Assembly: GCA_017882705.1 (NCBI GenBank)
Contig: JADGOZ010000069.1
Coordinates: 1 to 40,427 of the forward strand
Length of the DNA stretch: 40,427 bases
Direction: 5' to 3'
DNA from: Candidatus Nanopelagicales bacterium
GTDB lineage: Bacteria > Actinomycetota > Actinomycetes > S36-B12 > CAIYMF01
In this document: piece by piece, positions 1 through 40,427 of the stretch
How positions within the stretch are numbered: position 1 is the stretch's first letter
Layout: each line of letters opens with the position of its first letter
The notes under the pieces: model-generated
Databases searched by the model: none
The model's input: the letters and a program-made list of their open reading frames with translations, nothing else
Told to the model about the DNA's origin: nothing
Made by a program: the position numbers and the translations under genes

Positions 1-1405
1 ACGGGTTCTTGAGGACGAGGAAGCCCTCATGGCCGTCCGGAACGTGCTCCCCCTTCTCGTCGAGGATCTCCGCCTCCTGGCCGAAGAACGGCTTGCCGCC
101 GGATCCGGGTTTGAGCGGCATGCTGGGCACCGAGGTGATCTGGAAGGATCCGGTCTCGGTCTGCCACCAGGTGTCCATGATCGGGCAGCGCGCTTTGCCG
201 ATGACCCGGTGGAACCAGTGCCACGCCTCAGGGTTGATGGGCTCGCCGACCGACCCGAGCAGCCGCAGGCTCGACATGTCGAAGCCGTTGGGGATGTCGT
301 CGCCCCACTTCATGAACGTGCGGATCGCGGTGGGTGCGGTGTAGAGGATCGAGACACGGTACTTCTCGACGAGCTCCCACCAGCGCCCGTTGTGCGGGGA
401 GTCCGGGGTGCCCTCGTACATCAGCGACGTCGCGCGGTTCGCCAGCGGGCCGTAGACGACGTAGGAGTGGCCGGTGACCCAGCCGATGTCGGCGGTGCAC
501 CAGAACACGTCGGTGTCGGGCTTGAGGTCGAACACGTTGCGGTGCGTGTAGGTCACCTGGGTGAGGTAGCCACCCGTGGTGTGGAGGATGCCCTTGGGCT
601 TACCCGTGGTCCCCGAGGTGTAGAGGATGAACAGGGGGTGCTCCGCGTCGAACGCCTGCGCCTCATGGGTCTCCGGCTGCGCATCGACGAGGTCGTGCCA
701 CCAGACGTCCTTGTCGGTCCACTCGACGTCCTGCCCGGTGCGCTTCACCACGAGCACGTTCCTCACCGAGGGCGACGCCGCGACGGCCTCGTCGACCGCG
801 GGCTTGAGCGCCATCGGCTTGCCCTTGCGATTCCCGCCGTCGCTGGTGATCACCAGGACCGCCTCGGCGTCCTCGATGCGCGAGCGCAGCGCCTCGGCGG
901 AGAACCCGCCGAACACCACGGAGTGCACCGCGCCGATCCGCGCGCAGGCCAGCATCGCTATGGCGGCCTCCGGGATCATCGGCAGGTAGATGGCCACACG
1001 GTCACCGGCCTGCACGCCGAGCGACTCGAGGGCGTTGGCGGCCTTGGAGACCTCGGTCAGGAGCTCGGCGTAGGTGATGTCGCGGGTGTCGCCGGGCTCG
1101 CCCTCGAAGTGGTACGCCACCTGCGCGCCGTGACCCGCGGCCACGTGCCGGTCGACGCAGTTGACCGCGACGTTGAGCCTGCCGCCGTCGAACCACTTCA
1201 CGAACGGCGCCCCGGACCAGTCGAGCGCCGTGTGCCACGGTGTCTCCCACTGCAGCCCGCGCGCCTGCTCCTCCCAGAAGCCGACCAGGTCGGCCGCCGC
1301 CTCGTCATGGAGCGCCGCGGTCGCGTTGGCCTGCGCGGCGAACTCCGCCGACGGCGGGAAGGACCGGTCTTCGTGCGACAGGTTCTCGATGGCGTCGTGG
1401 CTCAC
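1..1405 (-). CDS. acs: Acetyl-CoA synthetase (AMP-forming), 3' part missing
   Basis: It activates acetate to acetyl-CoA through acetyl-AMP in the cytoplasm. The 468 residues in the window are the N-terminal part of a protein normally about 650 long; the gene runs off the left edge, so the C-terminal domain with the acetylated lysine is not seen. The adenylate-forming signature [11 protein letters not shown] is at residues 262-272, followed by [12 protein letters not shown] at about 305-316 and further on DTWWQTETG. The GTG start at 1405 is chosen because AAGGAG lies about 5 nt upstream and the protein begins [10 protein letters not shown]. It lies 153 bp downstream of the acetate channel gene on the same strand, so uptake and activation are neighbours. 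The family assignment is secure. Confidence 0.97.
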
Positions 1406-1430
1406 GTCGCTCCTTGGGTCGGAGGGCACT

Positions 1431-1443
1431 GTCGACGGTCGAC
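1431..1443. promoter_or_regulatory. Palindrome in the acs leader
   Basis: GTCGAC-G-GTCGAC, a 13-bp odd-centred palindrome, lies 25 nt upstream of the acs start and just above its ribosome binding site. A TAGAAA sequence on the minus strand (1468-1473) could be the -10 box of an acs promoter, which would place the palindrome in the transcribed leader or near +1. It could be an operator. GTCGAC is common in such GC-rich DNA, so this is a weak call. Confidence 0.25.
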
Positions 1444-1505
1444 GACGGTGCCGTGGGTCATGGGGCGTTTCTACCGCAGGGCGGGGTTGCGCGGACGTTG
1501 CATGC

Positions 1506-1555
1506 CCAGGTTCGGCCCCCGCCCGGCGCAGGTCGCCGCCAGGGACCGAACCTGG
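1506..1555 (-). terminator. Long-loop hairpin between satP and acs
   Basis: A perfect 10-bp inverted repeat (CCAGGTTCGG at 1506-1515, CCGAACCTGG at 1546-1555) separated by 30 nt begins 4 bp past the satP stop codon. The loop is itself GC-rich and can fold further. There is no T tract, which is usual in high-GC actinobacteria. It may end or attenuate satP transcription before acs. Confidence 0.45.
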
Positions 1556-1558
1556 CGG

Positions 1559-2182
1559 TCAGCGGGAGCCGGTCGGCAGGATCGGGTGGCCGAAGGTCGC
1601 GGCGGTGACGCCGGCGGCTGACGCGTACCAGGCCTCGAACGCCGTGAGCAGCCCGAGGTAGCCGCCGATGTGGCTGATCGTGCTGTTGCCGGCGAAGGCG
1701 CCGACGGTGAGCGCGATGAAGGTCAGCGACAGCGTCACGAACACCAGGACGAGGATCGGGCTGGTGCGCAGCGCGGCGAGGGTCATGTAGAGCGTGAAGA
1801 TCGTCCAGGCGAGGAGGAAGACCCCGATGCCCTTCTCCGCGTCTGCGGCGGGGAGGCCCGCGACGACGAACTTCACCAGCGCGGCGAAGGACAGCCAGAA
1901 CGCGCCGTAGGACGTGAAGGCGAGGGCACCGAAGACGTTGCCCTTCTTGAACTCCCACATGCCGGCGAGGACCTGGGCGAAACCGCCGTAGAAGAGGGCG
2001 ATCGGGAGCACGACGGCCTCGACCGTCTTCGGCAGGATCCCGGCGTTGAAGGTGCTCAGGACGAACGTGGTCATGGCGAAGGCGGCGAGCCCAAGGGGTC
2101 CGGGGTCGGCGATGGACGCGCTGTCCGCGGCGGGTGCGGGGGTGGTGACGACGGTCGGGGCGTTCTCGACGGCGATGGCCAT
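1559..2182 (-). CDS. satP: Acetate uptake transporter, GPR1/FUN34/YaaH family
   Basis: This is a predicted six-helix inner-membrane channel or symporter for acetate and succinate. The 207-residue protein has a hydrophilic N-terminus of about 25 residues and then the family signature as DPGPLGL (residues 26-32; the consensus is NPAPLGL), followed by about six hydrophobic helices with the FNAGILPK and YGGFAQ segments typical of the family. The ATG at 2182 follows GGAGGA at good spacing. acs lies downstream and a sodium:solute symporter upstream, all on the minus strand, which supports an acetate role. The family is clear; the exact substrate is inferred from the family and context. Confidence 0.92.
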   Translation of the reverse strand: MAIAVENAPTVVTTPAPAADSASIADPGPLGLAAFAMTTFVLSTFNAGILPKTVEAVVLPIALFYGGFAQVLAGMWEFKKGNVFGALAFTSYGAFWLSFAALVKFVVAGLPAADAEKGIGVFLLAWTIFTLYMTLAALRTSPILVLVFVTLSLTFIALTVGAFAGNSTISHIGGYLGLLTAFEAWYASAAGVTAATFGHPILPTGSR

Positions 2183-2226
2183 GATCAGGTCCTCCGTGCT
2201 CGGTGGCCGGGTGAGGTGGTGGCGCG

Positions 2227-2232
2227 AACGTA
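2227..2232 (-). promoter_or_regulatory. Possible satP -10 box
   Basis: TACGTT on the minus strand fits TANNNT and would place the transcription start about 38 nt upstream of the satP ATG, leaving a leader that contains the GGAGGA ribosome binding site. No convincing -35 box is seen 16-18 nt upstream. Confidence 0.4.
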
Positions 2233-2265
2233 GGTGGCCCACGTCACATCGGGGAGTACCTGCGC

Positions 2266-2288
2266 GACCCCGTGCGCCTGACGGGGTC
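2266..2288 (-). terminator. Hairpin between the symporter gene and satP
   Basis: GACCCCGT and ACGGGGTC form a perfect 8-bp stem with a 7-nt loop in the 248-bp spacer. It is about 143 nt past the symporter stop and upstream of the proposed satP -10 box, so it may end the lytSR-symporter transcript. No T-rich tail follows. The rest of this spacer shows nothing else that I can name. Confidence 0.4.
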
Positions 2289-2430
2289 GGTCCGGAGCCA
2301 GGCGGGTCACGGACGACGACCGGGTTGCGCCGAAGCGCCGTCATGACGCGCCGAACGGTCGGTGCCGACGTCACCGCGTGACGGACGTCGGCCCGCGTGT
2401 GTCGGCCGTGTGTCGGGGCAGGTGCGCGGA

Positions 2431-3933
2431 CTAGCGCGAGGCCTCGAGCTCCTCCGGCGTGTGCAGCCGCACCATGGCAGCCGGCGTCGTGCGCGGCACC
2501 CGGTCGTGCGTGCGCAGCGACACGATGACGGCGGTGCCGAACGCGAGCGGCACGGTCCACGCGGCCGGCTGCTCGAGCAGGGCGCCGACGAACCCGTGGA
2601 AGGGACCGAGCGTGAGGACGAGCGCGACTGCGGCGAGGGCGGAGGTTCCGCCGACGAGCAGCGCCGCGGTGGCTCCGCGCACGGTGAGGCGCGGCCACCA
2701 GATCCCCAGGACGAGCAGGGGGCAGAAGGTGGACGCCGCCACGGCGAACGCGAGGGTCACGGTCTCGGCGAGATCGGCGCGCGCGGCGCCGAGCGCGAGC
2801 ACGAACGGCACGGCGATCGCGATCGTGGTGGCGATGCGGAAGCGACGTACGCCGTCGCCGAGCCGGCGGTCGTGGGTCAGCACGTCCTGCGACAGGACTC
2901 CCGCCACCGACACCGACAGACCACTCGCGGTGGAGAGGAACGCCGCGAAGGCACCGGCTGCGACGAGGGCCGAGAGCGCCTCGCCGAGCCAGCCGCCGAA
3001 CACGCGACCGGGCAGGACCAGCACGACGGTGTCAGCGGCGGACGTACCGGCGAGCTCGGGTGTGTAGACCCGTCCGAGCGCGCCGAACACCGGCGGGAAG
3101 AGGTAGAAGACGCTGAGCAGCACCAGCACCGAGAGCGTCGTGCGTCGCGCCGCGCGGCCGTCGGGGTTCGTGTAGAAGCGCACGAGCACGTGCGGCAGAC
3201 CCATCGTGCCGAGGAACGTCGCGAGCACGATCGAGTACGTGGAGTAGAGCGGGTACTCGCGGCCGCCGAATCCCGACAGTGGCGTCCCCCAGTCGCCCAC
3301 CGCGAACGCGGGCGACCCGCGGTGGAACCACGCGGCCACCAGGAGGGCCGCCGGCAGGGCGATCGCCACGAGCTTGAGCCAGTACTGGAACGCTTGCACG
3401 ACCGTGATCGAGCGCATGCCTCCCGCAGCCACGGTCACGCCGACGACGACGGCGACCACGAGAGCGCCGACCCACTGCGGCGCACCGGTGAGCGCGTGCA
3501 GCGTGATGCCGGCGCCCTGCAGCTGCGGCAGCAGGTAGAGCCAGCCGATGAGGACGACGATCACCGAGGAGACGCGGCGCAGCCGCAGCGAGCCGAGGCG
3601 CATCTCGGCGAAGTCGGGGAGCGTGTAGGCGCCCGAGCGGCGCAGCGGTGCCGCCACGAGCACGAGCAGGACGAGGTAGCCGACGGTGTAGCCCACGGGG
3701 AACCAGAGCATGTCGACGCCGTAGGACAGGACCAGCCCGGCGATGCCGAGGAAGGACGCGGCCGAGAGGTACTCACCACCGATCGCCGAGGCGTTGAGCA
3801 ACGGGCTCACCGAGCGTGACGCGACGAGGAAGTCCGACGTGGTCCGGGAGACGCGCACACCGAACGTGCCGATGACCACGGTCGCCGCCACGACGGCGAC
3901 GACCGCCGCGACGGGCCACCAGGAGCTGGTCAC
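2431..3933 (-). CDS. Sodium:solute symporter (ActP-like, probably acetate/monocarboxylate)
   Basis: This 500-residue polytopic membrane protein of the SSS family should use the sodium gradient to import a small carboxylate. ActP-like segments are visible: ASAIGGEYLSAASFLG at residues 49-64, GAYTLPDFAEMR at 101-112, a GGMRSITVVQAFQYWLK segment, and FLGTMGLPHVLVRFY. About 13 hydrophobic helices can be traced. The GTG start at 3933 lies 1 nt past the stop of the DUF485-like gene, so the two are probably coupled, as yjcH and actP are in enterobacteria. The upstream kinase and LytTR regulator belong to the same operon. Acetate is the likely substrate because satP and acs follow, but pyruvate or another monocarboxylate is possible. 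Confidence 0.9.
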   Translation of the reverse strand: MTSSWWPVAAVVAVVAATVVIGTFGVRVSRTTSDFLVASRSVSPLLNASAIGGEYLSAASFLGIAGLVLSYGVDMLWFPVGYTVGYLVLLVLVAAPLRRSGAYTLPDFAEMRLGSLRLRRVSSVIVVLIGWLYLLPQLQGAGITLHALTGAPQWVGALVVAVVVGVTVAAGGMRSITVVQAFQYWLKLVAIALPAALLVAAWFHRGSPAFAVGDWGTPLSGFGGREYPLYSTYSIVLATFLGTMGLPHVLVRFYTNPDGRAARRTTLSVLVLLSVFYLFPPVFGALGRVYTPELAGTSAADTVVLVLPGRVFGGWLGEALSALVAAGAFAAFLSTASGLSVSVAGVLSQDVLTHDRRLGDGVRRFRIATTIAIAVPFVLALGAARADLAETVTLAFAVAASTFCPLLVLGIWWPRLTVRGATAALLVGGTSALAAVALVLTLGPFHGFVGALLEQPAAWTVPLAFGTAVIVSLRTHDRVPRTTPAAMVRLHTPEELEASR

Positions 3934-3934
3934 G

Positions 3935-4318
3935 TCACGACCTCTCGACGAGGTCGACGAACGCGGCCTCGTTGCGCTCGGCATGGCGGACGTAGGCCCA
4001 CGCAGCGCCGCAGATCGCCGGGAACACGGCGACGCCGAGCACGAACCAGCCGACCGCGAGACCGCCCACCCGACCTTCCCGCACGCTCGGGAAAGCCAGG
4101 AAGACCAACGGGATCCCGACCACGACGACGGCGACGCCGAGCACCACGAGCACGGCGAGCCGCAGCTGCGCCCGCCGCAGCGACGTGAGCATCGTGACGC
4201 CGAGCTCGGTCTGGTCGTGCACGTCACGGCGTACGCCCCGGCGCGACGTCGTGCGTGCGGCGGCGGTCCGCGGGTGCACGACCGTGACCCGCTTCGCGGG
4301 CCGCTCGGGCGTGCTCAC
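3935..4318 (-). CDS. DUF485-like small membrane protein (YjcH-type)
   Basis: This 127-residue protein has an Arg-rich hydrophilic N-terminus of about 45 residues, two hydrophobic helices (about residues 52-75 and 87-110) and a short cytoplasmic tail reading YVRHAERNEAAFVDLVER. The two-helix layout and the YVR-type tail, together with its position directly before an ActP-like symporter, match the DUF485/YjcH family, whose function is not settled. The GTG at 4318 lies 7 nt past the regulator's stop codon. A start further in, at Met43 (about 4192), would give a length closer to typical DUF485 proteins, so the N-terminus is uncertain. Confidence 0.72.
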   Translation of the reverse strand: MSTPERPAKRVTVVHPRTAAARTTSRRGVRRDVHDQTELGVTMLTSLRRAQLRLAVLVVLGVAVVVVGIPLVFLAFPSVREGRVGGLAVGWFVLGVAVFPAICGAAWAYVRHAERNEAAFVDLVERS

Positions 4319-4325
4319 CGGTGGC

Positions 4326-5096
4326 TCACCGGCCCAGGCGTGCGCTGCGGACGAGACGGTCGCGCAGCGCGCGCGTGTGCCGCCGCGACACAGCGAGCAC
4401 GGAGTCTCCGACGCGCAGGCTCATCCGTCCGCCGTCGCTGCGCACCTCGTCGATGGCGCTCAGTGCGACGAGCCATCGGCGGTGGATGCGCACGAAGCCG
4501 GCGTCGGCCCACTGCTCCTCGAGGTGGGCGAGCGAGACGCGCACCAGGTGCCGGCCGTCCGCGGTCACCAGTCGCGCGTAGTCGCCGTGCGCCTCGACGT
4601 AGCGCACGTCGGACCGCTTGACGAAACGGGTCACGCCGCCGAGCTCCACCGCGATCGTCTCGTCGGTGCCCTCGACGGCGTCCGCCGGAGCGGCGGGCGC
4701 GACAGCGACGCGCTCTCGCGACTCGACGACCCGGCGCACGGCCTCGGTCAGGCGCTCCTCGCGCACCGGCTTCATGACGTAGTCGACCGCGTTGAGGTCG
4801 AACGCCTCCACCGCGTGCGAGTCGTACGCCGACACGAAGACCACCGCGGGCGGGGAGGCGAAACGCCGCAGCACGCGGGCGAGGTCGAGCCCGTCGAGCC
4901 CGGGCATCCGGATGTCGACGAACAGCGCGTCGACGGTCGTGGTCTCCAGCAGGCGCAGGGCCTCGGCGCCGTCCGGTGCGATGAGCACCGTGGCGATCCG
5001 CGCGTCACGCTCGAGCAGGTAGGTGAGCTCCGCGCGGGCGGGCGCCTCGTCGTCGACCGCGAGCACACGGAGGCCGGCGGTCGGCTCGTCGCTCAT
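4326..5096 (-). CDS. LytTR-family response regulator
   Basis: This 256-residue two-domain regulator has an N-terminal receiver with acidic residues D15/D16, phospho-acceptor D61 in LFVDIRMPGLDG and conserved K109 in YVMKPVREERL. A C-terminal LytTR DNA-binding domain spans about residues 147-250 (VRYVEAHGDYARL, FVRIHRRWLV). LytTR domains bind short direct repeats. Its ATG overlaps the kinase stop (ATGA), so the pair is translationally coupled, and the two membrane protein genes follow within 7 nt. By analogy with the BtsSR and YpdAB systems, which control carboxylate transporters, it probably activates the symporter operon, and perhaps satP and acs, in response to an external carboxylate. That role is an inference. 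Confidence 0.95.
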   Translation of the reverse strand: MSDEPTAGLRVLAVDDEAPARAELTYLLERDARIATVLIAPDGAEALRLLETTTVDALFVDIRMPGLDGLDLARVLRRFASPPAVVFVSAYDSHAVEAFDLNAVDYVMKPVREERLTEAVRRVVESRERVAVAPAAPADAVEGTDETIAVELGGVTRFVKRSDVRYVEAHGDYARLVTADGRHLVRVSLAHLEEQWADAGFVRIHRRWLVALSAIDEVRSDGGRMSLRVGDSVLAVSRRHTRALRDRLVRSARLGR

Positions 5097-6244
5097 GCGT
5101 GCACCCCCGGGGAGAACTTCGGAACGCGCATCGACACCTTCGTGCCGAGTCCTGGCCCAGTCTCGACCACGAGGCCGTACTCGTCGCCGAACACCTGGCG
5201 GAGCCGCTCGTCGACGTTGCCGACTCCGATCGAGTCGCTGTCGCCCTCGCCGACCAGGGCGCGGCGGATCTGCTCGGGGTCGGCGCCGATCCCGTCGTCC
5301 TCGACCGAGATCGTGCAGTCGGCGCCCGCATCCTCGGCGAGGATCGTGATGCGGCCCGGCCCGGCGCGCCCCTCGAGCCCGTGCCGCACGGCGTTCTCGA
5401 CCAGCGGCTGCAGGCAGAGGTAGGGCACCGCGACCGGCAGCACCTCGGGTGCCACGCGGACGGTGACCTGCAGCCGGTCGCCGAAGCGAGCGCGCTCGAG
5501 GGTGAGGTAGCGGTCGATCGAGCGCAGCTCCTCGGCCAGCGTCGTGAAGTCCCCGTGCCGACGGAACGAGTAGCGGGTGAAGTCCGCGAACTCGAGCAGC
5601 AGCTCGCGGGCGTGCTCCGGATCGGTGCGGACGTAGGACGCGATCGCCGTCAGGGCGTTGTAGATGAAGTGCGGCGAGATCTGCGCGCGCAGCGCCCGCA
5701 CCTCGGCCTCCGCGACCCGGGCACGGGACGCGTCGAGCTCGGCGAGCTCGACCTGCGACGACACCCAGCGAGCGACCTCCGTGGTGGCGCGTGCGAGGAC
5801 TGCGGTCCTGTCGTCGGTGACCGCGACGAGCGTGCCCACGACGCGCCCGTCGACGACGAGCGGCGCCACGACGAACCACGAGCCGGCGCCGTCGTCGCGC
5901 AGGGACGCTGCGACGACCGACCGACCGGTCTCCAGGACCGACGCGACGTTCGCCATCTCGAGCAGCTCCGACCCCGGGCCCTCGGCCGCCAGCACGCGCT
6001 CGGTGTCGGTGAGCGCGACGCCGCGCGAGCCGAGCAGGGCGCGCAGGTGGCGCGCAGCGCTCGTGGCGGCCTCGGTCGTCAGCCCCTCGCGCAGGGCCGG
6101 GGCCGCGAGCGACGCCGTGTGCAGGGTCGCGAACGTGGCGCGATCGGCCTCGCTGCCCAGGTCGCGTCGCCGCAGCAGCAGCCAGATGAGCAGCCCGACG
6201 ACGAGCACCGCGACGATCGCGCCGGCGATCGCGAGCGGAGTCAT
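5093..6244 (-). CDS. LytS-type sensor histidine kinase
   Basis: This 383-residue protein has one N-terminal membrane helix (residues 3-24), a GAF-like region (about 35-165), a His_kinase-type dimerisation segment with phospho-acceptor H192 in AQISPHFIYNALTAI, and a HATPase domain with N-box QPLVENAVRHGL (N284) and G1 box DDGIG (316-320). The long multi-helix sensor domain of true LytS is absent, so sensing may be through the GAF-like domain inside the cell. It is the first gene of the operon. The ATG at 6244 is preceded by TACGGT exactly 6 nt upstream, which suggests leaderless transcription and supports this start. Confidence 0.95.
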   Translation of the reverse strand: MTPLAIAGAIVAVLVVGLLIWLLLRRRDLGSEADRATFATLHTASLAAPALREGLTTEAATSAARHLRALLGSRGVALTDTERVLAAEGPGSELLEMANVASVLETGRSVVAASLRDDGAGSWFVVAPLVVDGRVVGTLVAVTDDRTAVLARATTEVARWVSSQVELAELDASRARVAEAEVRALRAQISPHFIYNALTAIASYVRTDPEHARELLLEFADFTRYSFRRHGDFTTLAEELRSIDRYLTLERARFGDRLQVTVRVAPEVLPVAVPYLCLQPLVENAVRHGLEGRAGPGRITILAEDAGADCTISVEDDGIGADPEQIRRALVGEGDSDSIGVGNVDERLRQVFGDEYGLVVETGPGLGTKVSMRVPKFSPGVHA

Positions 6245-6250
6245 CCGGTG

Positions 6251-6256
6251 ACCGTA
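6251..6256 (-). promoter_or_regulatory. -10 box of the kinase operon (leaderless)
   Basis: TACGGT on the minus strand lies 6 nt before the kinase ATG. That spacing puts transcription start at or very near the start codon. It shares a 64-bp spacer with a divergent -10 box for the Fic-like gene. Confidence 0.6.
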
Positions 6257-6296
6257 TCGGTGGGTGGGTGCCCGAGGAGGACGGACGCGTGGCTCG

Positions 6297-6302
6297 TAGC
6301 GT
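6297..6302 (+). promoter_or_regulatory. -10 box of the Fic-like gene (leaderless)
   Basis: TAGCGT lies exactly 6 nt before the GTG at 6309, the same spacing as in the divergent kinase promoter. No Shine-Dalgarno sequence is present, which fits a leaderless message. Confidence 0.6.
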
Positions 6303-6308
6303 GAACCC

Positions 6309-7115
6309 GTGCCCCAGGACCCGCTCGCGCCCCTCGTCGACCTGCCCGGAGTCGCGGACGCGGTCCAGCGTGCGCGGTCGGCGGTCGACGGCGTGCTGTG
6401 GGACCGGGCCGTCCGGGCTCGGGTGGCCGAGGTCGTGGCCGTGTCGAGGCTGCGCGGCGGATGGGCATCGGCCGCGATCGACGGCGCCGAGGTGCGGCCG
6501 GACGCCCTCGTGTCGGGGGACGCGCTCGACGGCTCGCCGATCGGTCGCGTGGTCGCGGCATCGCTCGCGCTGCAGGCGGAGATCCCGGCGCAGGTCGATG
6601 CGTTCGGCCGCTCGCCGCTTCAGGTGCTCTCGCGGCTGCACAGCGTCGTGTCGGTCGGCTTCGTCGACGGCGAGCTGCGCGGTCGCGTGCGGACCGAGGC
6701 GGCTCCTGCGGCCGACGACCCGCTACGACTCGGCGGGCTCCCCGCGGCCGGTGACGCCGCGCGTCGGATAACTGCGCTCGCGGGCATCCTCACGCGCCCG
6801 ACGGTCGCTCCGGCGCTCGTCGTCGCGGCCGTCGCGCACGCCGAGGTCGCGGTCACGCGACCCTTCGCGTGGGGCTCCGGGCTCGTCGCGCGGTCGGTGA
6901 CGAGGCTCGTCCTCGCAGCGCGCGGTGTGGATCCCGACGGCGTCACGGTGCCCGAGGCGGGGCTCTTCGCTGCCGGGAGGTCGGCGTACGCCGAGGCCCT
7001 GCGGGCCTACGCGGGCGGGGAGCCGGACGGGGTCGCGCGGTGGCTCGTGCTGCACGCCGAGACCGTGCGCGTGGGTGCCGAAGAGTCGAGACGGATCCTC
7101 GCCGACCTGCCCTGA
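6309..7115 (+). CDS. Fic-fold protein with degenerate active site (often annotated 'oxidoreductase')
   Basis: This 268-residue soluble protein shows two Fic landmarks. The N-terminal segment ASAAIDGAEV (residues 53-62) resembles the SSxIEG inhibitory helix of Fic proteins. RPFAWGSGLVAR (184-195) aligns with the catalytic HPFxxGNGRxxR loop, but the catalytic His is Arg, Asn is Ser and the first Arg is Leu. Fic enzymes transfer AMP or related groups onto proteins; this one probably cannot, so it may be a structural or regulatory relative. The GTG start is fixed by TAGCGT 6 nt upstream. From memory, the homologous gene sits beside the HAD gene and a 6S-like RNA in Streptomyces and mycobacteria. 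The molecular function is unknown. Confidence 0.72.
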   Translation: MPQDPLAPLVDLPGVADAVQRARSAVDGVLWDRAVRARVAEVVAVSRLRGGWASAAIDGAEVRPDALVSGDALDGSPIGRVVAASLALQAEIPAQVDAFGRSPLQVLSRLHSVVSVGFVDGELRGRVRTEAAPAADDPLRLGGLPAAGDAARRITALAGILTRPTVAPALVVAAVAHAEVAVTRPFAWGSGLVARSVTRLVLAARGVDPDGVTVPEAGLFAAGRSAYAEALRAYAGGEPDGVARWLVLHAETVRVGAEESRRILADLP

Positions 7116-7129
7116 CGCAAGCCGATCGG

Positions 7130-7440
7130 ACAGGAAGGCGCGGAAACGGTAACGCCGGAAAGTCAAGAGGCGAGAGGACTTCCGTCTGCGGTCCGACCGG
7201 AGTACACAAGGAAGAGAGCTCCCCTCGGGGAGGTGGCACTCACGGGAAGGGCGACCGAGAGAGCATCACACGAACAGAGCACGGGAAACCCCGGGCACCC
7301 ACGCGGCGGACCACCCTCGTAACGGGAGTCACGGACGGGGCAGCTTCGCGCCCCCGGCCGGACGTATCGCGCCAGCGCATGATCGCCCGGTAGCTCGTGC
7401 CCGCAGACGGGGTCCCGCTCGCGGGGCCCCGTCCGTGCGT
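7130..7440 (+). ncRNA. Putative structured RNA, Ms1/scr3559 (6S-like) position
   Basis: The 363 bp between the Fic-like gene and the first array gene hold no plausible protein gene. From about 7131 to 7300 the plus strand is about 28% A but only 8% T, unlike the neighbouring coding DNA; a surplus of A is common in folded RNAs with unpaired purines. Nested pairing can be drawn: 7137-7142 with 7368-7373, a hairpin at 7156-7184, 7191-7200 with 7354-7363 (one mismatch), and a hairpin at 7219-7232. A strong hairpin at 7406-7433 would end it at about 310 nt, near the size of mycobacterial Ms1. The Fic-like gene/HAD neighbourhood is where I recall Ms1 and scr3559. Strand rests on base skew only; the ends are approximate and no promoter was found. 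Confidence 0.5.
7406..7433. terminator. Strong hairpin between the RNA locus and the membrane protein array
   Basis: GACGGGGTCCCGC and GCGGGGCCCCGTC pair over 13 positions (one G-T wobble), closing on a very short loop. It lies 46 nt past the stop of the minus-strand gene at 7479 and at the right end of the putative plus-strand RNA, so it can serve both directions. There is no T tract. Confidence 0.65.
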
Positions 7441-7478
7441 CGCGGGGCCGATCCGTCGAGCGGCCGTGGGCGGTCGGT

Positions 7479-8978
7479 CTACGCGGTCGTCCAGCCCATC
7501 CCGGAGAAGTCGCCCGGCTGCAGACCGGGGCATGCGACGCGGTAGGCGTCGAGCAGGTGCTGGTCGGCGAGGCTGACGCGCACCGGCCAGCTGCGCGACC
7601 CGCTCGTCAGCGTGAGCGCCACGGTCGGCGGCGGCATCACCGAGCTGCATGCGGCCGCCCAGTCGACGGCCAGTCGGGCGTGGCTGCCTCGGACGTCGGA
7701 CGACACCGTGAGGATCGTGGGGACGGCGCCGTTGCGGATGTCCTCAGGCGCCGTCGCGTCGGCGATCTGCACGCGCTGCGCGCTGGTGGCGACGTCGACC
7801 TGCATCCGGAGCCCGACCATCGTCGGGTCGCCGCCCGGGGGGAGCTCCCGGACGACGGCGTCCGGCGAGTACCCCGCGAGCCGCATGGTGACGGTGGCGG
7901 GCGGGATGCCCGCGCACATCTGGGCGAGCAGGTGGGTCACGGTCGCCTGCTGGGCGGGGGAGAACGGCACGAGGAGCGCCCCGCCGTAGCTGGCGTCGGC
8001 GGGACCGACGGTCGCGAAGAGATTGAGGCCGGCACGCTGCGGCTGCGTGCGGTAGCCCCCGGGGTCGGGCACGTAGGCGTCGTCGAGGCGCGGGTGTGCG
8101 CAGTCCGTCACGCGGATCCGCACCGGCACGACGATGTCGGTGCCGTCGGGAGCGAGCACGAGGTTGCTCGCGATGTGGACCGACGTGCCCGGTCCCGGTG
8201 TGGGCGCCACCATGAGGTCGTGGCCGAAGCCGTTGTGCACCGTGGCCTCGACGGTGAGGACGCGCGGCGCGGGGTCGCCGGTGATGCGCGTGGCCGTGGC
8301 CGGGACGAGCTCGGTCAGCTTCTGCTGCACGCACGGCCCGACGATGCTGTCGACCCAGCTCCCGCCGTCGGCGAGGGGGAGGTCGACGAGCCCTGTCGTG
8401 GTGCGCCCGTAGGCGTCGGTCTGCTCGATGCGCAGCCGGAAGTCCGCCGGCGTGGCCGCCGTCGCGTCACCCTGGTCGCAGCCGACGACGGCGGCGACGT
8501 CCGCGACGGTCGCCCCGTCCTGCGCAGCCGTGGCGGAGTGCGCGTGCGCGGTGGACGCCCGGATGCCCGGTCCCACCACGCTGAGGATGCGCACCGTGTC
8601 GCCGGAGTGCGCCGGGACCGCCCGGTAGGTCGAGACGAGAAGGCCGGTGCCGTCGTTCGTGACGCCGGTGCCGGACCCGTCCGACACCCAGTTGGCGAGA
8701 GTGACCGAGACGGTCGTGTCCTGCGCCGGCGGGCGGCTCCGGACGTACGCAGTCGTGGCGGTGCCGGCGACGAGGACGACCGCGGCGGTCGCGGCGACGG
8801 CCGCGCGGTGCCGACGTAGCCACGGGGTCACGCCGGTGGACTGCAGGCGCTCGGTCCAGGTGACCGCGTCGTTGCCCTCGAGCAGGTCCTCGGGCGGCTG
8901 CACGTCGAGGGAGGAGGCGTGGTCGATCACCGACCCGAGCTCGTCGAGCTCGAGCCGTCCGTCGCCGACGTCCCCCAC
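7479..8978 (-). CDS. Six-cysteine single-pass membrane protein, array copy A
   Basis: I do not recognise this family. The 499-residue protein has a short cytoplasmic N-terminus containing GDGRLELDELGSVIDHASSL (residues 5-24) and STGVTPWLRRHR (47-58), one membrane helix (about 60-78), and a large ectodomain rich in Val, Thr, Ala and Pro that looks all-beta. Its six cysteines (167, 216, 293, 355, 444, 483) are spaced 49, 77, 62, 89 and 39 apart, almost exactly as in copy B, which suggests three disulfides outside the cell. It is the last gene of a minus-strand series beginning with the HAD phosphatase. The GTG start at 8978 has no Shine-Dalgarno sequence but has TACGCT 6 nt upstream. The function is unknown; a surface or envelope role is an inference. 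Confidence 0.85.
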   Translation of the reverse strand: MGDVGDGRLELDELGSVIDHASSLDVQPPEDLLEGNDAVTWTERLQSTGVTPWLRRHRAAVAATAAVVLVAGTATTAYVRSRPPAQDTTVSVTLANWVSDGSGTGVTNDGTGLLVSTYRAVPAHSGDTVRILSVVGPGIRASTAHAHSATAAQDGATVADVAAVVGCDQGDATAATPADFRLRIEQTDAYGRTTTGLVDLPLADGGSWVDSIVGPCVQQKLTELVPATATRITGDPAPRVLTVEATVHNGFGHDLMVAPTPGPGTSVHIASNLVLAPDGTDIVVPVRIRVTDCAHPRLDDAYVPDPGGYRTQPQRAGLNLFATVGPADASYGGALLVPFSPAQQATVTHLLAQMCAGIPPATVTMRLAGYSPDAVVRELPPGGDPTMVGLRMQVDVATSAQRVQIADATAPEDIRNGAVPTILTVSSDVRGSHARLAVDWAAACSSVMPPPTVALTLTSGSRSWPVRVSLADQHLLDAYRVACPGLQPGDFSGMGWTTA

Positions 8979-8984
8979 GCGCGC

Positions 8985-8990
8985 AGCGTA
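8985..8990 (-). promoter_or_regulatory. -10 box of array copy A (leaderless)
   Basis: TACGCT on the minus strand lies exactly 6 nt before the GTG at 8978. The same hexamer at the same distance precedes copy B, so each copy seems to carry its own promoter in addition to any read-through from upstream. Confidence 0.55.
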
Positions 8991-9021
8991 CGTGCCGGTG
9001 CGCGCCCCTGCGCCGCCGATG

Positions 9022-10518
9022 TCAGCCGGTCGCCCAGCCGAACTGGGCGAGGTCGCCGGGCACCGTGCCCGCCGGGCAGGCGGCGGTGTAGGCGCGGGCG
9101 AGCTGCGCCTGCCCGAGGTCGACGCGGTAGGGGTACGTCGTGCCGTTCGCGTTCACGACGAGCCAGGCCAGCGGCGGTCCGACGACCGAGCTGCACTGCG
9201 CCGCCCAGTCGACGCTGACGACGACGCGACCGTGGCTGACGTCGGTCTTCACGGTCGAGACCGTCGCCGGGCCTCCGGCGACGTAGGCGCCGAACGGGAA
9301 CGAGCCGTCGGAGAGCACCACGCGCGATCCCGGCGTACGGATCTCGACCTGCGCGCGCAGGACCACGCCGTCCTGCGGAGTGGCGAAGCCGTACGCCGCT
9401 CCGGCTGCAGCCGGCTCCGGCACCGCCGACAGGACGCGCGCCGTCACCCCGGGCGCCCCGGCGCACATCTGGCGCTCGCCGGCAGCGATCGCCGCCCGCT
9501 GCAGGGGCGTCCACGTGACGAAGATCCCCGCGCTGGTCTGACCGCCGGTGGACGGCGTGGTGAACAAGCTGAGGTCGTTGGGCACGGTCCGACCGGGTCC
9601 GATGCCGTTGCCGACGTACGCCGGAGGTCCCACGACCTGAGGCGTGCAGTCGTCGAGCTGGATCGCGACGTGCTGGACGGCGCTCTCCCCGGACAGGAGG
9701 TCGGTCTGCTCGACCGTCGGTTCGACGGCGGTCGACGTGCTGCTGACGCCCTCGATCCGGAGGTTCTGCTCGAGGCCGTTGTGCAACGTGATGTCGGCGT
9801 GGACGACGCGCCGCGCGACGTCGGTGCGCAGCGCGACCTCGGTGACGGTGACGGACTCGCCCACCCGGGTCTGGAAGCAGTTCTGCGCGGATGTGTCGGC
9901 GAGCTGCGCGGCGACCGGGCTGGGCAGGGTCAGCTCGCCGACCGTCACGCGGCCGTAGCCGTCGGTGCGCCGCGCGCGGAGGTGGTAGTCCGCGAAGGTC
10001 GCGGTGAAGGAATGTGGGTCGTCGCACCCGGGCACGAGGAACACGTCGACGACTCCAGCAGCGGTCGCGCTCAGGTCCGGCACCGCGGTGCTCGCGCGGA
10101 TGCCAGGTCCGGCGATGCCGAGGACATCGATCGTGTCGCTGTCGTTGCCCTTCTGGATCCTCAGGGCGAGGGAGAGGCTCCCGTCGTAGGTGGTCCCTGG
10201 CACCTGCTGCGCCGTGCCGTCGGCCGTGGCGTCGGACACCTCCGCGGCGATCGCCGGATCGAGGGGAGGCGGCTGGCTCCGCGCCCACCCGATGCCGAGG
10301 ACGGCCACCGCGACAGCGACCGCCGCGGTGATCCCGAGCGCGAGCGCGTGGCGGCCCACCCACGGGGCCACGCCGCTGGACTCGAGGCGCTCGCGCAGGG
10401 TCGGCCGCTCGTCACCCGTCAGCACGTCCTCGGGCGCGGTCGGACCCAGCGAGGAGGCGTGGTCGATGACCGAGCCGAGCTCGTCGAGCTCGAGCCTGCC
10501 GTCGCCGCCGTCCCCCAT
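9022..10518 (-). CDS. Six-cysteine single-pass membrane protein, array copy B
   Basis: This 498-residue paralogue of the downstream gene is not a family I can name. The cytoplasmic N-terminus is nearly identical to copy A (GDGRLELDELGSVIDHASSL at residues 5-24), followed by SSGVAPWVGRH (47-57), a membrane helix at about 60-78, and a Cys-containing ectodomain. Cysteines 165, 214, 291, 352, 442 and 481 align one-to-one with copy A, and motifs around them are shared (GPGIRAST, VDWAA-CSS, and AACP against VACP). The rest of the ectodomain has diverged strongly. It lies 43 bp upstream of copy A. The ATG at 10518 lacks a Shine-Dalgarno sequence and has TACGCT 6 nt upstream. The conserved inner tail with a variable outer part suggests a shared intracellular partner and different external ligands (inference). 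Confidence 0.85.
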   Translation of the reverse strand: MGDGGDGRLELDELGSVIDHASSLGPTAPEDVLTGDERPTLRERLESSGVAPWVGRHALALGITAAVAVAVAVLGIGWARSQPPPLDPAIAAEVSDATADGTAQQVPGTTYDGSLSLALRIQKGNDSDTIDVLGIAGPGIRASTAVPDLSATAAGVVDVFLVPGCDDPHSFTATFADYHLRARRTDGYGRVTVGELTLPSPVAAQLADTSAQNCFQTRVGESVTVTEVALRTDVARRVVHADITLHNGLEQNLRIEGVSSTSTAVEPTVEQTDLLSGESAVQHVAIQLDDCTPQVVGPPAYVGNGIGPGRTVPNDLSLFTTPSTGGQTSAGIFVTWTPLQRAAIAAGERQMCAGAPGVTARVLSAVPEPAAAGAAYGFATPQDGVVLRAQVEIRTPGSRVVLSDGSFPFGAYVAGGPATVSTVKTDVSHGRVVVSVDWAAQCSSVVGPPLAWLVVNANGTTYPYRVDLGQAQLARAYTAACPAGTVPGDLAQFGWATG

Positions 10519-10524
10519 GCGGGC

Positions 10525-10530
10525 AGCGTA
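10525..10530 (-). promoter_or_regulatory. -10 box of array copy B (leaderless)
   Basis: TACGCT on the minus strand lies exactly 6 nt before the ATG at 10518, with sequence context nearly the same as at copy A. Confidence 0.55.
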
Positions 10531-10566
10531 GGTCGCCGCCCGCCCCGCGGTCCCGCCCGGTGCGGA

Positions 10567-11324
10567 TCAGGCGGCCGGCGTCGCCCCGGGCGTCACGGCG
10601 CCACAGCCAGGCACCTGCACGACGGACGCCGGCGCGCACGCCGCGTCCACCGCGGCGCGCAGCCGGGCCGCGTCGAGCGGCAGCTCGAAGGGATGGACGA
10701 AGCGGTCCGCCGTCGTGACCCGTACGGCCATGGACGTCGGGATCCCGCGGCCGCGGTCGTCGCAGGTGGTCCCGGTGAACGTCACGGGCAGCCGCCCGGC
10801 CCCGCCGTCGAGCTGTGCGGGGGCGAGCACCCAGCGCACGCCCGGCACGAGCGAGTCGGTCGTCGCGAGAGTGGAGTCCGCGCCGGCCGGCGGCCCGGTG
10901 AAGTGCTCGCGCCCGAGCGTGACGCCGATACCGGACGTGCGGACGTCGTAGGTTCCCGTGACGAGCCGGCTCCCGTCGATGCTGCGCGATCCCGCCACAT
11001 CGACCAGCCGCGCCGAGATGGTCGGCGCTGCGACGCACGCCGTCGAGAGCCGGTCGGCCAGCTGCGCGACGGTCCAGGGCAGGGCATAGGACGCGAGCGT
11101 CCACTCGGACCCGAGCCCGAGCCGCACCGTCACGCCCGACATCGCTGGGGGTACGACGTATCCCGGGCCGAACACGGGTCCCGGCAGCTCGGTCAGGGCA
11201 GTCGGTCTCGGCGTTACCGCGCAGTCGTGGACGAGCAGTCGGGTCGCGACCGTGCCGTCGAGCGGCGTGTGCGCAGGCTCGTCGGTGGCGTGAGCTCGAG
11301 CCGGCCCTCGTCGGGGTCGGTCAT
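10567..11324 (-). pseudogene. Decayed copy of the six-cysteine membrane protein (copy C)
   Basis: An ATG at 11324 opens with MTDPDEGRLEL, matching the family N-terminus, but the frame then runs into unrelated residues and a TAA after 36 codons. In another frame, the C-terminal part of the family resumes just before the third cysteine (LLVHDCAVTPRP) and continues to the stop at 10567, keeping counterparts of cysteines three to six (TACVAAP, TTCDDRG, AACAPASV). The membrane helix and roughly 270 codons are gone, and the two pieces are out of frame. A shorter frame from an ATG at 11175 gives 202 residues but would lack any export signal. The simplest reading is an internal deletion plus frameshift. 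Its position between intact copies B and D, in the same direction, shows the array once had four members. Confidence 0.72.
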
Positions 11325-11390
11325 GCGCCCGTCACGCGACGACGGTAAGCGCCGCGAGGCCGTCCGGCACCAGGGAAGGCAGGTCCGGTC

Positions 11391-12893
11391 TCAGGGGGCC
11401 AGGGGGTCCAGCGACGGTCCGCACATCCTGCGCAGGGCATCGCGCAGGGGAGCGCCGGCGAGGGCCAGGGAGTAGGGGCGGCGCTCGGCGACGGAGCCCG
11501 CGCGCACGAGGTTGACCGAGAGGCGGGGGAGCCCGGACGCCAGCAGGTCGGCGCACTTCGGCAGCTCCCAGGTGGCGTCCAGCTCGCCGGTTCCCCCGGT
11601 CAGGTGGACCGGGCTCGCCAGCGGGGTGAGCGTGCCTGCGGCGGTGCGCAGCCCTTGGCCGACCTCGATCAGCGCGGCGTCCCGCGCGCGGACGACCAGC
11701 GTCAGCTCGAGGCTGCCGGCAGTGGTCTCGCCGCCACCGCTGTGCACGATCGCCCGGGTCACGGTGGCCGAGGGCGCCGGACCGGAGCAGACGTCGGCGA
11801 ACGCCTTGTCGACGCGGGCCAGCAGCGCGGTGCCGACCGGCACCGAGAACGTGTTCCCCACCGTGTCCGCGGCGTTCGGCTCGGTGTCCTCGGCTGCGAA
11901 CGACGTGCGCAGCCGCAGCCCGCCGGACAGGGCCCCAGCCGGGCTCGCGCAGTCCTGCAGCCACACCCGAGCGCGCAGCGACGAGCTGCCACCGGCCGCC
12001 AGATCGGTCGGCGCGTGCATGTTGACCAGCCATGGCAGAGCCCGGGTGGAGACGCGCAGTCCCTGCCACGACCGGACCGCTGCGTTCGTGAGCACGACGT
12101 CGAGGTCGGCCGCCGCCACCCCCGCCACCGGCGTGATCCGCATCGACGACACGTCGAGCTCGCGGTCGGCGACGGCCTGCAGGCAGGTGGAACGGACGAG
12201 CTGCGCGAGCCGCTGCGCGCCCACGAGGCGCACCGGGTCGCTGCGGGTCTCGCCCTCCGGGGCGATGCGTCGCACGACCACGCCGAAGTCGGCCGGCTCC
12301 GCGGCGATCGCCGCCGTGGCAGACCCGGGCGACGTGCAGTCGAGCGCGGCCGAGACGGTCGCGACGGAGTCGGTGAGCGACGTGTCGACGAGGGAGACGC
12401 GCCCGGAACGGGGGGCCGACAGGCCCGGTCCGGTGAGCTGCACCAGCTCCACCGCGACCCCGGTCCGTTCCACGGACGCCACGGCGACGGTGAGCGTGAG
12501 CCCGACCACGTCGCCGTCCTCGGCGTCGACCGTCACCTGCTCCTGGTCGGATCCGCTCGTCTTCACGAGCAGGAGCGGGGAGTCCGGCAGCGGCACGGGT
12601 CGCGAGACCCACCACCAGCCGGCGGAGCCGAGGACGATCGTGGCGAGCACGCCGACCGCGAGGACGACGGTGCGGTGCCGGCGTACGAACGGGGCGACGC
12701 CCGTCGACTCGAGGAAGCGACGGACGTGCTCGGACAGCAGCGAGCGCCCGGGGTCGGCCCCGATGACGTCGAGGTCGAGCGGGGCGTCGAGGCGGTCGAG
12801 GTCGAGCCGGCCGTCCAGGCCCGGGCCGGCGGGGTCCGTCGTGGCTCCGGGGCGCGACGAGGCGGTGCTGCCGCCACGCTGCGCGTCGGGCAC
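11391..12893 (-). CDS. Six-cysteine single-pass membrane protein, array copy D
   Basis: This is the most divergent intact member, 500 residues. The N-terminus is longer and Pro/Asp-rich, with LDGRLDLDRL at residues 26-35 matching the inner motif of copies A and B, then STGVAPFVRRHR (63-74) and a membrane helix (about 75-96). Six ectodomain cysteines (186, 237, 315, 369, 447, 491) keep the order and rough spacing of A and B (51, 78, 54, 78, 44). The GTG at 12893 follows GAGAGGA and lies 17 nt past the HAD stop, so unlike A and B it is probably co-translated with the phosphatase. Family membership is clear from the cysteine pattern and the juxtamembrane motif; function is unknown. Confidence 0.85.
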   Translation of the reverse strand: MPDAQRGGSTASSRPGATTDPAGPGLDGRLDLDRLDAPLDLDVIGADPGRSLLSEHVRRFLESTGVAPFVRRHRTVVLAVGVLATIVLGSAGWWWVSRPVPLPDSPLLLVKTSGSDQEQVTVDAEDGDVVGLTLTVAVASVERTGVAVELVQLTGPGLSAPRSGRVSLVDTSLTDSVATVSAALDCTSPGSATAAIAAEPADFGVVVRRIAPEGETRSDPVRLVGAQRLAQLVRSTCLQAVADRELDVSSMRITPVAGVAAADLDVVLTNAAVRSWQGLRVSTRALPWLVNMHAPTDLAAGGSSSLRARVWLQDCASPAGALSGGLRLRTSFAAEDTEPNAADTVGNTFSVPVGTALLARVDKAFADVCSGPAPSATVTRAIVHSGGGETTAGSLELTLVVRARDAALIEVGQGLRTAAGTLTPLASPVHLTGGTGELDATWELPKCADLLASGLPRLSVNLVRAGSVAERRPYSLALAGAPLRDALRRMCGPSLDPLAP

Positions 12894-12910
12894 GGCGTCG
12901 TCCTCTCGGC

Positions 12911-13714
12911 TCAGGCGCTGCCCCGGCGACGGCTGGCGTACCACGCGAGGCCGAGCGCGACCGTCGCCGCCGCGCCCATGAGCGCGTTGCGGCGGTTGTC
13001 GGGCGTGTTGACGACCGCGATGCGCTGGCGGACGGTCGGCATCGCGACCGGCCGGGCGAAGTCGACGACCGGCCAGTCGCGCTCGACCGCGATCTTGCGC
13101 AGCGGGGCGTCGGGGTTGACGCAGACAGGGTGCCCCACGATCTCGAGCATCGGTAGGTCCGTCATCGAGTCGGTGTAGGCGTAGCAGTCGGCGAGGTCGT
13201 AGCCGTTCTCCTCGGCGAGGGCGCGCATGGCCTCCGCCTTCCCCTCGCCGTAGGCGTAGAAGAGGATCTCGCCGGTGTACTTCCCGTCGACGATCTCGAC
13301 CTGGGTGCCGATGGCGCGGTCGACGCCGAGGCGCTCGCCGATCGGCTCGACCACCTCGGTGCCCGACGAGCTGATGATGATGACGTCGCGGCCGGCCTCC
13401 TTGTGCTCCTCGATCAGGTCGACCGCCTCCTCGTAGACGAACGGGTCGACGATCTCGTCGAGGGTCTCGGACACGATCTGCCGCACGGTGTCGACGTCCC
13501 AGCCCTTCACGAGCTCGGACATGTAGTGGCGCATCGTCTCCATCTGGTCGTGGTCGGCACCGGAGGAGAGGTACGTGAACTGTGCGTAGGCGCTCTTGAG
13601 CACGTCCGCGCGCCCGAGGAGGCCGCCCTTGTAGAAGGGGCGCGCGAAGGCGAGGGAGCTCGACTTGGCCAGGATCGTCTTGTCGAGGTCGAAGAAGGCG
13701 GCGCTGCGGGTCAT
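12911..13714 (-). CDS. HAD-IB family phosphatase with C-terminal membrane helix (SerB-like)
   Basis: This 267-residue HAD hydrolase has motif I FFDLDKTIL with nucleophile D9 and acid/base D11, a motif II region IIISSSGTEVV, and a late motif YTDSMTDLPML. A single hydrophobic helix near the C-terminus (LMGAAATVALGLAWYA) followed by SRRRGSA suggests it is held at the membrane facing the cytoplasm. The substrate is unknown; the subfamily includes phosphoserine phosphatase-like enzymes. It is the first gene of the minus-strand series that includes the six-cysteine proteins. The ATG at 13714 is fixed by TACCAT 6 nt upstream. From memory, the homologues are Rv3661 and SCO3558, the latter linked to morphological differentiation. 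Confidence 0.93.
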   Translation of the reverse strand: MTRSAAFFDLDKTILAKSSSLAFARPFYKGGLLGRADVLKSAYAQFTYLSSGADHDQMETMRHYMSELVKGWDVDTVRQIVSETLDEIVDPFVYEEAVDLIEEHKEAGRDVIIISSSGTEVVEPIGERLGVDRAIGTQVEIVDGKYTGEILFYAYGEGKAEAMRALAEENGYDLADCYAYTDSMTDLPMLEIVGHPVCVNPDAPLRKIAVERDWPVVDFARPVAMPTVRQRIAVVNTPDNRRNALMGAAATVALGLAWYASRRRGSA

Positions 13715-13720
13715 GCCTCG

Positions 13721-13726
13721 ATGGTA
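13721..13726 (-). promoter_or_regulatory. -10 box of the HAD gene (leaderless)
   Basis: TACCAT on the minus strand lies exactly 6 nt before the ATG at 13714. The divergent arsR promoter and its dyads begin 24 bp further on, so the ArsR-type repressor could affect both directions. Confidence 0.55.
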
Positions 13727-13750
13727 GGCGCGTCGCCGACCGAGGGAATC

Positions 13751-13780
13751 GCAAAGAGTTCTTTGCAAAGACTCCTTTGC
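13751..13780. promoter_or_regulatory. Double overlapping dyad, probable ArsR-type operator
   Basis: Two dyads of the form GCAAAG-N4-CTTTGC (13751-13766 and 13765-13780) overlap by a shared GC and repeat at 14 bp. They are strikingly A+T-rich against the background. The stretch covers the expected -35 region of the repressor gene, ending 4 bp before its -10 box. This is the expected site for autorepression of the arsR-MFS pair. Confidence 0.75.
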
Positions 13781-13784
13781 GATG

Positions 13785-13790
13785 TACAGT
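13785..13790 (+). promoter_or_regulatory. -10 box of the arsR-MFS operon (leaderless)
   Basis: TACAGT lies exactly 6 nt before the ATG at 13797. Together with the adjoining dyads it forms a compact repressible promoter. Confidence 0.65.
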
Positions 13791-13796
13791 GAGGCC

Positions 13797-14405
13797 ATGA
13801 CGCCGAACGAGCCTGTCCCCACCGTCCGGCTCGACGCCCAGTCGCTGCGCGGCCTCGCGCACCCGCTCCGGGTGCGGCTGCTCGGCCTGCTGCGGATGGA
13901 CGGCCCGGCCACCGCGAGCGGCCTGGCGGCCGTCGTGGGCGAGTCGAGCGGGGTCACCAGCTACCACCTGCGCCAGCTCGCGGCGTACGGCTTCGTCGTC
14001 GAGGACGACGCGCCGCACGCCTCGAAGAAGGAGCGCTGGTGGAAGGCCGCGCACCGCACCACCGTCCTCGAGACGCTGCCCGACTCCGACCCCGGCACGA
14101 CGCTGCTCGTCGACGAGTACTTCCGGTCGATCGCGTGGGCCTACTCCGACCGTGTCCTGCGCTTCGCCGACGGTCTCGCGTCCACCCGCGACGAGCTCGG
14201 CGGCGAGTGGGGCGCGGTCGCCGACCTCTCCGACTGGATGCTCGAGCTGACGCCCGAGGAGGCCGACGAGGTCGGTCGGCGACTGCACGCGGTGGTGGAC
14301 GAGTACCGGATGACCGACCCCGCGCGTCCTCGAGCGGCGGGCACCGAGCGGGTCGTCGTGCAGCTGCAGGTGATGCCCACCGTGACGCGAGGAGCCACGT
14401 CGTGA
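13797..14405 (+). CDS. ArsR-type winged-helix repressor
   Basis: This 202-residue protein has an N-terminal winged helix (about residues 14-85: LRGLAHPLRVRLLGLL, ATASGLAAVVG, GVTSYHLRQLAAYGFV, then a KKERWWK wing) and a C-terminal helical region of about 100 residues. No cysteine metal-binding motif is present, so a small organic ligand is more likely than a metal. The ATG at 13797 is preferred over an in-frame ATG 15 nt earlier because TACAGT is placed 6 nt upstream of it. It overlaps the MFS gene by 4 bp (GTGA) and has a double dyad in its promoter. It probably represses itself and the exporter until a substrate of the exporter binds. Identity of that ligand is unknown. Confidence 0.92.
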   Translation: MTPNEPVPTVRLDAQSLRGLAHPLRVRLLGLLRMDGPATASGLAAVVGESSGVTSYHLRQLAAYGFVVEDDAPHASKKERWWKAAHRTTVLETLPDSDPGTTLLVDEYFRSIAWAYSDRVLRFADGLASTRDELGGEWGAVADLSDWMLELTPEEADEVGRRLHAVVDEYRMTDPARPRAAGTERVVVQLQVMPTVTRGATS

Positions 14406-15721
14406 CCGAGTCCCCCACCGCGACGAGGACCGTGACAGCGACGTCACCGCGCCGTCGTCGCGGCCTGTGGGCCTTCCTCGCCTCCGAGGTCGTGTCGGTC
14501 ACCGGCACACGCATGTCGATGGTGGTCGTCCCGTGGTTCGTCCTCATCACCACGGGCAGCGCCGCACTGACCGGCCTCGTCGCGTTCGCCGAGACGCTGC
14601 CCTACGTCGTGGTGCTGGGCCTCGGTGGTCCGCTCGTGGACCGCTGGGGTGCGCGGCGCGTCGCCGTCGGCTCCGACCTCGCGGCCGCGGTGCTGGTCGG
14701 CGCCGTCCCGCTGCTGCACCTGACGGGTCGGCTGCCGCTCGGCGTGCTCGTCGCCCTGGTCGCGCTCGCGGGCGCCGTGCGCGGGCTCGGCTCGGCCACG
14801 TACGTCCTCATGCCCGGGCTCGCGGAGCAGGCGCGGATGCCGATCGAGCGGGCGACCGGATTGCACGACGGGATGAACCGCGTGGCGGGCATGGTCGGGC
14901 TGCCGCTGGCCGGCGTGCTCATGACGGTGTGGTCCGCTCCCGCGGTGCTGCTCATCGACGCCGGGTCGTTCCTCGTGGCCGGTCTGCTGATCGCGGTGTT
15001 CGTCGACCGTTCCGTGCAGCCGCGCGCGGACGAGACCGCCGAACACGAGGAGAAGGTCGGCTACGTCGCCGAGCTGCGCGAGGGCGTCGCGTTCCTGCGC
15101 CGCGACCGGCTGCTCGTGGCGATCGCCCTGATGGTGCTCGTGACGAACCTGCTCGACCAGGCCTACAGCGTGGTGCTCGTGCCGGTGTGGGTGCGCGACG
15201 AGCTCGGGTCGCCGCTCGGCCTCGGGCTCATCGGCGGCGTGTTCGGGATCGGCGCGGTCACCGGGTCGGCGCTGTTCGCCTGGCTCGGTCCGCGCCTGCC
15301 CCGGCGGCGGTCGTTCGCGTGGGGCTTCCTCGTCGCGGGCGCGCCGCGCTTCGCGGTGCTCGCCCTGGCCGTGACTCTCCCGCCCGTCCTCGCGGTGTCG
15401 CTGCTCGCCGGTCTCGGCGTCGGGGCGATCAACCCGGCGCTCAGCTCGACGGAGTACGAGCGGGTGCCGCGCCACCTCCAGGCCCGGGTGCTCGGCGCGC
15501 TCGGCGCGCTGGCATGGGCCGGCATCCCGCTCGGTGGTCTCGTCGGTGGCCTCGCCGTCGACACCCTCGGCCTCACCGCGTCGGCGGTCGTGCTCGGGGC
15601 GGTCTACCTCGTGGCGACGCTCTCGCCCTTCGTGATGCCGGTCTGGCGCGAGATGGCCCGGCCTCCGGCCGCGGGCACCGAGCCGGAGGGGGCCGAGGTC
15701 CTCGAGCCGGTCCGCGCCTGA
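14402..15721 (+). CDS. MFS transporter, probable drug/metabolite exporter
   Basis: This 439-residue integral membrane protein of the major facilitator superfamily has about 12 hydrophobic helices. GPLVDRWGARRVAVGSD (about residues 76-92) is the loop 2-3 signature of the family. The domain organisation, with a charged central loop (DETAEHEEKVGYVAELREG) and a helix carrying FGIGAVTGSALFAWLGPRL, is like MFS_3-type exporters such as enterobactin exporter relatives. It is translationally coupled to the preceding repressor, which suggests inducible efflux. Substrate cannot be read from sequence. In the relatives I remember, this two-gene unit is not part of the locus, so it may be an insertion between the HAD and CpaE-like genes. 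Confidence 0.92.
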   Translation: MTESPTATRTVTATSPRRRRGLWAFLASEVVSVTGTRMSMVVVPWFVLITTGSAALTGLVAFAETLPYVVVLGLGGPLVDRWGARRVAVGSDLAAAVLVGAVPLLHLTGRLPLGVLVALVALAGAVRGLGSATYVLMPGLAEQARMPIERATGLHDGMNRVAGMVGLPLAGVLMTVWSAPAVLLIDAGSFLVAGLLIAVFVDRSVQPRADETAEHEEKVGYVAELREGVAFLRRDRLLVAIALMVLVTNLLDQAYSVVLVPVWVRDELGSPLGLGLIGGVFGIGAVTGSALFAWLGPRLPRRRSFAWGFLVAGAPRFAVLALAVTLPPVLAVSLLAGLGVGAINPALSSTEYERVPRHLQARVLGALGALAWAGIPLGGLVGGLAVDTLGLTASAVVLGAVYLVATLSPFVMPVWREMARPPAAGTEPEGAEVLEPVRA

Positions 15722-15758
15722 CTGTCCACAGCTTGCTCGGGGGCCGTGTCGTCCCCAG
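15722..15758. repeat. TGTCCACAG / TCGTCCCCAG motifs before the Tad cluster
   Basis: CTGTCCACAG (15722-15731) follows the MFS stop directly, and TCGTCCCCAG (15749-15758) follows 17 nt later. The second decamer recurs twice in the gap before the pilin gene. The first differs from a DnaA box (TTGTCCACA) at one position. Role unknown; they may be binding sites shared by the two gaps. Confidence 0.35.
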
Positions 15759-15811
15759 GGGGTCTCGCGCCGTCGCCGATGCCGTGAGGGGTGCTGCGGA
15801 TCGTCGTCGGC

Positions 15812-16870
15812 ATGGCTGTGACGGACCGACCCCTGCTGCTGACCCGTGATCCCGACCTGCTCGACGACCTGCGCCGCCTCGCGGTGGCGGCGGGCGTCGA
15901 GCCCGACGTCGTCACGACCGCCGCGTCCGGGCGCAGGCTGTGGCCCACCGCTCCGGTCGTCGTGGTGGGCGACGACCTCGCCGACGAGGTGGCGTCGGCG
16001 TCGCTGGCACGTCGCCCCGACGTCGTCGTGGCGTCGCACGCCGTCGACGAGGATCTGCCGTGGCGCGCCGCGCTGGCGCTGGGGGCCGAGCACGTCGTCA
16101 CGCTCCCGACGGGCGAGGGCTTCCTGGTCGAGCGGCTGGCCGACAGGCGTCGGTCCGCGCGGGGCAGGGCCTTCACCGTTGGTGTCACGGGCGGCTCCGG
16201 CGGTGCCGGTGCGAGCGTGGTCGCCGCAGCGCTGTCCCTGGCGGCGAGCCGGCTCGGGACGGTGTGCCTGCTCGACCTCGACCCGGCGTCGGGCGGTCTC
16301 GACCTCGTGCTCGGTGCCGAGGACGAGCCGGGCGTGCGCTGGCCCGACCTCGCGTCGGTCACGGGGCGGCTCGAGCCGGAGGCGCTGCGTGGCGCACTGC
16401 CCTCGGCGCACGGCGTCGACGTGCTGTCGGTCGACCGGTCGGGTGCCGACGCGCTGCCCCTGAGCGCCGTCCCCGCGGTGGTCGACTCCGTGCGAGCGGC
16501 GTACGACATGGTCGTGCTCGACCTGCCGCGGTGCCGCCCCGACGTGCTCGAGTGCGCGGTGCCGGCCTGCGACGTCGTGCTCCTGGTGGCCTCCGCCGAC
16601 GTCCGGGGTGCCGCCTCCGCGGTGCGTCATGCGGCCGTCCTGCGCGACATGGCCGACCTGCGGCTGGTGGTGCGGCACCGGCAGCGGCCGGGGGCCGAGC
16701 TCGACCCGGACGAGCTCGCGGCGTGGCTCGACCTCGAGGTGGCCGCCGAGGTGCCCCACGACTCGCGGCTGGCTGCAGCCCTCGACCGGGGTGACCCGCC
16801 GGGGCTGTCGCCCCGGTCTCGGCTCGCACGCACCTGCGCCGGTCTCGTCTCGGTGCTGGTGCCGCGATGA
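15812..16870 (+). CDS. CpaE-like ATPase of the Tad cluster (septum-site-determining protein-like)
   Basis: This 352-residue MinD/ParA-type protein has an N-terminal domain resembling a receiver without a clear phospho-acceptor (residues 1-115). A P-loop region follows, FTVGVTGGSGGAGASVV (121-137), and then LLDLDPASGGLDLVLG (153-168). The deviant Walker A of this family normally carries lysines (KGGxGK); here both are replaced, so ATP hydrolysis is doubtful. In CpaE proteins this partner positions the Tad machine at the pole. It corresponds to Rv3660c/Ssd and to the 'helicase/secretion neighborhood CpaE-like' family that I recall. The ATG at 15812 is preferred; a GTG 21 nt earlier is possible. 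It overlaps tadA by 4 bp. Confidence 0.92.
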   Translation: MAVTDRPLLLTRDPDLLDDLRRLAVAAGVEPDVVTTAASGRRLWPTAPVVVVGDDLADEVASASLARRPDVVVASHAVDEDLPWRAALALGAEHVVTLPTGEGFLVERLADRRRSARGRAFTVGVTGGSGGAGASVVAAALSLAASRLGTVCLLDLDPASGGLDLVLGAEDEPGVRWPDLASVTGRLEPEALRGALPSAHGVDVLSVDRSGADALPLSAVPAVVDSVRAAYDMVVLDLPRCRPDVLECAVPACDVVLLVASADVRGAASAVRHAAVLRDMADLRLVVRHRQRPGAELDPDELAAWLDLEVAAEVPHDSRLAAALDRGDPPGLSPRSRLARTCAGLVSVLVPR

Positions 16871-18045
16871 CCCTGTCGGCCGACGTCGTCGACCGGGTCC
16901 GGGAGCGGCTCGTCGCCGAAGGCCGGATGCCGAGCGCCGCCGACGTCGCGCGTGCCCTGCGCGACGACGGCGTGCTCATCGGTGCCGACTCGCTGCTCGC
17001 CGAGTCGGAGCGCCTGTACGGCGAGATGTCCGGCGCGGGTCCGCTGTCGCGCCTGCTGCGCGACCCGCTCGTCACCGACGTCCTCGTCACGGCACCCGAC
17101 CAGGTGTGGGTCGACCGGGGCGAGGGCACCGAGCAGGTCGACGTCCGCTTCCCCAGCGACGACGACGTGCGTCGGCTGGCGCAGCGCCTCGCCGCGGCCT
17201 GCGGGCGTCGTCTCGACGACGCCTCGCCCTACGTCGACGCACGACTCCCCGACGGCACCCGGGTGCACGCGGTGCTGGCACCCGTCGCGGTCTCGGGCAC
17301 CTGCCTCTCGCTGCGGGTCCCGCGCCGTCAGGCCTTCACCCTCGACGACCTGGTCGAGGCGGGATCGCTTCCGGTCGACGTCGCGCCGTGGGTGCGCGCC
17401 GTCGTCGACGCCCGGCTGGCGGTGCTCGTCACGGGAGGTACCGGCACGGGGAAGACGACATGGCTGTCCACCCTGCTGGGCCGCTGCGACCAGCGCGAGC
17501 GGCTCGTCGTGGTGGAGGACTCCGCGGAGCTGCTGCCCGACCACCCGCACGTCGTGCGGCTCGAGGCACGGCCGCCCAACATCGAGGGGACCGGCCAGAT
17601 CACGCTGCGCGACCTCGTGCGCCAGTCGCTGCGGATGCGACCCGACCGCATCGTGGTCGGCGAGGTCCGTGGCGCCGAGATCGTCGACCTGCTGGCCGCG
17701 CTCAACACCGGGCACGAGGGGGGCTGCGCGACCGTCCACGCCAACACCGCGGCCGACGTGCCGGCCCGGCTCGAGGCGCTCGCGCTGGCCGCCGGGCTCG
17801 ACCGTGCGGCAGTGCATGCGCAGATCGCCGCCGGCCTCGACGTCGTCGTCCATCTCGTGCGCGACCGCGACGGACGGCGGCGCTGGTCGTCCCTGTCGGT
17901 GGCGGAGCGCGTCGATGGCTTCACCGAGCTCGTAGACGCGCTCGCGTGGCCCGACCCGGGGGCCTCGGTGGTCCGCGGGCCGGGGCTCGAGCGGCTCAGG
18001 CGTCGGCTCGGCGAGTGGGCGCCCCGTGAGGAGCGGACCAGATGA
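16867..18045 (+). CDS. tadA: Tad secretion ATPase TadA
   Basis: This 392-residue type II/IV secretion ATPase powers assembly of Flp-type pili or a related surface machine from the cytoplasmic side of the membrane. It has a regulatory N-terminal domain, Walker A GGTGTGKT at residues 190-197, an Asp box VVVEDSAELL (213-222), Walker B region RIVVGEVRGAEIVD (261-274) and a His box HEGGCATVHA (283-292). The conserved arginines RQSLRMRPDR precede Walker B. All catalytic motifs are intact. It overlaps both the CpaE-like gene and tadB by 4 bp (ATGA), so the cluster is a single translational unit at this end. Confidence 0.97.
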   Translation: MTLSADVVDRVRERLVAEGRMPSAADVARALRDDGVLIGADSLLAESERLYGEMSGAGPLSRLLRDPLVTDVLVTAPDQVWVDRGEGTEQVDVRFPSDDDVRRLAQRLAAACGRRLDDASPYVDARLPDGTRVHAVLAPVAVSGTCLSLRVPRRQAFTLDDLVEAGSLPVDVAPWVRAVVDARLAVLVTGGTGTGKTTWLSTLLGRCDQRERLVVVEDSAELLPDHPHVVRLEARPPNIEGTGQITLRDLVRQSLRMRPDRIVVGEVRGAEIVDLLAALNTGHEGGCATVHANTAADVPARLEALALAAGLDRAAVHAQIAAGLDVVVHLVRDRDGRRRWSSLSVAERVDGFTELVDALAWPDPGASVVRGPGLERLRRRLGEWAPREERTR

Positions 18046-18677
18046 CGGCGTACCTCCCGCTGCTGGCGGTCGTCGCCTCGCTCCTCCTGTGGCCGCCGCG
18101 GGTCGGCGTGCCGTCGTGGCTGCGGGTCGTCCCGCACTGGATCGTCGCGCCGGTCCGGTCGAGCCGGCCGGACGACCTCGCGTGGGTCGAGGCGCTCGTC
18201 GCCGAGCTCAGCGGCGGTCGTGACCCCGCCGCTGCGCTGGTCGCGGCCTCGGCGTCGAACGCCGTCAGCCCGCACGCGGTCGCCGTCGCGCGGACGGGCG
18301 GCGACGTCGCGGCGGCGCTGCGCCGGTCGGCGCGGACCCCGCTCGTGCGCGGAGTCGCCGCGTGCTGGGAGGTGGCGCAGGGATCGGGTGCCGGCCTGGC
18401 AGCGTCGCTCGCGACCCTGGCCGACGCCGCGCGGGAGACTGAGCGGGTGCGCGGCGAGCTGCGGGCCGGGCTGGCCGAGCCGCGTGCGACAGCCCTCGTG
18501 CTCGCGGCCCTGCCCGCCCTCGGGATCATCCTCGGCTCGGCGCTCGGTGCCGACCCGCTGCACTGGCTGCTCGGCTCGACGCCCGGCCGGTTCGTCCTGG
18601 CCGCGGGCCTCGTCCTCGAGGCGGTCGGCACGTGGTGGTCGTGGCGCATCACCGCGTCGCTCGAGGCGGCGCTGTGA
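18042..18677 (+). CDS. tadB: Tad membrane platform protein TadB (short form)
   Basis: This 211-residue inner-membrane protein has a type II secretion F domain: a first N-terminal hydrophobic helix, the cytoplasmic helical F domain (about residues 45-150, including GSGAGLAASLATLADAARE) and a pair of C-terminal helices (150-170 and 183-205). It is shorter than proteobacterial TadB, as is usual for the compact actinobacterial clusters. With TadC it should form the platform through which the TadA ATPase acts. The ATG overlaps the tadA stop and its own stop overlaps the tadC GTG. Confidence 0.92.
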   Translation: MTAYLPLLAVVASLLLWPPRVGVPSWLRVVPHWIVAPVRSSRPDDLAWVEALVAELSGGRDPAAALVAASASNAVSPHAVAVARTGGDVAAALRRSARTPLVRGVAACWEVAQGSGAGLAASLATLADAARETERVRGELRAGLAEPRATALVLAALPALGIILGSALGADPLHWLLGSTPGRFVLAAGLVLEAVGTWWSWRITASLEAAL

Positions 18678-19414
18678 GCCGCCCGCTCCTGGCGCTGCTC
18701 GCGGCGATGGCGGTGCTCGCGCTCATCGGCCCCGCCCCGTCGGTGCGCAGCACGAGTCGCCGGCGGCCGCGATCGAGCCGGCCCGTCGGGCCGGCGGCCA
18801 CCGGTCTGGCGACCCGGCTCCGCGGGCTGGCGCCGGTGGGTGCCCCGCTGCTCGCGGGCGTCGCGACGGCGGTCGTGGTCGGCGGGCCGGGCGGTGCGGT
18901 GGCCGGCGTGGTCGTCACGGTCGTCCTGCTCGTGGCCCTCGCGCGGCTCGAACCGGGAGCGCGGCGCCGGCGCCGCGAGGCACTGGAGCGTCAGGCGCCC
19001 CTCGTCGTCGACCTCGCCGCGGCCTGCCTCGCGTCCGGCGCGCCGCTCGAACGGTCGCTCGAGGTCGCGGCGGTCGCGGTCGGCGCTCCTGCCTCCGACG
19101 TCCTGGTGCGGGCGACCAACGCCCTGCGTCTCGGGGCTGAGCCGGCCGCGGTGTGGGCCGAGGTCGGGAGCGAGCCCGCGCTGGCACCGTTGGCTCGGGC
19201 GGTCGCCCGGTCGCAGCAGACCGGCGCACCGATGTCCTCCCTCCTGCCCCGCGTCGCAGACCAGGCCCGGGCGCTGCATCGGGTGCGGGCCGAGACGCGC
19301 ATCCGCACTGCGGCGGTCCGCCTCACCGCGCCGCTCGGTGCCGCCTTCCTCCCCGCCTTCGTGCTCCTGGGTGTCGTGCCGGTCGTCGCCTCGTGGGTCG
19401 GGACGCTCCTGTGA
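18674..19414 (+). CDS. tadC: Tad membrane platform protein TadC
   Basis: This 246-residue second platform protein has an N-terminal hydrophobic helix, a two-helix segment at about residues 55-92, and an F domain starting RREALERQAPLVVDLAAACL and including ARSQQTGAPMSSLLPRVADQ, ending in a hydrophobic helix (AAFLPAFVLLGVVPVVAS). The GTG at 18674 shares bases with the tadB stop, which decides this start over an in-frame ATG 42 nt upstream. It is followed by a 136-bp gap before the pilin gene, the longest break within the cluster. Confidence 0.92.
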   Translation: MSRPLLALLAAMAVLALIGPAPSVRSTSRRRPRSSRPVGPAATGLATRLRGLAPVGAPLLAGVATAVVVGGPGGAVAGVVVTVVLLVALARLEPGARRRRREALERQAPLVVDLAAACLASGAPLERSLEVAAVAVGAPASDVLVRATNALRLGAEPAAVWAEVGSEPALAPLARAVARSQQTGAPMSSLLPRVADQARALHRVRAETRIRTAAVRLTAPLGAAFLPAFVLLGVVPVVASWVGTLL

Positions 19415-19418
19415 CCCG

Positions 19419-19456
19419 TCGTCCCCAGGCCGCGAGGCCCGCGCCGTCGTCCCCAG
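19419..19456. repeat. Two TCGTCCCCAG decamers before the pilin gene
   Basis: TCGTCCCCAG occurs at 19419-19428 and 19447-19456, each preceded by CC or GCC, and once more upstream of the CpaE-like gene (15749-15758). All copies sit in the only two non-coding gaps at the start of and within the Tad cluster, on the same strand. They could be sites for a regulator of the cluster. Confidence 0.4.
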
Positions 19457-19550
19457 CCTCACGGTCCGGGGCCGACCCGCTGTCGAGCTCGTGGCGCAGC
19501 GTTCGCGGGCCGGCGACGGTCGCCGGCACCCGAACCACGAGGAGGGTCTC

Positions 19551-19775
19551 GTGACCCGTCGTCTGCCCGCCCGTTTCGTCACACCGCTGCGTCACCGGAT
19601 GCACGGCACCGACACCGGTGCCGCGAGCGCCGAGTACGCCGTCGTCACCGTCGCCGCCGCGGGCCTCGGCGGCGTCCTCATCAAGCTGCTCACGAGCGAC
19701 TGGTTCATCGAGATCATCAAGTCGATCCTGACCTGGGTCGTGAAGGCCGCGCTGTCGTTCTTCGGCCTCGGGTGA
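19551..19775 (+). CDS. Flp-type pilin, DUF4244 family
   Basis: This 74-residue protein has the layout of actinobacterial Flp pilins: a basic N-terminus (VTRRLPARFVTPLRHRMHG), a short segment DTGAASAEYAVVTVAAAG containing the Glu-Tyr pair at the start of the hydrophobic helix, and a second hydrophobic C-terminal stretch (VVKAALSFFGLG). It is the probable main subunit assembled by TadABC. Cleavage near the Gly/Ala before SAEY is expected, but no prepilin peptidase gene is in the window. A strong GAGGAGG ribosome binding site precedes the GTG, unlike the coupled genes around it, consistent with high expression. The stop overlaps the tadE start (TGATG). Confidence 0.88.
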   Translation: MTRRLPARFVTPLRHRMHGTDTGAASAEYAVVTVAAAGLGGVLIKLLTSDWFIEIIKSILTWVVKAALSFFGLG

Positions 19776-20182
19776 TGCAGCTGACCCTGGTGGTCCCGGC
19801 CGGCGCGCGCCGGCCGGGACCCCGCCCGCCGCAGGAGCCTGCGGATCGCGGGGCGGTCACCGTCGAGGCCGCGTTCGGGATCCTCGCGCTGCTCGTCGTC
19901 GTCACCGCCCTCGCCTGGTGCCTGTCGCTGCTCGTGGCGCAGCTCGCGGTGGGCGAGGCGGCTCGTGCGGCAGCCCGGGTGGCCGCCCGCGGCGACGACC
20001 TCGCGGCGGTCCGCGACGAGGCGCACCGGCTCGTCGGCGACGCTGTCGTCGTCGTGCGCACCGACTCCGGTCACGTCGTGGTCGACGTCAGCCGCGAAGT
20101 CACGCCACCCGGGGCGCTCGCCCGCTGGGGCGCCGTCGAGCTGCACGCCGACGCCACCGCGCTCGTCGAGGAGGTCCCATGA
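19775..20182 (+). CDS. tadE: TadE-like pseudopilin
   Basis: This 135-residue protein has a pilin-like N-terminal helix after the motif DRGAVTVEAAFGILALLVVV (about residues 25-44), typical of TadE-family minor pilins, then a short periplasmic or surface domain. It has a conserved helix (GEAARAAARVAARGDD) and beta-rich C-terminal half (VRTDSGHVVVDVSREV). The ATG at 19775 overlaps the pilin stop as TGATG; a GTG directly before it (19772) would add one residue. Likely a minor component of the pilus. Confidence 0.88.
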   Translation: MQLTLVVPAGARRPGPRPPQEPADRGAVTVEAAFGILALLVVVTALAWCLSLLVAQLAVGEAARAAARVAARGDDLAAVRDEAHRLVGDAVVVVRTDSGHVVVDVSREVTPPGALARWGAVELHADATALVEEVP

Positions 20183-20565
20183 CCCGGGTCGTCGCACGTG
20201 CGCGCGACGACCGCGGCGCGGCGCTCGTGGCTGCCCTGCTGCTGGCGTCGCTGCTCGTCGTGGTCGCGCTCCTGGGCGGCGTCGTCGCGGACCTGCTCGC
20301 GGCCCGGCAGCGCGCGGCGGCGGCCGCCGACCTCGGGGCGCTCGCCGGTGCCCCCGCTGCTGCGACCTCGGAGGTCGGCGCGTGCGCCAGCGCGGCGTGG
20401 GTCGTGCGGGAGAACGGCGCGACCCTGCGCACCTGCTCGGTCGTCGACGGCGACGTCCGGCTCACCGCGTCGGCCCGGCCTCGCGCACCCTGGTCGCGGT
20501 GGCTCTCGCAGCTGCTGGCAGGCGGCGTCGAGCCCACGGTCGCGGCGCACGCCGGTCTGCGGTGA
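20179..20565 (+). CDS. TadE/TadG-like pseudopilin (helicase/secretion neighborhood type)
   Basis: This 128-residue protein begins with a basic segment and DDRGAALVAALLLASLLVVV (residues 10-29), a pilin-like helix, followed by LLAARQRAAAAADLGALAGA and a short domain with two cysteines (in VGACASAAW and LRTCSVVDG) that may form a disulfide. It corresponds to the small TadE-like proteins encoded next to a DECH helicase in Actinobacteria (Rv3654c-like). The start overlaps the tadE stop as ATGA. It is the last gene of the cluster and converges on the nucleotidyltransferase gene after 46 bp. Confidence 0.87.
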   Translation: MTRVVARARDDRGAALVAALLLASLLVVVALLGGVVADLLAARQRAAAAADLGALAGAPAAATSEVGACASAAWVVRENGATLRTCSVVDGDVRLTASARPRAPWSRWLSQLLAGGVEPTVAAHAGLR

Positions 20566-20611
20566 GGGCGGCCCGCTCTGACGCGGTGCGTCGTCCGCGC
20601 CCCCGGCGTCG

Positions 20612-21382
20612 TCAGGCCGGCACTGCCCCGCTGACCGTGACGAGCGGCGTGCGGATCGCGTCGACGAGAGCCTCGTCGGCCTCGACACGGGCTCCGGGCC
20701 ACACGACGCACCGGGTGATCGAGCCTGCGACCACGGCGTCGTCGGCGACCACGCTCGCGCCACCCGACACGTGCAGGTTGGCGCGGAGGTAGTCGGCCGC
20801 GGTGCCGCAGTCGATCGACGTCCCGCGCGCCTCGACGAGCTCGAGCGTCCCGTCGAGGAACGCCGGCTCCCACACCAGCCGGTAGAGCCCCGCGGGCGCG
20901 TCGGGCATGAGCGAGACGAGGCGCGCGGGGAGCAGGCTCGCGCCGAGGAAGCGCGCCGTGCCGAAGTCGCTCGGGCCGTCCTCGTGACGCACGAGCAGCC
21001 GCGGGTGCTCGCCGGTCCAGCCGTCGAGCAGCTCGTCGAGGTCGCTGTCGAGGAACGAGTCGGCGTTGTGCACGAGCACGTGCCGGCCGCCGATCCACCC
21101 CGCAAGACGGCCGAGAGCACCCGCCGTACCCAGCCGCTCGCCCTCCTCGACCGAGACGTGCACCCGGCCCTCGAGGTGAGACACGAGCATCGGCTGCGAG
21201 CCGTGGGAGTTGACCGCGACGGAGCCGACGTGCGGCGCCACGCGGTCGAGCGCCCGGTCGACGAGCGGGCGGTTGCCGACGGGGCACATGGCCTTGGGGC
21301 GCTCGAGCGTCAGCGGCCGCAGCCGCGTCCCCGCACCCGCGGCGAGCACCACCCCGGCGATCTCCTCGCGGTCCACCGTCAT
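20612..21382 (-). CDS. Sugar nucleotidyltransferase-like protein
   Basis: This 256-residue protein has the NTP-transferase fold of sugar-1-phosphate nucleotidyltransferases: signature LAAGAGTRLRPLTLERPK at residues 13-30 and a metal-binding Asp in LVHNADSF (D108). It lacks the left-handed beta-helix domain of the longer enzymes, resembling MurU or short mannose-1-phosphate guanylyltransferases. The reaction would be NTP + sugar-1-P to NDP-sugar + PPi, but the sugar and base cannot be read here. It overlaps the helicase stop by 4 bp (ATGA), an unexpected pairing of a DNA-repair-type helicase and a sugar enzyme. Confidence 0.87.
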   Translation of the reverse strand: MTVDREEIAGVVLAAGAGTRLRPLTLERPKAMCPVGNRPLVDRALDRVAPHVGSVAVNSHGSQPMLVSHLEGRVHVSVEEGERLGTAGALGRLAGWIGGRHVLVHNADSFLDSDLDELLDGWTGEHPRLLVRHEDGPSDFGTARFLGASLLPARLVSLMPDAPAGLYRLVWEPAFLDGTLELVEARGTSIDCGTAADYLRANLHVSGGASVVADDAVVAGSITRCVVWPGARVEADEALVDAIRTPLVTVSGAVPA

Positions 21383-23700
21383 GGCATGACCTCGGGGGCG
21401 CCGGCGAGCAGGACATCGAGGAGGCGGACGGCGCCGGCCTTGTCGAGGGGGTTGTTGCCGTTGCCGCACTTGGGGCTCTGCACGCAGCTCGGGCAGCCGT
21501 CCGGGCACTCGCAGGCCGCGATCGCGTCGCGCGTCGCGGTGAGCCAGGTGCGCGCAGCGGCGTAGCCGCGCTCGGCGAAGCCGGCGCCGCCCGGGTGGCC
21601 GTCGTAGACGAAGACGGTCATGCGGCCGGTGTCCTCGTGCAGCGCGGTGGAGACACCGCCGATGTCCCAGCGGTCGCACGTGGCGACGAGCGGCAGCAGC
21701 CCGATCGAGGCGTGCTCGGCGGCATGGGCGGCACCGGGCACGTCGACCTCCTGCAGCTGCGCTGCGGCGAGCTGCTCGGCCGACACGGTCCACCACACCG
21801 CCTGCGTGCGCAGGTGACGCGGCGGCAGGTCGAGCGGCTCCTCGCCGAGCACCTGCCCGGTGAGGTAGCGGCGCTTGAGATAGGCGACGACCTGGTTCGT
21901 CACCTCGACGTGCCCGTGCACGAGCTCGGCCTCGCCCCATGCGGTCCGGGCGATCTCGTCGACGATCCGGATGTCCGTCGTGTCGCGGGCGGAGGTGGTC
22001 CAGTCGACGTCCTCGCGGTGCGCTACGGCCACCGAGTCCTCGAGGTCGAGCAGGTCCACGACGTACGTCGCCCCCTGGTGCACGTACACCGCGCCGGTGT
22101 GCACCGTCGTGTGCGCGGCGCCCGGGTCCACCGTGCCGAGCATGCGCCCGGTCTCGTCCTCGACGACCTTGACCATCCCGCCGCCGATGCCGCGCAGGTC
22201 CGCGAGGTCGCAGGCCCGTTCGCGCCGGGTCCAGAACCAGCCACCGGGACGAACGCGGAGCAGGCCGCGCCCGACGAGGTCGTCGATCACGTCGCGGGTC
22301 GTGGGCCCGAACGTCGGGAGGTCGTCCTCGGTGAGCGGCAGCTCGGCCGCCGCGGCGCACAGGTGCGGGCCGAGCACGTAGGGGTTCGTCGGGTCGCAGA
22401 CCGTCGCCTCGACGCCGGCGCCGAACACCGCCTCAGGGTGGTGCACGAGGTAGGTGTCGAGCGGGTCGTCGCGCGCGACGAGGACGGCGAGCGCGTCCTC
22501 GCCGGAGCGGCCGGCCCGACCGGCCTGCTGCCAGAGCGAGGCGCGCGTGCCCGGCCAGCCGCACAGCAGCACGGCGTCGAGGCCCGTCACGTCGACACCG
22601 AGCTCGAGCGCGTTGGTCGCCGCGACCCCGAGGAGCTCTCCGGAGCGCAGGGCGTCCTCGAGGGCGCGCCGCTCCTCGGGAAGGTAGCCGGCCCGGTACG
22701 CCGCCACCCGGTCGGTCAGCTCGGGGTCGACCTCCGCGAGCGTGTCGCGCGCGGTCATCGCGACGGCCTCGGCGCCGCGTCGCGACCGGACGAACGCCAG
22801 CGTGCGTACGCCCTCGACGACGAGGTCCGCCAGGAGCGAGGCGGTCTCGGCCGTCGCCGTGCGCCGGGTCGGGGCGTCGTTCTCTCCGCCGTGGTCCGTG
22901 AGCGGCGGCTCCCACAGCGCGAACGACGTCGCGCCGCGGGGCGAGGCGTCGGCGCTCACCGCCTCGACCGGGAGCCCGACGAGCCGAGACGCGGATCCCG
23001 CGGGATCGCCGGACGTCGCGGACGCGAGGACGAACGTCGGCGTCGAGCCGTAGCGCGCTGTGACGCGACGCAGCCGGCGCAGCACGTTGGCCACGTGCGA
23101 GCCGAAGACGCCGCGGTAGACGTGGCACTCGTCGACGACGACGTAGTCGAGCGCCCGGAGGAACGACGCCCAGCGCTCGTGCCCCGGCAGCATCGAGCGG
23201 TGCAGCAGGTCGGGGTTGGTGAGGACGTAGCCGGCGTGCGCGCGGATCCAGGCGCGTTCCTCGTCGGGGGTGTCCCCGTCGTACGCCGACACCCGCAATC
23301 CCTCGACGCGGAGCTCCTCGATCGAGCGCCACTGGTCGTGGGCCAGCGCCTTCGTGGGCGCGAGGTAGAGCGCCGTCGAGCCGCGGCCGTTCGGCGCGCG
23401 GGATCCCTCGACGACGGCGGTGAGCGCCGGCATGAGGTAGGCCAGGGACTTGCCGGACGCGGTGCCGGTGGACACCACGGCGTGCCGCCCGTCGTGAGCG
23501 AGGTCGGCCGCCTCCGCCTGGTGCGCCCACGGGAGCTGGAGGCCGCGACGCGTCCAGGCGTCGCGCAGGTCCGGGTCGACCCAGTCCGGCCAGCCCACGG
23601 CGGTCCCCACCCGCGCCGGCACCTCCTCCACGTGGAGCAGCCGGTCCGCCCGCCCTGCGGCGAGCCGCGCGAGCAGCTGCGCGGGATCAGGGGAGGCCAC
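21379..23700 (-). CDS. DECH-box DNA helicase with C-terminal Cys cluster (MrfA/YprA-like)
   Basis: This 773-residue superfamily 2 helicase has Q-motif Gln61, Walker A STGTASGKS (77-85), PTKALA (115-120), TNPD (161-164), DECH (190-193), SATSGDP (227-233), and the motif VI region QQAGRAGRSG. The C-terminal part is DUF1998-like with a metal-binding cysteine cluster CECPDGCPSCVQSPKC (C730, C732, C736, C739, C745). Bacillus MrfA (YprA), with this architecture, helps repair mitomycin crosslinks; a similar role is inferred. The GTG at 23700 has CAGGAT 6 nt upstream, a partial match to the leaderless pattern. It is the helicase that defines the 'helicase/secretion neighborhood' beside actinobacterial Tad genes. 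Confidence 0.94.
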   Translation of the reverse strand: MASPDPAQLLARLAAGRADRLLHVEEVPARVGTAVGWPDWVDPDLRDAWTRRGLQLPWAHQAEAADLAHDGRHAVVSTGTASGKSLAYLMPALTAVVEGSRAPNGRGSTALYLAPTKALAHDQWRSIEELRVEGLRVSAYDGDTPDEERAWIRAHAGYVLTNPDLLHRSMLPGHERWASFLRALDYVVVDECHVYRGVFGSHVANVLRRLRRVTARYGSTPTFVLASATSGDPAGSASRLVGLPVEAVSADASPRGATSFALWEPPLTDHGGENDAPTRRTATAETASLLADLVVEGVRTLAFVRSRRGAEAVAMTARDTLAEVDPELTDRVAAYRAGYLPEERRALEDALRSGELLGVAATNALELGVDVTGLDAVLLCGWPGTRASLWQQAGRAGRSGEDALAVLVARDDPLDTYLVHHPEAVFGAGVEATVCDPTNPYVLGPHLCAAAAELPLTEDDLPTFGPTTRDVIDDLVGRGLLRVRPGGWFWTRRERACDLADLRGIGGGMVKVVEDETGRMLGTVDPGAAHTTVHTGAVYVHQGATYVVDLLDLEDSVAVAHREDVDWTTSARDTTDIRIVDEIARTAWGEAELVHGHVEVTNQVVAYLKRRYLTGQVLGEEPLDLPPRHLRTQAVWWTVSAEQLAAAQLQEVDVPGAAHAAEHASIGLLPLVATCDRWDIGGVSTALHEDTGRMTVFVYDGHPGGAGFAERGYAAARTWLTATRDAIAACECPDGCPSCVQSPKCGNGNNPLDKAGAVRLLDVLLAGAPEVMP

Positions 23701-23830
23701 GCCCCGATCCTGCCCTGTCCGCGAGCCACCGCCCGAACGAGCGCTGACGCGCGCCTACGGCCCGCGTCGCGGCGGTCACGCGCGGCCGGGGAGCGGGACG
23801 CGGCCGAGGTGGCTGTGCGAGAGTGCGGGC

Positions 23831-24163
23831 GTGGATCTCGATGTCAGCACCCGTGAGGAAGCCGGCCGCGTCGTCGTCGTCGCCATCGGGGAGGTCGACG
23901 TCTACACCGCGCCGCGGCTCGACGCCGAGCTGAGCCGGCTCACCGCCGATGGCCGCACCGACCTCGTCGTGGACCTGGCCCGAGTCGACTTCCTCGACTC
24001 GACCGGGCTGTCGGTCCTGGTGAAGGCGCTCAAGCGGGTCCGCGAGGCCGACGGGCGCCTCGACCTCGTCGTCACGTCCGACCGCGTCGCGAAGGTCTTC
24101 CGGATCACCGGCCTCGACCAGCTCATCCCGCTGCACCCGACGCTCGCCGACGCCCTGGCCTGA
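23831..24163 (+). CDS. bldG: STAS-domain anti-anti-sigma factor (BldG-like)
   Basis: This 110-residue single STAS domain carries the phosphorylation motif VDFLDSTGLSVLVKAL with Ser57 as the expected target of an anti-sigma kinase. In its unphosphorylated form such a protein binds the anti-sigma factor and frees a sigma factor. Beside a helicase on one side and an ATPase then H+-pyrophosphatase on the other, it matches bldG (SCO3549) by position as I recall, a regulator of development and stress in Streptomyces. The GTG at 23831 is preceded 6 nt upstream by GAGAGT, a partial -10 match. The gene lies 2 nt before its partner. Confidence 0.9.
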   Translation: MDLDVSTREEAGRVVVVAIGEVDVYTAPRLDAELSRLTADGRTDLVVDLARVDFLDSTGLSVLVKALKRVREADGRLDLVVTSDRVAKVFRITGLDQLIPLHPTLADALA

Positions 24164-24165
24164 CC

Positions 24166-24534
24166 GTGCCCGTCGCCACGCTCTCGATCCCGCCGTCGGT
24201 CGAGCACGTCCGCACGGCGCGGCTCGTGGCCGTCGCCGCGGCCCGTCGCTCCGGCCTCGACGAGGAGACGGTCGACGACGTCCGGCTGGCCGTCGGTGAG
24301 GCGGTGGCCCGCGCGGTCCTGCGCCACGGCGCCGCCGAGATCGACACCCATGTCGAGGTCGTCGTCCGCGACGACGGGCACGGGTTCGAGGTCGAGGTGC
24401 ACGACCACAGCGCGCCGAGCGTGCGCGACGACGACGACGGCATCGCCCTCGCCCTCGTCGAGGCGCTCGTGCCCCAGCTGCGCACGCACGGCGAGGTGCT
24501 CACCCTCGCGTGGCCCACGAGCACCGCGACGTAA
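24166..24534 (+). CDS. Anti-sigma-type ATPase-fold partner of BldG (ApgA-like)
   Basis: This 122-residue GHKL-fold protein resembles RsbW/SpoIIAB-type anti-sigma kinases: an N-box-like helix VDDVRLAVGEAVARAVLRHG (residues 37-56), a beta-rich core, and a C-terminal LALVEALV helix. The nucleotide-binding boxes are degraded. The usual Asn of the N-box is missing and the expected DxGxG is replaced by HDHSAPS, so kinase activity is doubtful. It begins 2 nt after the STAS gene and should act with it to control a sigma factor. No sigma factor gene is in the window. The stop codon is inside the left arm of a long inverted repeat. Confidence 0.85.
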   Translation: MPVATLSIPPSVEHVRTARLVAVAAARRSGLDEETVDDVRLAVGEAVARAVLRHGAAEIDTHVEVVVRDDGHGFEVEVHDHSAPSVRDDDDGIALALVEALVPQLRTHGEVLTLAWPTSTAT

Positions 24535-24582
24535 CTGGTGCTGTGGTCGCTTCCTGGGCCGGGAAACGACCGCAGCACCAGT
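24534..24582 (+). terminator. Long stem hairpin after the BldG pair
   Basis: The 16-nt arms ACTGGTGCTGTGGTCG (24534-24549) and CGACCGCAGCACCAGT (24567-24582) pair fully with one T-G wobble; after one mismatch the loop adds TTCC/GGAA, giving about 20 bp of stem around a 7-nt loop. It starts in the stop codon of the ATPase gene. It should terminate transcription before hppA, but its length and perfection also fit a mobile palindromic repeat. Confidence 0.65.
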
Positions 24583-24718
24583 GACATGCGGGCTTCCGGG
24601 CATGACAGCGCTTGCAGGCGAGTGACGACCCGTACTGCCGCGAGGGAGGACCCGCCGGTGTGACCCATGCCGCACCGTGAACCGGGGTCCTGGGGGTGGT
24701 CCAGGTCACAGCCGTGCG

Positions 24719-24724
24719 TAGACT
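24719..24724 (+). promoter_or_regulatory. Probable hppA -10 box
   Basis: TAGACT fits TANNNT and lies about 65 nt upstream of the first codon reached after an AAGGAG ribosome binding site. No clear TTGACA-like box lies 16-18 nt upstream. It is the best promoter candidate in the 260-bp spacer, whose middle part (about 24600-24700) shows nothing else that I can name. Confidence 0.45.
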
Positions 24725-24744
24725 CCGGCGCACTCGCGGGTTCG

Positions 24745-24762
24745 CGCTCCTCTCCGGGAGCG
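24745..24762 (+). promoter_or_regulatory. Leader hairpin of hppA
   Basis: CGCTCC (24745-24750) and GGAGCG (24757-24762) form a 6-bp stem with a 6-nt loop in the proposed hppA leader, upstream of the ribosome binding site. It could stabilise the message or affect translation. Confidence 0.35.
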
Positions 24763-24794
24763 GGCGATCCCCTCTACGTTCTCAAGGAGCCTGA

Positions 24795-27251
24795 ATGTCC
24801 GGGTCGTTGACCGCTGCCATGGGCGCCGTGACCGTCGCCGGCGGGAACCTCACCCTGGTCGCCATCGTGGGGCTGGTCGCCATCGCCGCCCTCGGTGTCG
24901 CCTGGGTGCTCGCCCGCGAGGTGCTGGCCGCCAGCCAGGGCACCGAGAAGATGCAGGAGATCGCCGCGGCGGTCCAGGAGGGCGCGGCGGCCTACCTCTC
25001 GCGCCAGTTCCGCACCCTGTCCGTCTTCGCGGTCCTCGTGTTCTTCCTCCTCTTCCTCCTCCCGGCCGAGACGACGTCGGAGAAGATCGGTCGCTCGGCC
25101 TTCTTCCTCATCGGCGCGGTCTTCTCCGCGATCACCGGCTACACCGGCATGTGGCTCGCGGTGCGCGGCAACGTCCGCGTCGCGGCCGCCGCGAACGAGG
25201 ACGACGGCGAGCACAAGGCGATGAAGATCGCGTTCCGCACCGGCGGCGTGGCGGGCATGTTCACCGTCGGCCTCGGCCTGCTGGGCGCGTCGATCGTCGT
25301 CTTCATCTACAAGGACCAGGCACCGACCGTGCTCGAGGGCTTCGGCTTCGGCGCGGCGCTGCTCGCGATGTTCATGCGCGTCGGCGGCGGCATCTTCACG
25401 AAGGCGGCCGACGTCGGCGCCGACCTCGTCGGCAAGGTCGAGCAGGGCATCCCCGAGGACGACCCGCGCAACGCCGCCACGATCGCGGACAACGTCGGCG
25501 ACAACGTCGGCGACTGCGCCGGCATGGCGGCCGACCTCTTCGAGTCCTACGCCGTGACCCTGGTCGCGGCGCTGATCCTGGGCAAGGCGGCCTTCGGCAA
25601 CCTCGGGCTCGTCTACCCGCTGCTTGTCCCCGCGATCGGGGTCATCACCGCAGTCATCGGCATCTTCGCCGTGTCGCCGCGCAAGGGCGACCGCTCGGGC
25701 ATGGCGGCCATCAACCGCGGCTTCTTCATCTCGGCGATCGTGTCGATCGTGCTCGTCGTCGCGATGACGTTCATCTACCTCCCCGACCGCATCACCAAGA
25801 TCGACGGCGTGGTCGGCGACAGCCTGGGCCTCGTGAACATCGACTCGTTCAACCCGCGCTGGCTGGCGATCGGGTCGGTCGTCATCGGCATCGTCCTGGC
25901 CGCTGCGATCCAGCAGCTCACGGGCTACTTCACCGAGACCAACCGCAAGCCGGTCGACGACGTCGCGAAGAGCTCGCTCACCGGCCCGGCCACCGTGATC
26001 CTCGCGGGCATCTCGGTCGGCCTCGAGTCAGCGGTCTACTCGGCCATCCTCATCGGCGCCGCGGTCTTCTGCGCCGCCACGTTCTTCGGCGGCGGCTCGG
26101 TCGTCGTGTCGCTGTTCGCGATCGCCCTCGCCGGCACCGGCCTGCTCACCACGGTCGGCGTCATCGTCTCGATGGACACCTTCGGCCCGGTGTCGGACAA
26201 CGCGCAGGGCATCGCGGAGATGTCCGGCGACATCTCCGCGGAGGGCGCCGCGGTCCTCACCAGCCTCGACGCCGTCGGCAACACCACGAAGGCGATCACC
26301 AAGGGCATCGCGATCGCGACGGCCGTGCTCGCGGCGACCGCGCTGTTCGGCGCCTTCCGCGACACGGTCCTGCAGGCCACGCAGGACGCGATCAACTCCG
26401 GGATCCTCAAGGAGAACATCCCCGGCGCGATCGACATCCCGCAGTACCAGGCCGTCCTCGACATCGCGAACCCGCGCAACCTCGTCGGGCTCATCCTCGG
26501 TGCCGCGGTCGTGTTCATGTTCTCGGGCCTGGCCATCAACGCGGTCTCCCGCGCGGCCGGCGCAGTGATCTTCGAGGTGCGTCGCCAGTTCCGCGACCAC
26601 CCCGGGATCATGGACTACACCGAGAAGCCGGAGTACGGCAAGGTCGTCGACATCGTCACCCGCGACTCGCTCCGCGAGCTCATCACGCCGGGTCTCCTCG
26701 CGGTCCTCATGCCGATCGTCGTCGGCTTCGGTCTCGGCATCGGCGCCCTCGGCTCCTACCTCGCCGGCACCATCGCGACCGGTGTGCTCATGGCCGTGTT
26801 CCTGTCCAACTCCGGTGGGGCGTGGGACAACGCGAAGAAGTTCGTCGAGGACGGCAACCTCGGCGGCAAGTACTCCGAGGCGCACGCGGCGACGGTCATC
26901 GGCGACACGGTCGGCGACCCGTTCAAGGACACCGCCGGCCCGGCGATCAACCCGCTGCTCAAGGTGATGAACCTCGTCGCCCTGCTCATCGCGCCGTCGG
27001 TCGTCTCGCTCTACCTCGCGGGCAACGCGAAGTACGGCTGGGCGCTGGCGCTCGGTGCGTTCGCGATCGTCGCGATCTCGGTCATCATCGCCAAGGCGCG
27101 CCCGATCGCGGTCGGCGAGGACCCCGAGATCGAGGTGATCCTCGAGCACGTGGGCGAGCACCACGACCCGAGCTACCACACCGACCCGCACTACGCGGAG
27201 CACCACCCGGACGACATCGCGGACATCCACCCGGAGCAGCACGACTCCTGA
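24795..27251 (+). CDS. hppA: K+-independent proton-translocating pyrophosphatase with His-rich tail
   Basis: This 818-residue polytopic pump splits PPi in the cytoplasm and exports protons. The catalytic signature DVGADLVGKVE is intact, followed by DDPRNAATIADNVGDNVGDC with its aspartates. GNTTKA, carrying Lys at the position that is Ala in K+-dependent forms, marks the K+-independent type. About 15-16 helices can be traced. The C-terminal ~40 residues beyond the last helix form a charged tail with nine to ten histidines (for example GEHHDPSYHTDPHYAEHHPD), unusual for the family. The ATG is set by AAGGAG. The gene appears monocistronic: its own promoter lies upstream and a strong hairpin begins 17 nt after the stop. 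Confidence 0.97.
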   Translation: MSGSLTAAMGAVTVAGGNLTLVAIVGLVAIAALGVAWVLAREVLAASQGTEKMQEIAAAVQEGAAAYLSRQFRTLSVFAVLVFFLLFLLPAETTSEKIGRSAFFLIGAVFSAITGYTGMWLAVRGNVRVAAAANEDDGEHKAMKIAFRTGGVAGMFTVGLGLLGASIVVFIYKDQAPTVLEGFGFGAALLAMFMRVGGGIFTKAADVGADLVGKVEQGIPEDDPRNAATIADNVGDNVGDCAGMAADLFESYAVTLVAALILGKAAFGNLGLVYPLLVPAIGVITAVIGIFAVSPRKGDRSGMAAINRGFFISAIVSIVLVVAMTFIYLPDRITKIDGVVGDSLGLVNIDSFNPRWLAIGSVVIGIVLAAAIQQLTGYFTETNRKPVDDVAKSSLTGPATVILAGISVGLESAVYSAILIGAAVFCAATFFGGGSVVVSLFAIALAGTGLLTTVGVIVSMDTFGPVSDNAQGIAEMSGDISAEGAAVLTSLDAVGNTTKAITKGIAIATAVLAATALFGAFRDTVLQATQDAINSGILKENIPGAIDIPQYQAVLDIANPRNLVGLILGAAVVFMFSGLAINAVSRAAGAVIFEVRRQFRDHPGIMDYTEKPEYGKVVDIVTRDSLRELITPGLLAVLMPIVVGFGLGIGALGSYLAGTIATGVLMAVFLSNSGGAWDNAKKFVEDGNLGGKYSEAHAATVIGDTVGDPFKDTAGPAINPLLKVMNLVALLIAPSVVSLYLAGNAKYGWALALGAFAIVAISVIIAKARPIAVGEDPEIEVILEHVGEHHDPSYHTDPHYAEHHPDDIADIHPEQHDS

Positions 27252-27268
27252 GGATCGGCGCACCCCGC

Positions 27269-27315
27269 ACGACGACGCGGGCCCGGAGGACACACCTCCG
27301 GGCCCGCGTCGTCGT
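27269..27315. terminator. Very strong hairpin after hppA
   Basis: A perfect 21-bp stem (27269-27289 with 27295-27315) closes a 5-nt loop ACACA. It begins 17 nt past the hppA stop. No T tract follows, but stems of this strength terminate in high-GC actinobacteria. The next gene's start is only 24 bp away, so the hairpin also insulates that promoter. Confidence 0.88.
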
Positions 27316-27326
27316 CGTGGGTGGGC

Positions 27327-27332
27327 CATGAT
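27327..27332 (+). promoter_or_regulatory. -10 box candidate of the methyltransferase gene
   Basis: CATGAT lies exactly 6 nt before the GTG at 27339. It matches TANNNT at the A and final T only, so it is a weaker case of the same leaderless arrangement. Confidence 0.35.
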
Positions 27333-27338
27333 CGGTCC

Positions 27339-28859
27339 GTGACCGACCTCGGACGAGCCGACCGCACGGCGGCGCTGCGCCTGCGAGACGCCTTCCTCGA
27401 CGCCGGCTTCACCGCCGACGGCCTGCTCACGATGCTCGGGGCTTCCGCGTACGCCGCCCTCGGGCGCGGCGAGCACGTGCCGGCGCGGCGCGCGCTGCAG
27501 GACCGGCACGGCGCCGAGGCCGAGCTCGCGCGGCTCTTCGTGCTCGGCGACGCCGCCGAGCGCAGCGACGTAGCCCGGCACCTGCCGCTCGACGACCTGC
27601 TCGCGCTCGGGCTCGTCGGCGGCGGCGCGACGCTGCGCGCGCTCGTCGACGTGCGGCCCTACGGCGAGAGCGACACCGACTGGTACGTCGTCAGCGACCA
27701 CGGTCCCGACTCGGCGGGCCACGACGTGGGGGAGGTCGCGGTCGACCACGTGCTCGGCGTGGGCGGTGCGTCGCTGACCCTCGCGCGGCTCACGCCGCGG
27801 GTGCAGGTCGATCGCGCGCTCGACCTCGGGACCGGCTGCGGCGTCCAGGCGCTGCACCTCGGTCGCCACGCCGGCACCGTCGTCGCGACCGACCGCAACC
27901 GCCGCGCGCTGCGGCTCGCCGCCGTGACGGCGGCGCTCTCGGGCCAGGAGTGGGACCTGCGCGAGGGCTCGATGTTCGAGCCGGTCGCGGGCGAGACGTT
28001 CGACCTCGTCGTGAGCAACCCGCCGTTCGTCATCTCGCCCGGGCACCGTTACACCTACCGCGACGCCGGCCTGCCGGCCGACGACCTCGGCCGCCTCCTC
28101 GTCACGCAGGCACCGGGACGCCTCAGCGACGGCGGCACCGCCGTGATCCTCGCCAACTGGCTGCACCTGCGCGGCCAGGACTGGCGCGAGCGGGTCGCCT
28201 CGTGGGTGGCGACGACGGGCTGCGACGCGTGGATCGCCGAGCGCGAGGTGCAGGACCCCGCGGAGTACGTCGGGCTCTGGCTGCGCGACGCCGGCGGTCG
28301 CTCCGACGACGCGGAGGCGAGCGCCGAGCACGACCGGCGCTACGCCGAGTGGCTCGACGAGCTGCGCGCGATGGACGCCGAGGGCATCGGCTTCGGGTGG
28401 GTCGTGCTGCACAAGGGCGGCACCTACGGCGCGCAGGGACCACGGATCGAGGATGCCGTGCACGCACCTCGTCAGCCGCGCGGCGACGAGGTCGCGGCGC
28501 TCGTCGCCGCCCGCGCTGGCTGGGCGCGGTGGGACGCCTTCGCGCTGCTCGGCGCTCGGCCGAGCCGAGCACCCGGCCTGCGTCTCGTCGAGGAGGAGCG
28601 CGCCGACGCGGCCGGTCGCCTCGGGTCGATGCCGTCGCGCGTCGGGCTCGTCGACGGGTGGCGGCCCGACGTCGTGCTCGACTCCGTCGGCCTGCACCTC
28701 GTGCGACAGCTCGACGGCGACACGAGCCTCGCCGACGCGGTCGGCTCCGCGGCTGCGGCATACGACCTCGATCCCGACGACGTGCTGCCGGGTGCGCTGC
28801 TCGCGGTGCGGGGGCTCGTCGAGGACGGCCACCTCCTTCTCGAGCCCGACGACGCGTGA
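27339..28859 (+). CDS. SAM-dependent methyltransferase with NPPF motif (DUF7059/DUF7782 type)
   Basis: This 506-residue protein has a central Rossmann-type methyltransferase domain with SAM motif ALDLGTGCGVQAL (about residues 160-172), ATDRNRRAL after strand 2, and the catalytic-type SNPPF (226-230). Asn-Pro-Pro-Phe/Tyr motifs occur in enzymes that methylate amide or amino nitrogens of DNA, RNA or proteins (HemK, RlmF and similar). The flanking ~140-residue N-terminal and ~200-residue C-terminal domains match the arrangement I recall as DUF7059 and DUF7782 in Actinobacteria. The GTG at 27339 is preferred over one at 27321 because of the promoter spacing. Substrate unknown. It starts a likely three-gene unit. 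Confidence 0.9.
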   Translation: MTDLGRADRTAALRLRDAFLDAGFTADGLLTMLGASAYAALGRGEHVPARRALQDRHGAEAELARLFVLGDAAERSDVARHLPLDDLLALGLVGGGATLRALVDVRPYGESDTDWYVVSDHGPDSAGHDVGEVAVDHVLGVGGASLTLARLTPRVQVDRALDLGTGCGVQALHLGRHAGTVVATDRNRRALRLAAVTAALSGQEWDLREGSMFEPVAGETFDLVVSNPPFVISPGHRYTYRDAGLPADDLGRLLVTQAPGRLSDGGTAVILANWLHLRGQDWRERVASWVATTGCDAWIAEREVQDPAEYVGLWLRDAGGRSDDAEASAEHDRRYAEWLDELRAMDAEGIGFGWVVLHKGGTYGAQGPRIEDAVHAPRQPRGDEVAALVAARAGWARWDAFALLGARPSRAPGLRLVEEERADAAGRLGSMPSRVGLVDGWRPDVVLDSVGLHLVRQLDGDTSLADAVGSAAAAYDLDPDDVLPGALLAVRGLVEDGHLLLEPDDA

Positions 28860-28880
28860 CGACAGGACGGACGGACCGCC

Positions 28881-30296
28881 GTGGGTGACCACCCGCTCCT
28901 CGACGCGTGGCTCGCCGCGCGGGAGAAGGGCCTGCGCCCCCTGCAGATCCCGGGGCACAAGTACCGCTACACGGGGGACGACCCGGCGCTCGGCTCCGAC
29001 CGGCTCGGGCCGCTCGTCCGCGACGACGTCTCGCTGCAGGGCGGCGCCGACGACAACCACTACAGCCTGGGCGTCCTGGCGGCGTCGGAGGCGCTGTGGG
29101 CGACGAGCGTCCACGCCGACCACGCGCGCTTCCTCGTCGGCGGCTCGTCGCAGGGCAACATCGCGGCGCTCACCGCTGTCGGCGGCCCGGACGTCACGGT
29201 CGCGGTCGACCGCACGTCGCACCGCAGTGCGCTCGCCGGCCTCGTCGTCAGCGGCTCGACGCCGGTGTGGGTGCAGCCGCGCCTGCACCCGGTGTTCGGG
29301 CTCCCGCTCGGAGTCGACCCGCACGAGCTCGACGCGTTGTCGGCGGAGGTGAGCGCCGTCTTCGTCACGACACCGTCCTACGTCGGGACCCTGGGCGACG
29401 TCGCCGGTCTGGCGAGGCACGCGCACGCGGCCGACCGCGTCCTCGTCGTCGACCAGGCGTGGGGCGCGCACCTGTTCTTCATGTCCGGCAGCGGCGCGTT
29501 CGACCAGGGCGCGGACATCGCGACGACGAGCGTGCACAAGGCGCTCATGGGCTACACGCAGACGGCGGTGGTCGCCGTGCGCGGGCCGCGCGTCAGCGCG
29601 GACCGCCTCGACCGCGCGGTCGACCTCACGGCGACGACGTCGCCGTCGGCGACGCTCATGGCCTCGATCGACGCGACGCGGGCGGTGATGGACGCGCACG
29701 GCGACGTGGAGATCGAGCGCGCGGTCGGCTCCGTCGCGGCGATGCGGGCGAGGCTGCGGCGTGTCGCGGGTCTCGTCGTGGTCGACGACCAGGAGCTCGG
29801 GACGCCGACCGACCCGCTGAAGCTCACGCTCTGGCTGCCCCGCACCGGAGTCGACGGCGTGACGCTCGCGGACCTGCTGTGGGAGCAGGGCAACGGCGTC
29901 GAGGCGGCCGACGCCGACTCGATGGTGATGACGATGTCGATCCTCGACGAGCACGAGTTCTGCCTCGAGGTCGCCGAGATGCTCGCCGCGCTCGTCGAGC
30001 GGCTGCGCGGTGATCCGCGCTCCCCGGTGCCCGCTGCGCACTGGCAGGTGGTGCCCGAGGTGGTGGTGAGCCCCCGTGACGCGTTCTTCGCGAGCCGTCG
30101 GCGCATCGCGTTGCGCGAGGCGGTCGGCGAGGTCAGCGCCGAGCAGTTCTGCCCCTACCCGCCCGGCGTCCCGCTGCTCGCGCCGGGAGAGCGGGTGACC
30201 GCGCAGATCGTCGAGGACATCGAGCAGGCCGGCCGCGTCGGCCGCGTGGCCTACTGCAGCGACCCGACCCTGGAGACGATCGAGGTCCTCGCCTGA
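28881..30296 (+). CDS. Orn/Lys/Arg decarboxylase family PLP enzyme
   Basis: This 471-residue fold-type I PLP enzyme carries the expected Schiff-base lysine K220 in TTSVHKALMGYTQ, the cofactor-binding aspartate D191 in VVDQAWGAH, and the N-terminal LQIPGHKYRYTG segment. It lacks the wing domain of the large enterobacterial decarboxylases and is close in size to the short SpeA/YaaO-type enzymes, which act on arginine or lysine to make polyamines. Which amino acid it uses cannot be decided here. The GTG at 28881 follows an AGGACGG stretch 21 nt after the methyltransferase stop, and the stop overlaps the NUDIX ATG by one base (TGATG). Confidence 0.93.
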   Translation: MGDHPLLDAWLAAREKGLRPLQIPGHKYRYTGDDPALGSDRLGPLVRDDVSLQGGADDNHYSLGVLAASEALWATSVHADHARFLVGGSSQGNIAALTAVGGPDVTVAVDRTSHRSALAGLVVSGSTPVWVQPRLHPVFGLPLGVDPHELDALSAEVSAVFVTTPSYVGTLGDVAGLARHAHAADRVLVVDQAWGAHLFFMSGSGAFDQGADIATTSVHKALMGYTQTAVVAVRGPRVSADRLDRAVDLTATTSPSATLMASIDATRAVMDAHGDVEIERAVGSVAAMRARLRRVAGLVVVDDQELGTPTDPLKLTLWLPRTGVDGVTLADLLWEQGNGVEAADADSMVMTMSILDEHEFCLEVAEMLAALVERLRGDPRSPVPAAHWQVVPEVVVSPRDAFFASRRRIALREAVGEVSAEQFCPYPPGVPLLAPGERVTAQIVEDIEQAGRVGRVAYCSDPTLETIEVLA

Positions 30297-30778
30297 TGGA
30301 CGAGCTGACCTGGCAGCGGTCGCTGCCGCGCAAGTGGATGGCCGCCGGTGTCGTCATCCGCGACGCCGAGGGTCGCGTACTCCTGGTCGAGCCGACCTAC
30401 AAGGACGCGTGGGAGATCCCGGGCGGCGTCGTGGAGGCCGACGAGTCGCCGCGAGCCGCGTGCCGCCGCGAGCTGCACGAGGAGCTCGGCCTTCCGCTCG
30501 AGCCGGGACGGCTGCTGTGCTGGGAGTGGCAGCACGCCGAGGCCGACCGCACCGAGTCGATGATGTTCGTCTACGACGGCGGCCTCCTGCCGCACGACGC
30601 GGTCCTCCGGCTCCCCGCGGACGAGCTGGCGTCGTACCGCTTCGTGCCCGTCGACGAGCTCGGCGAGGTCACCGTCGAGCGCCTCGCCCGTCGCGTCCGC
30701 GCCGCGCTCCGCGCCCTCGAGACCGGCACCGTGATCGAGCTGGAGAGCGGCCTGGAGCCCGCCCCCGGCGTCCGCTGA
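30296..30778 (+). CDS. NUDIX hydrolase
   Basis: This 160-residue protein has a complete NUDIX box: G44, E50, R58-E59-L60, E62-E63, G65-L66, in the segment GGVVEADESPRAACRRELHE. The enzyme would hydrolyse a nucleoside diphosphate linked to some moiety, using Mg2+ held by the glutamates. The substrate is unknown. It is translationally coupled to the decarboxylase (TGATG), which hints at a shared pathway, though NUDIX genes often sit in unrelated operons. About 218 bp separate it from topA. Confidence 0.93.
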   Translation: MDELTWQRSLPRKWMAAGVVIRDAEGRVLLVEPTYKDAWEIPGGVVEADESPRAACRRELHEELGLPLEPGRLLCWEWQHAEADRTESMMFVYDGGLLPHDAVLRLPADELASYRFVPVDELGEVTVERLARRVRAALRALETGTVIELESGLEPAPGVR

Positions 30779-30897
30779 GCGGGCACGGGTCGGCGCCCGG
30801 AGTAGCGGATGTCTCGTTCGGCCCATCGACAGGCCTCTGACCTGCGGTGATACGCCGGATCCGGGGCCCGGCGACATGCCGTCGGGAGATCTCGGGT

Positions 30898-30928
30898 TTG
30901 ACACGGGGGCCTGTCGGATGGTGAGACT
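30898..30928 (+). promoter_or_regulatory. Probable topA promoter
   Basis: A perfect TTGACA (30898-30903) is followed after 19 nt by GAGACT (30923-30928), or after 18 nt by TGAGAC. The spacing is on the long side. It would give a leader of about 60 nt ending in the GAGGAG ribosome binding site. Long spacers are reported for topA promoters that respond to supercoiling, so the spacing may matter (inference). Confidence 0.55.
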
Positions 30929-30996
30929 CCGCCCGTCCGGCGATGCTGATCGTCGGTGTTCGTGCGGGGAGACCCGCCTGTCAGTCGAGGAGACGC

Positions 30997-33726
30997 GTGC
31001 CCCCCAAGGCGAAGGCCACGGCCGAGTCCGCCCCTGCCGGAGACGGCGTGGCGACCGGTGGCGGTCGCACGCTCGTGATCGTCGAGTCGCCCGCGAAGGC
31101 GAAGACGATCCAGGGCTACCTCGGTTCGGGCTACGACGTCGAGGCGTCGGTCGGGCACATCCGCGACCTGCCGAAGCGGGCCGCCGACGTCCCCGCGAAG
31201 TTCAAGGGCGAGGCCTGGTCGCGCCTGGGCGTCGACGTCGACCACGGCTACACCGCTCTCTACGTCGTCGACGCGGACAAGCGCACGAAGGTCGCCGAGC
31301 TCAAGAAGAAGCTGGCGTCCGCCGACCTGCTCCTCCTCGCGACCGACGAGGACCGCGAGGGCGAGGCCATCGCGTGGCACCTGCTCGAGGTGCTCTCGCC
31401 GAAGGTGCCGGTCAAGCGGATGGTGTTCCACGAGATCACCAAGGACGCGATCCAGCGCGCGGTGAGCGAGACGCGCGAGCTCGACCAGGACCTCGTCGAC
31501 GCGCAGGAGACCCGACGCATCCTCGACCGCCTCTACGGCTACGAGGTCTCGCCGGTGCTGTGGAAGAAGGTCATGACCGGCCTGTCCGCGGGTCGCGTGC
31601 AGTCCGTCGCGACCCGGCTCGTCGTCGACCGGGAGCGCGAGCGCATCGCGTTCCGCAGCGCGTCCTACTGGGACGTCGAGGGCCTGTTCGACCCGGGCTC
31701 GTTCAGCGCGAAGCTCGTCGCGGTCGACGGCAAGCGCGTCGCGACCGGCAAGGACTTCAGCGATCTCGGCGTGCTGACCCGTGCCGATGCCGCGCACCTG
31801 ACCGAGGAGTCGGCGACCTCGCTGGCCGCGGCGCTCGCCGACGTGCCGTTCGCGGTGCGGTCGGTCGAGGACAAGCCCTACCGCCGCTCGCCCGCGGCGC
31901 CGTTCATGACCTCGACGCTGCAGCAGGAGGCCAGCCGCAAGCTGCGCTGGGGTGCGCAGCGCACGATGCGCGTCGCCCAGGGCCTCTACGAGCGCGGCTA
32001 CATCACCTACATGCGTACCGACTCGACGACCCTGTCGGAGTCGGCGGTGAACGCGGCCCGAGCCCAGGCCGCGCAGCTCTACGGCAGCGACCACGTGTCC
32101 GAGGTGCCGCGCCGCTACGACCGCAAGGTGAAGAACGCGCAGGAGGCGCACGAGGCCGTACGTCCCGCCGGTGACGTGTTCCGCACGCCGGCCGACGTCG
32201 CGGGAGAGCTGCGCGGCGACGACTTCCTGCTCTACGACCTGATCTGGAAGCGCACCGTCGCCTCGCAGATGGCCGACGCGCGCGGCATGACGGCCACCAT
32301 CCGGCTCGGTGCCGTCGCGACCGACGGTCGCGACGCGGAGTTCTCGGTGTCCGGCACCGTGATCACGTTCCGCGGGTTCCTCGCGGCGTACGAGGAGTCG
32401 GTCGACGACGACGCGAAGGACGGCGACGACACCGAGCGCCGCCTGCCCAACCTCCAGGTCGGCGACACGCTGACCGCGCTGCGTCTCGAGGCCGAAGGGC
32501 ACTCGACGAACCCGCCGCCGCGCTACACCGAGGCCTCGCTGGTCAAGGCGCTCGAGGAGCGTGGCATCGGCCGGCCGTCGACGTACGCCTCGATCATGGG
32601 CACGATCGTCGACCGCGGCTACGTGGTGAAGCGCGGGTCCGCGCTCGTGCCGTCGTTCCTCGCGTTCGCCGTCACACGGCTGATGGAGGAGCACTTCGAG
32701 ACGCTCGTCGACTACGACTTCACCGCGCGGCTCGAGGAGATCCTCGACACCGTCGCCTCCGGCGAGGTCGACCGCGTCGGCGTGCTCGACCGCTTCTACC
32801 GCGGCGACGCCTCCACCGACTTCGCCGGGCTGCACCCGCTCGTCAACGACCTCGGCGAGATCGACGCGCGGGAGCTGTCGACGTTCCCCATCGCGGGCTC
32901 CGACGCCGTGCTGCGCGTCGGTCGCTACGGCGCCTACGTCGAGCGCGGCGAGGAGCGGGCCAACGTGCCGGTCGAGCTCGCGCCCGACGAGCTCACCGCG
33001 GAGAAGGCCGCTGAGCTGCTCGCCCTGCCCTCGGGTGACCACCCGCTCGGGCAGGACCCCGCGACCGGTCGCGAGATCGTCGCGAAGACCGGGCGCTACG
33101 GTCCCTACGTCACCGAGATCCTCGAGGAGGGCGCGCCGAAGTCGGCGAAGCCCAAGACCTCGTCGCTGTTCGCCGACATGGCGATCGACACGATCGACCT
33201 CGGGACGGCGCTCAAGCTGCTGTCGCTGCCGCGCGTGGTCGGCGTCGACCCGTCCGACGACGTCGAGATCACCGCGCAGAACGGCCGCTACGGCCCCTAC
33301 ATCACCAAGGCCAAGGACTCCCGGTCGCTGCCGAGCGAGGACTCGATCTTCACGGTGACCCTCGAGGAGGCGCTCGCCCTGCTCGCCGAGCCGAAGGCTC
33401 GCCGCGGACAGGCGGCTCCGAAGCCGGGCATCGTCGTCGGCGTCGACCCGTCGACGCAGCGCGAGGTGCAGCTCAAGGAGGGCCGCTTCGGCCCGTACGT
33501 GACCGACGGCGAGACCAACGCCTCGCTGCGCCGCGCCGACGATCCCGCGACCATCTCGATCGAGCGCGCGGCCGACCTGCTCGCCGAGCGTCGCGCCAAG
33601 GACCCCGCCCCGAAGAAGAAGGCCGCCAAGAAGGCCCCCGCCAAGAAGGCCGCGAAGAAGGCCCCGGCCAAGAAGGCAGCAGCGAAGAAGACGACCGCGA
33701 AGAAGGCCGCCACAGCGAAGGCGTGA
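30997..33726 (+). CDS. topA: DNA topoisomerase I
   Basis: This 909-residue type IA topoisomerase relaxes negative supercoils through a covalent 5'-phosphotyrosine. The Toprim domain begins TLVIVESPAKAKTIQGYLG (residues 25-43) with the acidic TDEDREGE (117-124). The active-site tyrosine is Y338 in YITYMRTDST. The C-terminal half lacks zinc fingers and has repeats of the type GRYGPYVTE, NGRYGPYITKAKD and EGRFGPYVTDG, then a tail with alternating AAK/APAKK repeats over about 40 residues; this is the usual actinobacterial form, in which the basic tail aids processivity. The GTG start at 30997 follows GAGGAG at 6 nt and is preferred over earlier in-frame starts. Confidence 0.98.
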   Translation: MPPKAKATAESAPAGDGVATGGGRTLVIVESPAKAKTIQGYLGSGYDVEASVGHIRDLPKRAADVPAKFKGEAWSRLGVDVDHGYTALYVVDADKRTKVAELKKKLASADLLLLATDEDREGEAIAWHLLEVLSPKVPVKRMVFHEITKDAIQRAVSETRELDQDLVDAQETRRILDRLYGYEVSPVLWKKVMTGLSAGRVQSVATRLVVDRERERIAFRSASYWDVEGLFDPGSFSAKLVAVDGKRVATGKDFSDLGVLTRADAAHLTEESATSLAAALADVPFAVRSVEDKPYRRSPAAPFMTSTLQQEASRKLRWGAQRTMRVAQGLYERGYITYMRTDSTTLSESAVNAARAQAAQLYGSDHVSEVPRRYDRKVKNAQEAHEAVRPAGDVFRTPADVAGELRGDDFLLYDLIWKRTVASQMADARGMTATIRLGAVATDGRDAEFSVSGTVITFRGFLAAYEESVDDDAKDGDDTERRLPNLQVGDTLTALRLEAEGHSTNPPPRYTEASLVKALEERGIGRPSTYASIMGTIVDRGYVVKRGSALVPSFLAFAVTRLMEEHFETLVDYDFTARLEEILDTVASGEVDRVGVLDRFYRGDASTDFAGLHPLVNDLGEIDARELSTFPIAGSDAVLRVGRYGAYVERGEERANVPVELAPDELTAEKAAELLALPSGDHPLGQDPATGREIVAKTGRYGPYVTEILEEGAPKSAKPKTSSLFADMAIDTIDLGTALKLLSLPRVVGVDPSDDVEITAQNGRYGPYITKAKDSRSLPSEDSIFTVTLEEALALLAEPKARRGQAAPKPGIVVGVDPSTQREVQLKEGRFGPYVTDGETNASLRRADDPATISIERAADLLAERRAKDPAPKKKAAKKAPAKKAAKKAPAKKAAAKKTTAKKAATAKA

Positions 33727-33806
33727 CCCACCCACGGAGCGTCGTCGGGTACGGTGCGCGCCAGCCGTGCGGTCGCCGTGCGGCGGTCTCAGGAAGGACC
33801 GCGCTC

Positions 33807-35462
33807 ATGTCGGACCGGACCGCACGACTCCGCACGCCGTCGGCGCTCTTGAGCCTCGGTGCGGCCGTGGCCCTCACCGCGGCGTGCAGCGGCGCCCCCG
33901 CTCCGGGCGCCTCGGACGCGACGTCGGCACCCACGTCGAACTTCACGGTCCTCACTCCCGCGCCGAAGACCGACGCCGGCAACCTCACCTGGGCGGTCTA
34001 CCGCGAGACGCAGACGCTCGATCCGATCCAGGCGTTCGACTACCCCGAGAACACCGTCGACTCGCTGCTGTGCGACGCGATGCTGCGCCAGGCGCCCGAC
34101 ATGACCATCGGGCCGGGTCTCACCACGATGACGCAGGTCGACCCGCTCACGCTCGACTTCACGATCGAGTCCGGTGCCGCTTTCTGGGACGGCCACCCGG
34201 TCACGGCCGACGACGTGCTCTACAGCCTGCATCGCGCGGCCGACCCCAAGGGCATCGGCTTCTACGCCACCGTGTTCAGCCGGGTGAAGTCGATGACGGC
34301 GAAGGACTCCTCGACCGTCGAGATCACGCTGACCAAGCCCGACACCTGGTTGCCCGGGGAGCTCTCCGCCACCCCGGGCATGGTCGTCGAGAAGGCCTTC
34401 GCGGTGAAGGCGGGCGCGAACTTCGGCACGGTGCAGGCGGGCACGATGTGCTCCGGACCGTTCAAGCTCGACTCGTGGAAGACGGGTCAGGGCGTCGTCG
34501 TCGTCCCGAACACGTCCTACTGGGACTCCCGCCTGCCCAAGCCGAAGTTCGCGAAGATGTCGATCATCGGCGTGTCCGACGACGCGGCGCTCACCGCAGG
34601 GCTCCAGACCGGCGCCATCTCCGGCGCCTACCTCGCGAACCCGCTCTCCACCCTCGGTCAGCTGCGCACGAACCCGGACGTGACCGTCTACCAGGGTGCG
34701 CCGTTCGCCACCGACGCGATGGTCGTCAGCGCGACCAAGGGGCCGCTGGCGGACCCGCGCGTCCGGCAGGCGATCTCCTACGCGCTCGACCGCAAGGGCA
34801 TCATCACCACGCTCTGGCACGGGGCCGCGCTCGTCCCGCACGCGCTCGAGGCGCAGGGCACCTGGGGCTACGCTCCCGACGTGTTCAAGGCCGGCTACGA
34901 CGCGCTGCCCTCGCTCGAGCCCGACCTGACCAAGGCGAAGGACCTCATCGCGAAGGCCGGCGTCGCGGGCCAGACCATCCGCATCGGTACGTCGTCGGGC
35001 GCTGCGGCCATCCACGCCGAGGCGCTGGCCTACAAGGCCGCGGCCGAGCAGCTCGGCCTCAAGGTGACCCTCGACGACGTCAGCTCGGCGAACTTCATCA
35101 ACTTCTTCATCGACCCCAAGGCGTGGGGCTCGGTCGACGCCTTCCCGACCACGAACTACGGCGACGACGCGGACCCGGCGTCGCTCTACAAGACCATGGC
35201 GCTCGAGGGCGGGTCGCAGGACTTCAGCGGGTGGAGCGACCCCGCGGTCACGACCGCGCTGGAGGCGGCGCGGTCGGAGACCGACCCGGCCACGCGTGCG
35301 CAACACGTCGTCGACGCGCAGAAGATCATCACCGACCAGATGGTGTGGATCCCCACGGCGTCGCCGAACTCCGTGCTCGTGCTGCACAAGGGCCTCACCG
35401 GCGCCCCGGCGACGTTCTCGTACATGTTCGGGCCGTGGGCGGTCTACCTCGGCGGCAGCTGA
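33807..35462 (+). CDS. Oligopeptide/solute-binding lipoprotein (SBP_bac_5 family), orphan
   Basis: This 551-residue extracytoplasmic binding protein of the DppA/OppA family has a signal peptide with lipobox ALTAACSG and Cys27 as the lipidation site, followed by a Ser/Thr/Pro-rich linker and the domain opening LTWAVYRETQTLDPIQAFDY. Family landmarks include WDGHPVTADDVLYSLHRAAD and VRQAISYALDRKGI. It would capture peptides or another solute for an ABC importer, but no permease or ATPase gene is adjacent. The ATG at 33807 follows AGGAAGGA. A TACGGT at about 33752 could be a -10 box. Its placement between topA and tmk, both housekeeping genes, looks like a lineage-specific insertion. Confidence 0.93.
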   Translation: MSDRTARLRTPSALLSLGAAVALTAACSGAPAPGASDATSAPTSNFTVLTPAPKTDAGNLTWAVYRETQTLDPIQAFDYPENTVDSLLCDAMLRQAPDMTIGPGLTTMTQVDPLTLDFTIESGAAFWDGHPVTADDVLYSLHRAADPKGIGFYATVFSRVKSMTAKDSSTVEITLTKPDTWLPGELSATPGMVVEKAFAVKAGANFGTVQAGTMCSGPFKLDSWKTGQGVVVVPNTSYWDSRLPKPKFAKMSIIGVSDDAALTAGLQTGAISGAYLANPLSTLGQLRTNPDVTVYQGAPFATDAMVVSATKGPLADPRVRQAISYALDRKGIITTLWHGAALVPHALEAQGTWGYAPDVFKAGYDALPSLEPDLTKAKDLIAKAGVAGQTIRIGTSSGAAAIHAEALAYKAAAEQLGLKVTLDDVSSANFINFFIDPKAWGSVDAFPTTNYGDDADPASLYKTMALEGGSQDFSGWSDPAVTTALEAARSETDPATRAQHVVDAQKIITDQMVWIPTASPNSVLVLHKGLTGAPATFSYMFGPWAVYLGGS

Positions 35463-35497
35463 CGCGGGTGCCGCGCGGCCGTGTCGGGCCGGGGTCG

Positions 35498-35503
35498 TAG
35501 GGT
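35498..35503 (+). promoter_or_regulatory. -10 box of tmk-holB (leaderless)
   Basis: TAGGGT lies exactly 6 nt before the GTG at 35510, and no Shine-Dalgarno sequence is seen. It gives tmk and the coupled holB their own promoter. Confidence 0.55.
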
Positions 35504-35509
35504 CACCCC

Positions 35510-36142
35510 GTGGCTTCCGGACTGTTCGTCGCGTTCGAGGGCGGCGACGGTGCGGGCAAGTCGACGCAGGCGCGCGCCCTCGCCGACGCCCTGCGCCAGG
35601 CCGGGCACGAGGTCGTCCTCACCCGCGAGCCGGGTGGCACGCCCGCGGCGGAGGCCATCCGCCACGTCGTCCTGACCCCGGAGTTCGCCGGCCTGGACGA
35701 CCGCGCCGAGGCCCTGCTCTACGCCGCGAGCCGCGCCGAGCACGTCGCCCGGCTGGTCCGCCCGGCGCTCGAGCGCGGCGCCGTCGTCATCACCGACCGC
35801 TACATCGACAGCTCGATCGCCTACCAGGGCGTGGGCCGCGGCCTCGGGCCCGACGTCGTCGGCGAGATCAACCTGTGGGCGACCCGCTCCCTGCTGCCCG
35901 ATCTCACCGTGCTGCTCGACGTCGACGCCGGCGCGGGTCTCGCACGGATCGGCTCGGAGCCCGACCGGCTCGAGGCCGAGCCGGAGGAGTTCCACGCGAG
36001 CGTCGTCGCGGCGTTCGACGCGCTCGCCGCGGGCGACCCCGACCGCTACCTCGTGATCCCCGCCTCCGGTGACGTCCACGAGATCGCGGCGGCGGTCCTG
36101 GCCCGCGTCGACGGGCTGCTCGCCGAGCGCGGCGTGCGATGA
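35510..36142 (+). CDS. tmk: Thymidylate kinase
   Basis: This 210-residue cytoplasmic enzyme phosphorylates dTMP to dTDP. The P-loop is FEGGDGAGKST (residues 9-19), followed by the TREPGGTPAAEAIR lid-region segment that binds dTMP, and the DR(Y/H) motif as ITDRYIDSSIAYQG. Length is normal for the family. The GTG start is supported by the TAGGGT box 6 nt upstream. It overlaps holB by 4 bp (ATGA), the common bacterial tmk-holB pairing that joins dTTP supply and the replisome. Confidence 0.97.
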   Translation: MASGLFVAFEGGDGAGKSTQARALADALRQAGHEVVLTREPGGTPAAEAIRHVVLTPEFAGLDDRAEALLYAASRAEHVARLVRPALERGAVVITDRYIDSSIAYQGVGRGLGPDVVGEINLWATRSLLPDLTVLLDVDAGAGLARIGSEPDRLEAEPEEFHASVVAAFDALAAGDPDRYLVIPASGDVHEIAAAVLARVDGLLAERGVR

Positions 36143-37323
36143 CCGACGTCTTCACCGACCTCGTCGGTCAGGACCACGCCGCCGCACGGCTGCGCGACGC
36201 CGCCGCCGACGCTCCGCAGGCTCGAGCCGGCCTGCCGTCGTCGGCGATGACCCACGCCTGGCTGATCACCGGGCCGCCCGGCTCCGGCCGCTCCACCGCC
36301 GCGCTTGCCTTCGCTGCCGCGCTCGTCTGCCCGAACGGCGGATGCGGCACGTGCACCGAGTGCGTCGCGGTGAAGCACTCGGCGCACGTCGACGTCGAGC
36401 ACGTCGTGCCCGAGTCGGTGACCTACTCCGTCGCCGAGACGCGCGAGCTCGTGCACCGCTCGGCGATGTCGCCGTCGCGCGCGCCGTGGCACGTGTTCGT
36501 GCTCGAGGACGCGGACCGCCTCAACGCGGAGAGCGCCAACACCCTGCTCAAGAGCATCGAGGAGCCGACGCCCGGCACGGTGTGGGTGCTCTGCGCCCCG
36601 AGCACCGAGGACGTCCTGCCGACCATCCGGTCGCGGTGCCGCCACCTCATGCTGGCCACGCCCGCGACGGCCGAGGTCGCGGAGGCGCTCACCGAGGTGT
36701 TCGGCGTAGACCCTGCGATGGCGTCGTTCGCCGCGCGTGCCGCGCAGGGTCACATCGGTCGGGCGAAGGCGCTGGCCACCGACGAGTCCGCACGCCTGCG
36801 TCGCCAGGACGTGCTGCGCATCCCGACCCAGCTGCACGACCTCGGGTCCTGCCTCGCGCTCGCGGCCGACCTCGTCGCGACGGTGAGCGACGACGCCGCG
36901 TCGATCTGCGACCCGCTCGAGGAGAGCGAGATGAAGGCGCTGCGCGCGGCCTACGGCGAGGGTGCGGAGGGACGCGGCATCGGCACGGTCGAGCGCCGCG
37001 CGAAGGGCGCCGTCAAAGCCTTGGAGGACAGGCAGAAGCGGCGCCGTCGTCGCGTAGTGCGCGACCAGCTCGATCGCGCGATCGTCGACCTCATCGCCTT
37101 CTACCGCGACGTGCTCGTGCTCCAGCTCGCCGCGAGCTCCGACCTCGTCAACGACGAGATGCGCCCGCAGCTCGAGCGGGTGGCTGCGGAGTCGACCCCC
37201 GAGGAGACGCTGCGCCGGGTGGACGCCCTCGAGCGCACGCGCCACCTCCTCGAGGCCAACGTGGCGCCGCTCCTGGCGTTCGAGTCGCTGACCGTCGCGC
37301 TCAAGGACCCCTCGCTCGCGTGA
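36139..37323 (+). CDS. holB: DNA polymerase III subunit delta'
   Basis: This 394-residue clamp-loader subunit helps place the sliding clamp on DNA. It has a P-loop-like GPPGSGRS (45-52), a zinc-binding cluster with C64, C69, C72 and C75 in CPNGGCGTCTEC, and LEDADRLNAESANTLLKSIEEP containing the Walker B-like and LLK-EEP segments of the family, then RSRCRHL (the SRC motif). In delta' the nucleotide site is often inactive, consistent with Arg in place of the P-loop Lys. It is coupled to tmk and followed after 10 nt by a peptidase-like gene. Confidence 0.96.
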   Translation: MTDVFTDLVGQDHAAARLRDAAADAPQARAGLPSSAMTHAWLITGPPGSGRSTAALAFAAALVCPNGGCGTCTECVAVKHSAHVDVEHVVPESVTYSVAETRELVHRSAMSPSRAPWHVFVLEDADRLNAESANTLLKSIEEPTPGTVWVLCAPSTEDVLPTIRSRCRHLMLATPATAEVAEALTEVFGVDPAMASFAARAAQGHIGRAKALATDESARLRRQDVLRIPTQLHDLGSCLALAADLVATVSDDAASICDPLEESEMKALRAAYGEGAEGRGIGTVERRAKGAVKALEDRQKRRRRRVVRDQLDRAIVDLIAFYRDVLVLQLAASSDLVNDEMRPQLERVAAESTPEETLRRVDALERTRHLLEANVAPLLAFESLTVALKDPSLA

Positions 37324-37333
37324 CGGCCGCGTC

Positions 37334-37999
37334 ATGACCACGCGCGTCTACCTCGGTGGTGGCGGCACCCCGGCCGACGAGGCCGCCGTGTGGCGGCTGT
37401 TCCTCCGCCCGAGCCGCCGTGTCGTCTGCTGGCCGTGGTCGTTGCCGGCGGCGCAGCACGACATGGCGGAGATCTGGCTGCGTCGCATGCTGGCGCCGTA
37501 CGACGTCGCGAAGGTCGAGCTCTGGCGCGACGTCGCCGGCCACACGGTCGAGGAGCTCGACCCCGAGGACGTGATCTTCGTGCTCGGCGGCAACACCTTC
37601 GATCTGCTGCACCACCTGCAGTCCCGTGACGCGCTCGGCCTCGCCCCCGAGCACGTGCGCCGCGGGGGCGTCTACTTCGGCAGCAGCGCCGGCGCCGTCC
37701 TCGCCGGCGCGGACATCGCGGTGGCCGGGTTCGCCGACCCCAACGACGCCGGAGTCACCGACACCCGCGGGCTCGGCCTGCTCGGCGACGCGATCGTGCG
37801 CCCGCACTACTCACCGGACGACCACGCGGAGTGCTGGCGCTGGACCGGGCTCGGCTTCACCGTGCTGGGGATGCCCGAGGCGTCGGGCCTCTCGGTCGTC
37901 GACGGCGTGGCCCGCAACCTCGGACCCGCCGACGTCGAGGTCCTCACGCCGACGAGCCTGCAGGTGCTCGCCCCCGGCGAGCACGTCCCCCTGCTCTGA
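37334..37999 (+). CDS. Type 1 glutamine amidotransferase-like / peptidase S51 family protein
   Basis: This 221-residue protein resembles peptidase E (aspartyl dipeptidase, S51). LGGGGTP near the N-terminus, FVLGGNTFDL (82-91), the nucleophile elbow YFGSSAGAVLAG with Ser118, and a RPHYSPDDHAE segment that supplies the histidine are visible. Peptidase E hydrolyses Asp-X dipeptides; cyanophycinase is a related branch. Substrate here is unknown. It lies 10 nt after holB and may be co-transcribed with tmk-holB. It converges on the hypothetical gene at 38007 after 7 bp. Confidence 0.88.
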   Translation: MTTRVYLGGGGTPADEAAVWRLFLRPSRRVVCWPWSLPAAQHDMAEIWLRRMLAPYDVAKVELWRDVAGHTVEELDPEDVIFVLGGNTFDLLHHLQSRDALGLAPEHVRRGGVYFGSSAGAVLAGADIAVAGFADPNDAGVTDTRGLGLLGDAIVRPHYSPDDHAECWRWTGLGFTVLGMPEASGLSVVDGVARNLGPADVEVLTPTSLQVLAPGEHVPLL

Positions 38000-38006
38000 G
38001 GCAGGC

Positions 38007-38825
38007 CTACTCGCCGCTGGCGGTCCTCAGGCCGGCGGCGTACGCCGTCAGGGCGTCGCTCGCGGGGCCGAGGACGTCGAGGCTGGACCGGCCGAGGTCC
38101 GGTGAGGCGAGCATCGTCGACGCGGCGGCGAGCAGCCGGTCGTAGACGGCCACACCCTCGGCGAGCCTCGCGCGCACCTGCTCGGCCGAGTCGGCGGCGG
38201 CGACGGCCGCCTGCGAGCCGGGCAGGTCGCGCCGCACCTGGTCGAGCACGGCGAGTCGCGTCACCTGCGCGGCGAGCGCCGGGGCGGCCTCGTCGTCGGC
38301 AGCCATGAGCTCCTTGCCTGCCTCGGGGTGCAGGGCGGCGACCGCGGGCACCATGGCCACGAGCTGACGGCGTACGGCGGCGAGCCCCTGCGCCTCCGCC
38401 CAGCCGATGGCCTCACGGCGGATGTCGGTCGCCGTGTAGCTCGAGGCGAGCGCCGGGGGCTCGGGCGCGACGGAGTTCTTCGCGGCGTAGCGATGGCGCA
38501 CCGCGCTCACAGCGGCGAACGCCGACCCGAAAAGCCACATCCACGCCGGCCCCGGGATGGCCGACGATGCGGCGTCGATGACTCCGAGCACGGCCGTGGC
38601 CCCGGACACCGCCGTCAGCGTGACCGAGTCGCGTCGGTCCTCGGCGATCTTCTCCTGGTGGTTGCGGACCGCCTTGGCGTGCTTCTCCATCGCCTTGCCG
38701 TAGGCGCGGGTGGCCTTCGTGCCGTTGCCCTTCGCCGCGGAGTAGGCCTCGGCGACGTCGAGGCCCTGCTCGACGAGCGCGGCGACGCGCTCCCCGAGGC
38801 GGGCGATGTCGTTCGACGGGCTCAC
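38007..38825 (-). CDS. Hypothetical membrane protein with N-terminal coiled region
   Basis: I cannot assign a family with confidence. The 272-residue protein has an N-terminal helical, charged region of about 65 residues (AYGKAMEKHAKAVRNHQEK), two adjoining hydrophobic segments (about 66-90 and 93-108), a short Pro-rich linker (VAPEPPAL), and a mainly helical C-terminal domain of about 140 residues. This topology resembles the actinobacterial PspM phage-shock proteins, but no diagnostic motif confirms it. The GTG at 38825 has TACCGT exactly 6 nt upstream. It is transcribed divergently from the hydrolase gene, and the two promoters contain the same 13-bp element. Confidence 0.8.
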   Translation of the reverse strand: MSPSNDIARLGERVAALVEQGLDVAEAYSAAKGNGTKATRAYGKAMEKHAKAVRNHQEKIAEDRRDSVTLTAVSGATAVLGVIDAASSAIPGPAWMWLFGSAFAAVSAVRHRYAAKNSVAPEPPALASSYTATDIRREAIGWAEAQGLAAVRRQLVAMVPAVAALHPEAGKELMAADDEAAPALAAQVTRLAVLDQVRRDLPGSQAAVAAADSAEQVRARLAEGVAVYDRLLAAASTMLASPDLGRSSLDVLGPASDALTAYAAGLRTASGE

Positions 38826-38831
38826 GGCACC

Positions 38832-38933
38832 ACGGTAAACCCCGTCTCCCGCACGTCACTGACGGAAGTGCCAACCAGGGGTCGCCCAGCCTGACGGTTA
38901 GGTCAGTGACGTGCGGCTCCGGCACCGTACGCT
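38832..38933. promoter_or_regulatory. Mirror-symmetric divergent promoter region
   Basis: A perfect 13-bp inverted repeat (GCACGTCACTGAC at 38851-38863, GTCAGTGACGTGC at 38902-38914) flanks the centre. Each arm is exactly 13 nt from a -10 box: TACCGT on the minus strand (38832-38837) and TACGCT on the plus strand (38928-38933). Each -10 box is in turn 6 nt from its start codon. The arms contain GTGACG, close to a TTGACG -35 box at 16-nt spacing. The two genes thus have nearly the same promoter, suggesting common control. Confidence 0.75.
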
Positions 38934-38939
38934 CAGGGT

Positions 38940-39794
38940 GTGCCCACCGAGAGCGCGGAGATCCTGCTCGACGACCCGGTCTTCGGCGACCTCGTCCTCG
39001 ACGCCGTCGTCGCAGGTGCCGACGACGGCGAGCCGGTGCTCCTGCTGCACGGCTGGCCGCAGACCGCCCTGTCGTGGGCGCACGTGATCCCGCCGCTCGC
39101 GTCGTCGGGGTGTCGCGTCGTCGCGGTCGACCAGCGCGGCTACTCGCCGCGCGCGCGTCCCCCCGAGGTGGCGGCGTACACGATCGACTCTCTCGTCGCC
39201 GACGCCGCGGGAGTCCTCGACTCGCTGGGCTGGGCGAGCGCGCACGTGCTGGGCCACGACTGGGGCGCGGCCGTCGGGTGGAACCTCGCCGCGCGGCGAC
39301 CCGAGCTCGTGCGCAGCCTCACCGCGCTGTCGGTGCCGCACCCGAGGGCGCTGCAGGAGGCGTTCCGGACGGACGACGGCCAGCGCGAGATGTCGGAGTA
39401 CATGACGTTCTTCCGCACGGCGCCGGCGGCCGCGGCGAAGGTCCTGCTGCGCGACGACGCCGCCGCGCTGCGCCAGGTCTACGGCGGCCACGTGCACGCC
39501 GCCGACGTCGAGGCCTACGTCGAGCACTTCGCCGAGGACTCCGCGATGGAGGCGGCGCTGTCCTGGTACGCGGCGATGGGGCTCGGCTCGGACGCCGGCA
39601 CTCCGGACGTCTCCGTCCCCACGACGTTCGTGTGGGGGAGCGACGACGTGGCGATCGGCGAGACGGCCGCGCTGGCCTGTGCCGCGCACTGCACCGGATC
39701 CTACGAGTTCCGCGCCCTGCCCGGCCGCAGCCACTGGTTGCCCGACGAGGACCCGGACGCGGTCGTCGACGCCATCCTCGCGAGGATCGGCTGA
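38940..39794 (+). CDS. Alpha/beta hydrolase, epoxide hydrolase-like
   Basis: This 284-residue soluble alpha/beta hydrolase has the oxyanion-hole segment LLHGWPQTALSW (35-46), the nucleophile elbow GHDWGA with Asp107 in place of the usual Ser, a late acidic residue in WGSDDVAIG (D235 or D236) and catalytic His265 in GRSHWLPDE. An Asp nucleophile with HGxP and RGYSPRARP is typical of epoxide hydrolases; dehalogenases share the pattern. The true substrate is unknown. The GTG at 38940 is set by TACGCT 6 nt upstream. ricT follows after a few bases and may be read through from here. Confidence 0.92.
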   Translation: MPTESAEILLDDPVFGDLVLDAVVAGADDGEPVLLLHGWPQTALSWAHVIPPLASSGCRVVAVDQRGYSPRARPPEVAAYTIDSLVADAAGVLDSLGWASAHVLGHDWGAAVGWNLAARRPELVRSLTALSVPHPRALQEAFRTDDGQREMSEYMTFFRTAPAAAAKVLLRDDAAALRQVYGGHVHAADVEAYVEHFAEDSAMEAALSWYAAMGLGSDAGTPDVSVPTTFVWGSDDVAIGETAALACAAHCTGSYEFRALPGRSHWLPDEDPDAVVDAILARIG

Positions 39795-39807
39795 CCACGT
39801 GCAGCAG

Positions 39808-40427
39808 ATGATGGCCGTCACCTTCACGAAGGCAGGCCGGCTCTACTACCTCGACGCGGGCGAGCACGCGCCCCGTGTCGGCGATCTCGTGCTGTTCCCG
39901 ACCTCGACCACGCCCGAGGTGTGCCAGGTCGTGTGGGGACCGGAGTGGGTCGAGGACGAGATCGGCGGGCTGCCGGTCTGCGCCGGGCTCGCGACCGACG
40001 CCGACGTGAAGCGCGACGAGGCCAATCGCAAGCGGCGCGCGGAGATCCAGGTCGCGGCGCAGCGTCTCATCCGCGAGCACAGGCTGCCGATGAAGGTGAG
40101 CGCGGTCGACTGGTCGGACGAGGGGCACGAGTCGGGTCGGGCGACCGCGACGGTCTACTTCACCGCAGGCGCGCGCATCGACTTCCGCCAGCTCGTGCGC
40201 GACCTGGCCACGACGCTCGACTGCAAGGTGCAGCTGACCCAGCTCACCCCGCGCGACGACGCCCGGGTCAAGGGCGGAATCGGCTCGTGCGGGCGCGACA
40301 CCTGCTGCTCGACGTTCCTCGTCGACTTCGACGCCGTGACCGTGCGCATGGCGCGCGACCAGGACCTCCCGGCCAACCCGATGAAGATCTCCGGCGCCTG
40401 CGGCCGACTCATGTGCTGCCTGAAGTA
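39808..40427 (+). CDS. ricT: PSP1-domain protein RicT (YaaT-like), 3' end missing
   Basis: About 206 codons are inside the window and the gene runs off the right edge. The PSP1 domain is recognisable: VTFTKAGRLYYLDAGEH near the start, VCAGLATDADVKRDEANRKR, LIREHRLPMKVSAVD, and two cysteine-rich motifs GSCGRDTCCSTF and SGACGRLMCC that bind iron-sulfur clusters in the Bacillus Ric complex (RicA/RicF/RicT), which affects RNA processing and development. In Actinobacteria a single RicT-like protein is usual; its role is not established. Start is uncertain: ATG at 39808 or 39811, or GTG at 39799. It begins 13 nt after the hydrolase stop. Confidence 0.92.
   Translation, partial: MMAVTFTKAGRLYYLDAGEHAPRVGDLVLFPTSTTPEVCQVVWGPEWVEDEIGGLPVCAGLATDADVKRDEANRKRRAEIQVAAQRLIREHRLPMKVSAVDWSDEGHESGRATATVYFTAGARIDFRQLVRDLATTLDCKVQLTQLTPRDDARVKGGIGSCGRDTCCSTFLVDFDAVTVRMARDQDLPANPMKISGACGRLMCCLK

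What the first reader, a model, noticed from the sequence alone, without database searches (positions are those of the whole stretch)
7479..12893. Tandem array of an unrecognised six-cysteine single-pass membrane protein family
Three intact genes of 498-500 residues and one decayed copy lie in a row on the minus strand. All three have a short cytoplasmic tail with a DGRLxLDxL motif, the juxtamembrane motif S(S/T)GV(A/T)P(W/F), one membrane helix, and an ectodomain in which exactly six cysteines align (spacing A 49/77/62/89/39, B 49/77/61/90/39, D 51/78/54/78/44). Between cysteines the ectodomains have diverged strongly while the inner tails of A and B are nearly identical. That pattern suggests a constant intracellular partner with variable external recognition. 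They follow a membrane-anchored HAD phosphatase gene and precede a putative 6S-like RNA. I know of no described family with this layout. The link between these parts is inference.
Basis: partly seen in the sequence, partly recalled or inferred. Interest (0 to 1): 0.8.

Follow-up and report, generated by a model that had tools for sequence, protein, structure and literature searches.

The report
Expanded unnamed actinobacterial surface-protein gene array
An uncultured actinobacterium carries a row of fast-changing, probably disulfide-pinned membrane proteins of a family with no name in the libraries searched; they share a short inner tail motif, lie beside a conserved phosphatase gene and a probable RNA-polymerase-binding RNA, and have shorter relatives that also stand in rows in another lineage.

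Summary
In detail: three intact genes (D, B, A) and one decayed copy (C) lie at 7479-12893, with the stated cysteine spacings and motifs. No match reaches a printed cut-off in Pfam or NCBIfam; PHROGs gave nothing. The family is wider than one strain. In the window's genus the arrays run D, C, A/B after the HAD gene. Six cysteine columns are invariant in the 24 full-length members collected first. The ectodomain is a threefold repeat with one cysteine pair each. One- and two-domain relatives stand at or near the same HAD-Fic locus in other genera, families and orders of the class; in one distant genus two-domain relatives form tandem arrays at a second locus. In the window's genus a short tail motif is kept while ectodomains fall to 25-39% identity; in the second genus the same contrast is much weaker once motif preselection is removed. 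The neighbouring gap probably encodes the 6S-like RNA Ms1, published as flanked by HAD and Fic genes. Best reading: N-in/C-out surface proteins of tandem disulfide-pinned domains, for adhesion or recognition.

The parts
11391..12893 (-). D-type member, 500 aa from a GTG 17 nt after the HAD stop codon, with GAGAGGAC between
   Evidence: D clade 100/100 support; my gene caller chose an earlier start, 12944
10567..11324 (-). decayed C-type copy: start with tail-like words at 11324 (frame ends after 36 residues), central part missing, C-terminal part kept (10657-11256 homologous)
11342..11347 (-). TACCGT (TANNNT) upstream of the decayed C copy, as upstream of C genes in relatives
9022..10518 (-). 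B, an A/B-type member, 498 aa, six cysteines
10525..10530 (-). TACGCT 6 nt before the ATG of B, leaderless-promoter-like
7479..8978 (-). A, an A/B-type member, 499 aa, six cysteines; tail residues 1-58, membrane segment about 59-79, then three repeats of about 130 residues with one cysteine pair each (167/216, 293/355, 444/483)
8985..8990 (-). TACGCT 6 nt before the GTG of A, leaderless-promoter-like
12911..13714 (-). HAD-IB hydrolase with C-terminal hydrophobic stretch, conserved neighbour of the array
   Evidence: TIGR01490 206.1 bits, cut-off 98.3
7116..7478 (+). candidate Ms1 (6S-like) RNA region; core motif 7296-7330 on the + strand
   Evidence: no Rfam match
6309..7115 (+). conserved flanking gene, called Fic-like only from published Ms1 synteny; no Pfam match

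Best explanation
The array encodes membrane-anchored surface proteins: a short cytoplasmic N-terminal tail, one membrane helix, and an extracytoplasmic stack of three tandem domains, probably beta-sandwich (Ig-like), each pinned by one disulfide. They are kin of two-domain, four-cysteine proteins found at or near the conserved HAD - Ms1 RNA - Fic-like locus in other Actinomycetes. In this lineage the three-domain form multiplied into subfamilies D, C and A/B; D follows HAD closely, and C and A/B carry their own promoter-like elements. The tail docks a constant intracellular or membrane partner while the fast-diverging ectodomains bind varied outside ligands (neighbour cells, polymers, phage-exposed surface). 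Shown by sequence: array, invariant cysteines, repeat, homology to the two-domain family, locus conservation, tails better kept than ectodomains in the window's genus. Inferred: topology, disulfides, Ig-like fold, promoter use, tail partner, binding role.
For: Six cysteine columns invariant in 24/24. Repeats d1/d2/d3 match each other by hhalign with scores 23.3, 27.2, 32.5 against shuffled maxima 12.6, 12.6, 13.7 (25 shuffles each). Four-cysteine against six-cysteine family: probability 98.3, E 2.1e-14, four cysteines co-aligned with domains 1-2. N-terminal hydrophobic segment in 24 of 24. 25 of 30 genomes whose member neighbourhood was read have a member at or near the HAD-Fic locus. A/B types: 11-residue tail motif 0.84-0.95, whole tail 0.51-0.56, ectodomain 0.25-0.28. 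Orthologous ectodomains average 0.32-0.40 where HAD is 82-89% identical between the window and five array-bearing genomes and the Fic-like gene averages 0.73. A/B genes with TANNNT 5-9 nt before the start: 6 of 9 against 38 of 257 control genes, p = 8.5e-4; the test was thought of after seeing A and B.
Against: No structure could be predicted. PDB profile hits are not significant (best E 0.1), so Ig-like is a guess from pattern. In 4 of 24 members a second segment inside the ectodomain also passes the hydropathy threshold, and in one of these (G010, 10663) it scores above the N-terminal one. The tail motif was picked because it is conserved. The 0.84-0.88 motif identity used a pattern that demands its core; unfiltered, genus g75 tails are 0.43-0.45 against 0.32-0.40 for ectodomains, and the best-kept windows lie outside the tail. 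Fast divergence can be relaxed constraint: D ectodomain pN 0.30, pS 0.44; A/B 0.51 and 0.48, near saturation. Four of 11 same-genus genomes show no member; G005 and G006, the two of them whose locus was read, have HAD next to the Fic-like gene and no array. No ligand, partner or phenotype is known.
Confidence: 0.4

Rival explanations
1. Envelope structural or scaffold proteins, in which the ectodomain changes fast because only its fold is constrained and nothing outside is recognised.
For: The invariant and nearly invariant ectodomain positions of the 24-member alignment are all cysteine, proline or glycine; D orthologues look weakly constrained; some same-genus species lack the array; unfiltered g75 tails are hardly better kept than ectodomains.
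Against: Tails are better kept than ectodomains in the window's genus. The homologue at the HAD locus of genus g75 is 77-83% identical in the three genome pairs where array copies best-match at 41-68%, so the fold can be held more tightly.
Confidence: 0.33
2. Envelope sensors: the ectodomains read envelope state and the tail signals to a cytoplasmic regulator, possibly with the HAD phosphatase, in the manner of membrane-bound anti-sigma factors.
For: Close linkage to HAD and the Ms1-like RNA; weak NCBIfam matches to an anti-sigma model around the membrane segment of two relatives (E 5e-4 and 0.024; 20 and 14.6 bits, cut-off 100).
Against: Tails are short; no Pfam match for seven tails; HAD and tad occur without the array in G005 and G006.
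Confidence: 0.13
3. Accessory proteins of the neighbouring Tad pilus.
For: ssd-tad genes stand near HAD in many of the loci read that reach that far.
Against: tad genes run the other way, are present without the array in G005 and G006, and the six second-locus arrays read in genus g75 have no tad genes in the stretch read.
Confidence: 0.07

Closest known systems
Ms1 RNA locus of Actinobacteria (HAD-IB hydrolase - Ms1 - oxidoreductase/Fic), PMC9130861
   Same: Same flanking genes; conserved gap between array end and Fic-like gene in the array-bearing genomes compared
   Different: The passages seen mention no membrane-protein array; 'nanopelagic' occurs 0 times in its main text
   Same: Homologous by profile comparison, N-terminal membrane segment, same locus, tandem arrays in g75
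   Different: Two domains and four cysteines; tail words PLDLGVVG rather than DGRLELD (by eye, D-type tails carry both kinds)
DUF1707/SHOCT-like proteins (PF08044)
   Same: EGRL-type N-terminal motif, a recalled resemblance only; a DUF1707 gene lies near the HAD locus in L138
   Different: No Pfam match of seven tails at E up to 10
Ig-like domains (cadherin, archaeal flagellin)
   Same: Among the best, non-significant PDB profile hits (E 0.1)
   Different: No significant sequence relation

Membership tests
Four-/six-cysteine HAD-locus membrane family (defined here) | profile homology across domains 1-2 with cysteines co-aligned | tested here: met
Four-/six-cysteine HAD-locus membrane family (defined here) | single N-terminal membrane segment after a short tail | tested here: met
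   hydropathy only; N-terminal segment in 24 of 24, but a second passing segment in 4 of 24
Four-/six-cysteine HAD-locus membrane family (defined here) | location at or near the HAD-Fic locus | tested here: met
   25 of 30 genomes read
Any curated Pfam or NCBIfam family | score above the curated cut-off | tested here: not met
   four Pfam models match 1 of 24 members each at E 0.008-0.084, cut-offs not printed
DUF1707/SHOCT | match to PF08044 | tested here: not met
   seven tails
Ig-like fold | beta-sandwich fold | not testable with these tools
   structure prediction switched off; PDB sequence hits not significant
Ms1 RNA (for 7116-7478) | synteny with HAD-IB and Fic/oxidoreductase genes | tested here: met
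   here the array stands between HAD and the RNA region
Ms1 RNA (for 7116-7478) | secondary structure of the Ms1/6S type and RNAP-core binding | tested here: inconclusive
   consensus fold has both-sided changes in 11 of 45 pairs, no control; folding energy of the window region no better than shuffles on either strand; binding not testable

The most novel reading that the evidence does not exclude
A bacterial receptor-array system: paralogous surface proteins share one short cytoplasmic docking motif and vary a stack of disulfide-pinned domains for recognition of cells, phages or polymers. It arose twice by tandem expansion from a gene family of the HAD-Ms1 locus, which would link surface recognition to a locus otherwise known for RNA-polymerase control.
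Probability: 0.12. Interest if true: 0.82.

Novelty: new variant of a known kind. Interest (0 to 1): 0.52.

Why it matters
It outlines an undescribed extracytoplasmic domain family that recurs at a conserved actinobacterial locus and stands in arrays in at least two lineages. Genus g75 offers a built-in comparison: a slower copy at the HAD locus against faster array copies in the same genomes. Whether bacteria keep a constant tail under varied ectodomains becomes testable. It also gives a candidate Ms1 RNA in this order.

Tried and rejected
Rejected: array as a strain oddity (homologues in genus, family, order and class). Rejected: defence proteins (PADLOC: one model, 1 of 24 members, E 0.0058, taken as chance). 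Rejected: DUF1707-type tail. Weak profile hits not counted as members: L069 (SufS-like, recalled label), L070, L071, and most hits at E 1e-6 to 1e-3, which lie mostly around the membrane segment. Led nowhere: first genome-contig scan; PDB profile searches; alignment of the RNA gap with all strands in array sense, replaced by a strand-corrected one (the stretches were also trimmed, so the two identities are not a clean comparison). Phylum search with the four-cysteine profile: 0 of 149, but no genome known to match is among the rows listed, so it says nothing. Gene calls in relatives come from a simple codon-usage caller of my own; some starts are wrong and HAD was missed in L031 and L034, so one search was used for HAD positions there. 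G004 and G008 (fetched) and L039 gave no gene calls in the output; L039 was read, G004 and G008 were not read. Rows dropped: five fragments from the 24-member set; 4 of 25 genus-g75 proteins (two whose called frame lacks the motif, one fragment, one motif variant); G282 was put back.
Full report
OBSERVATION. No Pfam or NCBIfam model matches the window proteins near its cut-off. Of 24 family members, four Pfam models match one member each at E 0.008-0.084. Four proteins gave nothing in PHROGs.

WHERE IT IS FROM. The window is one contig of an assembly with 194 contigs, 3.56 Mb, 90.89% complete. The order name rests on the first label.

DISTRIBUTION. With the three-row profile 9 of 119 related genomes match. 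With the 24-row profile 11 of 17 genomes of the family match, 7 of 11 in the window's own genus, and 22 of 166 in the order, many of the weak ones probably chance. With a 33-row profile 41 of 394 class genomes match at E up to 0.001; outside the order I count G229, G184, G222 and G192 as strong (E 4e-51 to 3e-15), and most of the rest are short weak hits near the membrane segment. The four-cysteine profile finds 15 of 148 class genomes.

ARRAY ANATOMY. In the genus, HAD is followed by a D-type gene, then a C-type, then A/B-type genes. This is seen in G002, G009 and G010 (three A/B genes), and in part in G007 (only a remnant after C), G003 (on two contigs, each with a homologous gene at the break; the one tested is DUF222-HNH), G001 (contig end) and the window (C decayed, two A/B genes). 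D (100/100) and C (100/99) are supported clades; A/B is what is left, poorly resolved and mixed with the G014 genes. Four of 11 same-genus genomes show no member; in G005 and G006, the two of them read, HAD stands beside the Fic-like gene.

DOMAINS. Six cysteine columns are invariant in 24 of 24 full-length members; two of them have a seventh. Two further long members found later, in G011 and on contig C124 of the window's genome, have six and seven. The ectodomain is a threefold repeat of about 130 residues with one cysteine pair each: hhalign scores 23.3, 27.2 and 32.5, against maxima of 12.6, 12.6 and 13.7 in 25 column shuffles each and 10.4-12.5 for reversed repeats (first seen). One-domain forms of 212 aa follow HAD in G013 and G016. 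Shorter forms of 290-312 aa sit at the same place in family f6. The four-cysteine form is homologous to domains 1-2 of the six-cysteine family (probability 98.3, E 2.1e-14 over 204 columns, four cysteines in register).

LOCUS. I read the neighbourhood of a member in 30 genomes. In 25 it lies at or near the HAD-Fic locus: in 23 next to or between HAD or Ssd and the Fic-like gene, or against one of them near a contig end; in G262 and G183 on the far side of the Fic-like gene. In five (G131, G229, G184, G222, G226) it lies elsewhere. For G272, G300 and G204 only the second-locus array was fetched. The Ms1 paper (PMC9130861; passages, start of abstract) gives HAD-IB hydrolase and oxidoreductase/Fic as flanks of this RNA, which binds the RNA polymerase core. 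That M. tuberculosis MTS2823 lies between Rv3661 and Rv3662c is recalled; one search is a listing only. The label Fic-like for window 6309-7115 comes from this synteny; Pfam gives no match.

MS1-LIKE RNA. The gap 7116-7478 has no Rfam match. Turned to one strand, eight gaps align at 55% mean column identity. A core pattern is found in 7 of 17 family genomes with at most 2 mismatches, none with the backward control pattern; G003 and G010 carry it with a one-base gap. These nine are the genomes with three-domain genes at the locus; the pattern was not found in the other eight. Relatedness is not corrected for. In the window and G011 the core lies on the strand opposite to the array, in the seven others on the array strand. 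Folding of the window region is no better than shuffles on either strand; the consensus fold was not controlled.

PROMOTERS. A TANNNT box ending 5-9 nt before the start codon is found in 6 of 9 A/B, 2 of 6 C, 0 of 6 D and 0 of 3 G014 genes, against 38 of 257 other called genes; Fisher p 8.5e-4 for A/B and 0.026 for all. The test was formed after seeing A and B. By eye TACCGTCG stands upstream of five of six C genes and of the decayed C. That this spacing marks leaderless transcripts in actinobacteria is recalled. D follows HAD after 17 nt containing GAGAGGAC. The array probably has several transcripts.

TAIL AND ECTODOMAIN. Mean identities of an 11-residue motif, the whole tail and the ectodomain: A/B same-genome 0.95, 0.56, 0.28 (4 pairs); A/B cross-genome 0.84, 0.51, 0.25 (32); D 0.79, 0.53, 0.35 (15); C 0.74, 0.51, 0.39 (15); motif and ectodomain between types 0.57 and 0.20 (207). 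The motif was chosen for being conserved, so the whole-tail figures are the fairer ones. Orthologous ectodomains average 0.37 (D), 0.40 (C) and 0.32 (A, best match), the Fic-like gene 0.73 (6 pairs). HAD is 80-89% identical to the window's in seven same-genus genomes and 64% in G004 and G008.

SECOND LINEAGE. In genus g75 (family f25, unnamed) seven of the eight genomes with hits carry two to four tandem four-cysteine genes: six arrays were read, G236 is known by coordinates only; G282 showed none. In the arrays read neighbouring genes mostly overlap by 4 nt. The motif of type PLDLGVVG was found in 17 of 20 array copies, with identity 0.88 within and 0.84 between genomes, against 0.32 and 0.39 for ectodomains (16 and 120 pairs), but the search pattern demanded its core. 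Without preselection, whole tails of 18 array copies are 0.43 and 0.45 identical, ectodomains 0.32 and 0.40, membrane segment plus linker 0.63 and 0.61, and the best-kept eight-column windows lie at the cysteines and just behind the membrane segment. So the constant-tail contrast is clear in the window's genus and slight here. The HAD-locus copy of g75 is slower: 0.77-0.83 in the three genome pairs where array copies best-match at 0.41-0.68, and 0.63-0.64 in three pairs with G282. D-type tails contain PLDLDVIG, or EPLDLDVVG in G010, so the tail words may be ancestral; this is by eye.

INTERPRETATION. Tail, basic juxtamembrane stretch and helix point to N-in/C-out topology (recalled positive-inside rule; hydropathy, where 4 of 24 members show a second passing segment). 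Conserved cysteine pairs on the outside point to disulfides. Better-kept tails under diverging ectodomains would fit a constant inner partner with varied outer contacts, but relaxed constraint on a robust fold gives much the same. D ectodomains show pN 0.30 and pS 0.44 (window against G007); A against B 0.51 and 0.48, near saturation; positive selection is not shown.

NOVELTY. Three searches of the paper library with terms of this kind found no description (listings only). I call it a new variant of a known kind: an undescribed domain family within the broad class of rapidly diverging, membrane-anchored surface proteins.

Noticed in passing
window 7116-7478: Candidate Ms1 RNA; its core motif is on the strand opposite to the array here and in G011, but on the array strand in seven relatives, which implies local inversion or strand change.
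   Followed up: partly
window 13797-15721: An ArsR-type regulator and an MFS transporter gene stand between HAD and the ssd-tad operon; no homologue was found by BLAST among the called genes of the relatives' loci compared.
   Followed up: partly
L062:8617-9942 (G000 contig C124) and L109:9644-10864: Family members beside an epimerase-like gene and a long shared gene block, in the window's genome and in a genome of another family: a second family locus.
   Followed up: partly
L003/L040 (G000 contig C148, 8763-9209): Truncated family fragment beside a phosphoglycerate-mutase-like gene (label by eye) in the window's own genome.
   Followed up: partly
L032, L033: In G003 the array is split between two contigs with homologous genes at the break, one of them tested as DUF222-HNH, as if a repeated gene had broken it.
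   Followed up: partly
L066:5529-6512: In family f6 genus g29 a FUSC-type (PF13515) membrane protein gene stands between HAD and the shorter family genes.
   Followed up: no
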